NCBI RefSeq assembly: GCF_011250635.1
Contig: NZ_JAANNP010000001.1
Coordinates: 1-64,000, forward strand
Length of the DNA: 64,000 nucleotides
Direction: 5' to 3'
DNA from: Motilibacter deserti
Lineage (GTDB): Bacteria; Actinomycetota; Actinomycetes; Motilibacterales; Motilibacteraceae
The notes beneath the pieces are model-generated. The model had not been told where the DNA came from and did not search any database. It saw only the letters and a program-made list of their open reading frames with translations. Position 1 is the first letter of the stretch, and each line of letters starts with the position of its first letter. Position numbers and translations under genes: made by a program. Of the stretch, positions 1 through 64,000 are shown one piece after another.

Positions 1-700
1 GCAACCCGTCGATCTCAAAGAAACCCATCCCCACCCCCAGGGTCCGAAGACCATAGGACATGAGTGACAGGGCCAAACATATGGCATCCATCCTCAAGCA
101 CGCTGTTGAGTTCTCAAGAAACGAACGCACACCCACCCAGGACCCACAAGCCCCAGCCAAGCCGCTTCCGTCCACCCGGACCAAGCCACCCACCGGCGAC
201 CCGCCCCGACCTCGCTCCGAAAGCCTACCAGACTTTCTCGGCCCCGGCTCCAGGCCAACCGGCCTTTCACCATCGTCTTTCCTTGCCCTGCGGAAGAGAC
301 TTTATCAGACCCTCCCGCCCGGCCCGACCCGGCCACTTCCGCGGCCGTTCCGGTCCTTGCAGAAGAAACTGTAGCAGCCCTTCCGCAGTGGATTCGCGCC
401 TCGCGGCCCTCATCCACCCGAGGAAACAACTCCCGCGACGGGACAATGCCCACGCGGCGCCACACCGTACCCGATGCCGGCAGCAGCCATTTCCGCAGAA
501 TGTTGTGACGGACGCTTCGCACCGGCTGAGCCGAGCAGTGGTCCCGTCGTCCCCAACCGCAGGGCCACTCGCGTGTCCACTGCCCGGCGGGGCGAGGATC
601 AACTGTAGCGGACGCGGGCCTGCTGCGCAAACCCCGGCTCTGGCCGGCGCGCGCCTCCACTCGAGGGCGTCACGACCCGCGAGACGCCCGCGTCCCGGCC
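1..700 (-). promoter_or_regulatory. Probable rRNA operon promoter/leader region (left edge)
   Basis: No convincing gene lies in this stretch; the open frames overlap one another on both strands and resemble no family. Read on the minus strand it carries TTGCGC (625-630), 17 bases, then TACAGT (602-607). Two further -10-like boxes follow, TACAGT (368-373) and TAAAGT (299-304), both followed by a similar TCTTC(T/C)GCA segment. At about 97-118 the minus strand reads TTGAGAACTCAACAGCGTGC, a motif I know from actinobacterial rRNA leaders and spacers. Repeated promoters plus this motif suggest a rrn operon transcribed leftward out of the window. No rRNA gene is visible, so this is inference. Confidence 0.45.
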
Positions 701-932
701 GGGGGTGGTCTCGAGCCGACGCCTCTGCCGACCCAGGTCTCTTCCCCCTGGGGCCGGGCCGTCCGCACGTGCCACCCGGTGGCCGCAGCATGCGCTGGGC
801 GGCGGGACGGAGCACGGCCCGTTGGCCGGGCCGCGGCGAGGGCTACCCGTCCGGACGTGACCGCAGCGGGGGGCCGAAGGGCGCGACGCCGAAGCGCCCG
901 CGTAGATACGCGTCCCCGCAGGGCCCGCCGAC

Positions 933-1066
933 TGTCAGACGCGAACCCCTCGAGCGCGCAGCTGCTCACGCCCGCCACACGTCGGACGTTGAACCACAGC
1001 GCGCGCAGCTGCTCACGCCCACCAAGCGTCAGACGTTGAACCCCAGCGCGCGCAACTGGTCGCGGC
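933..1066. repeat. Decayed 47-bp tandem repeat from sufT 3' end
   Basis: Three head-to-tail units start at 933, 980 and 1027 with an exact period of 47. The third unit is the real 3' end of sufT, encoding the last dozen or so residues. The other two lie just downstream of its stop and share roughly three quarters of their bases with their neighbours, including a common GCGCGCAGCTGCTCACGCCC block. Because 47 is not a multiple of three, the copies cannot extend the reading frame. This looks like an old tandem duplication that is losing its sequence. Confidence 0.7.
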
Positions 1067-1379
1067 CGTCGTCGGTGATCTTGTCCGGGCCCCACGGCGG
1101 CATCCAGACCCAGTTGATCCGGACGTCGTCGACCAGGCCGTGCAGCACCGACCGCGTCTGGTCCTCGATCACGTCCGTGAGCGGGCACGCGGCGGAGGTG
1201 AGCGTCATGTCGAGCACTGCCGTACGCGACCGGTCGTCCACGGTGATGCCGTAGACGAGCCCGAGGTCGACGACGTTGATGCCGAGCTCCGGGTCGACGA
1301 CGTCGCGCATGGCCTCCTCGACCTCGTCCACCGTCGCGAGGTCACCCGCGGGCTCCGGCTGGGTGAGCTGATCGGTCAT
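1029..1379 (-). CDS. sufT: Metal-sulfur cluster assembly factor (SufT / DUF59 family)
   Basis: This 116-residue cytoplasmic protein belongs to the DUF59/PaaD family that helps Fe-S cluster maturation. It shows the family hallmark: a DPELGINVVDLGLVY segment near residues 30-45, a LTSAACPL segment holding the conserved cysteine, and a WMPPWGPDKI segment toward the C-terminus. It is the last gene of the suf operon, and its ATG overlaps the sufU stop by four bases, which implies translational coupling. Its 3' end has been tandemly duplicated downstream. Family identity is clear; the exact maturation step is known only by homology. Confidence 0.93.
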   Translation of the reverse strand: MTDQLTQPEPAGDLATVDEVEEAMRDVVDPELGINVVDLGLVYGITVDDRSRTAVLDMTLTSAACPLTDVIEDQTRSVLHGLVDDVRINWVWMPPWGPDKITDDGRDQLRALGFNV

Positions 1380-1858
1380 CGCACTGCCTCCTGCTTGTCG
1401 TCCGCCCCACTAGCAACAGCGCGCGCCGTCGCGTCCTTCCACGCCATCCATCCGAGGAGGGCGCACTTCACCCGGGCCGGGTAGCGCGCGACGCCCGCGA
1501 AGGCGACGCCGTCCCCGAGCACGTCCTCGTCGCCCGCTCCCGTCCCTTGCATGAGGGCCAGGAAGGCGTCCGCCACTTGCATGCCCTCGGCCACGGAGCG
1601 GCCGGTCAGCAGCTCGGTCAGCACGGACGTCGACGCCTGGCTGATCGAGCAGCCCTCGCCCGAGTAGCTCACGTCCTCGATGACGGCCGCGTCCCCGCCG
1701 CCCGAGACACGGACCCGCAGGGTCACCTCGTCGCCGCAGGTCGGGTTGACGTGGTGGGCCTCGGTCGTGAACGGGTCGCGCAGCCCCTTGCGGCGCGGGT
1801 TGCGGTAGTGGTCGAGGATGATCTCCTGGTACAGCGCCTCGACGCTCACCCGAACCAC
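1376..1858 (-). CDS. sufU: Fe-S cluster assembly sulfur-transfer protein SufU
   Basis: SufU is the zinc-dependent sulfurtransferase that accepts persulfide sulfur from SufS and passes it to the SufBCD scaffold. The 160-residue product carries the three zinc cysteines in their usual settings, PTCGDEV, GEGCSISQ and RVKCALLGW; the aspartate after the first is also present. Its N-terminal LYQEIILDHYRNPRRKG is typical of the NifU/IscU-like fold. It overlaps sufS by 13 bases upstream and sufT by 4 downstream, so the three are very likely co-translated. Length is normal for actinobacterial SufU. Confidence 0.95.
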   Translation of the reverse strand: MVRVSVEALYQEIILDHYRNPRRKGLRDPFTTEAHHVNPTCGDEVTLRVRVSGGGDAAVIEDVSYSGEGCSISQASTSVLTELLTGRSVAEGMQVADAFLALMQGTGAGDEDVLGDGVAFAGVARYPARVKCALLGWMAWKDATARAVASGADDKQEAVR

Positions 1859-3153
1859 TCCTTGACCTTGGCCAGCCCCGCGACCAGCGCGTCCACCTCG
1901 TCCGTCGTCGAGTAGACGTAGAACGAGGCCCGCGTCGTCGCGGGCACGCCGAAGCGGTCGCAGACGGGCCGGGCACAGTGGTTGCCCACCCGGACGGCCA
2001 CACCCTGGGCGTCGAGCACCTGTCCGACGTCGTGGGAGTGGACCGGTCCGCGGGCCGTGTCCAGCACGAACGAGACCGCTCCCCCGCGGTCGACCGGCGT
2101 GGCCGGCCCGATGACTCGCAGCCCGTCGACCTCCGACAGCCGCTCGAGGGCGTACGCCGTGAGCGCCTGCTCGTGCGCGGCGACGCGCTCCATCCCGAGC
2201 CCGGTGAGGTAGTCCACGGCCGCGCCGAGGCCGACCGCCTCGGCGATCGGCGGCGTGCCTGCCTCGAACTTGTGCGGGAGGGCGGCGTACGTCGATCCCG
2301 CCATCGTGACGACGGAGATCATCTCGCCACCGCCGAGGAAGGGCGGCAGCTCCTCGAGCACCTCCCGGCGCCCCCAGAGCACGCCGATGCCGGTCGGGCC
2401 GAGCATCTTGTGCCCGGTGAACGCCACGAGGTCGACGCCGGCCTGCGCGAGCGCCGCCACGTCGTAGGGCAGCTGCGGGACCGCCTGCGAGGCGTCGACG
2501 ACGACCAGCGCGCCGGACACCGCCTTTGCGCGGGCAGCGATCTGCGCGACCGGGTTGACGGTGCCGAGGATGTTCGACACGTGCACGAGCGACACGACCT
2601 TGGTGCGCTCGGTGAGCAGCTCGTCCAGCCGGGACAGGTCGAGCCGGCCGTCGTCGGTGATGCCGATCCAGCGCAGCGTCGCGCCCGTCCGCTCGCAGAG
2701 CAGCTGCCAGGGGACGATGTTGGAGTGGTGCTCCATCTCGGTGACGAGCACCTCGTCACCGGGGCCGACGAGGTAGGGGCCGGCGCCCCAGGCCAGGACG
2801 TTGGCCACCAGGTTGAGCGCCTCGGTCGAGTTCTTGGTGAACACGACCTCCTCGCGCGCCGCGCCGAGAAAGGCGGCGACCTTGTCGCGCGCCCCCTCGT
2901 AGAGGGCGGTCGCCTCCTCGGCCAGCGCGTGCACGCCGCGGTGGACGTTGGCGTTGTGCAGCTCGTAGTAGCTGTCCATCGCCTGGAGCACCTGCCGCGG
3001 CTTCTGCGAAGTGGCCGCGCTGTCCAGGTAGACCAGCGGCTTGCCCTCGTGCACGGTGCGCGCGAGGACGGGGAAGTCCGCGCGCACGGCGGCGACGTCG
3101 AGCGGCGGCACGGAGGTCGCCGCCGCCGACGCGCTGACCGCGGAAGGCGTCAC
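1846..3153 (-). CDS. sufS: Cysteine desulfurase SufS
   Basis: SufS is a PLP-dependent enzyme that removes sulfur from L-cysteine to give alanine and an enzyme persulfide for Fe-S assembly. The 435-residue protein has the type-I aminotransferase fold with YLDSAATSQKP near the N-terminus, EMEHHSNIVPW, the PLP-lysine segment AFTGHKMLGPTG, and the catalytic cysteine in RVGNHCARP. It begins at an ATG with an alanine/serine-rich N-terminal extension before DFPVL. It overlaps the sufC stop by four bases. Typical length for the group II desulfurases paired with SufU. Confidence 0.96.
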   Translation of the reverse strand: MTPSAVSASAAATSVPPLDVAAVRADFPVLARTVHEGKPLVYLDSAATSQKPRQVLQAMDSYYELHNANVHRGVHALAEEATALYEGARDKVAAFLGAAREEVVFTKNSTEALNLVANVLAWGAGPYLVGPGDEVLVTEMEHHSNIVPWQLLCERTGATLRWIGITDDGRLDLSRLDELLTERTKVVSLVHVSNILGTVNPVAQIAARAKAVSGALVVVDASQAVPQLPYDVAALAQAGVDLVAFTGHKMLGPTGIGVLWGRREVLEELPPFLGGGEMISVVTMAGSTYAALPHKFEAGTPPIAEAVGLGAAVDYLTGLGMERVAAHEQALTAYALERLSEVDGLRVIGPATPVDRGGAVSFVLDTARGPVHSHDVGQVLDAQGVAVRVGNHCARPVCDRFGVPATTRASFYVYSTTDEVDALVAGLAKVKEWFG

Positions 3154-3911
3154 GAAGCCTTCTTCACGTACCGCTCGTAGCCCTCGGCCTCGAGCCGGTC
3201 GGCGAGCTCCTTGCCGCCCTCCTCGACGACGCGCCCCTCGACGAACACGTGGACGAAGTCCGGCTGGATGTAGCGCAGGATGCGCGTGTAGTGGGTGATG
3301 AGCAGGACGCCCGTCTCCCCGGTCGCGCGGACGCGGTTGACGCCCTCGCTGACGACCTTGAGCGCGTCGATGTCGAGCCCCGAGTCGGTCTCGTCGAGGA
3401 CCGCCATCTTCGGCTTGAGCAGCTCGAGCTGGAGGATCTCGTGGCGCTTCTTCTCGCCGCCGGAGAACCCCTCGTTGACGTTGCGCTCGGCGAAGGCCGG
3501 GTCGATGCCGAGCCGGTCCATCGCCTCGCGGACCTCCTTGACCCAGGTGCGCAGCGACGGCGCCTGGCCGCGGACCGCGGTCGCCGCGGTCCGCAGGAAG
3601 TTCGAGACGGAGACGCCCGGGACCTCGACGGGGTACTGCATGGCGAGGAAGAGCCCGGCCCGCGCGCGCTCGTCGACGCTCATCGCGAGGACGTCCTCGC
3701 CGTCGAGCGTGACCGTGCCGCCGGTGACGGTGTACTTCGGGTGGCCGGCGATGGAGTAGGCCAGCGTCGACTTGCCGGAGCCGTTCGGCCCCATGATCGC
3801 GTGCGTCTCGCCGGAGCGGATCGTGAGGTCGACCCCGCGCAGGATCTGCTTGGCGCCCGTCTCGCCGGTGTCGACGGTGACGTGGAGGTCGCGGACCTCG
3901 AGCGTGGACAT
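3150..3911 (-). CDS. sufC: Fe-S cluster assembly ATPase SufC
   Basis: SufC is the soluble ABC-type ATPase of the SufBCD scaffold. The 253-residue protein has the Walker A segment GPNGSGKST, the signature region NEGFSGGEKKR, and Walker B MAVLDETDSGLD, all with the SufC-specific spelling. Start is the ATG at 3911, 13 bases downstream of the Rieske ferredoxin stop. It sits in the middle of the suf operon and is coupled to sufS by overlap. No transmembrane partner is needed or present. Confidence 0.96.
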   Translation of the reverse strand: MSTLEVRDLHVTVDTGETGAKQILRGVDLTIRSGETHAIMGPNGSGKSTLAYSIAGHPKYTVTGGTVTLDGEDVLAMSVDERARAGLFLAMQYPVEVPGVSVSNFLRTAATAVRGQAPSLRTWVKEVREAMDRLGIDPAFAERNVNEGFSGGEKKRHEILQLELLKPKMAVLDETDSGLDIDALKVVSEGVNRVRATGETGVLLITHYTRILRYIQPDFVHVFVEGRVVEEGGKELADRLEAEGYERYVKKAS

Positions 3912-3924
3912 CTGGAAAGGCTCC

Positions 3925-4251
3925 TCAGCTGGCTTCGTTGAGCGCGACGTCGACGGAGACGAGCACGTCGTCGCCGTCGAGAGTCACGGGGTAGACGGGG
4001 ACGGGCTTCGTCGCGGGCAGGCCGGACGGCTCGCCGGTGCGCAGGTCGAACATCGACCCGTGCAGCCAGCACTCGATCCGGCAGTCCTCGACCTCACCCT
4101 GCGAGAGCGGCACGTTGGCGTGGCTGCACGTGTCGGAGATGGCGAACACGCCCTCCTCCGTCCGGACCAGCGCCACGGCGACGTCGTCGACCACGAACCG
4201 CTTCGGCTCGTCGATCTCCAGGTCGCTCAAGGCGCAGACCCGCGAGCTCAT
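3925..4251 (-). CDS. Non-heme (Rieske-type) ferredoxin of the suf operon
   Basis: This 108-residue protein is a bacterial Rieske ferredoxin, a small [2Fe-2S] electron carrier. The two cluster-binding motifs are visible: CSHANVPL (C-x-H) around residue 42 and CWLHGSMFD (C-x2-H) around residue 61. The ATG at 4251 overlaps the sufD stop in an ATGA. A gene of this kind between sufD and sufC is a recurring actinobacterial arrangement. Whether it serves in Fe-S assembly or is just a client is not known to me. Confidence 0.92.
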   Translation of the reverse strand: MSSRVCALSDLEIDEPKRFVVDDVAVALVRTEEGVFAISDTCSHANVPLSQGEVEDCRIECWLHGSMFDLRTGEPSGLPATKPVPVYPVTLDGDDVLVSVDVALNEAS

Positions 4252-5533
4252 GCTTCCTGCTCCTCGGCGGCAGGGGCGTACGCGGACGCCAGCTCGGCCT
4301 CGATCGAGCCGAGCAGGCGCTCCTGCAGCTCGGGGACGCGCACGCGCTGCACGAGCTCGGCGAAGAAGCCGAGCACGACCAGGCGACGGGCCTCGATCTC
4401 CGGGATGCCGCGGGCCTGCAGGTAGAAGAGCTGCTCGTCGTCGAAGCGGCCGGTGGCGCTGGCGTGGCCGGCGCCCTCGATCTCGCCGGTCTCGATCTCG
4501 AGGTTCGGCACGGAGTCGGCCCGCGCGCCGTCGGTGAGGACGAGGTTGCGGTTGAGCTCGTACGTGTCGGTGCCCTCGGCCGCCGCGCGGATCAGCACGT
4601 CGCCGACCCAGACGGTATGCGCCGCGTCGCCCTGCAGCGCGCCCTTGTAGAGGACGTTGCTGCGGCAGTTCGGCACGGCGTGGTCGACGAAGAGCCGGTG
4701 CTCCTGGTGCTGGCCCGCGTCGGCGAAGTAGAGGCCGAGCAGCTCGACGTCGCCGCCGGGCGCGTCGAAGGCGACCTGCGGGGTGACGCGGACGACGTCG
4801 CCGCCGAGCGTGACGACCAGGTGCTTCAGCGTCGCGTCGCGGCCGAGCCGGATGCTGTGCTGGGTCAGGTGCACCGCGTCGTCGTCCCAGTCCTGGACCG
4901 TGACGAGCGTGAGCTGCGCGCTGTCGCTGACGAGCACCTCGAGCCCCGCGGCGTAGGCCCCCGTCCCCCGGTGGTCGAGGACGACGGTCGCCTGGGCGAA
5001 CGGCCCGAGCTCGACCAGGGTGTGGCCGAACGCGGTGCCGCCCTGCCCGTGCACGGTGAGGTAGGTCGGGCGCGAGGCGACCGCCTCGGCCGGGAACGAG
5101 ACGACCGTGGCCTGCTCGAAGCCCGCCCACGCCCGCGCGGCGACCCGGTCGCCGGGCTTGCCGGCGCGGCCGAGGCGCTCGTCGCCACGGCCCACGACCT
5201 CGACACGCGCCTCGGGGGCGGCGTCGACCTCGACCTTGGCCTCGCTGTCGGCCGGCGCATCGCCCTGCAGCCCGCGCAGGCGGTCCAGCGGTGTGAAGCG
5301 CCAGTCCTCCTCGCGGCCGGTGAGCGTGCCGAAGTCGTCCGGGTCGAACGACGCGGGCCGGTCAGCCCGGTTGCGGTCGTCGATCGCGATCGCGCCACCG
5401 CCGTGCGAGTGCTCCTTGACGGCCACCCCGGAGACGGGGGCCGCCCCCTCCTCCGGGCGCAGGATCGCGGCCGCCGCCGCGCTCGTCTGGAGCGACTCCT
5501 CCAGGGCCGGAGAGACGTTGGTGTTCGAGTCGG

Positions 5534-5537
<4 letters not shown>
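4248..5537 (-). CDS. sufD: Fe-S cluster assembly scaffold protein SufD
   Basis: SufD pairs with SufB in the SufBC2D complex on which clusters are built. The 429-residue protein has a variable, glycine/alanine-rich N-terminus and the conserved right-handed beta-helix core, including [33 protein letters not shown] and [14 protein letters not shown]. The last segment marks SufB/SufD C-termini. Its start overlaps the sufB stop by four bases and its stop overlaps the ferredoxin start, so three consecutive genes are coupled. SufD lacks the cluster-ligand cysteines of SufB, as expected. Confidence 0.95.
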
Positions 5538-6942
<1,405 letters not shown>

Positions 6943-6946
<4 letters not shown>

Positions 6947-7731
6947 CGGGACGTCCCTCCTGACGGAGCGGTGGTGCGTGATGCTGCTTCTGACTGCGGG
7001 CGCCCACGGTGGTGGGAGCCGGGGCTGGAGCTGCTGACGTGCGTCGTGCAGACGTGCTCACCGTGGGCGAGCGTGGAGAGCCGGCGCGCGGGGGCGCCGA
7101 CCAGGCGGGCGAAGGACTCGGCCTCGGCGTCGCAGAGCTGGGGGAACTGCGCGGCGACGCTCTGCACCGGGCAGTGGCCCTGGCAGAGCTGGGCGCCCCC
7201 GGCGGGCCCGGAGTGGACGCTGGCGGCGTAGCCGTCCGCCGACAGCGCGTCGGCCAGCGCCCGCAGCCGTTCCTCGGCGGAGGGCCCGGCCGCCTCGACC
7301 GCGGAAGAGTAGCGGGACTCGATCTCCGCGGCACGCGAACGCGCGAACGCCTCGACGGCCTGCTCGCCGCCCGTCGCGCCGAGGAAGCGCAGCGCCGACG
7401 CGGCCAGGTCGTCGTAGGCCGTCGTCATCGCGGCGTGCCCGCTCGTCGTGAGCGCGAACTCCTTCGCCGGCCGACCGCGCCGCCGCGGCCCGGCGACGCG
7501 CTGCTCGCGGGCCTCGACACGGCCGCTGTCCACGAGGGCGTCGAGGTGGCGCCGGACCGCCGTGGGCGTCAGCCCCAGCTGGTCGGCGAGCGCGACGGCC
7601 GTGGTCGGCCCGCCCTCGAGGATCGCCCTGGCCACCCGGTCGCGGGTGCGCGAGTCCGGCCCCTGGTGCCCCGCAGCGAGCTGCTGCTGCACAGGGGCAG
7701 GGCTCTCCGGAGTATCGGCCACGCTTTGCAC
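6943..7731 (-). CDS. sufR: Fe-S-sensing transcriptional repressor SufR
   Basis: SufR represses the suf operon when its own Fe-S cluster is present. The 262-residue protein has an N-terminal winged helix at about residues 28-95, with recognition helix [19 protein letters not shown]-terminal cysteine set (Cys183, Cys187, Cys200, Cys228) is suited to bind the cluster. The GTG start at 7731 lies inside a SufR-type operator, predicting autorepression. It heads the operon and is coupled to sufB by an ATGA overlap. The last ~30 residues are low-complexity and variable. Confidence 0.92.
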
Positions 7732-7742
7732 AACACAAGTGT
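7728..7742 (-). promoter_or_regulatory. Putative SufR operator overlapping the sufR start
   Basis: On the minus strand the bases read ACACT-TGTGT-TGTGC and the GTG start of sufR lies inside the second half-site. This matches the ACACT-N5-TGTGA form known for mycobacterial SufR apart from the last base. A repressor bound here would block both polymerase and ribosome at the head of the suf operon. Inferred from motif and position. Confidence 0.6.
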
Positions 7743-7843
7743 GGCGTAAATCCCTTCCCGGTGCCGACTCCGCGACCGGTGGCCCTCGTCACGGAAGGCT
7801 GCCCTAACCGGTGCTCCGATCGCTCCGCACCCGTACCGGCACC

Positions 7844-7849
7844 TAACAT
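7844..7849 (+). promoter_or_regulatory. -10 element (TAACAT) of a probable leaderless promoter
   Basis: TAACAT ends seven bases before the GTG start at 7857, so the predicted transcription start coincides with the start codon and no ribosome-binding site is needed. This geometry recurs at several other genes here and supports the start choice. Confidence 0.5.
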
Positions 7850-7856
7850 CTGATGC

Positions 7857-8798
7857 GTGCACTCCCCCGCCGCCGTCGAGGTCACCGACCTCGTCAAGGC
7901 GTACGGCGTCAAGGGGAGGGGCCAGGTGCGCGCCGTCGACGGGCTCAGCCTGCGCGTCGAGCCCGCGTCCGTGACCGCGGTGCTGGGGCCCAACGGCGCC
8001 GGCAAGACGACGACGATCGAGACCTGCGAGGGCTACCGGCGCCCGGACTCCGGGCGGGTCCGCGTGCTCGGGCTCGACCCGGTGCGCGAAGCCCGCGCAC
8101 TGCGGCCCCGGGTGGGGGTCATGCTGCAGGGCGGCGGAGTGCCGAACGCCGTGCGCCCGCTCGAGGTCCTGCGCCACGCGGCCGCGCTGCACGCCCACCC
8201 CATCGCCCCCGAGCTGCTCGTCGAGCGCCTCGGCCTCGGCCCTTCGCTGGGTACGCCCTACCGGCGGCTCTCGGGCGGCCAGCAGCAGCGCCTCGCGCTC
8301 GCGCTCGCGGTCATCGGGCGCCCCGAGCTGGTGTTCCTCGACGAGCCCACCGCGGGCCTGGACCCGCAGGCGCGGCACGCGACGTGGGACCTGGTCAACG
8401 ACCTGCGCGCCGCCGGGGTGACGGTCGTGCTCACGACCCACCTGCTCGACGAGGCCGAGCGGCTGGCCGACATGGTCTACGTCATCGACGCCGGACGCGT
8501 CGTCGCCGCGGGCACCCCCGCCGAGCTGACGGCCAAGGGCCCGGAGGAGGCGCTGACCTTCGACGCGCGGCCCGGCCTCGAGCTCTCCGAGCTGCTGCTC
8601 GCGCTGCCCGAGGGCACGACGGCCGCCGAGGCGCTGCCCGGCCGCTACCGGGTGGCGGGCCCGATGACCCCGCAGACGCTCGCGACCGTCACGGCGTGGT
8701 GCGCGGCGCACGGAGTGATGCCGGAGGGTCTGACGGTGGGACGCCGCACACTGGAGGACGTGTTCCTCGACGTGACCGGCAGGGAGCTGCGCGCGTGA
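7857..8798 (+). CDS. ABC transporter ATP-binding protein (ABC-2 exporter type)
   Basis: This 313-residue ATPase powers the membrane permease encoded directly downstream. It shows Walker A GPNGAGKTTT (residues 44-53), signature LSGGQQQR (138-145), Walker B LVFLDEPTAGLDP (158-170) and the H-loop TTHLLDEAE. A C-terminal domain of about 90 residues after the nucleotide-binding domain is typical of drug/polyketide-type ABC-2 exporters. The substrate is not evident. The GTG start has no leader, and the stop overlaps the permease start (GTGA). Position between suf and ctaA is common in actinobacteria, so a housekeeping export role is plausible. Confidence 0.9.
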   Translation: MHSPAAVEVTDLVKAYGVKGRGQVRAVDGLSLRVEPASVTAVLGPNGAGKTTTIETCEGYRRPDSGRVRVLGLDPVREARALRPRVGVMLQGGGVPNAVRPLEVLRHAAALHAHPIAPELLVERLGLGPSLGTPYRRLSGGQQQRLALALAVIGRPELVFLDEPTAGLDPQARHATWDLVNDLRAAGVTVVLTTHLLDEAERLADMVYVIDAGRVVAAGTPAELTAKGPEEALTFDARPGLELSELLLALPEGTTAAEALPGRYRVAGPMTPQTLATVTAWCAAHGVMPEGLTVGRRTLEDVFLDVTGRELRA

Positions 8799-9604
8799 CG
8801 GCCGTCCCCTCGGCGGCGACGGCGCCGCTGACCGACGCGGCGGCGGCGTTCACGCCCCGGCCGGGGGCCGCTCCGGCTCACCGGATGGTGCTGGCCCAGG
8901 CCGCCTTCGAGCTCAAGATGGTGCTGCGCAACGGCGAGCAGCTGCTCCTCACGCTGGTCATCCCGGCGCTCCTGCTGGTCGTCGGCGCGACCGTCGACGT
9001 GGTTGACGTCGACGCAGGGACGCGGCGCATCGACGCCGTCACCCCCGGCGTGCTGGCCCTCGCCGTGATGTCCATCGCGTTCACCGGACAGGCGATCGCG
9101 ACCGGGTTCGAGCGCCGCTACGCCGTCCTCAAGCGGCTCGGGTCCACGCCGCTGCCGCGCTGGGGCCTGCTGGCGGCCAAGGCGCTCGCCGTGCTCGCGG
9201 TCGAGGCGATCCAGGTCGCCCTGCTCGGCGGCACGGCATTGCTGCTCGGCTGGCACCCGCACGGCAGCCCGCTCGCGGTCGTGGCCCTGCTGGCCGCGGC
9301 GTCGGCGGCGTTCACCGCGCTGGCCCTGCTCATGGCGGGGACGCTGCGCGCCGAGGCGACCCTCGCCGGCGCCAACCTGGTGTGGGTCCTGCTCCTGCTC
9401 TCCGGCGGCGTGGTGGTCCCGTTGTCGGACTACCCCGCAGGCGCCGCGCGGGTCTTCGAGCTGCTCCCGCTCGCGGCCCTGTCCGAGGGGCTGCGGGCGG
9501 TCCTGGAGCACGGGGCGGCCCTGCCCGCCAAGGACCTTCTCGTGCTGCTCGCCTGGGCAGCAGGCGCGGGAGCCCTCGCCGCCCGGTTCTTCCGCTGGGA
9601 GTGA
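8795..9604 (+). CDS. ABC-2 type transporter permease
   Basis: This 269-residue integral membrane protein is the permease partner of the preceding ATPase, coupled by a GTGA overlap. A short cytoplasmic N-terminus (to about residue 45) is followed by about six hydrophobic spans, including LLLTLVIPALLLVVGATV and the C-terminal LLVLLAWAAGAGALAARFF. GFERRYAVLKRLGSTPLPR in the middle is characteristic of ABC-2 permeases. Substrate unknown; no accessory protein is encoded nearby. Confidence 0.88.
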   Translation: MTAVPSAATAPLTDAAAAFTPRPGAAPAHRMVLAQAAFELKMVLRNGEQLLLTLVIPALLLVVGATVDVVDVDAGTRRIDAVTPGVLALAVMSIAFTGQAIATGFERRYAVLKRLGSTPLPRWGLLAAKALAVLAVEAIQVALLGGTALLLGWHPHGSPLAVVALLAAASAAFTALALLMAGTLRAEATLAGANLVWVLLLLSGGVVVPLSDYPAGAARVFELLPLAALSEGLRAVLEHGAALPAKDLLVLLAWAAGAGALAARFFRWE

Positions 9605-9662
9605 TCCTCCCGACGCCGCCGCGCGCTGCTGGGGCCGCTCGCCGCGCCTTACCCTGGTGCAC

Positions 9663-10646
9663 GTGCCCGACCTGCCCGACGTGCGCCGCCGTGTCCCCTC
9701 GCTGATCGCGAGCCGCCCCACGTGGCGGACGGTCCGGCTGCTCGCGTGGGCGTCCGTGGTCGCCAACGTCGTCATCGTGGTCACCGGCGGCGCGGTCCGG
9801 CTCACCGCCAGCGGCCTCGGGTGCCCGACATGGCCCAAGTGCGGCGAGGAGTCGTACGTCACGCACGGCGAGCTGGGCATCCACGGTGCGATCGAGTTCG
9901 GCAACCGGCTGCTCACCTTCGTCCTGGCGGCCGTCGCCATCGCGACGCTGGTGGCGGCCGTACGCGCCCGTCCCCGGCGGAGTGGGCCGGTGCGCATCGC
10001 GATGGCGCTCTTCCTCGGCATCCCGCTGCAAGCGGTCATCGGCGGCATCACGGTCCTCACGAAGCTCAACCCGTGGGTCGTGATGCTGCACTTCCTGCTG
10101 TCGATGGTGCTCGTGGGGCTCGCCACGCTGCTCGTGCAGCGCACCGGCGAGGGCGACGGGCCGGCCCGGCTGGTCGTGCACCCGATGCTGCACCGGCTCG
10201 GGTTGGCGATCCTCGGGCTCACGGCGGTCGTGCTCTACCTCGGCACCGTGGTCACCGGCAGCGGGCCGCACGCGGGCGACCTCGACGCGAAGCGGACGGG
10301 GCTGGACCCGGACCGGATGAGCCAGCTGCACGCCGACGGCGTCTTCCTGATGGTCGGGCTGACCCTGGCGATGGTCTTCGCGCTGGCCGCGGTGAACGCG
10401 CCCGCGCAGGCGCGCCGGGCGGCGGTCGTGCTCCTCGGCGTCGAGCTGGCCCAGGGCGTCGTCGGGTTCGTGCAGTTCTTCACCGGGCTCCCCGAGGTCC
10501 TGGTCGCGCTGCACATGCTCGGGGCGGGAGTCACCGTGGTGGCCGCCGTCCGGCTCGTGCTGGCCCTGCGCGTACGGGCGGCCGAGCTCCCGGAGCCGCG
10601 CCGGCCCGCGGTCGCGGCCGTCCCGGCGTCGGCGGCCGTCCCCTAG
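9663..10646 (+). CDS. ctaA: Heme A synthase (CtaA / COX15 family)
   Basis: CtaA oxidises the C8 methyl of heme O to make heme A for aa3-type cytochrome oxidase. The 327-residue membrane protein has eight predicted spans and the conserved cysteine pair in LGCPTWPKCGE. Heme-ligand histidines lie in THGELGIHGAIEFGNR, VMLHFLLS, LHADGVF and ALHMLGAG. I chose GTG 9663 because a TACCCT -10 (9650-9655) ends seven bases earlier, giving a leaderless start; GTG 9657 would add two residues. Its stop overlaps the converging gene by four bases. ctaB lies about 6 kb downstream on the other strand. Confidence 0.94.
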   Translation: MPDLPDVRRRVPSLIASRPTWRTVRLLAWASVVANVVIVVTGGAVRLTASGLGCPTWPKCGEESYVTHGELGIHGAIEFGNRLLTFVLAAVAIATLVAAVRARPRRSGPVRIAMALFLGIPLQAVIGGITVLTKLNPWVVMLHFLLSMVLVGLATLLVQRTGEGDGPARLVVHPMLHRLGLAILGLTAVVLYLGTVVTGSGPHAGDLDAKRTGLDPDRMSQLHADGVFLMVGLTLAMVFALAAVNAPAQARRAAVVLLGVELAQGVVGFVQFFTGLPEVLVALHMLGAGVTVVAAVRLVLALRVRAAELPEPRRPAVAAVPASAAVP

Positions 10647-11674
10647 GCCGCGCAGAGCTCGGCGATGCGCTCCATCGCCGCGCGTCCGGCCGACGGGGAG
10701 CGGCGGCCGAGCCCGCAGGGGTTGGACACCCCCACGGGGCGGTCGACGCGCTCCTCGATGAGCCGGAGGACCTCGAGCTGCTCGGCGAAGCCCTGCCCCT
10801 CGTGGGCGAAGCCGGCCACGAACCGCGTGGTCGTCGGCAGCCGGAGCCGCTCGAGCGGCGCGTAGAACGCCGGCTCCGTGGGCGGCGGGTCCTCCCCGCC
10901 CGTGAACGGCGCGTGGACGAACTCCAGCGCCCGGCCGGCCGGCCAGCCGCGAGCGATGGCGTTCGCGAGGTGGACGAGGGGAGCCGCGTCCTGCATCCGC
11001 CCGAGCGCCCGGTGGTTCATGTCGCCCAGGCAGAGATGGACCCCGAAGCGGGCCCCCTCCGGCGCTCCGGCGGCGAGGTCGAGCACCCCCCGGGCGAGCA
11101 CGCGCGCGGCGGCCGGCGCCAGCGGCTCCGGCACCCGGGCCAGCTGCACCAGCTCGGCCGGGGCCTCGATCTGGAACACGACGTCCCGCCCGTGCGCCGC
11201 GAAGACGCGCCCGATCTCGGCGAGCGTGGCCTCGGTGAACGCCCGCCGGTGCCGCAGCCCCTCCCGCGGGCCGAGGGTGAAGGCCGCCATGTCGAAGTCG
11301 CCCGGGACGCCCACCTGGAACGACAGGCCCGGGCGGGCGTACTCCGTCCGAAGCCGGGAGAAGACCGGCCAGCTCTGCTCGACCGCCGCCACGTGGCCGA
11401 AGTCCAAGGTGGCCCCGTAGAGCTTGCGGCCCTTGCGGACGCGCAGGCGCGGGATGCGGTCGTAGTCGGAGAAGTCCCCGTCGCGCGCGACCTCGAGGTC
11501 CGGGTGGTCCCGCAGCTCCTCGATCACGGAGACGATCCAGTTGCGCCGCTCCCCCGTCTCTCCGTCGGTGAGGGTCTGCAGCGACGGGCCGAGCGCGTCG
11601 AGGGCCAGCCGCATGGCCGACTCCGCGTCCGGCGCCGGGATGCTCCCGACCAGGTGCCCCATCCGCTGGGCCAT
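10643..11674 (-). CDS. MetE-C/UROD-like TIM-barrel protein, function unknown
   Basis: I do not recognise a characterised function. The 343-residue product resembles the C-terminal barrel of cobalamin-independent methionine synthase. GVHLCLGDMNH supplies an H-x-C pair, a glutamate follows in RALEFVHAPF, and VSNPCGLGRR supplies a last cysteine. Together these match the zinc-site pattern of MetE, but the N-terminal MetE half is absent. MGHLVGSIPAPD and TDGETGERRNWI near the start are distinctive. Start ATG 11674 has a strong GAGGAG five bases upstream; the frame stays open further but without an RBS. A methyl- or alkyl-transferase is possible. Confidence 0.8.
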   Translation of the reverse strand: MAQRMGHLVGSIPAPDAESAMRLALDALGPSLQTLTDGETGERRNWIVSVIEELRDHPDLEVARDGDFSDYDRIPRLRVRKGRKLYGATLDFGHVAAVEQSWPVFSRLRTEYARPGLSFQVGVPGDFDMAAFTLGPREGLRHRRAFTEATLAEIGRVFAAHGRDVVFQIEAPAELVQLARVPEPLAPAAARVLARGVLDLAAGAPEGARFGVHLCLGDMNHRALGRMQDAAPLVHLANAIARGWPAGRALEFVHAPFTGGEDPPPTEPAFYAPLERLRLPTTTRFVAGFAHEGQGFAEQLEVLRLIEERVDRPVGVSNPCGLGRRSPSAGRAAMERIAELCAA

Positions 11675-11892
11675 GCCGCTCCTCTCCCTCGAGGCCGTCG
11701 TACGCGAAATGCCGTAGCCCGGGCAGGCTAGTTGCCCCCGAGTTCCCGGGCCATCCCTGCGGCGCACCGGGCGCCCGGGACGGTGCCGGCCCACCCGGCT
11801 GCCGCCGGAGGCCCGGCGTGCGCGAGCATGCGACGGGAGCACGCGGGCGCCCGCCGGCCCGGCGGCGGCGCGCTCCATCGAGAGGAGCGCCT

Positions 11893-12915
11893 GTGCGAGC
11901 GATCGCCTACACCCGCAGCGGCGGCCCGGAGGTGCTCGAGCTGGTCGAGCGCCCGGTCCCCGAGCCCGGTCCCGGCGAGGTCCGGGTCCGCGTCTACTAC
12001 TCCGGCGTGAACCCCACCGACTGGAAGGCGCGCGAGGCTGCCGGGCCGGGGCGGCCGCTGAAGTTCGCGTCGGTGGTGCCGAACCAGGACGGCTCGGGGG
12101 TCGTCGACAAGGCCGGGAGCGGCACGAGCCTGGAGCCGGGCCAGCGCGTCTGGCTCTGGGAGGCGGCGTGGCAGCGTGCGGACGGGACGGCGCAGGAGTA
12201 CGTCGTGCTGCCCGAGCGGCAGGCCGTCCCGCTGCCGGACCAGGCCGGCCTCACGCTGGGCGCCAGCCTGGGCATCCCGGCCATGACGGCGCACCGCTGC
12301 CTCACGCTCGGCGACGGCGTCCCGGACCGCCTCACGCCGGGGGCGCTCGAGGGCCGCACGGTCCTGGTGCAGGGCGGGGCGGGCGCCGTCGGCAACGCCG
12401 CGATCCAGCTCGCCCGTTGGGCGGGAGCACGGGTCATCACGACGGTGAGCAGCACGCCGAAGGCACGGCTCGCGTCGGCGGCGGGCGCGCACGAGACGGT
12501 GAACTATCGCGAGCACGACGCCGCCGCGCTGATCCGCACGCTCGCGCCGGACGGCGTCGACACGGTCGTCGAGGTCGCGCCCGCTGCGAACGCGCAGCTG
12601 GACCGGGCGGTCATCGCGCGCCATGCCACCGTCGCGATCTACGCCAACGACGGCGGCGACGAGCTGGCGCTCCCCGCCCGCGAGCTGCTCTCGTCCAACA
12701 GCAGGTGGCAGTTCGTCCTCGTCTACACGATGCCGGACGCGGCCAAGCTCGCGGCGGTGGCGGCGATCCGCGCGGCCGTCGCCGACGGCGCCCTGCAGGC
12801 CGGCGAGCACGCCGGGCTACCGCTGCACGTGTTCCCGCTCGCGGCCACGTCCGACGCTCACGAGGCGGTGCGTGAGGGCACCGTCGGCAAGGTGCTCGTC
12901 GACGTCAGCGCGTGA
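11893..12915 (+). CDS. Zinc-independent quinone oxidoreductase-like (MDR) protein
   Basis: This 340-residue protein is a medium-chain dehydrogenase/reductase of the quinone oxidoreductase class. An N-terminal catalytic domain (RAIAYTRSGGPEVLELVERP, NQDGSGVVDKAG) precedes a Rossmann domain with VLVQGGAGAVGNAAIQLARWAGARV. That domain binds NADPH in the family. The zinc ligands of alcohol dehydrogenases are absent. Start GTG 11893 follows GAGAGGAG; upstream codons lack protein character. The last 99 bases overlap, on the opposite strand, the 3' end of the large histidine kinase. Confidence 0.88.
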   Translation: MRAIAYTRSGGPEVLELVERPVPEPGPGEVRVRVYYSGVNPTDWKAREAAGPGRPLKFASVVPNQDGSGVVDKAGSGTSLEPGQRVWLWEAAWQRADGTAQEYVVLPERQAVPLPDQAGLTLGASLGIPAMTAHRCLTLGDGVPDRLTPGALEGRTVLVQGGAGAVGNAAIQLARWAGARVITTVSSTPKARLASAAGAHETVNYREHDAAALIRTLAPDGVDTVVEVAPAANAQLDRAVIARHATVAIYANDGGDELALPARELLSSNSRWQFVLVYTMPDAAKLAAVAAIRAAVADGALQAGEHAGLPLHVFPLAATSDAHEAVREGTVGKVLVDVSA

Positions 12916-15768
12916 GGCGGGGGCCGGCGGCAGCGTGAAGGCGAACACCGAGCCGCCCTCGTCGCCGGGGCGTACCCAGATCCGGCCGCCGTGCCGCTCG
13001 ACGATGCGCTGGCAGGTGGCCAGGCCGATCCCGGTCCCCTCGTAGCCGCGGCGTGCCTCGCGCGCGAACATCCGGAAGATCCGCTCGACGGCGTCCGCGG
13101 GCACGCCGATGCCGTTGTCGGCGACCGTGAAGACCCACTCCCCGTCCCCGCCCGGCGCTGCGTCCACGGCGACCTGCGGGCGTACGCCGGGGGCGACGTA
13201 CTTCAGCGCGTTGCCGACGAGGTTGGCGACCAGCTGCCGCAACAGGGTCCGGTGGGCGTGGACCTGCGGCAGCGGCCCGACCCGCACCCTGCCGCCGGCC
13301 CCTTCGATCGCGGGCGCGATGTCGGCGACGACCTCGGCGACGACCACCGCGCTGTCCACCGGCCCGAGCCGCAGGGGCTCGCTGCCGGCGCGGGCGTAGT
13401 CCAGCAGGTCGTCGATCAGCGTCCGCATGCGGTCGGCGTTGCGTCGAACGGCGTCCAGAGCGTGCAGCCCCTCAGCCGGAAGCGCTCCTCCGCACAGGTC
13501 CGAGAGCAGCTCGCTGTAGCCCGAGATGGAGGTCAGCGGGTTCTTCAGGTCGTGCGCCACCGCGGCGGTGAAGCGGTCGAGCTCGGCGTTGGTGCGGGCG
13601 AGCGCGTCGTTGGCCGCGGACAGCTCCTCGTTCGCGCGACGCAGCTCCTCGCGGGCAAGGCGGCGCTGGGTGACGTCCTCGACCTGGGTGACCGTGTAGA
13701 GCCCGGCACCCTCCTCGTCACGGACGACGGCGACGTTGACGGCCACCCAGACCGCCTCGCCGTCCGCGCGGATGTAGCGCTTCTCGAAGCGGGCCCGCTC
13801 CTTGTCCCCGCGCATGAGCAGCCGCGCCCACTCGGCGTCCTGGGCCAGGTCGTCGGGGTGCGTGATGTCGGCCGTCGTACGTTGCAGCAGCGCGGACCGG
13901 CTCATGCCGAGCATGCGGCAGAGCGCCGGGTTCACGTCGAGCAACCGGCCGGCCTCGTGCGGCCGCAGGCTCGCCATCTGCACACCGGTGGGCGCGTTCG
14001 TGAAGGACAGCTTGAACCGCAGCTCCGCCTCGCGCAAAGCGGAGGCGGTCTGCCGTTCGTCGGTGACGTCGCGGTGCGCGCTGACGGTGCCGGTCACGCG
14101 GCCCTTCGCGTCCTTGAGCACGACGACGACGGCCTCGGCGACTCCGGGCGGCCGGCCCTTGCGGGCGAACGCCAGGTCGCCCCGCCACTCGCCCTGCGCC
14201 CGGAGCGCCTCGCCGACCATCGCCAGCCGTTCCGCGGCGCACATCGCGTCGGGACGGCGGCCCAGCAGCTCGGCGCGTGTGTGGCCGGTCATGCGCTCGG
14301 CGGCGGGGTTGCAGTCGACGATCGCGCCGGCGGGATCGGTGATGAACACCGCGTCGGTGATCGCGGAGAACACCACGGCCTGGCGCGCGAGGGCGGCCTC
14401 CGCGCGCTGCCGCTCGGTCACGTCGTCGAAGACGGCGACGGCACCACCCCGACGCGACAGCGGGTGCGCGCTCACGCGGAGCACCTGAGGGCCGCTGCCG
14501 TCGATGTGCACCACGACGTCGACGTCCTCGCAGGACTCCCCGGCAAGGGCACGCGCGAGCGGCAGCTCGTCATCGTCGTACGCCGCGGCGCCGTCGCCGC
14601 GCAGCACGCCGTCGCGGTCCTGCAGGGTCTGTGGCATGGCGCCTTCGGCCGTGGTGCCCAGCATCTGCCGCGCCGCCCGGTTGTGGACGACGTAGCGGCC
14701 GTCGGCGTCGACCACGGAGACGCCGTCGCTGATGCTCTCCAGGACGTCGTGGAGCAGTTCGGCCTGCTGTCGGGACTCCTCCTCGGCGGCGCGCAGCTCC
14801 GCCATCGCCGCGCCCCAGCGCGCGACGGCCCGTTCGCGCGCGATCGCGAGCACGAGCACCAGGCCGGCGAGGAGCACGGTCGCGAGGCCGCCGCCCACAC
14901 CGATCGCGGTGTCCATCGGGACGAGTCCGGCGGGGGCCGAGCGAACCGGGGGGGCGGTGACGGTGAGCGCCCACGTCCGGTCCACGACCCGGACGCCGAC
15001 CCTCCGGTGCGGAGCATCACCGGCCCCGGAGCTGCGAAGGGCAGGCTTCGGGTCCGGAGCGACGGCGGCGATCGTCACCGGGTCGCCCGTGACGGCCGGC
15101 GCGGCCAGCGTCACCCGGCCCACGGGGCCGACGGCCTCGCGCAGGAGCGCGCGCACCAGGTCGGGGCCGCGTAGGCTGAGCAGGGCCCAGCCGCGGAAGC
15201 GCAGGCCCGGGCCCACGACCGGTGCCGCGAGGACGACCGCCAGCTGACGACGGCCGGGCGGCAGCGCCCGGTCGCGCGGCAGGACGAGCGGGCTGGAGAC
15301 GGCGGGCCGACCCGTCCGGCGCGCGCGTTCGAGCACGTCCGCGAGCTCGGGGTCGGCGGCGGCGTCCCAACCGCTCGCCACGGCGCGTCCGTCGAGGCCG
15401 CTCGCGAGCACGACCAGGTCCTCGCCGTCGCGCGGCTCGGCGTACGCGACGCCGCCCGCGCCAGGCAGGTGCGCGAGCGCGAGCGACTGCGCCAGCGCCC
15501 CGAAGGACGACCTGTCCGGCGAGACGGAGGCCGAGAGGGAGGCGGCGGCCTGCCGGACCGCGTCCTCGTAGCGGCGGGCCTCGGCGGTCAGCGCGGCCTG
15601 AGCGCCAGCCAGCGGCCGCTCGAGGCCGCGGGCGGCGGCGTCCCGCTCTGCCCGGGAGGCGAGGAGCGTGGCCGGCACGACGAGCGCGGCTCCGACGACC
15701 AGAACGACGAGGGCGAGCAGCGGCGGGCGCCGGCGCCCGTCAGTTGCTCTCCCGGATCCTCTGGTCAC
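12817..15768 (-). CDS. Membrane-bound multi-PAS sensor histidine kinase
   Basis: A 983-residue sensor kinase. Transmembrane span 1 lies near 17-37 and span 2 near 287-310, enclosing a CHASE-like extracytoplasmic sensor. Three PAS domains follow (about 336-455, 460-572, 582-702), then a coiled linker, a HisKA domain with phospho-acceptor His739 in AVAHDLKNPLTS, and a HATPase domain (NALKY, DNGIGVP, GTGIGLATCQ). GTG start with AAGGGG upstream. The final ~33 residues beyond the ATPase domain are encoded antisense to the end of the convergent oxidoreductase gene. No response regulator is adjacent. Confidence 0.9.
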   Translation of the reverse strand: MTRGSGRATDGRRRPPLLALVVLVVGAALVVPATLLASRAERDAAARGLERPLAGAQAALTAEARRYEDAVRQAAASLSASVSPDRSSFGALAQSLALAHLPGAGGVAYAEPRDGEDLVVLASGLDGRAVASGWDAAADPELADVLERARRTGRPAVSSPLVLPRDRALPPGRRQLAVVLAAPVVGPGLRFRGWALLSLRGPDLVRALLREAVGPVGRVTLAAPAVTGDPVTIAAVAPDPKPALRSSGAGDAPHRRVGVRVVDRTWALTVTAPPVRSAPAGLVPMDTAIGVGGGLATVLLAGLVLVLAIARERAVARWGAAMAELRAAEEESRQQAELLHDVLESISDGVSVVDADGRYVVHNRAARQMLGTTAEGAMPQTLQDRDGVLRGDGAAAYDDDELPLARALAGESCEDVDVVVHIDGSGPQVLRVSAHPLSRRGGAVAVFDDVTERQRAEAALARQAVVFSAITDAVFITDPAGAIVDCNPAAERMTGHTRAELLGRRPDAMCAAERLAMVGEALRAQGEWRGDLAFARKGRPPGVAEAVVVVLKDAKGRVTGTVSAHRDVTDERQTASALREAELRFKLSFTNAPTGVQMASLRPHEAGRLLDVNPALCRMLGMSRSALLQRTTADITHPDDLAQDAEWARLLMRGDKERARFEKRYIRADGEAVWVAVNVAVVRDEEGAGLYTVTQVEDVTQRRLAREELRRANEELSAANDALARTNAELDRFTAAVAHDLKNPLTSISGYSELLSDLCGGALPAEGLHALDAVRRNADRMRTLIDDLLDYARAGSEPLRLGPVDSAVVVAEVVADIAPAIEGAGGRVRVGPLPQVHAHRTLLRQLVANLVGNALKYVAPGVRPQVAVDAAPGGDGEWVFTVADNGIGVPADAVERIFRMFAREARRGYEGTGIGLATCQRIVERHGGRIWVRPGDEGGSVFAFTLPPAPASRADVDEHLADGALTHRLVSVGRGREREHVQR

Positions 15769-15825
15769 GAGGCCCCTTCGGCGTGCCGGGCACGCAACCT
15801 GAGGACAGGAGCCCGCCGGGGCCCG

Positions 15826-16659
15826 TCAGCCCGCGAGCAGCGCGGGCGCAGCGTGTGGCGGGGTGGGGGGAGCGTCCGGTCCGGTCGGGAAGGTGGCCCG
15901 CGCGGTCGTGCCCGCTCCCGGCTCGCTGACGATGCTGAGCGTGCCGCCGTGGGAAGCGGCCACCTCCCGCGCGACAGCAAGGCCGAGGCCGACGCCGGGC
16001 TGTCCGTCGTGCCGCGTGGCGCTGCCACGGTAGAAGCGCTCGAGGACACGGGTGCGCTCGTCCGCGGGGATGCCGACGCCGGTGTCGGCGACGTCGACCG
16101 CGGCCCAGCCGTCCAGCGCCCGCACCTCGACGCGGACCGCGCCACCGGGCGGCGTGAACGCGACGGCGTTGCACACGAGCGCCTCGACCATGCGCACGAG
16201 CCGTGCGCGGTCCCCCTGCGCCACGACCGTGCCGCACGGCACGACCTCCAGGGCCACGCCGCCGCGCTGCGCCGGGCGCGCCCGTGCGGCGGCCGCCGCG
16301 CCAGCGACGTCGAGCAGGTCCACGGGCTGCCGGTCCAGGGCCAGCTGGCCGTCCCCGGCCCCCGCTCCCGCGACGAGCAGCAGGTCCTCCACGAGGCGGA
16401 GCAGGCGCTTCGCGCCGTTCTCGGCGGAACGGGCCACCAGGGCCTGCTCGTCCGACAGCGGGCCGACGATCCCGTCGAGGAGGAGCTCGAGGTGGCCGAG
16501 GGCGGACGTGAGCGGGGTGCGCAGCTCGTGCGACATCAGCGCGAGGAAGGCGTCGCGGACGTCGGCGTCGAGGGTCGCGCCGGGCACACGCTGGTCCGCT
16601 GCACGCGCCAGCGGCATGCCCGGCGGCGCCGGCTCGCGCTGCGCGGGGTGCCCGGTCAT
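15826..16659 (-). CDS. Soluble sensor histidine kinase
   Basis: This 277-residue kinase has no transmembrane span. After a short N-terminus comes a HisKA domain with the phospho-acceptor in FLALMSHELRTPLTS. The HATPase domain follows, with N-box VEALVCNAVAF, G1 DTGVGIPADE and G2 GVGLGLAVAREV. There is no recognisable input domain, so it may sense through partner proteins or work together with the large kinase 57 bases downstream. I take ATG 16659 as start; the frame is open 33 codons further without kinase-like sequence. No receiver-domain gene is close. Confidence 0.82.
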   Translation of the reverse strand: MTGHPAQREPAPPGMPLARAADQRVPGATLDADVRDAFLALMSHELRTPLTSALGHLELLLDGIVGPLSDEQALVARSAENGAKRLLRLVEDLLLVAGAGAGDGQLALDRQPVDLLDVAGAAAAARARPAQRGGVALEVVPCGTVVAQGDRARLVRMVEALVCNAVAFTPPGGAVRVEVRALDGWAAVDVADTGVGIPADERTRVLERFYRGSATRHDGQPGVGLGLAVAREVAASHGGTLSIVSEPGAGTTARATFPTGPDAPPTPPHAAPALLAG

Positions 16660-16761
16660 ATCCCGAGGTTCGGCAACCTGATGCCGCCCCGGGAGCGGAT
16701 CGCCGCCCAGATCACCCGGGTGCCGCAGTACCCCGGATCGTCCGGGCCGGCGGCGCAACGG

Positions 16762-17757
16762 TCAGTGCAGCAGCGGGTCGATCGCGACGGCGAGGAAGAG
16801 CAGCGAGAGGTAGCTGATCGACCCATGGAAGAGCCGCATCGGCTTGAGCCCCGCGCCGCGGGCGCCCGACCCGGCTCGCGCCAGCAGGCGGTGGGCCTCG
16901 AGGAGGAAGGCCCCGCCCAGCACGACGGCGGCCACCGCATAGACGGCTCCGGTCCCCGCCACCGGCCAGAGCAGCAGGGAGCAGGCGACCATCGCCCAGG
17001 AGTAGGCGACGACCTGACGGGCGACGGTGACGTCGGACGCGACGACCGGCAGCATCGGCACGCCGGCGGCGGCGTAGTCGTCGCGGAAGCGCATCGCCAA
17101 CGGCCAGTAGTGCGGAGGCGTCCACAGGAAGATCACGCCGAAGAGCACCACCGGCGCCCAGGACAGCGAGCCCGTCACGACGGCCCAGCCGATGAGCACC
17201 GGCATGCAGCCCGCAGCGCCGCCCCAGACGATGTTCTGCGGGGTGCGCCGCTTCAGCAGCAGGGTGTAGACGAGCACGTAGAAGGCGATCGTCGCAAGCG
17301 TCAGCCCGGCGGCGAGCAGGTTCGTCAGCGCGGCGAAGAGCGCGACCGACACTCCGCCGAGGCCGAGGCCGAAGACGAGGGCCTGGCGCGGGGTCACCGC
17401 CCCGGTGACCAGCGGCCGCCGCTCGGTGCGGTGCATGACCGCGTCGATGTCGCGGTCGATGTAGCAGTTGAGCGCGTTCGCGCTGCCCGCGGCGAGCGTC
17501 CCGCCGACCAGCGTGACGAGGACGTCGCGCAGGGACGGGAAGCCGCCCGCGGCGAGGATCATCGTCGGCACGGTGGCGACGAGCAGCAGCTCGACGACAC
17601 GCAGCTTCATGAGGGCGACGTACGCCCGCAGCTGCTCGGCGAGCCTCCGGCGCCCAGCTGCGGGGGCCGCGGGAGCCGCCGACGTCCCGAACCTTCCGGA
17701 GTCCGAACCTGCCCGCGGAACCGCGAGAGCGTGCGGACGCGGGTCGACTGCCGTCAC
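16762..17757 (-). CDS. ctaB: Heme O synthase (protoheme IX farnesyltransferase)
   Basis: CtaB attaches a farnesyl group to heme B to make heme O, the substrate of CtaA. The 331-residue membrane protein is a UbiA-family prenyltransferase with the first Asp-rich motif in [18 protein letters not shown], the second region in [12 protein letters not shown], and [24 protein letters not shown] between. GTG 17757 follows GAGG at good spacing; ATG 17775 would add six residues. Synteny ctaB-tkt, divergent, is conserved in actinobacteria. Confidence 0.94.
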
Positions 17758-18080
17758 TGGCACCTCGTCGAGCATGGGGAGCACCGCTGTGGACGGCGCG
17801 CGGACGGGAGTCAGCGTAACCGTCGGTCGCGGGCGGACGACGGCCGGGACACGGTGACGGCGGACACCTCCGTCGTCCGAGCCGGGCGGTTTGCGCAGAG
17901 CGCGCCCGCCCCCGCGTCGGGGCGCCGTGATCAGGGCATCCCGCGGCGGGAATAGGGTCTGGGAGCGTAGATGCTGGCCCAACGGGCAGCAGACCCGAGT
18001 CGGGGCTCATCGGAGCCGTCTGCGGACGGCGCCTGCCGCGGCCCGAGGCGACATAGGACGTTGTGGAGGGAGACCGGCAA
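17758..18080. promoter_or_regulatory. Divergent promoter region between ctaB and tkt
   Basis: This region separates two divergent operons and has no gene. A TAGGGT box (17953-17958) on the plus strand could serve tkt. On the minus strand TACGCT (17813-17818) could serve ctaB. Neither has a good -35 match, so the assignments are tentative. GGAGGGAGA at 18066-18074 is the tkt ribosome-binding site. Confidence 0.4.
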
Positions 18081-20198
18081 GTGGCGAATACCGAGACCAA
18101 GGGCGGCAAGGCTCCGGAGCTGGAGTGGTCGGACGAGGACCGGAAGGTCGTCGACGTCGCCCGTGCGCTGGCGATGGACGCCGTCCAGCAGGCGGGCTCG
18201 GGCCACCCCGGCACCGCGATGAGCCTGGCTCCCGTGGCCACGCTGCTCTTCCAGCGGCTGCTGCGCCACGACCCCAGCGACCCGCACTGGGTCGGGCGCG
18301 ACCGCTTCGTGCTCTCGGCCGGGCACGCCAGCATCCTGCTCTACAACCAGCTATACCTCTCGGGCTACGGCCTGACGTTGGACGACCTCAAGCACCTGCG
18401 CCAGTGGGACAGCCTGACCCCGGGCCACCCCGAGCTCCACCACACCAACGGCGTGGAGACCACGACCGGCCCGCTCGGGCAGGGCATCTCCACGGCGGTC
18501 GGCTTCGCGATGGCCGCCCGCCGCGAGCGCGGCCTGTTCGACCCGCAGGCAGCGCCGGGCGAGAGCCCCTTCGACCACACGATCTACGTGATCGCCGGCG
18601 ACGGCGACATGCAGGAGGGCGTCCAGGCCGAGGCCGTGAGCCTCGCCGGCCACCTGCGCCTCGGCGACCTCGTCGTCCTTTACGACGACAACCACATCTC
18701 GATCGACGGCAACACCGACGTCGCGTTCAGCGAGGACGTCCTCGCCCGGTTCGCGTCCTACGGCTGGCACGTCCAGCGCGTGGACGACGCCCAGGACGTC
18801 GACGCGCTGCACGCCGCGCTGACCGCCGCCCGCGACGAGCGCGACCGGCCGAGCATCATCGCGGCCCGCTCGATCATCGCCTGGCCGGCGCCGAACGCGC
18901 AGAACACTGCGAAGGCGCACGGCTCCGCGCTCGGCGAGGCCGAGGTCGCAGCGACGAAGGAGGTCCTCGGCCTCGACCCGACGAAGACCTTCGACGTGCC
19001 CGACGAGCTGCTCGCCCACGCCCGTCAGGTAGTCACTCGCGGGAAGGCGCTGCGCGAGGAGTGGGAGAAGTCGTTCCTGGCCTGGCGCGACCGCGAGCCC
19101 GAGGGCGCCAAGCTCTACGACCGGCTGCTCACCCGCCGGCTGCCCAGCGGCTGGGACTCGGCGCTGCCGACGTTCCCGGCAGGCAAGGACGTGGCGACCC
19201 GCAAGGCCAGTGGCGACGTGCTCAACGCGATCGCCCCGGTGCTGCCGGAGCTGTGGGGCGGGTCGGCCGACCTGCACGAGTCGAACCTCACGCTGATCCA
19301 CGGCGAGCCGTCGTTCGGCCACCCGGACTCCGGCGCGGCCAACGTCGACCTCTACGGCCGCAACGTGCACTTCGGCATCCGCGAGCACGCCATGGGCGCG
19401 GCGATGAACGGCATCGCCATCCACGGCAACACCCGCTTCTACGGCGGCACCTTCCTCGTCTTCAGCGACTACATGCGCGGCGCGGTGCGCCTCGCCGCCA
19501 TCATGAAGGCGCCGGTCACCTACGTCTGGACCCACGACTCGATCGGGCTCGGCGAGGACGGCCCGACCCACCAGCCGGTCGAGCACCTCTGGTCGCTGCG
19601 CGCCATCCCCGGCCTCGACGTGGTCCGCCCGGCGGATGCCAACGAGACGGCGATCGCGTGGCGGGCGATCCTGGAGAAGGACCGGGGGCCGGCTGCGCTC
19701 GCCCTCACCCGGCAGGGCGTGCCGACCTACGACCGCTCCCCCGCCGGCCCCTACGCCAGCGCCGAGGGCGTCACCAAGGGCGGCTACGTCCTGATCGACT
19801 CCTCGGCCACCACCCCGCACGTGGTCCTCATCGCCACCGGCTCCGAGGTGCAGATCGCCGTGGCCGCGCGCGAGCTGCTCGAGGCACAGGGCGTCCCCAC
19901 TCGCGTCGTGTCGATGCCGTGCGTCGAGTGGTTCGAGGAGCAGGACGACTCCTACAAGCAGAGCGTCATCCCGCCGGCGGTGCGCGCCCGGGTCAGCGTG
20001 GAGGCCGGCATCGCGCAGGGCTGGTGGAAGTACCTCGGAGAGGCCGGCGAGGCCGTCAGCATCGAGCACTTCGGGGCCAGCGCGTCCTACAAGGTCCTCT
20101 ACGAGCAGTTCGGCTTCACCGCCGAGCGCGTGGTCGCGGCCGCTCAGGCCAGCATCTCCAAGGCCGGGGTCATCCCCGGCAGCACGACGGGCAACTGA
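18081..20198 (+). CDS. tkt: Transketolase
   Basis: Transketolase moves two-carbon units between sugar phosphates in the pentose phosphate pathway, using thiamine diphosphate. The 705-residue protein has [13 protein letters not shown] near the N-terminus, the ThDP-binding AGDGDMQEG...[10 protein letters not shown] region, the pyrimidine domain with [16 protein letters not shown] and the conserved [20 protein letters not shown] 18081 follows GGAGGGAGA; an in-frame GTG 18063 is less well placed. It is the first gene of tkt-tal-zwf-opcA-pgl. Confidence 0.96.
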
Positions 20199-20247
20199 CC
20201 CGCCGCTCGTCCACCCGCGAACAACAATTCGCAGTAGGAGGCACCAG

Positions 20248-21432
20248 GTGTCCGACTCTCTCCGCCAGCTGTCCGAGCAGGGGGTCGCGGTCTGGCTCGA
20301 CGACCTGTCGCGGGCCCGGCTGCAGACCGGAAATCTCGAGGAGCTGATCCGTGAGCGCTCCGTCGTGGGCGTCACGACCAACCCGGCGATCTTCCAGAAG
20401 GCGATCTCCGGCTCGGAGGTCTACTCCGACCAGCTGCGCGACCTCGCCCTGCGGGGCACGGACGTGGGCGAGGCGCTGCGCGCGCTGACGACCTTCGACG
20501 TGCGCTGGGCGTGCGACGTGCTGCGCCCGCAGTGGGAGGCCTCGAACGGCCGGGACGGCCGGGTCTCGATCGAGGTCGACCCTCGCATCGCGCACGAGAC
20601 CGACCGCACGGTCGCCGAGGCCAAGGCGCTGTGGTGGCTGGTCGACCGGCCGAACCTCCTCATCAAGATCCCGGCGACGCTCGCCGGTATCCCCGCCATC
20701 GCCTCCACGCTCGCCGAGGGGATCAGCGTCAACGTGACGCTGATCTTCAGCCTCGAGCGCTACGAGGCCGTGATGAACGCCTACATCGAGGGGCTCGAGC
20801 GGGCCAAGGAGAACGGCCACGACATCTCCACGATCGAGAGCGTCGCGTCCTTCTTCGTCAGCCGCGTCGACACCGAGATCGACAAGCGCCTGGACAAGAT
20901 CGGCTCCGACGAGGCCAAGGCGCTGCGGGGCAAGGCGGCCAACGCCAACGCCCAGCTCGCGTACCAGCTCTACGAGAAGGTCTTCTCCGGCGAGCGCTGG
21001 GAAGCGCTCGAGGCCGCGGGCGCCAAGCGGCAGCGTCCCCTGTGGGCGTCGACCGGCGTGAAGGACCCGTCCTACGACGACACGATGTACGTCGTCGAGC
21101 TGGTCGCGCCGGACACCGTGAACACGATGCCCGAGGCCACGCTGCAGGCGGTCTACGACCACGGCCAGATCCGCGGGAACACGATCGCCGGGTCCTACGA
21201 GGCGGCGCAGAAGGTCCTCGACGACCTCAAGGCCGTCGGGGTGGACTACGACGACGTCGTGCGGCTCCTCGAGGAAGAGGGCGTCGACAAGTTCGAGGTC
21301 GCGTGGAACGAGCTGATCGAGTCGGTCACGGGCGAGCTCGAGCGCATGGGCGCCGAGGTCATGCCGGCCGGCGCCACCAAGCCCGCGGGCTCGGGCCCGG
21401 CGTCGGCGAGCCCGGAGAGCACGTCCAAGTAG
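20248..21432 (+). CDS. tal: Transaldolase
   Basis: Transaldolase transfers a dihydroxyacetone unit in the non-oxidative pentose phosphate pathway. The 394-residue protein is of the longer actinobacterial type, with [15 protein letters not shown] near the start and the Schiff-base lysine in [32 protein letters not shown] and [17 protein letters not shown] are also present. Strong AGGAGG precedes the GTG start. The last ~20 residues are a Pro/Ser/Ala-rich tail. Confidence 0.96.
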
Positions 21433-21445
21433 CCGGGCGACCGCG

Positions 21446-21478
21446 GCGGCCGCCTGACCTCCCGGGGCGGGCGGCCGC
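21446..21478 (+). terminator. Intercistronic hairpin between tal and zwf
   Basis: GCGGCCGCC (21446-21454) pairs perfectly with GGCGGCCGC (21470-21478) around a 15-base loop. No T-run follows and the genes are co-directional, so it more likely stabilises or attenuates the transcript than ends it. Confidence 0.45.
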
Positions 21479-21514
21479 GGCGCGTTCAGCTGCGAACAGA
21501 AGAGAAGAGGCGCA

Positions 21515-23086
21515 GTGACAGCGAGCGAGGCCCTGTTCACGAATGGGGCGTCGCCGGGCGGGCTCTCGAGCACGAACCCGCTCCGCGACGTACGGGACCG
21601 GCGGCTCCCCCGGGTCGCCGGCCCGTGCGGGCTGGTCATCTTCGGCGTGACCGGAGACCTGTCCCGCAAGAAGCTCATGCCGGCCATCTACGACCTGGCC
21701 AACCGCGGCCTGCTTCCCCCGGGCTTCGCGCTCGTCGGGTTCGCGCGCCGCGACTGGGAGGACCAGGACTTCGCCCAGGTCGTCCACGACGCGGTCAAGC
21801 AGCATGCCCGCACCCCGTTCCGGGACGAGGTCTGGAAGCAGCTCTCCGAGGGCATCCGCTTCGTCTCCGGCGAGTTCGGCGACAAGCAGGCGTTCGAGAC
21901 GCTGCGCGAGACCATCCGCGACCTGGACGAGAAGCGCGGCACGCAGGGCAACCACGCGTTCTACCTGTCGGTCCCGCCCAAGTTCTTCCCCGACGTGGTC
22001 CGCCAGCTCAAGGAGACCGGCCTCGCCGACGGCCCCGAGCACGCGTGGCGGCGCGTCGTCATCGAGAAGCCGTTCGGCCACGACCTGGCCAGCGCGCAGG
22101 AGCTGCAGCGGATCGTGGGCGAGGTCTTCGACCCGTCGTCGGTCTTCCGCATCGACCACTACCTGGGCAAGGAGACTGTCCAGAACATCCTCGCGCTGCG
22201 CTTCGCGAACGAGATGTTCGAGCCGATCTGGAACCGCGGCTACGTCGACCACGTGCAGATCACGATGGCCGAGGACGTCGGCATCGGTGGCCGCGCCGGC
22301 TACTACGACGGCATCGGCGCCGCCCGCGACGTGATCCAGAACCACCTGCTCCAGCTGCTCGCGCTCACCGCCATGGAGGAGCCGGTCTCCTTCGACGCGC
22401 GCGACCTGCGCCTGGAGAAGCTCAAGGTCCTCAACGCCACGCACGCCGGCAAGGACATCTCCCGGTCCACCGCCCGTGGGCAGTACGTCCGCGGCTGGCA
22501 GGGCGGTGAGCTCGTGCCGGGCTACCTCGAGGAAGAGGGCATCCCGGCCGACAGCATCACCGACACGTACGCCGCGGTGCAGCTGGAGATCGAGACCCGG
22601 CGCTGGGCCGGGGTGCCGTGGTACCTGCGCACCGGCAAGCGCCTCGGGCGCCGGGTGACGGAGATCGCCGTCGTGTTCCACCGGGCGCCGCACCTGCCCT
22701 TCTCCCGCAACCAGGTGGAGGAGCTCGGCCAGAACGCGCTCGTCATGCGCATCCAGCCGGACGAGGGCATGACCGTGCGCTTCGGCTCGAAGGTGCCGGG
22801 GACCTCGATGGAGGTCCGGGACGTGACCATGGACTTCGCCTACGGCGAGTCGTTCACCGAGTCCAGCCCCGAGGCCTACGAGCGGCTCATCCTCGACGTG
22901 CTGCTCGGCGACCCGCCGCTGTTCCCCCGGCACGAGGAGGTCGAGGCGTCCTGGCGCATCCTCGACCCGATCGAGGAGCACTGGGAGAGCCACGGCAAGC
23001 CCGACACCTACCCGGCGGGCACCTGGGGCCCGAGGTCCTCGGACGAGATGCTCGCGCGCAACGGGCACGTCTGGAGGCGTCCGTGA
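21515..23086 (+). CDS. zwf: Glucose-6-phosphate 1-dehydrogenase
   Basis: Zwf oxidises glucose 6-phosphate to 6-phosphogluconolactone, producing NADPH. The 523-residue protein has the nucleotide-binding GVTGDLSRKKLMPA and the active-site RIDHYLGKETVQN; EKPFGHDLASAQ lies between them. The first ~35 residues before PCGLVIFG are variable. The GTG start follows an AGAAGAGAAGAGG purine run. It is followed by opcA, its usual activator, and by pgl, which opens its product. Confidence 0.96.
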   Translation: MTASEALFTNGASPGGLSSTNPLRDVRDRRLPRVAGPCGLVIFGVTGDLSRKKLMPAIYDLANRGLLPPGFALVGFARRDWEDQDFAQVVHDAVKQHARTPFRDEVWKQLSEGIRFVSGEFGDKQAFETLRETIRDLDEKRGTQGNHAFYLSVPPKFFPDVVRQLKETGLADGPEHAWRRVVIEKPFGHDLASAQELQRIVGEVFDPSSVFRIDHYLGKETVQNILALRFANEMFEPIWNRGYVDHVQITMAEDVGIGGRAGYYDGIGAARDVIQNHLLQLLALTAMEEPVSFDARDLRLEKLKVLNATHAGKDISRSTARGQYVRGWQGGELVPGYLEEEGIPADSITDTYAAVQLEIETRRWAGVPWYLRTGKRLGRRVTEIAVVFHRAPHLPFSRNQVEELGQNALVMRIQPDEGMTVRFGSKVPGTSMEVRDVTMDFAYGESFTESSPEAYERLILDVLLGDPPLFPRHEEVEASWRILDPIEEHWESHGKPDTYPAGTWGPRSSDEMLARNGHVWRRP

Positions 23087-23132
23087 GCAGCGTGCGGAGC
23101 CCCCTCGAGTCCGAGCGCGCCCGGAGGCCGCA

Positions 23133-24059
23133 GTGAACATCGACCTCACCGACACCACGTCCAGCAAGATCTTCGGCGCGCTGCTCGACGCCCGTCGGCG
23201 CAGCGGCAGCCCGGCGATGGGCGCGGTGCTCACCCTCGTGATCGTCACCGACGAGCAGGGGCACTACGACGCGCTCAAGGCCGCCACGTCGGCCTCGCGC
23301 GAGCACCCGTCGCGGATCCTCGTCGTCGTGGCCAGGCCGGGCCGCGGGGCGTCGCGGCTCGACGCCGAGGTGCGCACCAGCGGGGAGACCGGCCCCGGAG
23401 AGGTCGTGCTGCTGCGCCTGCACGGCGAGCTGTCCGACCACCCCGACAGCGTGGTGCTGCCGCTGCTGCTGCCGGACGCGCCGGTCGTCGTCTGGTGGCC
23501 GGGCACGGCACCGGAGGACCCGGCGCACCACCCGCTCGGGATGATGGCCCAGCGCCGCATCACCGACTCGGCCTCCTGCCAGTCGCCCATCTCCGAGCTG
23601 GCCAAGCGCCGCTCTGGCTACTCCGGCGGCGACACCGACCTGTCCTGGACGCGGCTGACCCCCTGGCGCACGCTGCTCGCCGGTGCGCTGGACCACCCGG
23701 CAGCGCCCATCACGGGGGCCAAGGTCGCGGCCGAGGCGGAGAGCCCCAGCGCCGAGCTGCTCGCGCTGTGGCTCGGCTCCCGGCTCGGCGTCGAGGTCGA
23801 GCGCGCGACGACCGACGGCCCGGGAATCACCGGGGTGCATCTCTGGTCCGACGGCGGCGGCGTGGACATCGAGCGCGGCGACGGCCGGGTGGCGCAGATC
23901 AAGGTGCCCGGCTCCCCGGAGCGCTCGGTCGCACTCCCCCGGCGGCCGCTGAGCGAGCTGCTCGCCGAGGAGCTGCGCCGGCTCGACGCGGACGACGTCT
24001 ACGGCGAGGTGCTCGGCCTGGTCTCGCCCGCGGATGGCTCCGTGGGCGCCGGCGCATGA
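23133..24059 (+). CDS. opcA: Glucose-6-phosphate dehydrogenase assembly protein OpcA
   Basis: OpcA assists assembly or allosteric activation of G6PDH in cyanobacteria and actinobacteria. The 308-residue protein begins [11 protein letters not shown], has a [16 protein letters not shown] segment, and [12 protein letters not shown] followed by [11 protein letters not shown]; these are family hallmarks. It sits directly after zwf and overlaps pgl by four bases (ATGA). No catalytic site is expected. Length is typical. Confidence 0.94.
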
Positions 24060-24814
24060 GCGGGCGGACCTCGCCCGCACCCAGCGTCGTCGTCGCCCCG
24101 GACAAGGACGTCCTGGCCGCCGCGATCGCCGCCCGTCTCCTCACGGCGCTCGCCGACGCCCAGGCGCTGCGCGGCACCGCGTCCGTCGTGCTCACCGGCG
24201 GAGGCATCGGGCTGGGGGCGCTGCGCGCCGTCGCGGAGTCACCGGCGCTCGGGGCCGTGGACTGGTCCCGCGTCGACTTCTGGTGGGGCGACGAGCGCTA
24301 CCTTCCGGACGGGGACCCGGAGCGCAACGAGACGGGCGCGCGATCCGCGCTGCTGGACCGGCTGCCGGTCGACCCGGCGCGGGTCCACGCCGTGGCCGCC
24401 GAGTCCCCCGACGGGCCCGAGGTCGCCGCGGAGGCGTACGTCGCCGAGCTTGCCGCGGCGGCCGCCGACGGCGCAGCAGCGCCGGCGTTCGACGTCTGCC
24501 TGCTCGGGGTGGGCCCGGACTCCCACGTCGCGTCGCTGTTCCCCGAGCACCCCGGCACGCAGGACACGCGGCCGGCGTTCGCGGTGCACGGCTCCCCGAA
24601 GCCGCCGCCGACCCGGATCAGCCTGTCCTTCGACACTCTCCGGTCCGCGCGCGAGGTGTGGCTCCTGGTCGCCGGGGCCGAGAAGGCCGACGCCGTCGCG
24701 CTGGCGCTCTCGGGCGAGGCCGGCGAGCGGCAGGTGCCGGCGGCGGGGGCGTACGGCACCGAGCGGACGCTGTGGCTGCTCGACCGTGCCGCGGCGGGCA
24801 AGCTGCCCGCCTGA
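24056..24814 (+). CDS. pgl: 6-phosphogluconolactonase
   Basis: Pgl hydrolyses 6-phosphogluconolactone to 6-phosphogluconate. The 252-residue protein shows [32 protein letters not shown] and [18 protein letters not shown], the typical glucosamine-6-phosphate-isomerase-like fold motifs. The ATG overlaps the opcA stop. It is the last gene of the pentose phosphate operon; a strong terminator follows ten bases after the stop. Confidence 0.95.
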
Positions 24815-24823
24815 GCGTTGCAC

Positions 24824-24864
24824 CGGGCCGGCCGCCCCACCCGCTCGGTGGGACGGCCGGCCCG
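24824..24864 (+). terminator. Terminator of the tkt-pgl operon
   Basis: CGGGCCGGCCG (24824-24834) pairs perfectly with CGGCCGGCCCG (24854-24864). An inner CCCAC/GTGGG stem extends the hairpin. It lies ten bases after pgl and separates that operon from the inserted chemoreceptor gene. Confidence 0.75.
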
Positions 24865-24978
24865 CGCCCGCGGGCCTCCCGGCCCATCTGCTGCAGAAGT
24901 TCTCCTCAAGCCTGTCCCCCGTCCGGCCGATCGAGGCTCGACAGACGAACATCGGAACGGGCGATACGGGGGCCGGCG

Positions 24979-26502
24979 ATGCGCCGACGCAAGAACACGA
25001 CGGTCCAGGCACCGGTGCCGCGCGACGTCGAGGCGCTCGAGCAGGTCGTGCTCGCGTTCGACGGCGGGCTCGTCGACCTGCAGGACGCGCGGGTCAAGAC
25101 GACGGACGCGCTCGTACGCGCACTGGACCTCGCCTACGGCGCCCGCTGGGTGCCTGACGGGCAGGGCGGCTTCACCCTCGCCTACGAGACCGGCGAGCTG
25201 ACCCCTGCCATGGCGCGAGCCGCTGGCGGCGCGCGAACGCTCCCGCCCGACGTCGGGCTGCTCGGCCGGGCGCTGTCGACCCGCAAGCCGGTGCTCGTCG
25301 CGCCGCCGGAGGAGGGCGCGAAGTGCCTGCGCTGGGCGGCGGCCCGGGCCGCCGGCGCGGTCGAGGGCGCTCTCATCCCCATGGTCGACGGCAGCGCCGT
25401 CGTCGGCGTCATGGAGTGCTACAGCCGTCAGCGGCTCCCCGTCTTCGGCAGTGACAAGTGGGCCGCCATCGGCCGGATCGCGACGCTGGCCCGCAACCAG
25501 GCCCTCGCTGCGACCACCCTGCGCGAGACGCTCGACGACCGGCAGGCGGTCACGACGGTCGTCACCCGCGTCGGCGAGGCGGGCAACGAGGAGGCCGCCC
25601 TCCGGGTCGCGCTGGAGACCGTCCGCACCGCGTTCGGCTGGGCCTACGGCTCCTACTGGAAGCTCGACGAGGACGAGAAGGTCCTCCGCTTCGACGTGGA
25701 GTCCGGCACCGCCGGCGAGGAGTTCCGCCGCGTGACGCTGGCCGCCTCGTTCGCGGAGGGGGTCGGGCTGTCCGGGCGGGCGTGGAAGGCGCGCGACCTC
25801 GTCTTCGTGCACGACCTGGCCGACGTGACCGACTGTGTCCGGGCGCCGGCGGCGCAGCGGGCCGGCGTGCGCTCGGGCGTCTGCTTCCCGATCGTGGACG
25901 GCACCCACGTGCTCGGGACCATGGACTTCTTCACCACCGAGAGCATCGAGCTCTCCGAGTCCCGTGCCGCGGCGCTGCGCAACGTGCAGCAGCTGGTGTC
26001 CCAGCGCCTCGCCGTGCTGCGCCGGGCCGAGGAGGACGCCCAGCGGGCCCGGGTCCTGCTGGACACGGTGTCGCGTCTGCGGGAGGCCACCGACGACGCC
26101 GGCCGCGTCGCCGACGAGGCGGTCAGCCGCTCGTCAACGATGACCGCTGAGGTCGAGGGGCTCGCGGCCGCGTCGTCGGCGATCAACGACGTCATCAAGA
26201 TCATCTCCGGCATCGCCGACCAGACCAACCTGCTGGCGCTCAACGCCACCATCGAGGCGGCGCGGGCGGGCGAGGTCGGCCGCGGCTTCGCGGTCGTGGC
26301 GAACGAGGTCAAGGAGCTCGCTCGGGAGACCGGGGACGCCACGAAGCGCGTCGCCGACCAGGTCGCGGGAATCCAGGCGAGCAGCGAGACCGTCGCCGCC
26401 GGCATCCACGCCACGAGCGAGATCATCGGCCAGCTCGACGGGGTGCAGGCCCGGATCGCCGACGTCCTCGAGGAGCAGGCGCGGATGGCCGGCCACCTCT
26501 GA
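24979..26502 (+). CDS. Cytoplasmic double-GAF methyl-accepting chemotaxis protein
   Basis: This 507-residue protein is a soluble chemoreceptor. Two GAF-like sensor domains (about 20-180 and 185-350; the second contains [17 protein letters not shown]) are followed by a coiled-coil MCP signalling domain (about 355-505). The hairpin tip there reads [20 protein letters not shown] then [15 protein letters not shown], which binds CheA/CheW in the family. There is no signal peptide or membrane span. No che genes are near. Start ATG 24979 begins a basic RRRK stretch. It sits between the pgl and rbpA blocks, where the backbone seems interrupted. Confidence 0.9.
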
Positions 26503-26656
26503 CCGACGCTTCAGCAAAGCGAGCTTCCTACGTCGCAGTCGCATGGAAGTGCGCGGGCGCGACTCCTCGGCGAACACGAGCGCGGAGCGTCTGTGCGGGA
26601 CCGCCCGTCCGACATGAGCGTGCGCCCCGACGCGCCTGACGCCCACCCATGCAGAG

Positions 26657-26690
26657 CGCTCCCCGGGACAGCCCTTCCGACCGGGGAGCG
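26657..26690. terminator. Hairpin between convergent chemoreceptor and TIR genes
   Basis: CGCTCCCCGG (26657-26666) pairs perfectly with CCGGGGAGCG (26681-26690) across a 14-base loop. It lies in the 277-base gap between two convergent genes and could end transcripts from both sides. The rest of that gap shows no gene. Confidence 0.6.
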
Positions 26691-26779
26691 ACTGGAGAAG
26701 TTCGGTGCTCATAGCGCGTCACGCGAAGCAGTCTTCGCGCGTACGACTGACGGCGACTACCCCGACGAGCGACGGCGTT

Positions 26780-27727
26780 CTAGTTCGAGCTGTTGACGCG
26801 AAGGCTTCCGCGGCCGCCGTCACCCTTGTACAGGTCGACCTGCGCAACGTACTCGCCCGGAGTCAAGACGGGCGTTCGCAGCTCCCCGTCCGGCTTCAGC
26901 TGTGTGTCACCCACCTCGTTCCGGTGGATGTCGTAGAGAACGAGCTTGCCACGCCGTGGCCAGGTCGCCCCAGAGATGCGCAACGTCAGTCGGTCGGCAG
27001 TCACCACACGGAACCGGACGTCCGCCCTCTCCTCGTTGCGATCCACGTCCACGGTCACTGCTTCGCCGTCGACGGCTGCCACGAGCTCCGATCCGCTGAC
27101 GAACGAGGAGGGTCGGCCACCGCCTGACGTGTCCCCTGCCAACGGCGCCACGACAGCGGCCACGGCCGCCACTGCTCCGGCCCCGAGCGCCCACCCCGTA
27201 GCCGTCGGTCCCGGGGCTCGCCCCGTGCGCCGACCGAAGAGCTGGCGGAGGTCGCCAACCAACCGGCGCGCTGCCGCCCGGAGGTCCTCATGGTGCAACT
27301 CGACCGCCTCGAGATGAGCGACGTCAGAAGGCGATCCCACTGAGTCGGTGAGCAGGGGGACCACGAACACGCCCTCCCGCGACCGAGCCTCGTCCAATGC
27401 CCACTCGCGCTCCTTCGCGCAGAACTCCGAGGCGCGGTAGGCGGCCGTGACCAGCAACAGCACGAGGTCGGACCGACGGACCTGGTGGCGGAGCTCGCGC
27501 TCGAAGTCCTGGCCGGCGAGCAGCACCTCACGGTCCAGGACCACACTCAGCCCCCGCGCGCGGAGCTCGCCCTTCAAGGCGTCCGCGAGCACCTTGTCCT
27601 TCCGGGCGTAACTGAGGAAGACCCGCGTCCGCGGGCGCCAGAGCCGGTCGGCGACGCGGGAGACGGCGCCGCGTACTCGTGGCGCGACGAAAGGAGCTGC
27701 GGTCACGTGGTGGGAGACGTCTGACAT
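26780..27727 (-). CDS. TIR-domain transmembrane protein with PPC-like C-terminus
   Basis: A 315-residue protein. Residues 35-165 form a TIR domain: TRVFLSYARKDK at the start and AYRASEFCAKERE, whose Glu106 sits where the catalytic glutamate of NAD-consuming TIRs lies. A single hydrophobic span (about 178-197) follows a basic stretch, which places the TIR inside the cell. The outer ~115 residues are beta-rich with LVLYDIHRNE and TPGEYVAQVDLY, resembling a PPC (pre-peptidase C-terminal) domain. ATG 27727 has AAGGG upstream. No partner effector is adjacent. Enzymatic activity is untested inference. Confidence 0.82.
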   Translation of the reverse strand: MSDVSHHVTAAPFVAPRVRGAVSRVADRLWRPRTRVFLSYARKDKVLADALKGELRARGLSVVLDREVLLAGQDFERELRHQVRRSDLVLLLVTAAYRASEFCAKEREWALDEARSREGVFVVPLLTDSVGSPSDVAHLEAVELHHEDLRAAARRLVGDLRQLFGRRTGRAPGPTATGWALGAGAVAAVAAVVAPLAGDTSGGGRPSSFVSGSELVAAVDGEAVTVDVDRNEERADVRFRVVTADRLTLRISGATWPRRGKLVLYDIHRNEVGDTQLKPDGELRTPVLTPGEYVAQVDLYKGDGGRGSLRVNSSN

Positions 27728-27841
27728 GTCGCCCTTGATACGTCTCACCGACCAGTCGACCGCGCGTCGTGGTGCCGACCACGGGGCACTCTGCGCGTCC
27801 CCCTGCTCAGCCTCAGCTTGCCAAAGCGGACGAAGAAGCCG

Positions 27842-27878
27842 AGAGGGGCGGCCCCGGAGACCCCGGGACCGCCCCTCT
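27842..27878 (-). terminator. Terminator downstream of rbpA
   Basis: AGAGGGGCGG (27842-27851) pairs perfectly with CCGCCCCTCT (27869-27878). It starts 15 bases after the rbpA stop on the minus strand and marks the right boundary of the inserted segment. Confidence 0.75.
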
Positions 27879-27892
27879 GACGTACGGGACAG

Positions 27893-28240
27893 CTACTCGC
27901 CGCGCCGCTTGCGCAACTGCTCGAGCGCCTCGGCGAGGATCGCCTCGCCGTCGGACTCCGTGCGACGCTCCTTCACGTAGGCCAGGTGCGTCTTGTAGGG
28001 CTCGGTGCGCGGCGGCTCCGGGGGCTTCTCCCGGTCCTGCCCGGCCGGCAACCCGCACCGCGGGCAGTCCCAGACCTCCGGCGGCGCGACCCCGGGCTCC
28101 TCGGCGAAGCTGGGGACGCTCTCGTGCCCCTTCGCGCACCAGTAGGACACCCGGACGCGCGGAGCCGTGTCCCCCCGCTCCGCCTCGCCCATGGGGCCGG
28201 CGCCCACCCGACTGCCCCGAATGGCATTGCCGCTCGCCAC
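27893..28240 (-). CDS. rbpA: RNA polymerase-binding protein RbpA
   Basis: RbpA is an actinobacterial transcription factor that binds RNA polymerase and principal sigma factors and stabilises open complexes. The 115-residue protein has VSYWCAKGHESVPSFA and VWDCPRCGLPAG, the zinc-binding core, then PYKTHLAYVKERRT, matching the basic linker and sigma-interacting region. GTG 28240 follows GGGGAGG at good spacing; the longer open frame upstream overlaps secG. It lies downstream of secG on the same strand. Confidence 0.93.
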   Translation of the reverse strand: MASGNAIRGSRVGAGPMGEAERGDTAPRVRVSYWCAKGHESVPSFAEEPGVAPPEVWDCPRCGLPAGQDREKPPEPPRTEPYKTHLAYVKERRTESDGEAILAEALEQLRKRRGE

Positions 28241-28322
28241 GCTGGTCCTCCCCTGCTCGACTGAAGGGTGCTCGTACGGTCCCGCTCGACCTGACCCCGG
28301 CGCGCGGAGCGCGCCGGCGGGG

Positions 28323-28562
28323 TCAGACCTTCGCGAGCAGCCCGAGGGCGACCACGGACGCGAGCCAGATGAGGCCGATCCCGATGGTGAGGCGGTCGAG
28401 GTTGCGCTCGACGACGCTGGACCCGCCCAGCGACGACGACACGCCGCCACCGAACATGTCGGAGAGGCCCCCGCCCTTGCCCTTGTGCAGCAGCACGAGC
28501 AGCACCAGGAGCGCGCTCGTGACGATGAGCACGCCGGAGAAGATCATCTCGGTGATGGACAC
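28323..28562 (-). CDS. secG: Preprotein translocase subunit SecG
   Basis: SecG is the small auxiliary subunit of the SecYEG channel. The 79-residue protein has two transmembrane spans, VLIVTSALLVLLVLL and IGIGLIWLASVVALGLLA. The conserved loop between them reads HKGKGGGLSDMFGGG. The GTG start follows a purine-rich stretch. It lies just past the tpiA terminator, so it may have its own promoter. Confidence 0.94.
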   Translation of the reverse strand: MSITEMIFSGVLIVTSALLVLLVLLHKGKGGGLSDMFGGGVSSSLGGSSVVERNLDRLTIGIGLIWLASVVALGLLAKV

Positions 28563-28635
28563 GCAGAGCCTTTCTGGGCCACTCGTCAGCTCGACGCTGG
28601 ACAGCGTACGACGAGGTGGGGCGCTGGGGGACGTA

Positions 28636-28672
28636 GACGGGCGGACGGCGGTCTTTTCGCCGTCCGCCCGTC
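28636..28672 (-). terminator. Strong terminator of gap-pgk-tpiA
   Basis: GACGGGCGGACGGCG (28636-28650) and CGCCGTCCGCCCGTC (28658-28672) form a perfect 15-bp stem with a 7-base loop, starting 9 bases after the tpiA stop. It is among the longest perfect hairpins in the window. Confidence 0.85.
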
Positions 28673-28680
28673 GGCGACGG

Positions 28681-29490
28681 TCAGGAGGCGGCGGTCTCGC
28701 CGAACCGGACGATCTTGCAGAAGTCCTCGGCGTCGAGGCTGGCGCCGCCGATCAGCGCGCCGTCCACGTCCTTCTCGGCCATGATCGCGCCGGCGTTGGA
28801 GCCCTTGACCGAGCCGCCGTAGAGCACGCGGACGCTGTCGGCCACGTCGCCGGACCAGCCCTCGGCGAGCTGGTCGCGGATCGCGGCGCAGACCTCCTGC
28901 GCGTCCTGCGGCGTTGCAACCTCGCCGGTGCCGATGGCCCAGACCGGCTCGTACGCGATGACGACCTTGCGGACCTCGTCGCCCGACAGCCCCGCGAGGC
29001 CGCCGGTGAGCTGGCTGATGCAGTGCGGCACGTGGCCGCCGGCCTGCCGGACGTCAAGCCCCTCTCCGATGCAGAGGATCGGGGTCAGCCCGTGCTTGAG
29101 CGCAGCCTTGACCTTCGCGTTCACGAGCGCGTCGTCCTCGGCGTGGTACTGGCGGCGCTCGGAGTGGCCCACCACGACGTAGGTGCAGCCGAGCTTCGAC
29201 AGCATCGCGCCGGAGATCTCGCCGGTGTAGGCGCCGGAGTCCTTGTCGGACAGGTCCTGCGCGCCGTACGCGATCTTCAGCTCGTCGCCGTCCACCAGCG
29301 TCTGCACGCTGCGCAGGTCGGTGAAGGGCGGCAGGACGACGACGTCAGCGCGGTCGAAGTCCTTGTCCTCGAGGCGGAAGGCGAGGTCCTGGACCAGCCG
29401 GATCGCCTCGAGGTGGTTGAGGTTCATCTTCCAGTTGCCCGCGAAGAGCGGCTTGCGGGCACTGTTGTCCGAAGAGCTGGGAGTCGCCAA
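28681..29490 (-). CDS. tpiA: Triosephosphate isomerase
   Basis: TpiA interconverts dihydroxyacetone phosphate and glyceraldehyde 3-phosphate. The 269-residue protein has GNWKMNLNH with the substrate lysine, [10 protein letters not shown] with the catalytic histidine and [11 protein letters not shown] with the catalytic glutamate. Start is a TTG: GGAGG, formed across the pgk stop, is correctly spaced from it. Coupled with pgk, three bases apart. Confidence 0.96.
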
Positions 29491-29493
29491 GGT

Positions 29494-30711
29494 TCATGCC
29501 TCCAGGGCTTGCAGGCCGGGCAGGGTCTTGCCCTCGAGGTACTCGAGGCTCGCCCCGCCGCCGGTCGAGATGTGTCCGAACGAGCTCTCGTCGAAGCCGA
29601 GCGCGCGCACGGCGGCCGCGGAGTCCCCGCCACCGACGACCGTCAGCGCGCCGCGGCTCGTGGCGTCGGCGAGCGCCTGCGCCACGGCCCGGGTCCCGCC
29701 GGCGTAGGGCTCCATCTCGAAGACGCCCATCGGGCCGTTCCAGAACACCGTGCGCGCATCCGCGAGCTTGGACGCGAAGAGGGCGCCCGACTCGGGGCCG
29801 ATGTCGAGGCCGAGCCGGTCGGCGGGGATGGCCTGCGCCGGCACGACCTGCGGGTCGGCGTCCGCGGCGAACGCGGTCGCCGCGACGATGTCGACCGGGA
29901 GCACGAGCTCCACGCCGGACTCCTGCGCGCGCTGCAGGTAGCCCGTGACCGTCTCGAGCTGGTCCTCCTCGAGCAGGCTCTTGCCGACCTCGTGGCCCTG
30001 GGCCTTGAGGAACGTGAAGAGCATGCCGCCGCCGACGAGCAGCTTGTCGCCGGACTGCATGACGCCGAGCAGGTTGTCGATGACGCCGAGCTTGTCCGAG
30101 ACCTTGGACCCGCCGAGCACGACCACGTAGGGCCGCTCGGTCTGCGTGGTGAGGCGCTTCAGCACCTCGACCTCGGCCTCGACCAGCCCGCCGGCGACGT
30201 GCGGGACGCGCTGGGGGACGTCGTAGACGCTGGCGTGCTTGCGGTGCACCGCACCGAAGCCGTCGCCCACGTAGGCGCCGTCCGCGCCGAGCAGGGCCAC
30301 GAGGGCGTCGGCGAACGCGCCGCGCTCGGCGTCGTCCTTGCTCGTCTCACCGGCGTTGAACCGCAGGTTCTCCAGCAGCGCGACCTCGCCCTCGCCGAGC
30401 CCCTCGACGGCGGCGCGCGCCTCCTGCCCGACGGTGTCGGTGGCGAAGGCCACGGGGCGGCCGAGGACCTCGGAGAGCCGGGCGGCGACCGGGGCGAGGG
30501 TGTACTTCGGGTCCGGGGCGCCCTTGGGGCGGCCCAGGTGGGCGACGACGACGACGCGTGCACCGCGCTCGGCGAGCGTCGAGATGGTCGGCGCGCTCGC
30601 CCGGATGCGGCCGTCGTCGGTGATGCGGGTGCCGTCCAACGGCACGTTCAGGTCCGAGCGCACGAGCACGGTGCGGCCGCGCACGTCGCCGAGGTCGTTC
30701 AGCGTCTTCAT
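29494..30711 (-). CDS. pgk: Phosphoglycerate kinase
   Basis: Pgk makes ATP from 1,3-bisphosphoglycerate. The 405-residue protein has [24 protein letters not shown], the hinge [11 protein letters not shown] and the nucleotide-site [11 protein letters not shown]. Start ATG 30711. Gap lies upstream with two hairpins between, and tpiA follows directly. Length is standard. Confidence 0.96.
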
Positions 30712-30740
30712 CGGATCGCCCTCACAGCAGAAGGTCCTCT

Positions 30741-30782
30741 CCGCACGAGTGCGGCGACCCCCGGGCTCCTAGAAGCCCGGGG
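30741..30782 (-). terminator. Tandem intercistronic hairpins between gap and pgk
   Basis: Two perfect stems lie side by side: CCGCAC/GTGCGG (30741-30754, 2-base loop) and CCCCGGGCT/AGCCCGGGG (30759-30782, 6-base loop). They sit within one co-directional operon, so they may attenuate or process the transcript and set a gap/pgk ratio. Confidence 0.55.
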
Positions 30783-30827
30783 ACCGCCGCGTTCGTGGGA
30801 CTTAGGGGATGAGCCGGGGAGCCCGGG

Positions 30828-32930
<2,103 letters not shown>

Positions 32931-32940
<10 letters not shown>

Positions 32941-33914
32941 GGGGCAGCCTCTCCTCCGACAATCGATGCGTACGCGGCCGCGAGCAGGCCGGGGTCGTGC
33001 CGCGGCGACCCGTCGGGCACGCCGACCGGCTCCAGGACCAACCGCCCGCCGGCGGACGCGACCACGTCCTCCAGGCCCTCGCGGTCGGCCACGGTAGCCG
33101 GGTCCGCGAGCACGACGTCCAGCTTCAGCCCCGGCGCGTGCGCGAGCAGGACCTCGACGTGCGCCTCCGGGGTGAACCCCTTGGTCTCGCCCGCCTGCGG
33201 GGCGAGGTTGAGCACGAGCATGCGCCGGGCCGGCGTGTCCAGCAGCGCCTGGGCCAGCCCCGGGACCTGCAGGTGGGGCAGCACGCTCGTGAACCACGAG
33301 CCCGGGCCGAGCACAACCCAGTCGGCGGCGCGGATGGCGTCCACCGCCTGCGCGCACGCCGGGGGCCGCTCCGGCATGAGCTGGATCCCGAGGACCTGTC
33401 CCGGCGTGGTCGCCGCGGCGACCTGGCCGCGCACGGTCGTGATCTCGTCGGGCCGGTCCGGGTCCGCGCCTAGGACGGTGGCCGCGATGTCGAGCGGGAC
33501 CTCTGCCATCGGGAGCACCCGCCCCTCGCAGCCGAGCAGCCGCCCCATCCACTCCAAGGCCGCCACGACGTCGCCGCCGAGCCGCTCCCACAGCGCGACG
33601 ATCAGCAGGTTGCCGACCGCGTGGCCGTGCAGCTCGCCGCCACTGACGAAGCGGTGCTGCACCACGTCGGCCCAGGTCCGCCCCCACTCGTCGTCCCGGC
33701 ACAGCGCCGCCAGCGCCTGGCGCAGGTCGCCGGGAGGGAGCACGCCGAGCTCGCCGCGCAGCCGCCCGCTGGAGCCGCCGTCGTCGGCGACGGTCACGAC
33801 CGCGGTGAGAGCGCGCGTGACCCGGCGCAGCGCGGACAGCGAGGCCGCGAGCCCGTGGCCGCCCCCGAGCGCGACCACCGCCGGTCCGGGGACGTGCCCG
33901 TCCGTCGCCGTCAC
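32931..33914 (-). CDS. yvcK: Gluconeogenesis factor YvcK-like (CofD-like family)
   Basis: YvcK-family proteins bind UDP-sugars and affect morphology and carbon metabolism on gluconeogenic substrates. The 327-residue protein has [44 protein letters not shown] and [16 protein letters not shown], all hallmark segments. GTG 33914 overlaps the rapZ stop (GTGA). Conserved order rapZ-yvcK-whiA. Confidence 0.94.
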
Positions 33915-34849
33915 TCGCGGCCCAGGTCGCGGTGGACCACCGTCACCTCCGCGCCGGCCGCGCGCAGCCTGCGGGCCAGCTCCTCGGAGATCGCGACGGA
34001 CCGGTGCTTGCCGCCGGTGCATCCCACCGCGAGCGTCGCGTAGTGCTTGCCCTCGCGCTCGTAGCCGTCGGTCACGATGCCCAGCACGTCGCTGAAGCGG
34101 TCGACGAACTCACGGGCGCCCGGACGGGACAGGACGTAGTCGCGGACGTCGGGGTCCTGCCCGGTCTGCGGGCGCAGCGTCGGGACCCAGTGCGGGTTCG
34201 GCAGGAACCGGCAGTCGACGACGAGGTCGGCGTCGACCGGCAGGCCGTACTTGTAGCCGAAGGACATCACGGTGGCGCGGACCCCGTGCGAGGCCGCCTC
34301 GTCGAAGGCGCGGCGCACGGCGTCGGCGAGCTGGTGCACGTTGAGCGCGCTGGTGTCGAGCACCACGTCGGCGTCGCCGCGCACGTCCTCCAGCAGGCGG
34401 CGCTCGGCCTGGATGCCGTCGAGGATGCGCCCGCCCTCCTGCAGCGGGTGGGGGCGGCGTACGGACTCGAACCGGCGCACCAGGACGTCGTCGGCCGCCT
34501 CGAGGAACAGCGTGCGCACCGTCATCCCGACGCCGGCCAGGTCCTCCAGCGCCGCGCGCAGGTCCAGCGAGAAGGCGAGGCTGCGCACGTCGACCACCGC
34601 GGCCATTCGCGGCACCGAACCCGCGGTCCTGCTCGCGAGGTCGGCGAGCCGGGGCAGCAGCGACGGCGGCAGGTTGTCCACGACGTACCAGCCGAGGTCC
34701 TCGAGCGTGTTCGCAGCCGTGCTGCGGCCGGCGCCGGACATGCCGGTCACCAGCACGAGCTCGACGGGGGGCCGCGCCGGAGCCTCCGGCTCGTCCTGCC
34801 GCGAGCCCTCCTGCGGCACGGCCGGAGCCTCCTCCCGCGTCGCGTCCAC
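33911..34849 (-). CDS. rapZ: RNase adapter / nucleotide-binding protein RapZ (YvcJ)
   Basis: RapZ-family proteins are P-loop nucleotide-binding proteins; the E. coli member guides RNase E to GlmZ RNA. The 312-residue protein has Walker [13 protein letters not shown], with Arg replacing the usual Lys as in many actinobacterial members. [14 protein letters not shown] and [17 protein letters not shown] follow. The first ~30 residues are a charged variable tail. GTG 34849 shares one base with the uvrC TAG stop. Confidence 0.93.
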
Positions 34850-36969
34850 TACGCCGTCCCTCCCGTGCCGGTCCGCACCGCGGCGGCAGCCGCGTCGTCC
34901 CCAGCCGGCAGGCCGGGGGGCTCGTCCTCCGGCGGAGTGCCGCCGGAGCCGGAAAGCATTGCACCCGCAGGCTGCTTTGACAGCCCCGCGCCGGGGCCCG
35001 CGAGGGCGGCGACCACCGCTTCGGCCGTCCGCGGCCCGATGCCGGGCAGCGTCGCGATCTCCTCCGCCGTGGCCTCGCTCAGCTTCTTCACGGAGCCGAA
35101 GTGGCGCAGCAGCGCCTTGCGGCGCGCGTCCCCGAGGCCGGGCACGTCGTCCAACACGCTCGCGCGGACCGACTTCGCCTTGCGCTGGCGGTGGAAGGAG
35201 ATCGCGAAGCGGTGCGCCTCGTCGCGTACGCGCTGCAGCAGGTAGAGCCCCTCGCTGCTGCGCGGGAGGATGACCGGGTGGTCGTCGTCGGGCAGCCACA
35301 CCTCCTCGAGCCGCTTCGCCAGCCCGCAGAGGGCCACGTCGTCGACACCCAGCTCGTCGAGCGCCCGCTGGGCCGCGGCGACCTGCGGCGGGCCGCCGTC
35401 GACGACGACGAGGTTCGGCGGGTACGCGAACTTGCGCGGGCGCCCCGTCTCGGGGTCGATGCCGCGCGGGGCGCCCGACCCCGGCTGCTCGGCCTCGCCC
35501 GGCGCCCCGCCGTCGACGGGGTCCAGCGCCGACAGCCCGCCCTGCTCGACGCCGGCCTCACCCGTGCGCTCGCGCTCGTCGAGATAACGCCGGAACCGCC
35601 GGGTGATGACCTCGTGCATCGACGCCACGTCGTCGGAAGTGCCGTTCAGGCCTCGGATGGCGAAGCGGCGGTACTCGCTCTTGCGCGCGAGCCCGTCCTC
35701 GAACACCACCATCGAGGCGACGACCTCGTCGCCCATCGTGTGCGAGACGTCGTAGCACTCGATGCGCAGTGGCGCGGACTCCAGCCCCAGCGCCTCCTGG
35801 ATCTCCTGCAGCGCCCGCCCGCGGGTCGTCAGGTCGCTCGCCCGGCGCGTCTTGTGCAGCGCGAGGGCCTGCTGGGCGTTGCGGGCGACGGTCTCCATCA
35901 GCGCCTTCTTGTCCCCGCGCTGCGGGACCCGCAGGTCCACCCGCGCACCGCGCACGAGCTGGAGGATCTCGGCGACGACCGTGGGGTCCTCCGGCAGGGC
36001 GGGGACGAGCAGCTCGCGGGGCACGTCGTTGCCCGCGTCCAGGTAGAACTGCTCGACGAAGCGCTCGACCAGCGCCGGGGTGTCGACGTCCTCGACCTTG
36101 TCGACGACGAAGCCGCGCTGGCCGCGGACGCGGCCGCCGCGTACGTGGAAGACCTGCACAGCGGCCTCCAGCTCGTCCTCGCAGAAGGCGACGACGTCGG
36201 CGTCCGTGCCCTCGGGCAGCACGACCGCGCTCTTCTCCATAGCCCGCCGCAGCGCGCCGATGTCGTCACGCAGCCGGGCCGCCCGCTCGAACTCCAGCTC
36301 GTCCGAGGCCTCCTGCATGCGCTGCTCGAGCCGGCGCACGAAGCGGGTGGTGGACCCGGCCATGAAGTCGCAGAAGTCGTCGACGATCTGCCGGTGCTCC
36401 TCGGCACTCACCTTGCCGACGCAGGGCGCCGAGCACTTGTCGATGTAGCCGAGCAGGCACGGGCGCCCGACCTGGGACGCACGCTTGAAGACGCCGTTGG
36501 AGCAGGTACGCGCAGGGAAGACGCGCAGCAGCAGGTCGAGCGTCTCGCGGATGGCCCAGGCATGGGCGTAGGGGCCGAAGTAGCGGACGCCCTTGCGCTT
36601 GGGACCGCGCATCACCGTGAGCCGCGGGTAGTCGTCCGACACAGTGACGGCGAGGCTGGGATAGCTCTTGTCGTCGCGGTACTTCACGTTGAAGCGCGGG
36701 TCGAACTCCTTGATCCAGGAGTACTCCAGCTGGAGCGCCTCGACCTCGGTGTTGACGACCGTCCACTCGACGCTCGCGGCCGTGGTGACCATCGTCGCGG
36801 TCCGCGGGTGCAGCCCCAGGACGTCCTGGAAGTAGTTGTTCAGCCGGTTGCGCAGGCTCTTCGCCTTGCCGACGTAGATGACCCGGCCGTGCGCGTCGCG
36901 GAAGCGGTAGACCCCCGGGGAGTCCGGCACCTCCCCCGGTGCGGGGCGGTAGCTCGCGGGATCGGCCAT
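34849..36969 (-). CDS. uvrC: Excinuclease ABC subunit C
   Basis: UvrC makes both incisions in nucleotide excision repair. The 706-residue protein has an N-terminal GIY-YIG nuclease domain ([21 protein letters not shown]), a UVR domain near residues 200-240 ([22 protein letters not shown]), the RNase H-like second nuclease ([21 protein letters not shown]) and C-terminal helix-hairpin-helix motifs. The ATG sits eight bases after TAGCAT (36978-36983), consistent with a leaderless transcript. A Ser/Gly/Glu-rich insertion around 480-510 is unusual but unlikely to disrupt function. Confidence 0.96.
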
Positions 36970-37049
36970 GGATACCGATGCTACGTTCGCGCCGGCGCTG
37001 CCCGGCTCTGCCGGATGGCTCGTCCGGGGCGCACGGACGCCGAGCCCGC

Positions 37050-37078
37050 GCGGTCGGGACCGAGCGCGCCCCGACCGC
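37050..37078 (-). terminator. Terminator of the NarL-type regulator gene
   Basis: GCGGTCGGG (37050-37058) pairs perfectly with CCCGACCGC (37070-37078), 12 bases after the regulator stop on the minus strand and before the uvrC promoter. Confidence 0.65.
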
Positions 37079-37090
37079 CTCCGCCGGGCG

Positions 37091-37765
37091 TCAGGTGTCG
37101 GACGTCGGCAGCAGGCCCTCGCGCACGGCCACCGCGAGCGCTTCGAGCTTCGAGTGCACGCCGAGCTTGGCCAGGATGTTGGCCACGTGGTTGCGCACCG
37201 TGTTGACGCTGACCGACAGCCGCTCGCCGATGGCCGCGTTGCCCAGGCCCTCGGCGATCAGGACGAGCACCTCGAGCTCGCGGGGGGTCAGGTCCGAGCC
37301 GAGCCCGCGCTGCACGCGGTGCAGCCGGGGCAGCAGCCTCGACAGCAGCGCAGGGCTCACGAGAACCTCGCCGACCGACGCGGCCCGCACGGCGGCCACG
37401 AGGTCGTCGACCTTGCCGGACTTGGACAAGAAGCCCGAGCACCCGGCCTCGGTGGCGGCCACGAGCGTCGCGTCATCGGTCGCGGCCGTGACGACGACGA
37501 TCTTCGCGCTCGGCGCGATCTGCTTCACCCGCGGGATCTCGTCGACCCCTCGCCCGTCGGGCAGCCGGTGGTCCAGCAGGACGACGTCGGGCGGGTCGAG
37601 GGCCACCCGCTCGCGGGCCGCCGCGAGGGTGCCGACGATGCCGACGACCTCGATGTCGGGCTCCTGCTCGAGGACGAGCGCGACACTGGACGCCACCATC
37701 TCGTGGTCGTCCACCACGAGCACGCGGATCGCCCGCTGTTCGTGGTCAGACAAGCCTTCCGGCAC
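37091..37765 (-). CDS. NarL/FixJ-family response regulator
   Basis: This 224-residue DNA-binding regulator has a receiver domain (about 13-130) with acidic pair VDDH, phospho-acceptor Asp65 in [11 protein letters not shown] and the conserved lysine in GFLSKSGK. A LuxR-type helix-turn-helix follows (about 155-218; [32 protein letters not shown]). GTG 37765 follows GCAGGAGGG. No kinase gene is adjacent; the two orphan kinases at 12817-16659 are possible but unproven partners. Confidence 0.9.
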
Positions 37766-37818
37766 AGGGCACCCTCCTGCTGCGAAGCTACCACGCTGCC
37801 CCGGACGTGCTGTCACGA

Positions 37819-37845
37819 CGACGGCGGGCCGACGGCCCGCCGTCG
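37819..37845 (-). terminator. Terminator downstream of uvrA
   Basis: CGACGGCGGGCC (37819-37830) and GGCCCGCCGTCG (37834-37845) form a perfect 12-bp stem with a 3-base loop, 53 bases after the uvrA stop and before the regulator gene. Confidence 0.7.
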
Positions 37846-37898
37846 GGGTGACGACAGGCCGTCCCGCGGCCGGAGCGGCGGCCGCGGACCGGAGCCGG

Positions 37899-40817
<2,919 letters not shown>

Positions 40818-40849
40818 GGGCCCCTCTCGCATCTGCGTGGGTAGTGCTC

Positions 40850-40911
40850 GCCGCGCACGGTCGTGCGCGGCTGGTCGTGCTGGGTCGTGCCCTTCGGTGC
40901 TCCGGTCGTGC
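40850..40911 (-). repeat. Hairpin and GGTCGTGC word repeats in the uvrA leader
   Basis: GCCGCGCAC (40850-40858), loop GGTC, GTGCGCGGC (40863-40871) form a perfect 9-bp stem. The word GGTCGTGC recurs at 40859, 40873, 40883 and 40904, so alternative foldings are possible. It lies 33-94 bases before the uvrA start within the predicted 5' UTR. A regulatory role is possible but not shown. Confidence 0.5.
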
Positions 40912-40986
40912 TGGTCGGAGCCCTGCGGCGTCGGACGGGAGACGCCCGCTCGTGCGCGCGCCGGAGCCCGGTCCAGGCCGCGTTCC

Positions 40987-41009
40987 ATGCTAGGTGCCGC
41001 CACCGACAG
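40987..41009 (-). promoter_or_regulatory. PafBC-type (RecA-independent DNA damage) promoter of uvrA
   Basis: The minus strand reads CTGTCGGTG, eight bases, then TAGCAT. This fits the mycobacterial RecA-NDp consensus TTGTCRGTG-N8-TANNNT at all but the first base. The same block with identical spacing precedes uvrB. The -10 lies about 170 bases upstream of the uvrA start. Confidence 0.75.
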
Positions 41010-41143
41010 TCGCCCCCGACGAGTCGGCCGCCGGACTTGTCCGGCATGCCGCCGGTCACAAGCACACGGCAAGGAAGCGGCAACTGGATCTTCCTAGCGT
41101 CGCACCGACACGAGATCCGCGACCTGACGCTGCAGAAGGAACC

Positions 41144-42010
41144 ATGACCTCCAACGACAGCACGACCCCGCACGCTTCCCTCGACCGCCGCACGCTGCTC
41201 AAGCGGGCCGGCGTGGTGGGCGCCACGGCCGTGTGGGCCGTGCCCACCATCACCAGCACCGGCTCCGCCTGGGCGGTGGGCAGCCCCGCCCCGGGCGGCG
41301 GCGGCGATCCGGTCCCCGTACCCACGGGCACGGTGAAGGGCAAGGTCGTCGACGGCGCGACGCTGCGTCCGGTGGCCGGGGCCACCGTCACGGCAGGCAC
41401 CGTGTCGGCGACGACGGCTGCCGACGGCACCTACACGCTGGCCAAGGTGGCGAGCGGCTCCGCGTCCGTCAGCGTGAGCGCGCCCGGCTACACGACCGCA
41501 ACGGCCCAGGTCGACGTCCCCGCCAACGCCTCCGTCACGCGCGACTTCGCCCTGTCCACCACGGGCAGCTTCCGCGCGATCCTCTCGTGGGGCAACGTCT
41601 CCGACCTCGACCTCTACGTGAGCGGCCCGAAGCCCGACGGCACGCGGTTCACCGCGTCGTACAACAACTACCGGCCGGTCCCCTACGTCTCGCTGGACGT
41701 CGACTCGCGCAACCCCGGCGGCACCGAGACGACGACCATCACGGTGGACACCCTCGGTGGGTCGTTCGTGCCGGGCGAGTACCGGGTCTGGGCCTACAAC
41801 TACTCCGGCAGCCCCGCCTACGACACCAACGGCGCGCGCCTGTCGCTCTTCGGCCCGAGCGCGCAGCTGGGCACCTGGGACGCCGCGGCGGCCGGGGGCT
41901 CCGCGAGCGACCGCTACTGGTACGTCGTCGCGTTCACCGTGGCGGCCGATGGCTCCGTGACCGCGCTGGACGTGAAGCAGCAGCGACGCGCGGACGCGGC
42001 CGGGCTCTGA
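41144..42010 (+). CDS. Tat-exported protein with carboxypeptidase-regulatory-like and DUF2135-like domains
   Basis: A 288-residue predicted secreted protein. The Tat leader has DRRTLLKRAG (Arg15-Arg16), a hydrophobic stretch and likely cleavage after SAWA (residue 44), followed by a Gly/Pro linker. Residues 63-137 resemble a carboxypeptidase-regulatory-like beta-sandwich (GKVVDGATLRPVAGATVTAG). Residues 142-280 contain AILSWGNVSDLDLYVSGP and FVPGEYRVWAYNYSG, reminiscent of DUF2135/YfaP-like domains. No catalytic motif is evident. The leader is almost identical to that of the protein at 46969. The three-gene MBL-HprK-PqqD unit follows. Confidence 0.85.
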   Translation: MTSNDSTTPHASLDRRTLLKRAGVVGATAVWAVPTITSTGSAWAVGSPAPGGGGDPVPVPTGTVKGKVVDGATLRPVAGATVTAGTVSATTAADGTYTLAKVASGSASVSVSAPGYTTATAQVDVPANASVTRDFALSTTGSFRAILSWGNVSDLDLYVSGPKPDGTRFTASYNNYRPVPYVSLDVDSRNPGGTETTTITVDTLGGSFVPGEYRVWAYNYSGSPAYDTNGARLSLFGPSAQLGTWDAAAAGGSASDRYWYVVAFTVAADGSVTALDVKQQRRADAAGL

Positions 42011-42017
42011 GCCTTGC

Positions 42018-42061
42018 CCGGGGGCCGGCAACTGCGGGGAGGGGCAGCGGCCGGCCCCCGG
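42018..42061 (+). terminator. Terminator after the Tat-exported protein gene
   Basis: CCGGGGGCCGGC (42018-42029) pairs perfectly with GCCGGCCCCCGG (42050-42061), starting seven bases after the stop. It partly separates this gene from the MBL-HprK-PqqD unit, which starts 20 bases later. Confidence 0.7.
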
Positions 42062-42081
42062 CGAGCAGGCAGGATGGCGCA

Positions 42082-42759
42082 GTGAGCTACACCGGGGACG
42101 TACGCGTGGGCGGGCCGCCCGACGTGCTGGAGCTGCCGTCGATCACGGTCGTCAAGCTGGCCGTGGGGCCGATGGACAACAACGCCTACCTGCTGCGGTG
42201 CCGCCGCACAGGTGGAGTGCTGCTCGTCGACGCCGCCGGCGAGGCCGACCGGCTGCTCGCCCTGGTCGACGAGTACGCACAGGGCAGGCTCGACCGCGTC
42301 GTGACGACGCACCGCCACCCCGACCACTGGGGCGCCCTCGCCGCTGTCGTCTCGGCCACCGGCGCACGGACCGCGGCCGGGGAGCCCGACGCCGACGCCA
42401 TCCCCGTGCGCTGCGACGACCGGCTCGTCCACGGCGACTCGGTCCCGGTCGGCGAGACGGGCGCGGGCGCGGCCCGGCTGCGGGTCGTCTCGCTCGTCGG
42501 GCACACCCCCGGCTCGGTGGCCCTGGTCGCCGAGGAGGCCGAGCCCGAGCCGCACGTGTTCACCGGCGACTCGCTGTTCCCCGGCGGGGTGGGCAAGACG
42601 CACTCCCCCGCCGACTTCACCTCGCTGCTCGGCGACGTCGAGCGCGAGCTGTTCGGCCGGCTGCCCGACGCCACGGTCGTCCACCCTGGCCACGGCAAGG
42701 ACACCACCCTCGGCGCCGAGCGCCCCGCGCTGCCGGAGTGGCGGGCGCGCGGGTGGTGA
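42082..42759 (+). CDS. MBL-fold metallo-hydrolase
   Basis: A 225-residue metallo-beta-lactamase-fold protein of the glyoxalase II-like type. The metal-binding HxHxDH motif is in TTHRHPDHWG (residues 75-84); other ligands lie in SLVGHTPGS, FTGDSLFPGG and VHPGHGKDT. The GTG start follows AGGAT. Its stop overlaps the next gene (GTGA). An MBL protein beside uvrA is common in actinobacteria, so it may be a housekeeping hydrolase rather than a dedicated partner of the next two genes. Substrate unknown. Confidence 0.92.
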   Translation: MSYTGDVRVGGPPDVLELPSITVVKLAVGPMDNNAYLLRCRRTGGVLLVDAAGEADRLLALVDEYAQGRLDRVVTTHRHPDHWGALAAVVSATGARTAAGEPDADAIPVRCDDRLVHGDSVPVGETGAGAARLRVVSLVGHTPGSVALVAEEAEPEPHVFTGDSLFPGGVGKTHSPADFTSLLGDVERELFGRLPDATVVHPGHGKDTTLGAERPALPEWRARGW

Positions 42760-43616
42760 GCGAGACCCGCGACTGCGAGCGCCTCGGCCCCTACCTGGCG
42801 CTCGACGCCGTCGTCGAGGTGTCCGTCGAGGACGCGCGGACCGCGGCGTACCTGCGCCGGGCGCTGTCCGGCCTGCCCACGGCGCCGGCTGGCGCGCGCC
42901 CGGTCCGCTACGCGCTGCGCCGCGTCGACGCCGGCCACGTGCTCGAGCGCAACGACGAGCCCGTGCTCGTCGAGCCGGACCGCGGTTGGCTGCCCACCGC
43001 GTACCTCCTCTGGCACCTCAACCGCGACGCGGTGAACGCGACGCTGCCGCGCGCCACCGTCCTGCACGCGGCCGCGGCCAGCTGGGCCGGCGGCACGGTG
43101 CTCCTCCCCGCCCCGATGGAGACCGGCAAGTCCACGCTCGTGACCGGCCTGGTGCGAGCGGGCTTCTCGTACGTCACCGACGAGGCCGTCGCCGTCGACC
43201 CGGCCACGCTGGCCCTGACGAGCTACCCGAAGCCGATCGGCCTCGACCCGGGCTCCTGGCCGGTGCTGCCCGACGCCCGCCCCGACGACGCCGACGTCCT
43301 GCCCGAGCAGTGGCTCGTGGCCGCGTCCGGCCTGGCCGGCTCCGGCGGCGTCGCCCCGCAGCCGGTGCCGCCGGCCCGCCTGGTCGTCCTGGCTTCGTTC
43401 GAGCGCGGCGCACGGGCCCGCCTGGAGATGCTGACTCCGGGCGCCGCGGTCCTCGAGATGGCCAGGAGCTGCTTCGGCTGGCCGGGCACCGCCCGCCGGG
43501 ACCTGCCGGTCCTGGCCCGGCTTGCAGAGTCCGTCCCGAGCTTCCGGCTCCCGCGCGGGGACCTCGACGGAGCGGTCGCCACGCTGCGGTCCGCCCTCGA
43601 GCGGGCGGCGGCATGA
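42756..43616 (+). CDS. HPr kinase/phosphorylase-like (HprK C-terminal type) protein
   Basis: A 286-residue protein with the P-loop APMETGKSTLV (residues 119-129), YVTDEAVAVD at 139-148 and the preceding TVLHAAAASW; these match HprK-like kinase domains found in some RiPP pathways. No PTS genes are near, so HPr itself is an unlikely substrate. It overlaps the MBL gene upstream (GTGA) and the PqqD-like gene downstream (ATGA), strongly implying joint translation. I infer a kinase acting with the PqqD-like protein on a peptide or protein; the target is unknown. Confidence 0.82.
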   Translation: MSETRDCERLGPYLALDAVVEVSVEDARTAAYLRRALSGLPTAPAGARPVRYALRRVDAGHVLERNDEPVLVEPDRGWLPTAYLLWHLNRDAVNATLPRATVLHAAAASWAGGTVLLPAPMETGKSTLVTGLVRAGFSYVTDEAVAVDPATLALTSYPKPIGLDPGSWPVLPDARPDDADVLPEQWLVAASGLAGSGGVAPQPVPPARLVVLASFERGARARLEMLTPGAAVLEMARSCFGWPGTARRDLPVLARLAESVPSFRLPRGDLDGAVATLRSALERAAA

Positions 43617-43918
43617 CCGGGCGGCCACGGCTGCGGCCCGGCGTGCTCTGGGTCGACGTCGCCGACGAGCGCGTCGGCTACGACGAGCAGGCCGGCCGGC
43701 TGCACCTGCTCAGCCCGGTGGGCGCCGCGGTCGCGGACCTGCTGGAGTCCGGCCGCTCCGTCGACGAGGCCGTCGACCAGCTGACCGGCGCCTCCGGTCG
43801 CACGCGGGGCGAGGTCGAGCGCGCCGTCCACGACGTGCTGGCCGCGCTGGCCGCGGCGGGCCTGCTGCAGGACCGACCGGGCCCCGCCGGCCCCGGCCCC
43901 GGGGGCCCGGCGGGCTGA
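43613..43918 (+). CDS. PqqD-like peptide-chaperone family protein
   Basis: A 101-residue protein resembling PqqD, the RiPP-recognition chaperone: RLRPGVLWVDVADERVGYDEQAG, LHLLSPVGAAVADLLESGRS and VDEAVDQLTG, then a winged-helix-like VERAVHDVLAALAAAGLL. The last ~15 residues are a Gly/Pro tail. The ATG overlaps the HprK-like stop. HprK plus PqqD-like pairs occur in several lasso-peptide and related systems; here no B1/B2 protease, cyclase or precursor is visible. Confidence 0.82.
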   Translation: MTGRPRLRPGVLWVDVADERVGYDEQAGRLHLLSPVGAAVADLLESGRSVDEAVDQLTGASGRTRGEVERAVHDVLAALAAAGLLQDRPGPAGPGPGGPAG

Positions 43919-44047
43919 CTCGCTGCCCGTCGCGGTCAGACGCGGCGGCGTCCCCCAGAAGGTGCCGTCGCCGCTCCGGCTGGGACCGTGCCGCAGCCGC
44001 TCCGGCGAGGCGCTGCCGCCGCTCCGCTGCGGATGAAGCCGTTCCGG

Positions 44048-44974
44048 CTAGCGGGACGACCGCGCTTCGTCGGGACGGCCCGGCTCCGGCACGCCGGCGT
44101 CCGACGCGTCCTCCACCGAGGTGGCCGCGGTCGCGCCAGCTGGCGCGGAGGGCGCCTGGTCCGAGAGGTCGACCACCGCGTGCCCGTCGGCGGAGGGACG
44201 GGCGTTGGCCAGCGGGTCCTTGGCCAAGGGGTCCCTGGCCAGCGCTGCCGTGCCGTTCAGCCCGGCGGGCAGCGCGGGAAGCGCCGAGACGGCCTGTGGC
44301 TGGGCCCGGCCCCACTCCAGCTCCACGTCACGCAGCAACGCCTCGAGGTAGGCCCGCAGCTGCACGCGGGTCACCTGGCCGAAGGCGCGCAGGTAGGCGA
44401 CCTGCTCCTCGAGCTCCTGCTTGGCCTGCGCCGAGTCGGTGCCGGCCGCGACCGGCTCGGCCGCCGGCGCACCACTGGGCAGGGCCGGGGCCCCGTTCGG
44501 CGCGGGAGCCGCGGCGGAGGCCTCGAGCGCGAGCCGCTCGGCCTGCTCGACGATGGCCTTGGCGCGCACCCGCGCCTCCTCGACCAGCTCCTCGGCGTGC
44601 TGCCGGGCGTCGCTCGTCACGCGACGGCTGTACTGCTCGGCGTCGGCGACGTACTGGTCCGCGGTCTGCTGGGCAGCGGACAGCACTCGCACGGCTTGGA
44701 GCGACGCGGCGTCGCGACGCTCGCCGCCGCCCTCGCCGTCCGGGCTCGACACCTGCTCCTTGAGGCGGATGACCTCGTCGCGCAGCTCGCCCTTCTCCCG
44801 GATGAGCCGGGTCAGCTCCACCTGGACCCGCTCGAGGAAGACGTCGACCTCGGTCACGTCGTAGCCGCGGCGACCGAGGCCCGAGCGACCGAACAGGACG
44901 CTGTGGACGTCGGCAGGACTCAGCCGACGGGCCCACTCCTGGTGGTCGGGCACGGAGTTCGTGGGGGTCGTCAT
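44048..44974 (-). CDS. DivIVA-domain coiled-coil protein
   Basis: A 308-residue protein. RRLSPADVHSVLFGRSGLGRRGYDVTEVDVFLERV at about residues 17-52 is a DivIVA-type N-terminal domain. A long coiled coil follows (to about residue 150) with repeated AEQY/ARQHAEEL-type heptads, then an Ala/Pro-rich linker and a second helical part near 190-230. The C-terminus is disordered. It is likely a peripheral scaffold at the membrane. The ATG overlaps the stop of the flavohemoprotein gene (ATGA), an unexpected translational coupling. Confidence 0.87.
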   Translation of the reverse strand: MTTPTNSVPDHQEWARRLSPADVHSVLFGRSGLGRRGYDVTEVDVFLERVQVELTRLIREKGELRDEVIRLKEQVSSPDGEGGGERRDAASLQAVRVLSAAQQTADQYVADAEQYSRRVTSDARQHAEELVEEARVRAKAIVEQAERLALEASAAAPAPNGAPALPSGAPAAEPVAAGTDSAQAKQELEEQVAYLRAFGQVTRVQLRAYLEALLRDVELEWGRAQPQAVSALPALPAGLNGTAALARDPLAKDPLANARPSADGHAVVDLSDQAPSAPAGATAATSVEDASDAGVPEPGRPDEARSSR

Positions 44975-46110
44975 GACGTCAAGCTCCCTTCGGCACTGGG
45001 CCCCGGCCGGCTCGGGGCGAACCTCTCCGCTCGGATGCGGTGCTCCGGCACGCCCGCCTTGATGAGCTCCTTGACGGTCTCGTCGACCATCAGCGGCGCC
45101 CCGCACACGAACACGTCCCTGCTGCCCCACGGGCCGTCGCGGACCACCACGTCGCTGACGCGCCCCTTCTCCCCGGGGTAGTCGTCCTCGTCGGAGACCA
45201 CGGGCACCACGGTCACCCACGGGTGGGCGCGGGCGAGCGCCTGCAGGCTCTCGAGGTCGTAGAGGTCGGCAGCCGTCCGTGCCTCGACGTAGAAGTCGAC
45301 GCGGCGGGCGACGTCGTCCTGCGTGACCTGCTCGAGGATCGCCTTGAGCGGGGCCACGCCCGTGCCGCTCGCGACGAGCAGGAGGTCGCGGTCGGACGTC
45401 GTGTCGAGCACGAGCCCGCCCTGGGGCGGCCCGAGCCGGACCGCGTCGCCGACCGCGAGGTGGCGGACGAGGGCCGAGCTCACCGGGCCGCCGTCGTGAG
45501 CCTGCACGTGCAGCTCCAGGACGTTGTCCTCGCGGGGAGCGTTGGCGACGGCGTAGTAGCGCCAGAGCCGGGGCCGCAGCTCACTCTCCACGGCCACGGC
45601 CTGGCCCGGGACGAAGTCGAGGCGCTCGCGCGGCTCCAGGCGGACGACCGCGATGTCGAGCGTTCGCCGCTCGTGCGAGACCACGCGCGCGTCCCACCAG
45701 GCCGGGTCGTCGGACTGACCGGCGGCCTCGGTCATGACGGAGGCGATGACGCCGTAGGCCTCGGCCCAGTCGGCCGCGAGCTCGGGCGTCCACGCGTCAC
45801 CGGCGAAGTGCTCGAGCGTGGCCAGGAGGCTGGCCCCGACCGCCGGGTAGTGCCCGGCGAGCGTCCCGAACTTGCGGTGGTCGCGACCGAGGTCCTGCAG
45901 GAACGGGACGAGTACGTCCACATTGTCCACATTGGTCACAATGTGTCCGAGCGCGGCGAACAAGCGGTCGCGCTGCGTCATCATCGAGACGGGGAACAGT
46001 GAACGGGTCTCGGGATAGTTCAGGAACAGGTGCGAGTAGAAGAACAGCGGGACCTCATCGCCGTTCGCACCGACGACCTCGAAGCTGTCGCGCATTCGCT
46101 GGATGTCCAC
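44971..46110 (-). CDS. Flavohemoprotein-like globin/reductase
   Basis: A 379-residue protein with an N-terminal globin domain (1-~135; FYSHLFLNYPETRSLFP, heme-ligand histidine in GRDHRKFG) fused to a ferredoxin-NADP reductase-like module: FAD site WRYYAVANAP, NAD site ASGTGVAPLKAIL and VFVCGAPLMVDETVK. Flavohemoproteins oxidise NO to nitrate at the cost of NAD(P)H. It is about 20 residues shorter than E. coli Hmp. A truncated hemoglobin gene lies upstream on the same strand. The sequence does not show whether NO is the true substrate. Confidence 0.9.
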   Translation of the reverse strand: MDIQRMRDSFEVVGANGDEVPLFFYSHLFLNYPETRSLFPVSMMTQRDRLFAALGHIVTNVDNVDVLVPFLQDLGRDHRKFGTLAGHYPAVGASLLATLEHFAGDAWTPELAADWAEAYGVIASVMTEAAGQSDDPAWWDARVVSHERRTLDIAVVRLEPRERLDFVPGQAVAVESELRPRLWRYYAVANAPREDNVLELHVQAHDGGPVSSALVRHLAVGDAVRLGPPQGGLVLDTTSDRDLLLVASGTGVAPLKAILEQVTQDDVARRVDFYVEARTAADLYDLESLQALARAHPWVTVVPVVSDEDDYPGEKGRVSDVVVRDGPWGSRDVFVCGAPLMVDETVKELIKAGVPEHRIRAERFAPSRPGPSAEGSLTS

Positions 46111-46173
46111 CAGAAGCTCTCCTCCCCCACTGTCCTTGTCTCCGCCGTGCCCGGGCCGGCACGGTGCTGCCGG

Positions 46174-46545
46174 CTACGAACCGGATGGCACGGGATCCGC
46201 GACGATGTCGTCGCGGTGGGCGCCGAGCGCCGCTGCGACGGTCCCGAGCGTCTCGTCGTCGACCCCGAGCGACGTGAGCGTGGCCGCAAGGTGGCCCACG
46301 ACCCGGTCGAAGTCCGCGGACGTGATGCCGAGCGAGCGGTGCGCCTGCGCGAGGTCCCGCCCCTCGTAGGCCTTCGGCCCGCCCGTCACCTGGACGAGCA
46401 GGGCAGCCTGGTGCTGACGGAGCCGCGCCATGTCGACGCCCTCGAAGTAGCCGGCGAGCGCAGGGTCACCCAGCACGCGGCGGTAGAACTCGTCCACCGC
46501 GGCACGAATGCCATGCTCCTGGCCGAGAACGTCGTAAATCGACAC
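46174..46545 (-). CDS. Group I truncated hemoglobin (HbN-like)
   Basis: A 123-residue 2-over-2 globin. YDVLGQEHGIRAAVDEFYRRVLGDPALAGYF gives the A/B helices with the conserved Phe-Tyr pair, and the proximal histidine is in LAQAHRSLGI. QHQAALLVQVTGGP and FDRVVGHLAATL are family-typical. In mycobacteria HbN detoxifies NO. GTG 46545 is chosen because the frame upstream has no globin character. A promoter with good -35/-10 spacing lies upstream. The flavohemoprotein gene follows 63 bases later. Confidence 0.93.
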   Translation of the reverse strand: MSIYDVLGQEHGIRAAVDEFYRRVLGDPALAGYFEGVDMARLRQHQAALLVQVTGGPKAYEGRDLAQAHRSLGITSADFDRVVGHLAATLTSLGVDDETLGTVAAALGAHRDDIVADPVPSGS

Positions 46546-46968
46546 GGATCGCCTACTCCAACCTTCCAGGTGCCCGGGCCATCGCGGCCCGGCGGGACCG
46601 ACTGTAGGGGGTGCCCGCCGCGTGCGTAACACAATCCCCAGACTTCGGATACGCGCTGATCACACCAGGCGGGCACGAGGAAGTTGCCGGCCGCCGAATT
46701 TCCGTCCAGGCACGGACGGTGCTACTCGGCATTCCGTGACGAGCAAATAACGGAGCGTCGCAGCCGATGGCCTGCCGCCGGTCCAGGCGGCAGGCGCACC
46801 CTATGGGCCGGTCTGCACAGTTCGCCCGGGCCCGGCGCGAGGGGTTCGCCGCCTCTTCGGACGAAGTTCGGCAACTCGAACGGTGCGACGGCCCCGTCGT
46901 TGCTAGCGTCCGACCGCTCTGGCTCGTCCAGGGCGGCACAGCTCGCAAGCGACACAGGGGGGATTGCG
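46546..46968. promoter_or_regulatory. Divergent region between truncated hemoglobin and second Tat protein
   Basis: This 423-base stretch holds no gene. On the minus strand TTACGC (46624-46629), 17 bases, TACAGT (46601-46606) form a plausible sigma-70 promoter for the hemoglobin gene. On the plus strand TAGCGT (46904-46909) could be the -10 of the Tat protein gene; GGGGGGAT (46957-46964) is its ribosome-binding site. The middle part is less GC-rich (ACGAGCAAATAACGG) and unassigned. Confidence 0.5.
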
Positions 46969-47544
46969 ATGGACGACAGCGCGCAGACGCTGCCGACGGG
47001 CAGCGCGGTCGACCGACGGACGATGCTCAAGCGCGCGGGTGCGCTGGGCGTCGCGGCGGTGTGGGCGACGCCGGTCCTGCAGAGCACGGGAGTGGCCTAC
47101 GCGGTGGGGAGCCCGCCGCCCGGCGGCACCCCGGTCCCGCCCGGCGGCATCAACCAGCTGCCGCTGCGGGGCGTGCTCGTGGTGCGTTTCGACGGCTCGC
47201 CCGACCGGGTCGCTCTCAGCATCTACAACGGGGGCTCCACCCTCGACCGCACGATCAACAACGAGGACAGCACGTTCATCACGTCCAAGATCGGAACGTG
47301 GCGCGACGCGAGCAGCGCGGAGCGCAGCCGCTTCACGACGTTCGGCGCGACGACGTACGCCGGCTCCGCTGCGCTCTTCGTCACCCTGCCGGCGGGCGTG
47401 GCCTTCGTCGACGGCGTGACATACACCTTCGACGGCAGCTTCTACAACTGCGGTGACGGCGACAAGTACACGACCGCCTACCGCAGCGGCAGCACCGTCT
47501 ACTTCGTCCGCGCCTGCAACGAGTCGAGCGGCGGGGAGTCCTAG
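46969..47544 (+). CDS. Tat-exported protein of unknown function
   Basis: A 191-residue predicted secreted protein. The Tat leader DRRTMLKRAGALGVAAVWATP (Arg16-Arg17) closely matches that of the protein at 41144, including STG-(x)-A-(x)-AVGSPPPGG around the cleavage site. The mature part (about residue 60 on) is beta-rich with GVLVVRFDGSPDRVALSIYNGG. It carries two cysteines (Cys161 and Cys183) that could form a disulfide outside the cell. No similarity to a known enzyme was recognised. Strong GGGGGG ribosome-binding site. Confidence 0.8.
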   Translation: MDDSAQTLPTGSAVDRRTMLKRAGALGVAAVWATPVLQSTGVAYAVGSPPPGGTPVPPGGINQLPLRGVLVVRFDGSPDRVALSIYNGGSTLDRTINNEDSTFITSKIGTWRDASSAERSRFTTFGATTYAGSAALFVTLPAGVAFVDGVTYTFDGSFYNCGDGDKYTTAYRSGSTVYFVRACNESSGGES

Positions 47545-47578
47545 CCGCTGCCTCCTCGCGTACCCGCGACAGCAAAGC

Positions 47579-47612
47579 ACGAGGGGACGGCCCAACCGGG
47601 CCGTCCCCTCGT
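47579..47612. terminator. Bidirectional terminator between the Tat protein gene and uvrB
   Basis: ACGAGGGGACGGCCC (47579-47593), loop AACC, GGGCCGTCCCCTCGT (47598-47612): a perfect 15-bp stem between convergent genes, usable from both sides. Confidence 0.88.
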
Positions 47613-47636
47613 CGCGTCGTGGGGCCAGGCCGCGAG

Positions 47637-49754
47637 TCAGCCGACCCCGGCGGTCCGCATCCCGCGCAGCTCCTTCTTGAGCTCCTGGACCTCGTCACGC
47701 AGCCGGGCGGCGAGCTCGAACTGCAGCTCGGCCGCAGCGGTCCGCATCTGGTCGGTCAGCGTCTGGATGAGCTCGGCGAGGTCGTTGGCCGGCATGCCGG
47801 AGGCCAGCTGCTTGGCGTGGGCGCCGACGTCCGCCTTCGAGGACAGGCCCGGCACGGGGGACTTGCCGCGCGACTGCTGCCGGCCGGACCCGCCCAGCAG
47901 CTCGGCCGTGTCGGCTTCCTCGCGGGCCAGCAGGTCGGTGATGTCCGCGATCCGCTTACGCAGCGGCTGCGGGTCGATCCCGCGCTCCTTGTTGTAGGCG
48001 ACCTGCTTCTCGCGCCGTCGGGCGGTCTCCTCGATCGCCTGCGCCATCGAGGGCGTGATCTTGTCGGCGTACATGTGCACTTGGCCGGAGACGTTGCGGG
48101 CCGCGCGCCCGATCGTCTGGATCAGCGAGGTCGCGGAGCGCAGGAACCCCTCCTTGTCCGCGTCGAGGATCGCGACGAGCGACACCTCCGGCAGGTCGAG
48201 GCCCTCGCGGAGCAGGTTGATGCCGACGAGCACGTCGTACTCGCCCATGCGCAGCTCGCGCAGGAGCTCGACCCGGCGCAGGGTGTCGACCTCGGAGTGC
48301 AGGTAGCGGACCCGGATGCCGAGCTCGAGCAGGTAGTCCGTGAGGTCCTCGGACATCTTCTTGGTGAGGGTCGTGACCAGGACCCGCTCGTCGCGCTCGG
48401 TCCGCTGCCGGATCTCGTGCACCAGGTCGTCGATCTGGCCCTTGGTGGGCTTGACGATGACCTCGGGGTCGACGAGCCCGGTGGGCCGGATGACCTGCTC
48501 GACGAACTCGCCTCCCGTGCGGGTCAGCTCGTAGGCCCCCGGTGTGGCCGAGAGGTAGACCGTCTGGCCGATCCGCTCGAGGAACTCCTCCCACTTGAGC
48601 GGTCGGTTGTCCATCGCGCTCGGCAGCCGGAACCCGTGCTCGACGAGCGTCCGCTTGCGGGACATGTCGCCCTCGTACATCGCGCCGATCTGGGGCACCG
48701 CCACGTGGGACTCGTCCACGACGAGCAGGAAGTCCTCGGGGAAGAAGTCGAGCAGCGTGTTGGCCGCCGACCCCGGCTCGCGCCCGTCGATGTGCAGCGA
48801 GTAGTTCTCGATGCCGGAGCAGAACCCGACCTGGCGCATCATCTCGATGTCGTAGGTCGTGCGCATGCGCAGCCGCTGCGCCTCGAGCAGCTTGCCCTGC
48901 TTCTCCATCTTGGCCAGCTGGTCGCCGAGCTCGCGCTCGATGCCGGCGATCGCGCGCTCCATGCGCTCGGGGCCGGCCACGTAGTGCGTCGCCGGGAAGA
49001 TGCGGACCTGCTCCTGCTCGGCGATCACCTCGCCGGTCAGCGGGTGCAGCATGAGGATGCGCTCGATCTCGTCGCCGAACATCTCGATCCGGACGGCGAG
49101 CTCTTCGTAGACGGGGATGATCTCGATGGTGTCGCCGCGCACCCGGAACGTGCCGCGGGTGAAGGCGAGGTCGTTGCGCGTGTATTGGACCTCGACGAAC
49201 CGGCGCAGCAGCGTGTCGCGGTCGATCTCCATCCCGACGTGCAGCTCGACCATCCGGTCGACGTACTCCTGCGGGGTGCCGAGGCCATAGATGCACGAGA
49301 CGGTCGCCACCACCACGGCGTCCCGCCGGGTCAGCAGCGAGCTCGTCGCCGAGTGGCGCAGCCGCTCGACCTCCTCGTTGACCGAGGAGTCCTTCTCGAT
49401 GTAGGTGTCCGTCTGCGGGACGTAGGCCTCGGGCTGGTAGTAGTCGTAGTACGACACGAAGTACTCGACCGCGTTGTTCGGCAGCATCTCGCGCAGCTCG
49501 TTCGCCATCTGCGCCGCGAGCGTCTTGTTCGGCTCGAGCACCAGCGTCGGGCGCTGCAGGCGCTCGATGAGCCAGGCGGTGGTCGCGCTCTTGCCGGTGC
49601 CGGTCGCGCCGAGCAGCACGACGTCCTTCTCTCCCGCCCGGATCCGCCGCTCGAGCTCGGCGATCGCGGTGGGCTGGTCGCCGCTCGGCTCGAACTCGGA
49701 CACGACGGAGAAGGGCGTGGCCGAACTGCGCTGGAGGTCGGTGACGGGTCGCAC
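47637..49754 (-). CDS. uvrB: Excinuclease ABC subunit B
   Basis: UvrB is the helicase-like core of excision repair. The 705-residue protein has Walker [15 protein letters not shown], the beta-hairpin region [33 protein letters not shown], helicase motif QTIGRAARN and a C-terminal UVR domain ([20 protein letters not shown]). GTG 49754 is chosen: a TACCTT -10 ends six bases before it, so the transcript is probably leaderless. The much longer open frame upstream overlaps coaE and is not real. Confidence 0.96.
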
Positions 49755-49760
49755 GCATCG

Positions 49761-49783
49761 AAGGTACGTCGCCCCACCGACAG
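49761..49783 (-). promoter_or_regulatory. PafBC-type (RecA-independent DNA damage) promoter of uvrB
   Basis: The minus strand reads CTGTCGGTG, eight bases, TACCTT, then six bases to the uvrB GTG. It fits the RecA-NDp consensus and matches the uvrA promoter over a 13-base CGACTGTCGGTGG block at identical spacing. Predicted transcription start coincides with the start codon. Confidence 0.8.
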
Positions 49784-49804
49784 TCGTGCCGGCGAGCGGT
49801 TGCC

Positions 49805-50413
49805 TCAGCTCTGGGCGGACGGCGCGTGCCGGGCCAGCCGCTCCCACAGCCGGTCGACTTGCGCCTGCAGGTGCTCCACCGGCCCCCCGCCGTCGAGCAC
49901 GACGTCGGCGGCGGCCAGCCGCTGCTCGCGCGTCGCCTGGGCGGCGATGCGGGCGCGGGCTTGCTCCTCGTCCAGACCGCGGGCGGCCACGAGCCGCCGG
50001 ACGCGCACGTCCTCCGGCGCGTCGACCACCACGACGAGGTCCAGGCCCGCGGTCAGCCCCTTCTCCACGAGGAGCGGCACGTCGTGCACGACGACGGCGC
50101 CCGCGGGGGCCGCGGCGACGGCCTCGGCCCGGCGCCGGGCGACCTCGGGGTGGACGATCGCCTCGAGCCGCTCGCGGGCGGCGGCGTCCGCGAACACGAC
50201 GCGGCCGAGCGCGAGGCGGTCGAGGGAGCCGTCCGCGGCGAGCACCGAGCGGCCGAAGGCGGCGACGACGGCGGCCAGCCCGGGGGTGCCGGGGGCGACC
50301 GCCTCGCGGGCCAGCAGGTCCGCGTCCACGACGAGCGCGCCGAGCTCGGCCAGCCGCGCGGACGCCGTCGATTTGCCGGACGCGATCCCGCCGGTCAGCC
50401 CCACCTGCAGCAC
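49805..50413 (-). CDS. coaE: Dephospho-CoA kinase
   Basis: CoaE phosphorylates dephospho-CoA in the last step of coenzyme A synthesis. The 202-residue protein has the P-loop [18 protein letters not shown] at the start, [12 protein letters not shown], and [12 protein letters not shown], all family hallmarks. It is the short form without the extra C-terminal UPF0157 domain of mycobacterial CoaE. GTG 50413 follows GGGAAGAA. Downstream of rpsA with a terminator between, as usual. Confidence 0.94.
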
Positions 50414-50488
50414 GCGCCCATTCTTCCCGCGGGGGCGGGCCGACGACGAGGCCCGTCCCCATCCCCGTCGTCGCCCCCGCCGCAGACG

Positions 50489-50526
50489 CCGGACGCCCCC
50501 GGCCCGAAGGGGCAGGGGGCGTCCGG
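50489..50526 (-). terminator. Terminator of rpsA
   Basis: CCGGACGCCCCC (50489-50500) pairs perfectly with GGGGGCGTCCGG (50515-50526), 14 bases after the rpsA stop on the minus strand. Confidence 0.8.
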
Positions 50527-50540
50527 TTCGGGGGTGCGGG

Positions 50541-52001
50541 TCAGGCCCCGCCGGTGAGCTTCTCGCGCAGCGCGGCGAGCGCCTCGTCGCTGGCGAGCGT
50601 GCCGCCGGCGTCCGCGACGGGCGCGTCGGAGGAGTAGCTCGACGGGGTCTCGGCCGACGCCTCGACCTCGGCAGCAGCCGCCGACGCGATCTGCTTGCGG
50701 TGCGCCTCGAAACGCGCCTGCGCCTCGGCGTACTGACGCTCCCACTCGGCCTGCTGGGCCTCGTGGCCGGGCAGCCACTCGTTGGTCTCCGGGTCGAAGC
50801 CCTCGGGGTAGATGTAGTTGCCCTGCTCGTCGTACGTCGCGGCCATGCCGTAGAGGGTCGGGTCGAACGTGTCGCCCTGCGCCTCGCCGGTCTCGTTGGC
50901 CTGCTTGAGCGACAGCGAGATGCGCCGGCGCTCGAGGTCGATGTCGATGACCTTGACGAAGATCTCGGTCCCGACCTGGACGACCTGCTCCGGCAGCTCG
51001 ATGTGGCGCTCGGCGAGCTCGGAGATGTGGACCAGGCCCTCGATGCCCTCGTCCACCCGGACGAACGCACCGAACGGCACCAGCTTGGTGACCTTGCCGG
51101 GGACGACCTGGCCGATCTGGTGCGTGCGGGCGAACTGCTGCCACGGGTCTTCCTGGGTCGCCTTCAGCGACAGGGAGACGCGCTCGCGGTCCATGTCGAC
51201 GTCGAGGACCTCGACGGTGACCTCCTGGCCGACCTCGACGACCTCGCTCGGGTGGTCGATGTGCTTCCACGAGAGCTCGGACACGTGGACGAGGCCGTCC
51301 ACGCCGCCCAGGTCGACGAAGGCGCCGAAGTTGACGATCGAGGAGACGACGCCCGAGCGGACCTGGCCCTTCTGCAGGGTCTGCAGGAACGTCGAGCGCA
51401 CCTCGGACTGGGTCTGCTCGAGCCACGCGCGGCGGGACAGGACCACGTTGTTGCGGTTCTTGTCCAGCTCGATGATCTTCGCCTCGAGCTCGCGGCCGAC
51501 GTAGGGCTGCAGGTCGCGGACGCGGCGCATCTCGACCAGCGAGGCCGGGAGGAAGCCGCGAAGCCCGATGTCGAGGATGAGGCCACCCTTGACGACCTCG
51601 ATGACGGTGCCGGTGACGACGCCGTCCTCTTCCTTGATCTTCTCGATCGTGCCCCAGGCCCGCTCGTACTGCGCGCGCTTCTTCGACAGGATCAGCCGAC
51701 CCTCCTTGTCCTCCTTCTGGAGGACGAGGGCCTCGACGTTGTCGCCGACGCTGACGACCTCGGAGGGGTCGACGTCGTGCTTGATCGAGAGCTCGCGCGA
51801 GGGGATGACGCCCTCGGTCTTGTAACCGATGTCGAGCAGGACCTCGTCCCGGTCGACCTTGACGATGACACCGTCGACGATGTCACCGTCGTTGAAGTAC
51901 TTGATCGTGGAGTCGATTGCGGCAAGGAAGTCTTCCGCGGACCCGATGTCGTTGATCGCGACCTGGCGCGTGGCAGGGGCCTCGACTGGGGTGGACGTCA
52001 T
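50541..52001 (-). CDS. rpsA: 30S ribosomal protein S1
   Basis: S1 binds mRNA at the small ribosomal subunit. The 486-residue protein has four S1 (OB-fold) domains at about 37-107, 124-189, 210-278 and 295-364, with GDIVDGVIVKVDRDEVLLDIG, NFGAFVDLGGVDGLVHVSELSW and PFGAFVRVDEGIEGLVHISEL. The C-terminal ~120 residues, with a charged helix (QAEWERQYAEAQARFEAHRK), are actinobacteria-specific. ATG 52001 is preceded only by a weak GGAG. Confidence 0.95.
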   Translation of the reverse strand: MTSTPVEAPATRQVAINDIGSAEDFLAAIDSTIKYFNDGDIVDGVIVKVDRDEVLLDIGYKTEGVIPSRELSIKHDVDPSEVVSVGDNVEALVLQKEDKEGRLILSKKRAQYERAWGTIEKIKEEDGVVTGTVIEVVKGGLILDIGLRGFLPASLVEMRRVRDLQPYVGRELEAKIIELDKNRNNVVLSRRAWLEQTQSEVRSTFLQTLQKGQVRSGVVSSIVNFGAFVDLGGVDGLVHVSELSWKHIDHPSEVVEVGQEVTVEVLDVDMDRERVSLSLKATQEDPWQQFARTHQIGQVVPGKVTKLVPFGAFVRVDEGIEGLVHISELAERHIELPEQVVQVGTEIFVKVIDIDLERRRISLSLKQANETGEAQGDTFDPTLYGMAATYDEQGNYIYPEGFDPETNEWLPGHEAQQAEWERQYAEAQARFEAHRKQIASAAAAEVEASAETPSSYSSDAPVADAGGTLASDEALAALREKLTGGA

Positions 52002-52250
52002 GTAGGAGGGGCTCCGTAGCGGGCAATGAGTGTGTCGGCGTGCGCCGGGACCCGTTGTCGGCTGTGCTCGAACTGCACCAGAGGCTGTCCACCAGAGGCA
52101 CGGCACCGACCCGGGGCGAAACCGGTGCGGCGCCGCAGTTGCTCACACTGCTGAGCGCGGCCCACTCGGTCTGAGGTCGCGCAGGCCCACGTACGCAGTC
52201 TCAAGGATAGGGCCCGGCAGCATAGCGGTCAACGCGGAGGAAGGACGTCG

Positions 52251-53150
52251 GTGACGGTGGAGTTCGACGAGGGGCCCGGACGGTCCCGACCGTCTGCCGG
52301 GCAGCCGGGCTGGGACGGCGACGACGGCGGGGCGGCCGTGACCCGGCGCGCTGCAGGGCCGGGCGAGAGCGCCCGGGCGAACCGGCACTGGTGGGACGCG
52401 GCCGCCGCCAGCTACCAGGACGAGCACGGCGCGTTCCTCGGCGACGAGGACTTCGTGTGGGGACCGGAGGGCCTGCGCGAGGCCGACGCCGGCCTGCTCG
52501 GGCCGGTGGCGGGCCGCAGCGTCCTGGAGATCGGCTCCGGCGCGGCGCAGTGCGCGCGCTGGCTCGTCGCCGCGGGAGCGGCCTGGGTCGTCGCCATGGA
52601 CGTGTCGTTCGCCCAGTTGGAGGCGTCGCGGCGCATCGACGCCCGGCGCGGGTCGCACGTCCCGGTCGTGCAGGCCGACGCGCAGCGCCTGCCGTTCGCC
52701 GCCGCCTCCTTCGACATCGCCTGCTCGGCGTACGGCGGGGTCCCCTTCGTCGCCGACTCGGCCGGGGTCATGCGCGAGGTCGCGCGTGTGCTGCGCCCCG
52801 GCGGGCGCTGGGTGTTCTCGGTCACCCACCCGGTCCGATGGGCCTTCCCGGACGACCCAGGGCCCGCTGGGCTCACCGCTCGCGACTCCTACTTCGACCG
52901 CCGCCCCTACGTCGAGCAGGACGCCTCCGGCACGGCGACGTACGTCGAGCACCACCGCACGCTCGGCGACCGGGTCCGCGAGCTGACCGCCGCCGGGCTG
53001 CGCCTCGTCGACCTCGTCGAGCCCGAGTGGCCCGACGGGCACGACCGGGCCTGGGGCGGCTGGAGCCCGCTGCGCGGCCGCCTGCTGCCCGGCACGGCGG
53101 TGTTCGTGTGCGAGCTGCCCTCCGGTGGCACTGCGGGCGGCGCGAGTTAG
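52251..53150 (+). CDS. SAM-dependent methyltransferase (class I)
   Basis: A 299-residue class I methyltransferase. After ~35 poorly conserved residues, RANRHWWDAAAASYQDEHG leads into the Rossmann fold: motif I VLEIGSGAAQCARWL, VVAMDVSFAQLEASRR, VQADAQRLPFAAASFD and VLRPGGRWVFSVTHPV. Substrate unknown. The GTG start follows GGAGGAAGG. Its stop codon lies inside the IdeR-like box of the next gene. Position beside rpsA and polA is conserved in many actinobacteria. Confidence 0.9.
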   Translation: MTVEFDEGPGRSRPSAGQPGWDGDDGGAAVTRRAAGPGESARANRHWWDAAAASYQDEHGAFLGDEDFVWGPEGLREADAGLLGPVAGRSVLEIGSGAAQCARWLVAAGAAWVVAMDVSFAQLEASRRIDARRGSHVPVVQADAQRLPFAAASFDIACSAYGGVPFVADSAGVMREVARVLRPGGRWVFSVTHPVRWAFPDDPGPAGLTARDSYFDRRPYVEQDASGTATYVEHHRTLGDRVRELTAAGLRLVDLVEPEWPDGHDRAWGGWSPLRGRLLPGTAVFVCELPSGGTAGGAS

Positions 53151-53165
53151 GTTAGGGTTGCCTGA
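53147..53165 (+). promoter_or_regulatory. IdeR/DtxR-like iron box
   Basis: TTAGGTTAGGGTTGCCTGA matches 15 of 19 positions of the IdeR/DtxR consensus TTAGGTTAGGCTAACCTAA, with a perfect left half. It lies 26 bases upstream of the siderophore-binding lipoprotein gene and includes the stop codon of the methyltransferase. Predicts iron-dependent repression. Confidence 0.75.
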
Positions 53166-53191
53166 CCGAGAACTGCACGTCAGGAGCCCTC

Positions 53192-54238
53192 ATGCCCCAC
53201 GCCCCCTCGCCGCTGCGCCACCTGCGACGGCGTGCCGCCGTCGCCCTGAGCGTGCTGACGGTCGGCCTCGTCGCCGCGTGCGGCGGCTCCGACGACGGCG
53301 ACGCCGCTGACAGCGGGGCGCAGCCGTCCGGCTCCGCGAGCGCCGGGGCGTTCCCCGTCTCCATCCCGCACGCCCTCGGCACCACCACCGTCGAGGAGCA
53401 GCCCGAGCGCGTCGTGACGCTGGGCTGGGGCAGCCAGGACGTCGCGCTGGCACTGGGCGTCGTGCCGGTGGGCATGCCGAAGTTCACCTACGGCGGGAAC
53501 GCCGAGGGGATCCTCCCCTGGGACGAGGACAAGCTCGCCGGCGCCGAGCCGACGCTGCTCGACGAGAGCGACGGGGTCCCGTTCGAGGCCGTCGCCGCCC
53601 TGCAGCCGGACCTCATCCTCGCCACGTACAGCGGCATCCAGCAGGCCGATTACGACCGGCTCGCCCAGATCGCGCCGACCGTCGCGTACCCGAAGACGCC
53701 GTGGCTCACCAGTTGGCAGGAGCAGACCACGCTGGTCGGCACCGCGCTGGGCAAGGCCACGCAGGCGCAGCAGCTGATCGCCGACACCGAGGCCGCGATC
53801 GCCAAGGCCGGCGCCGACAACCCCGTGCTCAAGGGCAAGACGTTCACCTACGGCAACGCCGCCGGGCCGGGCGCGATCTCCGCCTACGTCGCGGGCGACC
53901 CGCGCGTCACGCTGCTCACCGCCATGGGGATGCAGCCGGCGCCGGGCATCGAAACGCTGGAGCCGGGGACGGGCCAGTTCTACGCCGATGTGAGCATCGA
54001 GCAGGCCGACACGCTGGACTCCGACGTGCTCGTGATGTGGTACGGCTCGGCGGACGTCCAGAAGCAGGTCGAGGCCCAGAAGCTGTTCCAGGAGCTGCCC
54101 GCCGTCCAGCGCGGCTCCTACGTGGCGCTCACCGACCAGAGCTTCGTCTTCGCCACGTCGGCTGTCAGCGTGCTCAGCATCCCCTGGTCGCTCGACACCT
54201 TCGTCCCGCAGCTGGTCGAGGCCGCCGAGAAGGCTTGA
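53192..54238 (+). CDS. Iron-siderophore ABC transporter substrate-binding lipoprotein
   Basis: A 348-residue lipoprotein of the FecB/FhuD type that would bind ferric siderophores outside the membrane. Signal peptide with lipobox VAAC (Cys30), then IPHALGTTTVEEQPERVVTLGWGSQDVALALGVVPVG and ALQPDLILATYSGIQQADYDRLAQIAPTV, the hallmark cluster-8 binding-protein motifs. The ATG follows an iron box, so expression is probably induced by iron starvation. No permease or ATPase is adjacent, so it must use a transporter encoded elsewhere. Confidence 0.92.
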   Translation: MPHAPSPLRHLRRRAAVALSVLTVGLVAACGGSDDGDAADSGAQPSGSASAGAFPVSIPHALGTTTVEEQPERVVTLGWGSQDVALALGVVPVGMPKFTYGGNAEGILPWDEDKLAGAEPTLLDESDGVPFEAVAALQPDLILATYSGIQQADYDRLAQIAPTVAYPKTPWLTSWQEQTTLVGTALGKATQAQQLIADTEAAIAKAGADNPVLKGKTFTYGNAAGPGAISAYVAGDPRVTLLTAMGMQPAPGIETLEPGTGQFYADVSIEQADTLDSDVLVMWYGSADVQKQVEAQKLFQELPAVQRGSYVALTDQSFVFATSAVSVLSIPWSLDTFVPQLVEAAEKA

Positions 54239-54290
54239 GCCGTCGGTCGGCCACGCCTAGCGCCGGCGGCAGCCGGGGAGGATGCGCCCC

Positions 54291-55088
54291 GTGAGCGACT
54301 CGTTCTGGGTGATGACCGGCGCGGCCGGCGGGATCGCGCAGGCTCTGCGTCCCGGGTTGCGCGACCTCGTCGGACGCTGGCGGCTGCTCGACTCCCGGCC
54401 CGTGCCGGACGGCGACGCGCACGGCGACGAGTCCCGCGTCGTGGACCTGCGCGACCGCGCGGCGCTGATCGAGGCGGTGCGGGGCGCCACCGGAGTGGTG
54501 CACCTCGGGGGGCTGGCCTCCGAAGCCGACCGCGAGGACATCGTCGAGGTCAACGTCCTCGGGACGGCCCACGTGCTCGAGGCCGCCCGGCAGGCCGGCG
54601 CGCGGCGCGTCGTGCTGGCGAGCAGCAACCACGCGACCGGGTTCTACGGCGTGGACGAGCGCATCGGCCCGGGAGCGCCTCCCCGGCCGGACTCGTTCTA
54701 CGGCGTCAGCAAGGTGGCGGGCGAGGCGCTCGGCAGCCTCTACGTCGACAAGTTCGGCCTCGAGGTCGCCTGCATCCGCATCGGGCACTTCGCGGAGCGG
54801 CCCGAGACGGCGCGCGACCTCAGCATCTGGATCAGCCCCCGCGACACCGTCGCCGCCTTCTCGGCGGCGATGACGTTCGCCGATCTGCGCTTCAGCGTCT
54901 TCTACGGCGTCTCGGCCAATACACGCGGCTGGTGGGACATCGAGCCCGGGCGGCGCATCGGCTACGAGCCGCGGGATGACGCGGAGGCGTACGCCGGCAC
55001 GGTCCCCCCGGTGCCGGACGACGAGACGGGCCGGCTGCAGGGCGGGGAGTTCGTCCCCGCGGCGGCCACGCTCGACCCGCAGCGCTGA
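54291..55088 (+). CDS. NAD-dependent uronate dehydrogenase-like SDR
   Basis: A 265-residue extended SDR. It begins VMTGAAGGIAQALRPGL (NAD site), has DLRDRAALIEAVRGATGVVHLGG, VNVLGTAHVLEAARQAG, LASSNHATGFYG and the YGVSK catalytic Tyr-Lys pair. SVFYGVSANTRGWWD follows, typical of uronate dehydrogenase, which oxidises galacturonate/glucuronate to aldarolactones. GTG 54291 has GGGGAGG at good spacing; ATG 54282 is too close to it. No other uronate-catabolic gene is near. Confidence 0.85.
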   Translation: MSDSFWVMTGAAGGIAQALRPGLRDLVGRWRLLDSRPVPDGDAHGDESRVVDLRDRAALIEAVRGATGVVHLGGLASEADREDIVEVNVLGTAHVLEAARQAGARRVVLASSNHATGFYGVDERIGPGAPPRPDSFYGVSKVAGEALGSLYVDKFGLEVACIRIGHFAERPETARDLSIWISPRDTVAAFSAAMTFADLRFSVFYGVSANTRGWWDIEPGRRIGYEPRDDAEAYAGTVPPVPDDETGRLQGGEFVPAAATLDPQR

Positions 55089-55136
55089 GCATTCAACCGA
55101 AGGAGTGGCCCACATCTCAGCTATGACGGGCTTCTC

Positions 55137-55361
55137 GTGGGTAACACGTTCGCCGTGCTGCCCCCTCGCTCCCGCCGGATCCTCGCCCGCTGGCTGCTCG
55201 TCCTCGCGCTGGCCGAGGTCCTCGTCGCCGGCGTGGGCATGTGGAAGGCCGGCTGGCCGTTCGTCGCCCAGTTCCTGCTCGTGACCGTGTGCATGACGGT
55301 CGCGGCCGCCCTCGTCGCGCCACCGCAGGCCGCCTCGCGAGCGCAGCGCCCCCTGACCTGA
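55137..55361 (+). CDS. Small two-span membrane protein, unknown
   Basis: A possible 74-residue protein with a basic N-terminus (PPRSRRILAR), a hydrophobic span WLLVLALAEVLVAGVGMW and a second span FVAQFLLVTVCMTVAAALVA. Positive-inside bias suggests both ends are in the cytoplasm. The GTG start has no clear ribosome-binding site, and I recognise no family. It lies 48 bases after the dehydrogenase gene. The hydrophobic pattern in a GC-rich frame supports a real gene only moderately. Confidence 0.45.
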   Translation: MGNTFAVLPPRSRRILARWLLVLALAEVLVAGVGMWKAGWPFVAQFLLVTVCMTVAAALVAPPQAASRAQRPLT

Positions 55362-55453
55362 GGCCGGGCCGAGCGCCTGGCGGCACGGATCCGCGGCAGA
55401 GGCCCGCTCGAGGCCCTTCCGGCCGCCGTGTTGCCCCCCCGTTGCCAGCGCCC

Positions 55454-55954
55454 TCAAGGCAGCTCGACGGTCTCCGCCCGCCAGATCTCCCCGAACGCCA
55501 ACTCGAGGTGCGAGCGGAGCGGGCGCCGGGACCGCCGCAGGAGCGCGGCGACGAGCAGCGGCGCCTGCCCGGCGAGCTCGACCGGGCGTACGCTGCGCGG
55601 CCTCTCGGGCCCCTCAGGAGTGTCGACCTCGTGGATGCCGAGCGCACCCGCGACGACGGACACCAGCACTTCGGTGTCGACCGCTGCCCAGGCCGCCGCC
55701 CCGCGCACCGCGTCGTCGAGCGCGTCGAGCACCTCGTCGGCGGCGAGCCCGTCCGGATAGACGTCCTCGAGCAGCTGCCGGACGACGGCCCCCAGCACCA
55801 GCCCGACCCGCTCCGGCTCCTGGACGGCCAGCCGCGCGACGGCCTCGTCGTACGCCGGCGCGTCGTCGCCTCGGGCGGCCTCGACCGCGTCGACGACCGC
55901 GTCGGCGAGCTGGCGGGCAGCGGGCGGCAGCTCGCCCAGCCGGATGGAGACCAC
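55454..55954 (-). CDS. Hypothetical protein downstream of polA
   Basis: A 166-residue protein I cannot assign. It is rich in Ala, Val, Glu and Asp, predicted mostly helical, with AARQLADAVVDAVEAARGDDAPAYDEAVARLA early and PEGPERPRSVRPVELAGQAPLLVAALLRRSRRPLRSHLELAFGEIW late, split by no known motif. No membrane span or signal. The GTG start follows TGAGG and lies 21 bases after the polA stop on the same strand, so it is probably co-transcribed with polA. Codon use matches neighbouring genes. Confidence 0.6.
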   Translation of the reverse strand: MVSIRLGELPPAARQLADAVVDAVEAARGDDAPAYDEAVARLAVQEPERVGLVLGAVVRQLLEDVYPDGLAADEVLDALDDAVRGAAAWAAVDTEVLVSVVAGALGIHEVDTPEGPERPRSVRPVELAGQAPLLVAALLRRSRRPLRSHLELAFGEIWRAETVELP

Positions 55955-55975
55955 GGGGACCTCAGCCGCGCGCCG

Positions 55976-58744
55976 TCAGTGCCCGGCGTCCTGCCAGGTG
56001 CGCCCGACGCCGACGCTCACGTCGAGCGGCACGGACAGGCTCGCGGCCGCGCCCATCTCCCGGCGCAGCAGCGCCTCCAGCTCCTCCCGCTCCCCCGCCG
56101 CCACCTCGAGCACGAGCTCGTCGTGGACCTGCAGCAGCATCCGCGACTTCAGCTTCGCTGAAGCCATCGCGATGTCGACCTTGAGCATCGCGACCTTGAC
56201 GATGTCGGCCGCCGAGCCCTGGATCGGGGCGTTGAGCGCCATGCGCTCGGCCATCTCCCGGCGCTGCCGGTTGTCGCTCGTGAGATCCGGCAGGTAGCGC
56301 CGGCGGCCGAGCACGGTCTCGGTGTAGCCCGACAGCCGGGCCTTGGCCACGATGTCGCGCAGGTAGTCGCGCACCCCGCCGAAGCGCTCGAAGTACTCGT
56401 CCATGAGGCCCTGCGCCTCGTCGTAGCCGATGGTGAGCTGCTTGCCCAGCCCGTAGGCCGACAGCCCGTAGGCCAGCCCGTAGGACATGGCCTTGATCTT
56501 GGCCCGCTGCTCCAGCGAGACCTCCGCCGGCGGGACCCCGAACACCCGCGACGCGGTGAAGGCGTGCAGGTCCTCGCCCGACTGGAAGGCCTCGATGAGC
56601 CCGGCGTCCGCGGACAGGTGCGCCATGATCCGCATCTCGATCTGGCTGTAGTCCGCGGTCATCAGCGACTCGAACCCGGGGCCGACGACGAACCCCTCCC
56701 GGATGCGCCGCCCCTCCTCGGTGCGGATCGGGATGTTCTGCAGGTTCGGGTCCGTGGAGGAGAGCCGGCCCGTCGCAGCGATGGTCTGGTTGAAGGTCGT
56801 GTGGATCCGGGCGTCGTCGCGGACCTCCGCCAGCAGGCCCGTGACCGTCTGCTTGAGCCGGGACGCGTCGCGGTGGCGCAGCAGGTGGGCCAGGAACGGA
56901 TGCTCGGTCTGGACGTAGAGCGACTGCAGCGCGTCGGCGTCGGTCGTGTAGCCGGTCTTCGTGCGCTTCGTCTTCGGCATCTTGAGCTCGTCGAAGAGCA
57001 CGACCTGCAGCTGCTTCGGCGAGCCGAGGTTGATCTTCTTGCCGATCACGGCGTACGCCTCGTCGGCCGCCTGCTTCACGTGGTCCGCGAAGTAGGCCTC
57101 GAGGCCGCCCAGGTGGTCGAGGTCGACCGCGATGCCGTCGCGCTCGAGCCGCCCGAGCAGCGGCACGAGCGGGAGCTCGACCTCCTGCAGGAGCGGCCCC
57201 TGCCCCTTCTCCTCCAGCTCCACGTCGAGCGCGTCGGCGAGGTCGACGACCGCCCGCGCCCGCAGCATCGCCGACTGCGCGCGGGCGTCCTCGTCGACGC
57301 CGTCGAGCGAGAGCTGCCCGTCGTCGGCGCCCTCCGCCCGCAGCTCGCGCTGCAGGTAACGGATGACGAGGTCGGACAGGTCGAAGGTGCGCGTGTCGGG
57401 GCGGGCGAGGTAGGCCGAGAGCTGGGTGTCGCTGGTGACGCCCGCCAGTGACCAGCCGCGCTCGCGCAGGGCGTGCAGCGGCCCCTTCGCGTCGTGCAGC
57501 GCCTTCGGCCGGTCGGGGTCGGCCAGCCACTCCCCCAGGGCCGCGTCGTCGTCCGGCAGCAGTGTCGTCGGGTCGACGTACATGGCCGTGCCGTCGCCGG
57601 CCGCGAGTGCGAGCCCGTGCACCTCGCCGGTGCCGCTGCGCCACGTGCCGACGACGTGCACGCCCGTGCGGGCGGCTCCGGCGGCGTGGGCAGCGAGCCA
57701 CTCGCGGACGGTCCCGGGGGCGAGCACCTGCCCCGCCATCTCGAAGCCCTCGTCGGCCGTCGGGGCCTCGGGGGCGAACGCCTCGTAGAGCCGCTCGCGC
57801 AGGACCCGGAACTGGAGGGTGTCGAACACCTGGTGGACCGCGTCCCGGTCGAACGACTGCCACACCAGGTCGTCGGGCTGGACGTCGATCGGGACGTCGC
57901 GGCGCAGCTCGGTCAGCTCGCGGTTGCGGATGACCTGGGACAAGTGGTCACGCAGCGCCTGCCCGGCCTTGCCCTTGACCTCGTCGACGCGGTCGATGAT
58001 CGCGTCGAGCGAGCCGAACTCGACGACCCACTTGGCGGCGGTCTTCTCCCCGACCGAGGGGATGTTGGGCAGGTTGTCGCTGGGGTCGCCGCGCAGGGCG
58101 GCGAAGTCGGGGTACTGCGTCGGGCTCAGCCCGTAGCGCTCCTGCACGGCGTCGGGCGTCATCCGGGAGATCTCGCTGACCCCGCGCTTGGGGTAGAGCA
58201 CGGTGACGTTGTCGCTGACGAGCTGGAAGGAGTCCCGGTCGCCGGAGCTGATGAGGATCTCGTAGCCCTCGGGCTCGGCGCGGTCCACGAGCGTGGCGAT
58301 CACGTCGTCGGCCTCGAACCCCTCGGCCGTCACGACCGGGATGCGCAGGGCGTCCAGCACCTCGCGGATGAGCGGGACCTGGCTGCCGAACTCGCTGGGC
58401 GACTTGGTGCGGTTCGCCTTGTAGTCGGGGAAGGCGGTCGTACGGAACGTCGCCCGGCCCACGTCGAACGTGCAGGCCACGTGCGTCGGCCGCTCGTCGC
58501 GGAGCATGTTGATCAGCATCGAGGTGAAGCCGTAGACCGCGTTGGTCGGCTGGCCCGTCGAGGTGTTGAAGTTCTCGACCGGGAGCGCGTAGAACGCGCG
58601 GTAGGCCAGCGAGTGGCCGTCGAGAAGGAGCAGGCGCCCGCCCGTGCCCACGCGTGTGCCGAGCTCCGTGCCCGGCTCGGCCCCGGCCTCCACCGTGCCT
58701 GCCGTCGCGCCGCCCGTTGCCGTCGTCCCACCGCTTCCTGCCAC
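55976..58744 (-). CDS. polA: DNA polymerase I
   Basis: PolA fills gaps in repair and removes RNA primers. The 922-residue protein has an N-terminal 5'-3' exonuclease domain (LLLLDGHSLAYRAFYAL; FDVGRATFRTTAFPDYKANR; LRGDPSDNLPNIPSVGEKTAAKW). A degenerate 3'-5' exonuclease-like middle and a family A polymerase domain follow (DYSQIEMRIMAHLS; RAKIKAMSYGLAYGLSAYGL; LLQVHDELVLEV). GTG 58744 is chosen because TACGAT (58752-58757) ends seven bases before it. Upstream codons up to a TTG at 58810 lack PolA character. It diverges from the thioesterase gene. Confidence 0.95.
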   Translation of the reverse strand: MAGSGGTTATGGATAGTVEAGAEPGTELGTRVGTGGRLLLLDGHSLAYRAFYALPVENFNTSTGQPTNAVYGFTSMLINMLRDERPTHVACTFDVGRATFRTTAFPDYKANRTKSPSEFGSQVPLIREVLDALRIPVVTAEGFEADDVIATLVDRAEPEGYEILISSGDRDSFQLVSDNVTVLYPKRGVSEISRMTPDAVQERYGLSPTQYPDFAALRGDPSDNLPNIPSVGEKTAAKWVVEFGSLDAIIDRVDEVKGKAGQALRDHLSQVIRNRELTELRRDVPIDVQPDDLVWQSFDRDAVHQVFDTLQFRVLRERLYEAFAPEAPTADEGFEMAGQVLAPGTVREWLAAHAAGAARTGVHVVGTWRSGTGEVHGLALAAGDGTAMYVDPTTLLPDDDAALGEWLADPDRPKALHDAKGPLHALRERGWSLAGVTSDTQLSAYLARPDTRTFDLSDLVIRYLQRELRAEGADDGQLSLDGVDEDARAQSAMLRARAVVDLADALDVELEEKGQGPLLQEVELPLVPLLGRLERDGIAVDLDHLGGLEAYFADHVKQAADEAYAVIGKKINLGSPKQLQVVLFDELKMPKTKRTKTGYTTDADALQSLYVQTEHPFLAHLLRHRDASRLKQTVTGLLAEVRDDARIHTTFNQTIAATGRLSSTDPNLQNIPIRTEEGRRIREGFVVGPGFESLMTADYSQIEMRIMAHLSADAGLIEAFQSGEDLHAFTASRVFGVPPAEVSLEQRAKIKAMSYGLAYGLSAYGLGKQLTIGYDEAQGLMDEYFERFGGVRDYLRDIVAKARLSGYTETVLGRRRYLPDLTSDNRQRREMAERMALNAPIQGSAADIVKVAMLKVDIAMASAKLKSRMLLQVHDELVLEVAAGEREELEALLRREMGAAASLSVPLDVSVGVGRTWQDAGH

Positions 58745-58751
58745 GCCCTGA

Positions 58752-58774
58752 ATCGTAGGCGCGACCGGGGACAG
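58752..58774 (-). promoter_or_regulatory. polA promoter, leaderless, partial PafBC-like match
   Basis: Minus strand: CTGTCCCCG, eight bases, TACGAT, seven bases, GTG of polA. The TGTC core and the N8 spacing match the uvrA/uvrB damage promoters, but the RGTG half is lost. The leaderless geometry is clear; the DNA-damage link is weak. Confidence 0.4.
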
Positions 58775-58853
58775 CCCCGTCTCGCCTCTCGCTCCGGTCC
58801 CGCCGTCCAAGGCGTGGGCCGCCTCCCCGGCGCGGCGGTTCTAGGCTCCGGTC

Positions 58854-59267
58854 ATGGACCCCCACCGTGTGCCCGGCCCGGGCGCCCCGAGCTTCCCCCC
58901 GAGCGCGCTCACCGAGCGGATGGGCATCGTCGTGACGGAGGCCTCGGCCCAGCTCGTGCGCGGGACCATGCCGGTCGAGGGCAACACCCAGCCCTTCGGC
59001 GTCCTGCACGGCGGCGCGTCGGCGGTGCTGGCCGAGACGCTCGCGTCGGTCGGCGCGACGTTGCATGCCGGACCGGGGCGCGCGGGAGCCGGCATCGAGA
59101 TCAACGCCAGCCACCACCGGCCCGGGCTCAGCGGGACGATCACCGGCGTGGCGACCGCGGTGCACCTCGGCCGCACGCTCGCGACCTACGACGTCGTGCT
59201 CACCGACGAGGAGTCGCGCCGGGTCTGCTCGGCCCGGGTCACGTGCGCGCTGCGCGACCTGCGCTGA
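58854..59267 (+). CDS. Hotdog-fold acyl-CoA thioesterase (PaaI family)
   Basis: A 137-residue hotdog protein that would hydrolyse acyl-CoA thioesters. MGIVVTEASAQLVRGTMPVEGNTQPFGVLHGGASAVLAETLAS includes the HGG core of the PaaI family; GAGIEINASHHRP and GRTLATYDVVLTDEE follow. The first ~18 residues are a Pro-rich tail. TAGGCT (58842-58847) ends six bases before the ATG, a leaderless start. The gene is divergent from polA, a common actinobacterial pairing. Confidence 0.92.
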   Translation: MDPHRVPGPGAPSFPPSALTERMGIVVTEASAQLVRGTMPVEGNTQPFGVLHGGASAVLAETLASVGATLHAGPGRAGAGIEINASHHRPGLSGTITGVATAVHLGRTLATYDVVLTDEESRRVCSARVTCALRDLR

Positions 59268-59330
59268 CCCGCGGACGGGCGTCGCTGCCGACCCCTGTTC
59301 GCCCCCGGTGCCCCCGCCGGCTGCGCCTCG

Positions 59331-59819
59331 TCACACCGGCGCGAGCAGGCCGTCCATCTGCTCGACGGCGGACGACATGCCCTCCGCCATGCCCATCTCG
59401 ACCAGCTGGTGCATCTGCTCGTCCGTGGCGAAGTGCGACGTGATCGTCATCCGCGTGCCGCCGGCCGCTTCCTCCAGCGCCACCCGCACGGTGACGGTCG
59501 GCATCCCCGCGTCCGGGTTGCCCTCGGCGTCGCCGAATCCGTCCTCGAACTCCAGGGAGGAGGGCTCGTCGAGGGCCACGAAGCGCCACCAGCCGTGCGC
59601 CTTCTCCCCCTCCGGGCCGGTCATGTAGTAGCGCGACTCCCCGCCAGGCTCGGGCTGATGCTTGGTGAACGTCGCGGGCCAGGTCGGCGGCCCCCACCAC
59701 CGCTCGAGCCGACGCGGGTCCACCCACAGCTGCCAGACGGCGCTCGGCGGCGAGGCGAGCTCCGCGACGATCGTGAAGGTCCGGGCAGCGGCGTCCGGGG
59801 TCGTGCTGACGACGGTCAT
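59331..59819 (-). CDS. SRPBCC/AHSA1-domain protein
   Basis: A 162-residue START-like (SRPBCC) protein of the AHSA1 group, which forms a hydrophobic pocket. ASPPSAVWQLWVDPRRLERWWGPPTWPATF at 25-55, then YYMTGPEGEKAHGWWRF and GTRMTITSHFATDEQMHQLVEMGMAEGM are hallmark segments. The ATG overlaps the stop of the ArsR-type regulator. Such pairs are frequent; the ligand is unknown. Confidence 0.92.
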   Translation of the reverse strand: MTVVSTTPDAAARTFTIVAELASPPSAVWQLWVDPRRLERWWGPPTWPATFTKHQPEPGGESRYYMTGPEGEKAHGWWRFVALDEPSSLEFEDGFGDAEGNPDAGMPTVTVRVALEEAAGGTRMTITSHFATDEQMHQLVEMGMAEGMSSAVEQMDGLLAPV

Positions 59820-60157
59820 GGCGTGTCCTTCCGGGAGTCCTCGGCGAGCAGCTCCTCCATGCGCCCGATCCGGCCGCGCCAGAGCTCCTCGTAGTCGTCG
59901 AGCAGGCGGCCGACGGCCCGGACCGTGTCGATCTCCCCGCGCACCAGCTGCTCCCGCCCGCGCCGCTGCTTCGTGACGAGGGCGGCCCGCTCGAGCACCG
60001 CGACGTGCTTCTGCACGGCGGCGAAGCTCATCGCGTACCCCGCGGCGAGCGTCGAGACCGAGGCCGGCTCGCGGAGCACCCGCGTCACGATGTCGCGTCG
60101 CGTCGGGTCGGCCAGGGCCGCGAAGACCCGGTCGGGGTCGACCTGACGTGCAACCAC
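59816..60157 (-). CDS. ArsR-family transcriptional regulator
   Basis: A 113-residue winged-helix regulator: VFAALADPTRRDIVTRVL, VSTLAAGYAMSFAAVQKHVAVLERAALV (recognition helix) and GREQLVRGEI (wing). It lacks the metal-binding cysteines of ArsR/SmtB sensors, as expected for the subgroup paired with AHSA1 proteins. The GTG start overlaps a palindrome and follows a TAACGT -10, so autoregulation is likely. Coupled to the SRPBCC gene by ATGA. Confidence 0.91.
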   Translation of the reverse strand: MVARQVDPDRVFAALADPTRRDIVTRVLREPASVSTLAAGYAMSFAAVQKHVAVLERAALVTKQRRGREQLVRGEIDTVRAVGRLLDDYEELWRGRIGRMEELLAEDSRKDTP

Positions 60158-60171
60158 AAGGTTGTACGTTA
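60151..60171 (-). promoter_or_regulatory. Palindromic operator and leaderless promoter of the arsR-type gene
   Basis: CAACC-ACAA-GGTTG (60151-60164) is a perfect inverted repeat covering the GTG start of the regulator (60155-60157). TAACGT (60166-60171, minus strand) ends eight bases before that GTG. Binding here would block its own transcription. Confidence 0.55.
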
Positions 60172-60220
60172 CTCGCCGGCAGTGGCGCCCACAACCCCTT
60201 CACGCCCGGTCGGGACGGCG

Positions 60221-60254
60221 ACGGGCCAGGGCCGCCGGAGCAGCCCTGGCCCGT
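60221..60254 (-). terminator. Terminator of the carbohydrate ABC importer operon
   Basis: ACGGGCCAGGGC (60221-60232) pairs perfectly with GCCCTGGCCCGT (60243-60254), 15 bases after the permease stop on the minus strand. Confidence 0.8.
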
Positions 60255-60269
60255 ACCGCCGCGAGCGCG

Positions 60270-61154
60270 TCAGCCCTTGAGGCCGGAGCGCGAGACCCCC
60301 TCGATCACGAACCGCTGCGCGAAGACGAACAGCGCGAGCACCGGCGCGCTGGCGATCACGGCACCGGCCATGATCAGGTCGTAGCGCACATTGTTCGCCG
60401 ACTGCAGGGTCGACAGCCCCGGGGGCAGCGTCTGGGTCTCGGGGCTGAAGAGGACGTACACCGGCCACAGGAAGTCGTTCCAGTTGGTGAGGAACGCCAG
60501 CAGCGCGAGGGTCACCAGGGCCGGGCGGGACAGCGGCAGGACGACGCGCACGAAGATCTGCCACTTGTTCGCGCCGTCGAGCACGGCCGCTTCCTCGAGC
60601 TCGTTCGGCAGCGACAGGAAGAACTGACGCAGGAAGAAGACGCCGAACGCCGAGGCCGCCGTCGGGATGATGACGGCGAGCAGGGTGTCCAGCCACTGCA
60701 GGTTCCCGACGATGAGGTAGTTCGGGATGATGAGGATGACCGGCGGGACGAAGAGCGTGGCGATGATGAGGCCGAACACGACCTTCTTGAACCGGAACTC
60801 CATGCGTGCCAACGGGTACGCCGCCATGGCCGCGGTCGCCACGACGAGCGCCGCATTGCACGCCGCCGCGATCATGCTGTTCACGAACCACCGCAGCACC
60901 GGCGTGCCTTCCGCGTCGAGGATGTCGCGGTAGGCCTGCAGCGTCGGCGTCTCCGGGATCCACGTCGGCGGGACGGCCGTGGCCTCCTGCCGCGTCTTGA
61001 ACGACGTGACGAGCATGAAGATGAGCGGGCTGATGAACAGCACGGCGAGGACGATCAGGACGACGTAGCGCAGCGCGAGCTTGCCGCCCTTGCGGCGCCG
61101 GCCTGCAGGTGCCGCCTCCTGGGGGGCGGGACGGGTGTCGACGACGGTCGCCAT
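60270..61154 (-). CDS. Carbohydrate ABC transporter permease (MalG type)
   Basis: A 294-residue permease with six membrane spans, from LALRYVVLIVLAVLFISPLIFML to LIMAGAVIASAPVLALFVFAQR. The EAA loop EEAAVLDGANKWQIFVRVVLPL contacts an ATPase. No ATPase gene is in the window, so a shared MsmK-like ATPase is likely. ATG 61154 is one base from the upstream permease stop, implying co-translation. Sugar specificity is not evident. Confidence 0.93.
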   Translation of the reverse strand: MATVVDTRPAPQEAAPAGRRRKGGKLALRYVVLIVLAVLFISPLIFMLVTSFKTRQEATAVPPTWIPETPTLQAYRDILDAEGTPVLRWFVNSMIAAACNAALVVATAAMAAYPLARMEFRFKKVVFGLIIATLFVPPVILIIPNYLIVGNLQWLDTLLAVIIPTAASAFGVFFLRQFFLSLPNELEEAAVLDGANKWQIFVRVVLPLSRPALVTLALLAFLTNWNDFLWPVYVLFSPETQTLPPGLSTLQSANNVRYDLIMAGAVIASAPVLALFVFAQRFVIEGVSRSGLKG

Positions 61155-61155
61155 C

Positions 61156-62142
61156 TCAGGCCGCCTTCTTCTCGCGGAACAGCCAGAACACCGCCAGGCT
61201 GAGCACCATGAGGAACAGCGTCAGCACATAGCTCATAGCGGCCGCGTCACCCATGCGGAAGTTGCGCAGCCCGGTCTCGGTGATCGTGTAGATGACGGTG
61301 CGCGTCTCGGTGCCGGGCTGCCCGAGCGTCATCAGGTAGGACTGCCCGAACATGTTGACCGACGCGATGATGGTGACCATCGTGACGAAGGACGTCACCG
61401 GGCGCAGCCCGGGCAGCGTGACGTTGCGGAACCGCTGCCACGCGTTGGCGCCGTCGACCTTCGCCGCTTCGTAGAGCTCGGCGGGGATGTCCTGCAGCCC
61501 GGCGAGGTAGATCACGGCGTTGAACCCGAGGGTCCACCACACCGTCACGCCGACGAGGGCGACCCAGGCCTCCGGCACCGAGGTGAGCCACGGGATGTCG
61601 TCGGGCAGCCCGACCACTCCCATGTAGTGGTTGACGATCCCGATGTTGCGGTCGAGCAGGAAGCGCCACAGCACGCCGATGACGGCGACACCGAGGACGT
61701 ACGGCGCGAAGTAGACCGCCCGGAAGAGGTTGCGCCCGCGGAACCTCTGGTTCATGACGATGGCGACGGCCAGCGGGACGATCAGCAGCAACGGCACGCT
61801 GAAGACCGTGAAGATGGCGGTGGCCTGCATGCCGTCCCAGAAGGGGCCGGCGGTGATGGAGTCGGAGTCGAAGAGGTTGGTGTAGTTGCGCAGCCCCACC
61901 CAGGGCTTTCCGGGCAGGGTGTAGTCGTAGTCGTGCAGGCTGATCCAGAACCCGTAGACGATCGGCGCGACGACGAAGGTGCCGAAGAGCACGAGATAGG
62001 GCAGCAGGAACAGCCACGGCGTCGCCCACGACGTCAGTCGCCGGCCCGACGGGGCGCGGCGTGTGGTGGAGACCTCCAGGCGGTCGGGTGCCAGCGGTGG
62101 CGCCGCGACCTCCTTCGTCGTGGGACGGGTCGAGGAGCTCAC
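61156..62142 (-). CDS. Carbohydrate ABC transporter permease (MalF type)
   Basis: A 328-residue permease with about six spans, starting WLFLLPYLVLFGTFVVAPIVYGF, and the EAA loop YEAAKVDGANAWQRFRNVTLPGLRP. A charged cytoplasmic N-terminus of ~35 residues precedes the first span. The GTG start lies 7 bases after the binding-protein stop. Partner of the MalG-type permease that follows. Confidence 0.93.
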   Translation of the reverse strand: MSSSTRPTTKEVAAPPLAPDRLEVSTTRRAPSGRRLTSWATPWLFLLPYLVLFGTFVVAPIVYGFWISLHDYDYTLPGKPWVGLRNYTNLFDSDSITAGPFWDGMQATAIFTVFSVPLLLIVPLAVAIVMNQRFRGRNLFRAVYFAPYVLGVAVIGVLWRFLLDRNIGIVNHYMGVVGLPDDIPWLTSVPEAWVALVGVTVWWTLGFNAVIYLAGLQDIPAELYEAAKVDGANAWQRFRNVTLPGLRPVTSFVTMVTIIASVNMFGQSYLMTLGQPGTETRTVIYTITETGLRNFRMGDAAAMSYVLTLFLMVLSLAVFWLFREKKAA

Positions 62143-62149
62143 GGTCGGG

Positions 62150-63502
62150 TCACCCGAACTTCTTCTTGTTCTCCTCCATCAGCTTGGAGGCTCTGGACGC
62201 CTGGGACTTCAGCGCGTCCGCCGGCGACTCCTTGAGCAGGGTCGCGTTCGCGACCGCGATCTCGAGCGTCTGCGCCTGCACGTCACCGAGGCCGGGCACC
62301 GGCGGCAGGAACTTCAACGTGTCGATCTTCGCGGCGATCGGGCCCTGCGGCGAGTCCTGCACCTGCGCGGTCTCGCGGACCGACTTGCGCGCCGGGATCA
62401 TGCCCGCGCCCGCCCATTCGGCGGACTTCCGGCTGATCCAGTCGATGAAGACCTTGGCCGCCTGGAGCTTGTTGTCGTCGCCGGTCGTCTGCCGCGTGAT
62501 GTAGAAGTTGTGCGAGTTGGCCCAGACGTGGTCCATCTCGCCGATCTTCGGCACCGGGGAGAGCGTGTTCTCCACGCCCGCGGACTTCAAGTCGTTGATC
62601 TGCCAGATGCCGTCCCACGTGATGGGCACCTCGCCGTTCTTGAACGCGACGTACTGCGAGTCCTGCGCGACGTTCTTCGGGCTGTAGCCCTTGTTGATCA
62701 CATCGACCATCCACTGCAGCGCGGCGACGCCCTCCTCGGAGTCGAAGGTGGCCTTCGTGCCGTCCTCGGAGTACGGCTCGCCGCCGTTCTGCCAGAGCAG
62801 CGAAAGGAACATCAGGTGAGCAGGCCACCGCGTCGGCATCCAGAACGGGTTGGCGGTGCCCGACGCCTTCAGCTCGTCCAGCGCGGCCGTGAAGGACTCG
62901 CCGTCCGTCGGCATCTCGCTGATCCCGGCCTTCTGCATCGGCGCAGGCAGCGAGTACATCGCCAGCGAGTGGACGTCGAGCGGGATGCCGTAGCGGGCGT
63001 CCTGGTAGATGCCCGCCTGCCACACCTCGGGGGTGAAGTCCTCCTCGGTGAGGCCGATCGCGTTCGCGACGTCGTCGACCGGCACGATCACCTTGCGGGC
63101 GGCGTTGGTGGCGAGCTGGTCCAGGTGCATCGCCCCCACGTCCGGTCCCTTGCCGGCCGTGACCGCCGCCGGCATGCGCTGGTAGTACTCGGCCCACTGG
63201 ACCGTGTTCTCCGCGATCTTGATGTTCTGGTGCTCGGCCATGAAGTCCTTGACCAGCTGCTTCATGAACGGGCCGTCGCCGCCGGTGAAGCCGTTCCAGT
63301 AGGACAGCGTCACGTCGGGACCGTCGTAGGTGCCGCTGAACGTCGCCGCCGGCTGCGCGCCGCCGCCTGCGCCCCCGGCCGCCTCACCCGCGCTCTTGCC
63401 CCCGCCGCACCCCGCGATCAGCGCGCCGGCGGCGGCGCCCACGCCGAGGCCCATGAAGCGGCGGCGGGAGATGGACGATCCGAAACCAAGGTTGTCGTTC
63501 AC
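62150..63502 (-). CDS. Extracellular carbohydrate-binding lipoprotein (ABC solute-binding, family 1)
   Basis: A 450-residue solute-binding protein. The N-terminus combines a Tat motif (ISRRRFMGLG) with a lipobox ending LIAGC (Cys32), so it is probably Tat-exported and lipid-anchored. The body has VTLSYWNGFTGGDGPFMKQLVKDF, YYQRMPAAVTAGKGPDVGAMHL and VPITWDGIWQINDL, typical of oligosaccharide-binding proteins. GTG 63502 follows AAGGAGG; the longer frame upstream reads through the next gene and is not real. Confidence 0.93.
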   Translation of the reverse strand: MNDNLGFGSSISRRRFMGLGVGAAAGALIAGCGGGKSAGEAAGGAGGGAQPAATFSGTYDGPDVTLSYWNGFTGGDGPFMKQLVKDFMAEHQNIKIAENTVQWAEYYQRMPAAVTAGKGPDVGAMHLDQLATNAARKVIVPVDDVANAIGLTEEDFTPEVWQAGIYQDARYGIPLDVHSLAMYSLPAPMQKAGISEMPTDGESFTAALDELKASGTANPFWMPTRWPAHLMFLSLLWQNGGEPYSEDGTKATFDSEEGVAALQWMVDVINKGYSPKNVAQDSQYVAFKNGEVPITWDGIWQINDLKSAGVENTLSPVPKIGEMDHVWANSHNFYITRQTTGDDNKLQAAKVFIDWISRKSAEWAGAGMIPARKSVRETAQVQDSPQGPIAAKIDTLKFLPPVPGLGDVQAQTLEIAVANATLLKESPADALKSQASRASKLMEENKKKFG

Positions 63503-63528
63503 AGGAGCCTCCTTGCTCTTGCTGCGCG

Positions 63529-64000
63529 TCAGCGCCGGTAGAGGTGGAACCAGTCGAAGTCGGCTGTCGCGCCGGCCCCGCCGTGGGAGATCAATCCGAT
63601 CCGGACGTCTACCCCGGCCGGGAGGGTCCATGTGCCCCCGTGGGCCCAGGTCATGCCGTCGCGGCTGGTGGAGGCCCGGAGCAGGTGCTCCCCCGTCCCC
63701 GACGTCGTGTGATGGATCCGCAGCCAGGTCGTCTCCGCCGGCGGCCCCACGATCGTCCCGCCGTACGCGAGCCGGCCGGCGTACGGCATCTCCTTGCCGA
63801 ACTCCGTCTGCCGCGTGTTCCAGATCGCCACGTGGCTCAACCGGGCCCACAGGTCGTCGTCGACGTACGCCACCAGCCCGGCCTGGGAGTAGTTGCGCAC
63901 CTCGTCGACCCCGAGGTCGATGCTCAGCTTCGTCTCGGCCGTCCACTCGCCCGGCGGCGGCGTACGCAGCAACAGCGAGACGTCCGCCCCGGGGCCGCCG
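63529..64000 (-). CDS. C-terminal part of a probable glycoside hydrolase (concanavalin-like domain), cut by window edge
   Basis: The frame runs off the right edge, so only the last 156 residues are seen and the start is beyond the window. They form a beta-sandwich resembling DUF1349/beta-xylosidase C-terminal domains: VRNYSQAGLVAYVDDDLWARLSHV, TTWLRIHHTTSG and ADFDWFHLYR at the end. Such domains sit at the C-terminus of GH43-like enzymes. It ends 26 bases before the binding-protein gene, so the importer probably carries the sugar the enzyme releases. Confidence 0.75.
   Translation of the reverse strand, partial: GGPGADVSLLLRTPPPGEWTAETKLSIDLGVDEVRNYSQAGLVAYVDDDLWARLSHVAIWNTRQTEFGKEMPYAGRLAYGGTIVGPPAETTWLRIHHTTSGTGEHLLRASTSRDGMTWAHGGTWTLPAGVDVRIGLISHGGAGATADFDWFHLYRR

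Follow-up and report, generated by a model that had tools for sequence, protein, structure and literature searches.

Upstream regions of uvrA and uvrB

The window, meaning the whole 64-kb stretch of Motilibacter deserti DNA that was analysed, contains uvrC, uvrA, uvrB and polA with the following coding regions and putative promoter elements.

34849-36969: uvrC, UvrC by profile match
36978..36983, minus strand: TAGCAT before uvrC, 8 nt from the uvrC ATG, without a TGTC element
37899..40817, minus strand: uvrA coding region, NCBIfam UvrA equivalog, 1581 bits
40987..41009, minus strand: predicted PafBC-type (RecA-NDp) promoter of uvrA, exact motif match, 0 mismatches
41009-41001, minus strand: predicted -26 element of the uvrA promoter, CTGTCGGTG
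40992-40987, minus strand: predicted -10 of the uvrA promoter, TAGCAT, 8-nt spacer from the -26 element
47637..49754, minus strand: uvrB coding region, from the translation, UvrB equivalog, 1070 bits
49761..49783, minus strand: predicted PafBC-type (RecA-NDp) promoter of uvrB, exact motif match, 0 mismatches
49783-49775, minus strand: predicted -26 element of the uvrB promoter, CTGTCGGTG
49766-49761, minus strand: predicted -10 of the uvrB promoter, TACCTT, 8-nt spacer from the -26 element
58752..58774, minus strand: degenerate copy before polA (polA by profile match), CTGTCCCCG-N8-TACGAT

The initial annotation had proposed that uvrA and uvrB share a PafBC-type DNA-damage promoter, and both copies of CTGTCGGTG-N8-TANNNT were recovered without a mismatch. 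The 13-base block described as common to the two sites was identical, and both copies lie in CGACTGTCGGTGG. The descriptions of the other two genes were also accurate, as uvrC had TAGCAT alone and polA a partial version with the same spacing. The fifth core base of the polA copy is C, so that this copy does not match TGTCR; a candidate leaderless GTG is present at 58744.

The uvrB site is situated inside the 50-bp gap after coaE, which was identified from a profile match. The start of uvrB is the GTG at 49754, 6 nt past the -10 hexamer, while an ATG 4 bases upstream is out of frame. The uvrB mRNA is predicted to be leaderless. An in-frame start with an open frame was found 6 to 7 nt past the -10 in all 26 fetched uvrB regions having the general form of the motif (26/26). 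For uvrA the distance from the -10 to the start (taken as GTG) is 169 nt, and a leader of about 160 nt is predicted from the sequence.

The initial annotation had also reported no LexA-like box near the two genes, and none resembling TCGAACNNNNGTTCGA with up to 2 mismatches was present 5' of uvrA or uvrB; at 3 mismatches one and two were obtained, respectively. In the whole window nine LexA-type boxes with up to 2 mismatches were counted, against 2.48 expected from shuffles. Six of these lie inside uvrC, uvrA, uvrB or polA, within the coding sequence of these genes, and the excess was taken to reflect codon composition. The other three (2012, 25046 and 63905) are far from uvrA and uvrB in unannotated stretches. 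The 300 nt upstream of uvrA were without an SOS box at up to 2 mismatches in 24 of 25 genomes of the class.

Motif frequency in the genome and the pafBC genes

TGTCRGTG-N8-TANNNT occurred twice in the 64-kb window, only before uvrA and uvrB. Simulation under a first-order Markov model (200 runs) put the expectation at 0.015 matches, and the reversed window sequence had none. A looser search for CTGTCGGTG-N8-TANNNT allowing 2 mismatches gave 5 matches in the window versus 2.11 expected; as 9 of 100 shuffles scored as high, this result was not clearly above chance and was set aside.

The motif does not occur at random frequency across the genome. The TGTCGGTG-N8-TANNNT form gave 7 matches versus 0 for the backward pattern, and the TGTCRGTG form 18 versus 0 for the reversed pattern. 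Eight of these 18 sites precede recA, uvrA, uvrB, sbcD, dnaE and genes for a LigD-type polymerase, a DEDD/UvrC-like exonuclease and a PD-(D/E)XK nuclease. Six further sites precede DUF222 genes (Pfam). At recA the motif is accompanied by an SOS box with 1 mismatch, 150 nt upstream. Of the targets named in the initial annotation, recA has the motif, and none of dnaE2, ruvCAB and radA was among the genes recognised downstream of the 18 exact sites. At three sites (uvrA, dnaE and an ABC transporter) the -10 and the start codon do not lie close together, and no long open reading frame is present near site L032; some sites may therefore not be promoters of the named gene. Allowing one mismatch in the genome scan gave 42 matches versus 7 for the reversed pattern. 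Among 15 inspected one-mismatch sites of other kinds, 7 lacked an open reading frame of at least 120 codons starting within 150 nt, and for this reason the one-mismatch sites were not counted.

The regulator genes were found close to two Pup-ligase-family genes on contig C6.

C6:138-140 kb: pafBC
C6:141608-142870: Pup-ligase-family (PF03136, PafA/Dop) gene 1
C6:150632-152002: Pup-ligase-family (PF03136, PafA/Dop) gene 2

PafC was identified by an HTH_PafC match (E 1.5e-39). PafB lies directly upstream in the same frame, and its HTH was read by eye; both proteins contain WYL and WCX domains. The PafBC-type identity of the promoters, as first proposed, is supported by the presence of both genes and by the genome-wide motif excess.

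Conservation and lineage-specific forms

The canonical uvrA motif was seen in L271-L274, which belong to the genus and family of M. deserti, the full form being present in one further genome of the same genus and two of the same family (L272-L274). L275, also of this family, has only a degenerate uvrA site. The general form TGTCR-N11-TANNNT was found 5' of uvrA in 20 of 25 genomes of the class and was missing in the other five. It was also found 5' of uvrB in 25 of 44 actinobacterial regions and 5' of recA in 20 of 21 regions outside the class. When spacings from N6 to N16 were scanned, no match at any other spacing was obtained in the uvrA set, with one stray match for uvrB and four for recA. 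No excess at N11 was seen in the uvrB regions from outside the actinobacteria, of which 32 were scanned: this spacing gave 1 match and other spacings 1, 1 and 2. The uvrA/uvrB pair is thus not peculiar to M. deserti, and the same predicted promoters stand before both genes in much of the class. UvrABC were already described as members of the PafBC regulon in M. smegmatis (PMC8223512).

The bases following TGTCR vary by lineage. Over 60 genomes of the class the motif gave 1540 matches versus 26 for the control; this and the following counts come from related genomes and are not independent. Outside the class, TGTCRCACC gave 589 matches versus 11 for the control in PafC-bearing genomes; in genomes without a clear PafC it was not enriched (29 versus 22), the PafC threshold (E 2e-12) having been picked after the table had been seen. 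Repair-type targets were present at 13 of 30 TGTCRCACC loci (recA 6, RmuC 2, SSB 2, UvrD, RadA-like and DnaQ-like). The lineage-specific forms have the core, spacing and kind of target of the canonical form and occur in genomes encoding PafBC, with the exception of G087, G150 and family f25. G087 and G150 have no clear PafC and carry 3 and 5 copies of TGTCRCACC. Family f25 bears PafC, and the CACC form is nearly absent from its 11 genomes, with 2 matches in a sum made by eye; all four of its recA regions have TGTCAC-type sites. In two other PafC-bearing genomes, L259 (f51) and L262 (f31), no TGTC-N12-TANNNT site was found before recA.

The canonical form was matched at least once in 156 of 336 genomes outside the class, mostly one to three times, and in the 9 genomes of family f18 the totals, added up by eye, were 51 versus 3. 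KACC forms occur within the class as well (338 versus 8). The putative dialects are therefore mixtures and not clean switches. Differences in PafC between the groups could be plain phylogeny. The spellings appear to be GTG, with some KACC, in the class of M. deserti, whereas CACC, GACC, TACC and further ones appear in other classes.

The published PafBC motif is probably one dialect of a promoter, TGTCR-N11-TANNNT, that extends over much of the Actinomycetota. The TGTCR core would be read by the RxFERDKxxLR stretch of PafB, and lineage-specific drift would have altered the three or four bases after it. In that case the PafBC damage response would predate the separation of the classes, and its range would include Streptomyces as well as many uncultured groups. 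No earlier report of lineage-specific forms was found among the open-access papers covered, and with TGTCACACC as literature text nothing related was among the matches listed.

Regulation of uvrA and uvrB and comparison with known systems

The blocks before uvrA and uvrB are very probably PafBC-dependent (RecA-NDp) promoters of the known kind, because of the exact motif, its spacing, the genome-wide excess, the conservation before both genes and the presence of pafB and pafC with Pup-ligase-family genes. In mycobacteria, single-stranded DNA arising from damage activates the PafB-PafC heterodimer; the HTH of PafB holds the -26 element and that of PafC engages the housekeeping sigma factor at domain 4, whereby RNA polymerase is brought to promoters with a -26 element (PMC11804915). 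In M. deserti a LexA-independent induction of uvrA and uvrB would follow, in concert with recA and other repair genes; the uvrB transcript would be leaderless, and that of uvrA would begin with a leader of about 160 nt. Independence from LexA fits the upstream regions of both genes, which have no box at up to 2 mismatches.

Control of the two sites by LexA, alone or in addition, is highly improbable. The recA gene of the same genome does have a near-perfect SOS box and uvrA may be LexA-controlled in Streptomyces venezuelae (PMC9380542), but the upstream regions of uvrA and uvrB are free of such a box at up to 2 mismatches, as are nearly all uvrA regions of the class. It is also very unlikely that the motif is read not by PafBC but by ClgR or another WYL activator such as SiwR. 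ClgR was once reported to recognise the P1/RecA-NDp promoter of mycobacteria (cited in PMC5656591), SiwR acts at -26 as well (PMC10693628), and the genome contains 7 WYL-domain matches in all. However, induction of recA P1 was completely blocked in M. smegmatis without pafBC (PMC5656591), and the SiwR site is unlike those of uvrA and uvrB, being an imperfect 19-bp palindrome that carries the triplet GGA at -26 (PMC10693628). A related motif moreover goes with PafC across the phylum.

In actinobacteria TANNNT is commonly followed by a nearby start codon, which would agree with ordinary constitutive leaderless promoters whose common block is due to chance or composition. The probability of this explanation is close to negligible, considering the counts in the genome and over the 60 genomes of the class and the single spacing that stands out in conserved promoters; the counts contradict an origin of the block by chance. 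It appears unlikely that the lineage-specific forms found in other classes are promoters of some unrelated sigma factor or activator that responds to damage and shares TGTC and the spacing by coincidence. In the literature seen, PafBC action on TGTCRCACC was not found reported, and the copies in G087 and G150 also favour such a factor. Against it, the spacing is the same to the base (TGTCRCACC-N7-TANNNT), the targets are of the same kind, TGTCRCACC goes with PafC, and the RxFERDKxxLR stretch of PafB is nearly invariant across the groups compared.

Under PafBC control the uvrA/uvrB pair adds one more instance, from a non-mycobacterial organism, of an established switch. Dialects, if real, would account for apparently negative searches with the M. 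smegmatis motif, such as the one reported for S. venezuelae (PMC9380542). They would also provide a predicted list of damage genes for many genomes, including the unexplained DUF222-HNH family, and a natural matched set of promoters and regulators for specificity change in a sigma-adapting activator.

The mycobacterial RecA-NDp consensus is tTGTCRgtg - 8 nt - TannnT (PMC5656591), and the M. deserti sites have the same -26 element, spacing and -10, although their first base is C and not T. The targets (recA and uvr genes) and the position of pafBC near Pup-ligase-family genes are also the same. The recA gene of mycobacteria has two promoters (PMC5656591), and that of M. deserti likewise has the motif and an SOS box. 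The nearest uvrB relatives do not place M. deserti with the mycobacteria, the value being 76 percent for Mycolicibacterium and about 80 percent for several other genera. In Streptomyces the RecA-NDp promoter of SCO6735 and recA is of the same type outside the mycobacteria; SCO6735 is a UV-inducible gene and a target different from uvrA and uvrB (PMC5087735). SOS/LexA box promoters overlap in function and have recA in common, but differ by the box that uvrA and uvrB lack at up to 2 mismatches. The SiwR-dependent promoter resembles the PafBC type in having a WYL activator at the -26 region, whereas its site is a palindrome with GGA at -26, bound by a homodimer and serving an adjacent operon (PMC10693628).

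The uvrA and uvrB promoters and their conservation

The initial annotation had claimed PafBC-type damage promoters before uvrA and uvrB. The finding is real, was correctly read and is ordinary in kind. The block CGACTGTCGGTGG encloses both sites:

uvrA promoter, minus strand: CTGTCGGTG-N8-TAGCAT, upstream of uvrA
uvrB promoter, minus strand: CTGTCGGTG-N8-TACCTT, upstream of uvrB

These were the only two matches in the window to the canonical form, TGTCRGTG-N8-TANNNT, for which 0.015 were expected from 200 first-order Markov simulations; the reversed window sequence contained none. The remarks that uvrC is preceded by TAGCAT alone and polA by a partial version were likewise borne out by the sequence, the latter reading CTGTCCCCG-N8-TACGAT. 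The identities of uvrA, polA, coaE, rpsA, uvrB and uvrC were taken from NCBIfam equivalogs. The uvrB frame starts with GTG at 49754, 6 nt past the -10 hexamer, and GTG at 40817, 169 nt past the -10, was taken as the start of uvrA. As the frame is open through the uvrA leader and promoter (41072-40818, minus strand; ORF 37899-41072), gene callers may place the uvrA start too early. Farther upstream, 102 nt from this motif of uvrA, is a second TGTCGGTG (41110-41103, minus strand), followed by TAGGAA at 6 instead of 8 nt.

Among 30 relatives, including M. deserti itself, a readable 300-nt region upstream of uvrA was available in 25. The general form TGTCR-N11-TANNNT was found in 20 of these regions; the other spacings tested, N6 to N16, gave no match, nor did the opposite strand. 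The full canonical form occurred at uvrA in the same-genus genome and in two of three further genomes of the family; locus L275 was without it. For uvrB, 76 of 80 loci had enough upstream sequence, and 44 of them were classed as actinobacterial from their titles. The general form preceded uvrB in 25 of the 44, compared with one match at N16 and one antisense match. In the 32 others it occurred once (L079), similar to other spacings (one at N6, one at N10, two at N16). All 26 motif-bearing uvrB regions had an in-frame start 6-7 nt past the -10, with the frame open into uvrB. The general form was absent before uvrB in, among others, Bifidobacterium, Corynebacterium, Mobiluncus and Rothia; the canonical sites per genome were 0 and 0 in two Bifidobacterium, 1 in Corynebacterium, 1 in Mobiluncus and 0 in Rothia.

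Sites and regulators in the M. deserti genome

Across the 269 contigs of the genome as scanned (4.99 Mb), the strict TGTCGGTG form gave 7 matches and the TGTCRGTG form 18, each against 0 in the reversed-pattern control. Eight of the 18 sites precede recA, uvrA, uvrB, sbcD, dnaE, a LigD-type primase-polymerase, a DEDD exonuclease with a UvrC-like part and a PD-(D/E)XK nuclease. One site each precedes a methyltransferase and an ABC transporter; one site (L032) had no long ORF close by. The chosen start codon lies 6-8 nt past the -10 in 14 cases out of 18 (14 of 17 without L032), which predicts leaderless mRNAs for the majority. The distance is not this short at uvrA, dnaE and the ABC transporter. 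Six sites precede genes with a Pfam DUF222 match:

C234:21955 (L039)
C269:12506 (L007)
C232:988328 (L036)
C1:49605 (L015)
C259:26932 (L041)
C250:28903 (L040)

Seven DUF222 genes were found in this genome, six of them with the exact promoter. The N-terminus of a short frame at another of the 18 sites (L021) resembles the DUF222 genes without a Pfam match. Judged from these sequences, the DUF222 proteins look like a candidate damage-response target.

Seven WYL matches were found in the genome. The regulator genes and two Pup-ligase-family genes lie on contig C6:

138-140 kb: PafC (HTH_PafC, WYL, WCX), adjoining PafB
138-140 kb: PafB (WYL and WCX by Pfam; HTH-like stretch in the same open frame, by eye), adjoining PafC
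141608-142870: Pup-ligase-family gene
150632-152002: Pup-ligase-family gene

In pafB (L038:8814-9854) no in-frame ATG, GTG or TTG was seen from the preceding stop to the HTH-like stretch, which the first listed ATG would remove. This may reflect an unusual start codon or an error in the sequence.

No LexA-type box with up to 2 mismatches was found upstream of uvrA or uvrB. An SOS box with 1 mismatch, TCGAACACGTGTTCGG, lies 150 nt upstream of the PafBC-type motif of recA (L005). When up to 2 mismatches were allowed, the window contained 9 SOS-like boxes, compared with 2.48 in shuffles; 6 lie within uvrC, uvrA, uvrB or polA and 3 in unannotated stretches.

Forms of the motif across the phylum

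The phylum-wide comparison is the part with new content. HTH_PafC, the canonical form and two variants, TGTCRCACC-N7-TANNNT (CACC form) and TGTCRKACC-N7-TANNNT (KACC form), were searched in 396 genomes, with reversed patterns as control; sums were made from hand-copied counts. The window's class, a grouping supplied by the search tool, accounted for 60 genomes, and the 336 outside it were split by a PafC match at E 2e-12 or better.

Matches to each form (control in brackets)
60 class genomes: canonical 1540 (26), each genome exceeding its own control; CACC 63 (33); KACC 338 (8)
146 non-class genomes with PafC: CACC 589 (11); KACC 243 (29)
190 non-class genomes without such PafC: CACC 29 (22); KACC 33 (67)

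Outside the class, at least three CACC sites were present in 71 of the 146 genomes with PafC but in only 2 of the 190 without. The canonical form had at least one match in 156 of the 336, mostly one to three; the nine genomes of family f18 gave 51 against 3, summed by eye. Among 27 genomes searched, the canonical matches and controls were 25 and 1 in Streptomyces oceani, 45 and 1 in Peterkaempfera, 31 and 0 in Saccharothrix, 33 and 0 in Nocardia, and 12 and 0 in Mycolicibacterium sphagni. One genome of family f26 (G016) had 24 CACC sites in 2.5 Mb. Its spacers are alike at the six sites listed, and two of them agree at each of the 22 bases; some of the sites may therefore be repeat copies and not separate promoters.

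One CACC site was inspected from each of 30 genomes, with Pfam run on one ORF at each of 20 loci. Thirteen sites were followed by recA (6, five of them recognized by eye from sequence), RmuC (2), SSB-family genes (2), a UvrD helicase, a RadA-like ATPase (called from sequence, with ATPase-type Pfam matches) or a DnaQ-like exonuclease. Another preceded a LysM gene and then a frame resembling NrdR by eye. Behind the remaining sites lay genes for a transketolase, a DUF2786 protein, a VWA protein, an alcohol dehydrogenase-like protein and a weak HAD match; five ORFs had no Pfam match, three were outside the Pfam run, one locus (L200) was cut by a contig end and one (L220) had no long ORF. The transketolase, an unexpected damage-response target, starts 7 nt past the promoter (L212). 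At L215, also outside the class, the CACC form is followed by a DUF222-HNH gene.

The recA search outside the class covered 30 genomes with PafC. The general form preceded recA at 20 of 21 automatically parsed loci; the opposite strand gave no match, and stray matches occurred at N7 (1), N13 (2) and N15 (1). Of five unparsed loci, L243, L257 and L260 carried it (the latter two farther upstream), L259 did not, and L244 was unplaced; L264, L265, L269 and L270 were excluded for an incomplete N-terminus. In these PafC-bearing genomes the four bases past TGTCR were GACC (5), TACC (3), CAGG, CCCC and CTGC (2 each) and six singletons.

Around the PafC matches, 19 non-class stretches were retrieved, and PafB adjoined PafC in every one. 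In 47 PafB sequences (28 class, 19 other) the R, F, R, D, K and R of RxFERDKxxLR were invariant, and E and L were kept in 46. We infer that this is the PafB recognition helix; its near-invariance agrees with an invariant TGTC read by PafB. PafC was more variable, and its differences between groups may be phylogeny. As far as sequence comparison goes, the phylum-wide pattern fits descent from a single ancestral PafBC promoter whose second half has been drifting.

Relation to known systems

In published work, PafBC is activated by ssDNA in its WYL domains, the PafB HTH engages the -26 motif and the PafC HTH engages domain 4 of SigA (PMC11804915). By this mechanism the motif would confer induction in M. 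deserti. UvrABC belongs to the M. smegmatis PafBC regulon, both systems control mycobacterial recA, uvrA and uvrC, and the motif is already stated to reach other Actinobacteria (PMC8223512). The arrangement of motif and SOS box at the M. deserti recA is similar to the two-promoter layout described for mycobacterial recA in PMC5656591, and by analogy this gene may also be under both systems. From an initial search, the motif of M. smegmatis is said to be one that 'is not conserved in S. venezuelae' (PMC9380542), whereas a RecA-NDp promoter is printed for S. coelicolor (PMC5087735). The phylum comparison, made on genomes other than S. venezuelae, bears on this doubt.
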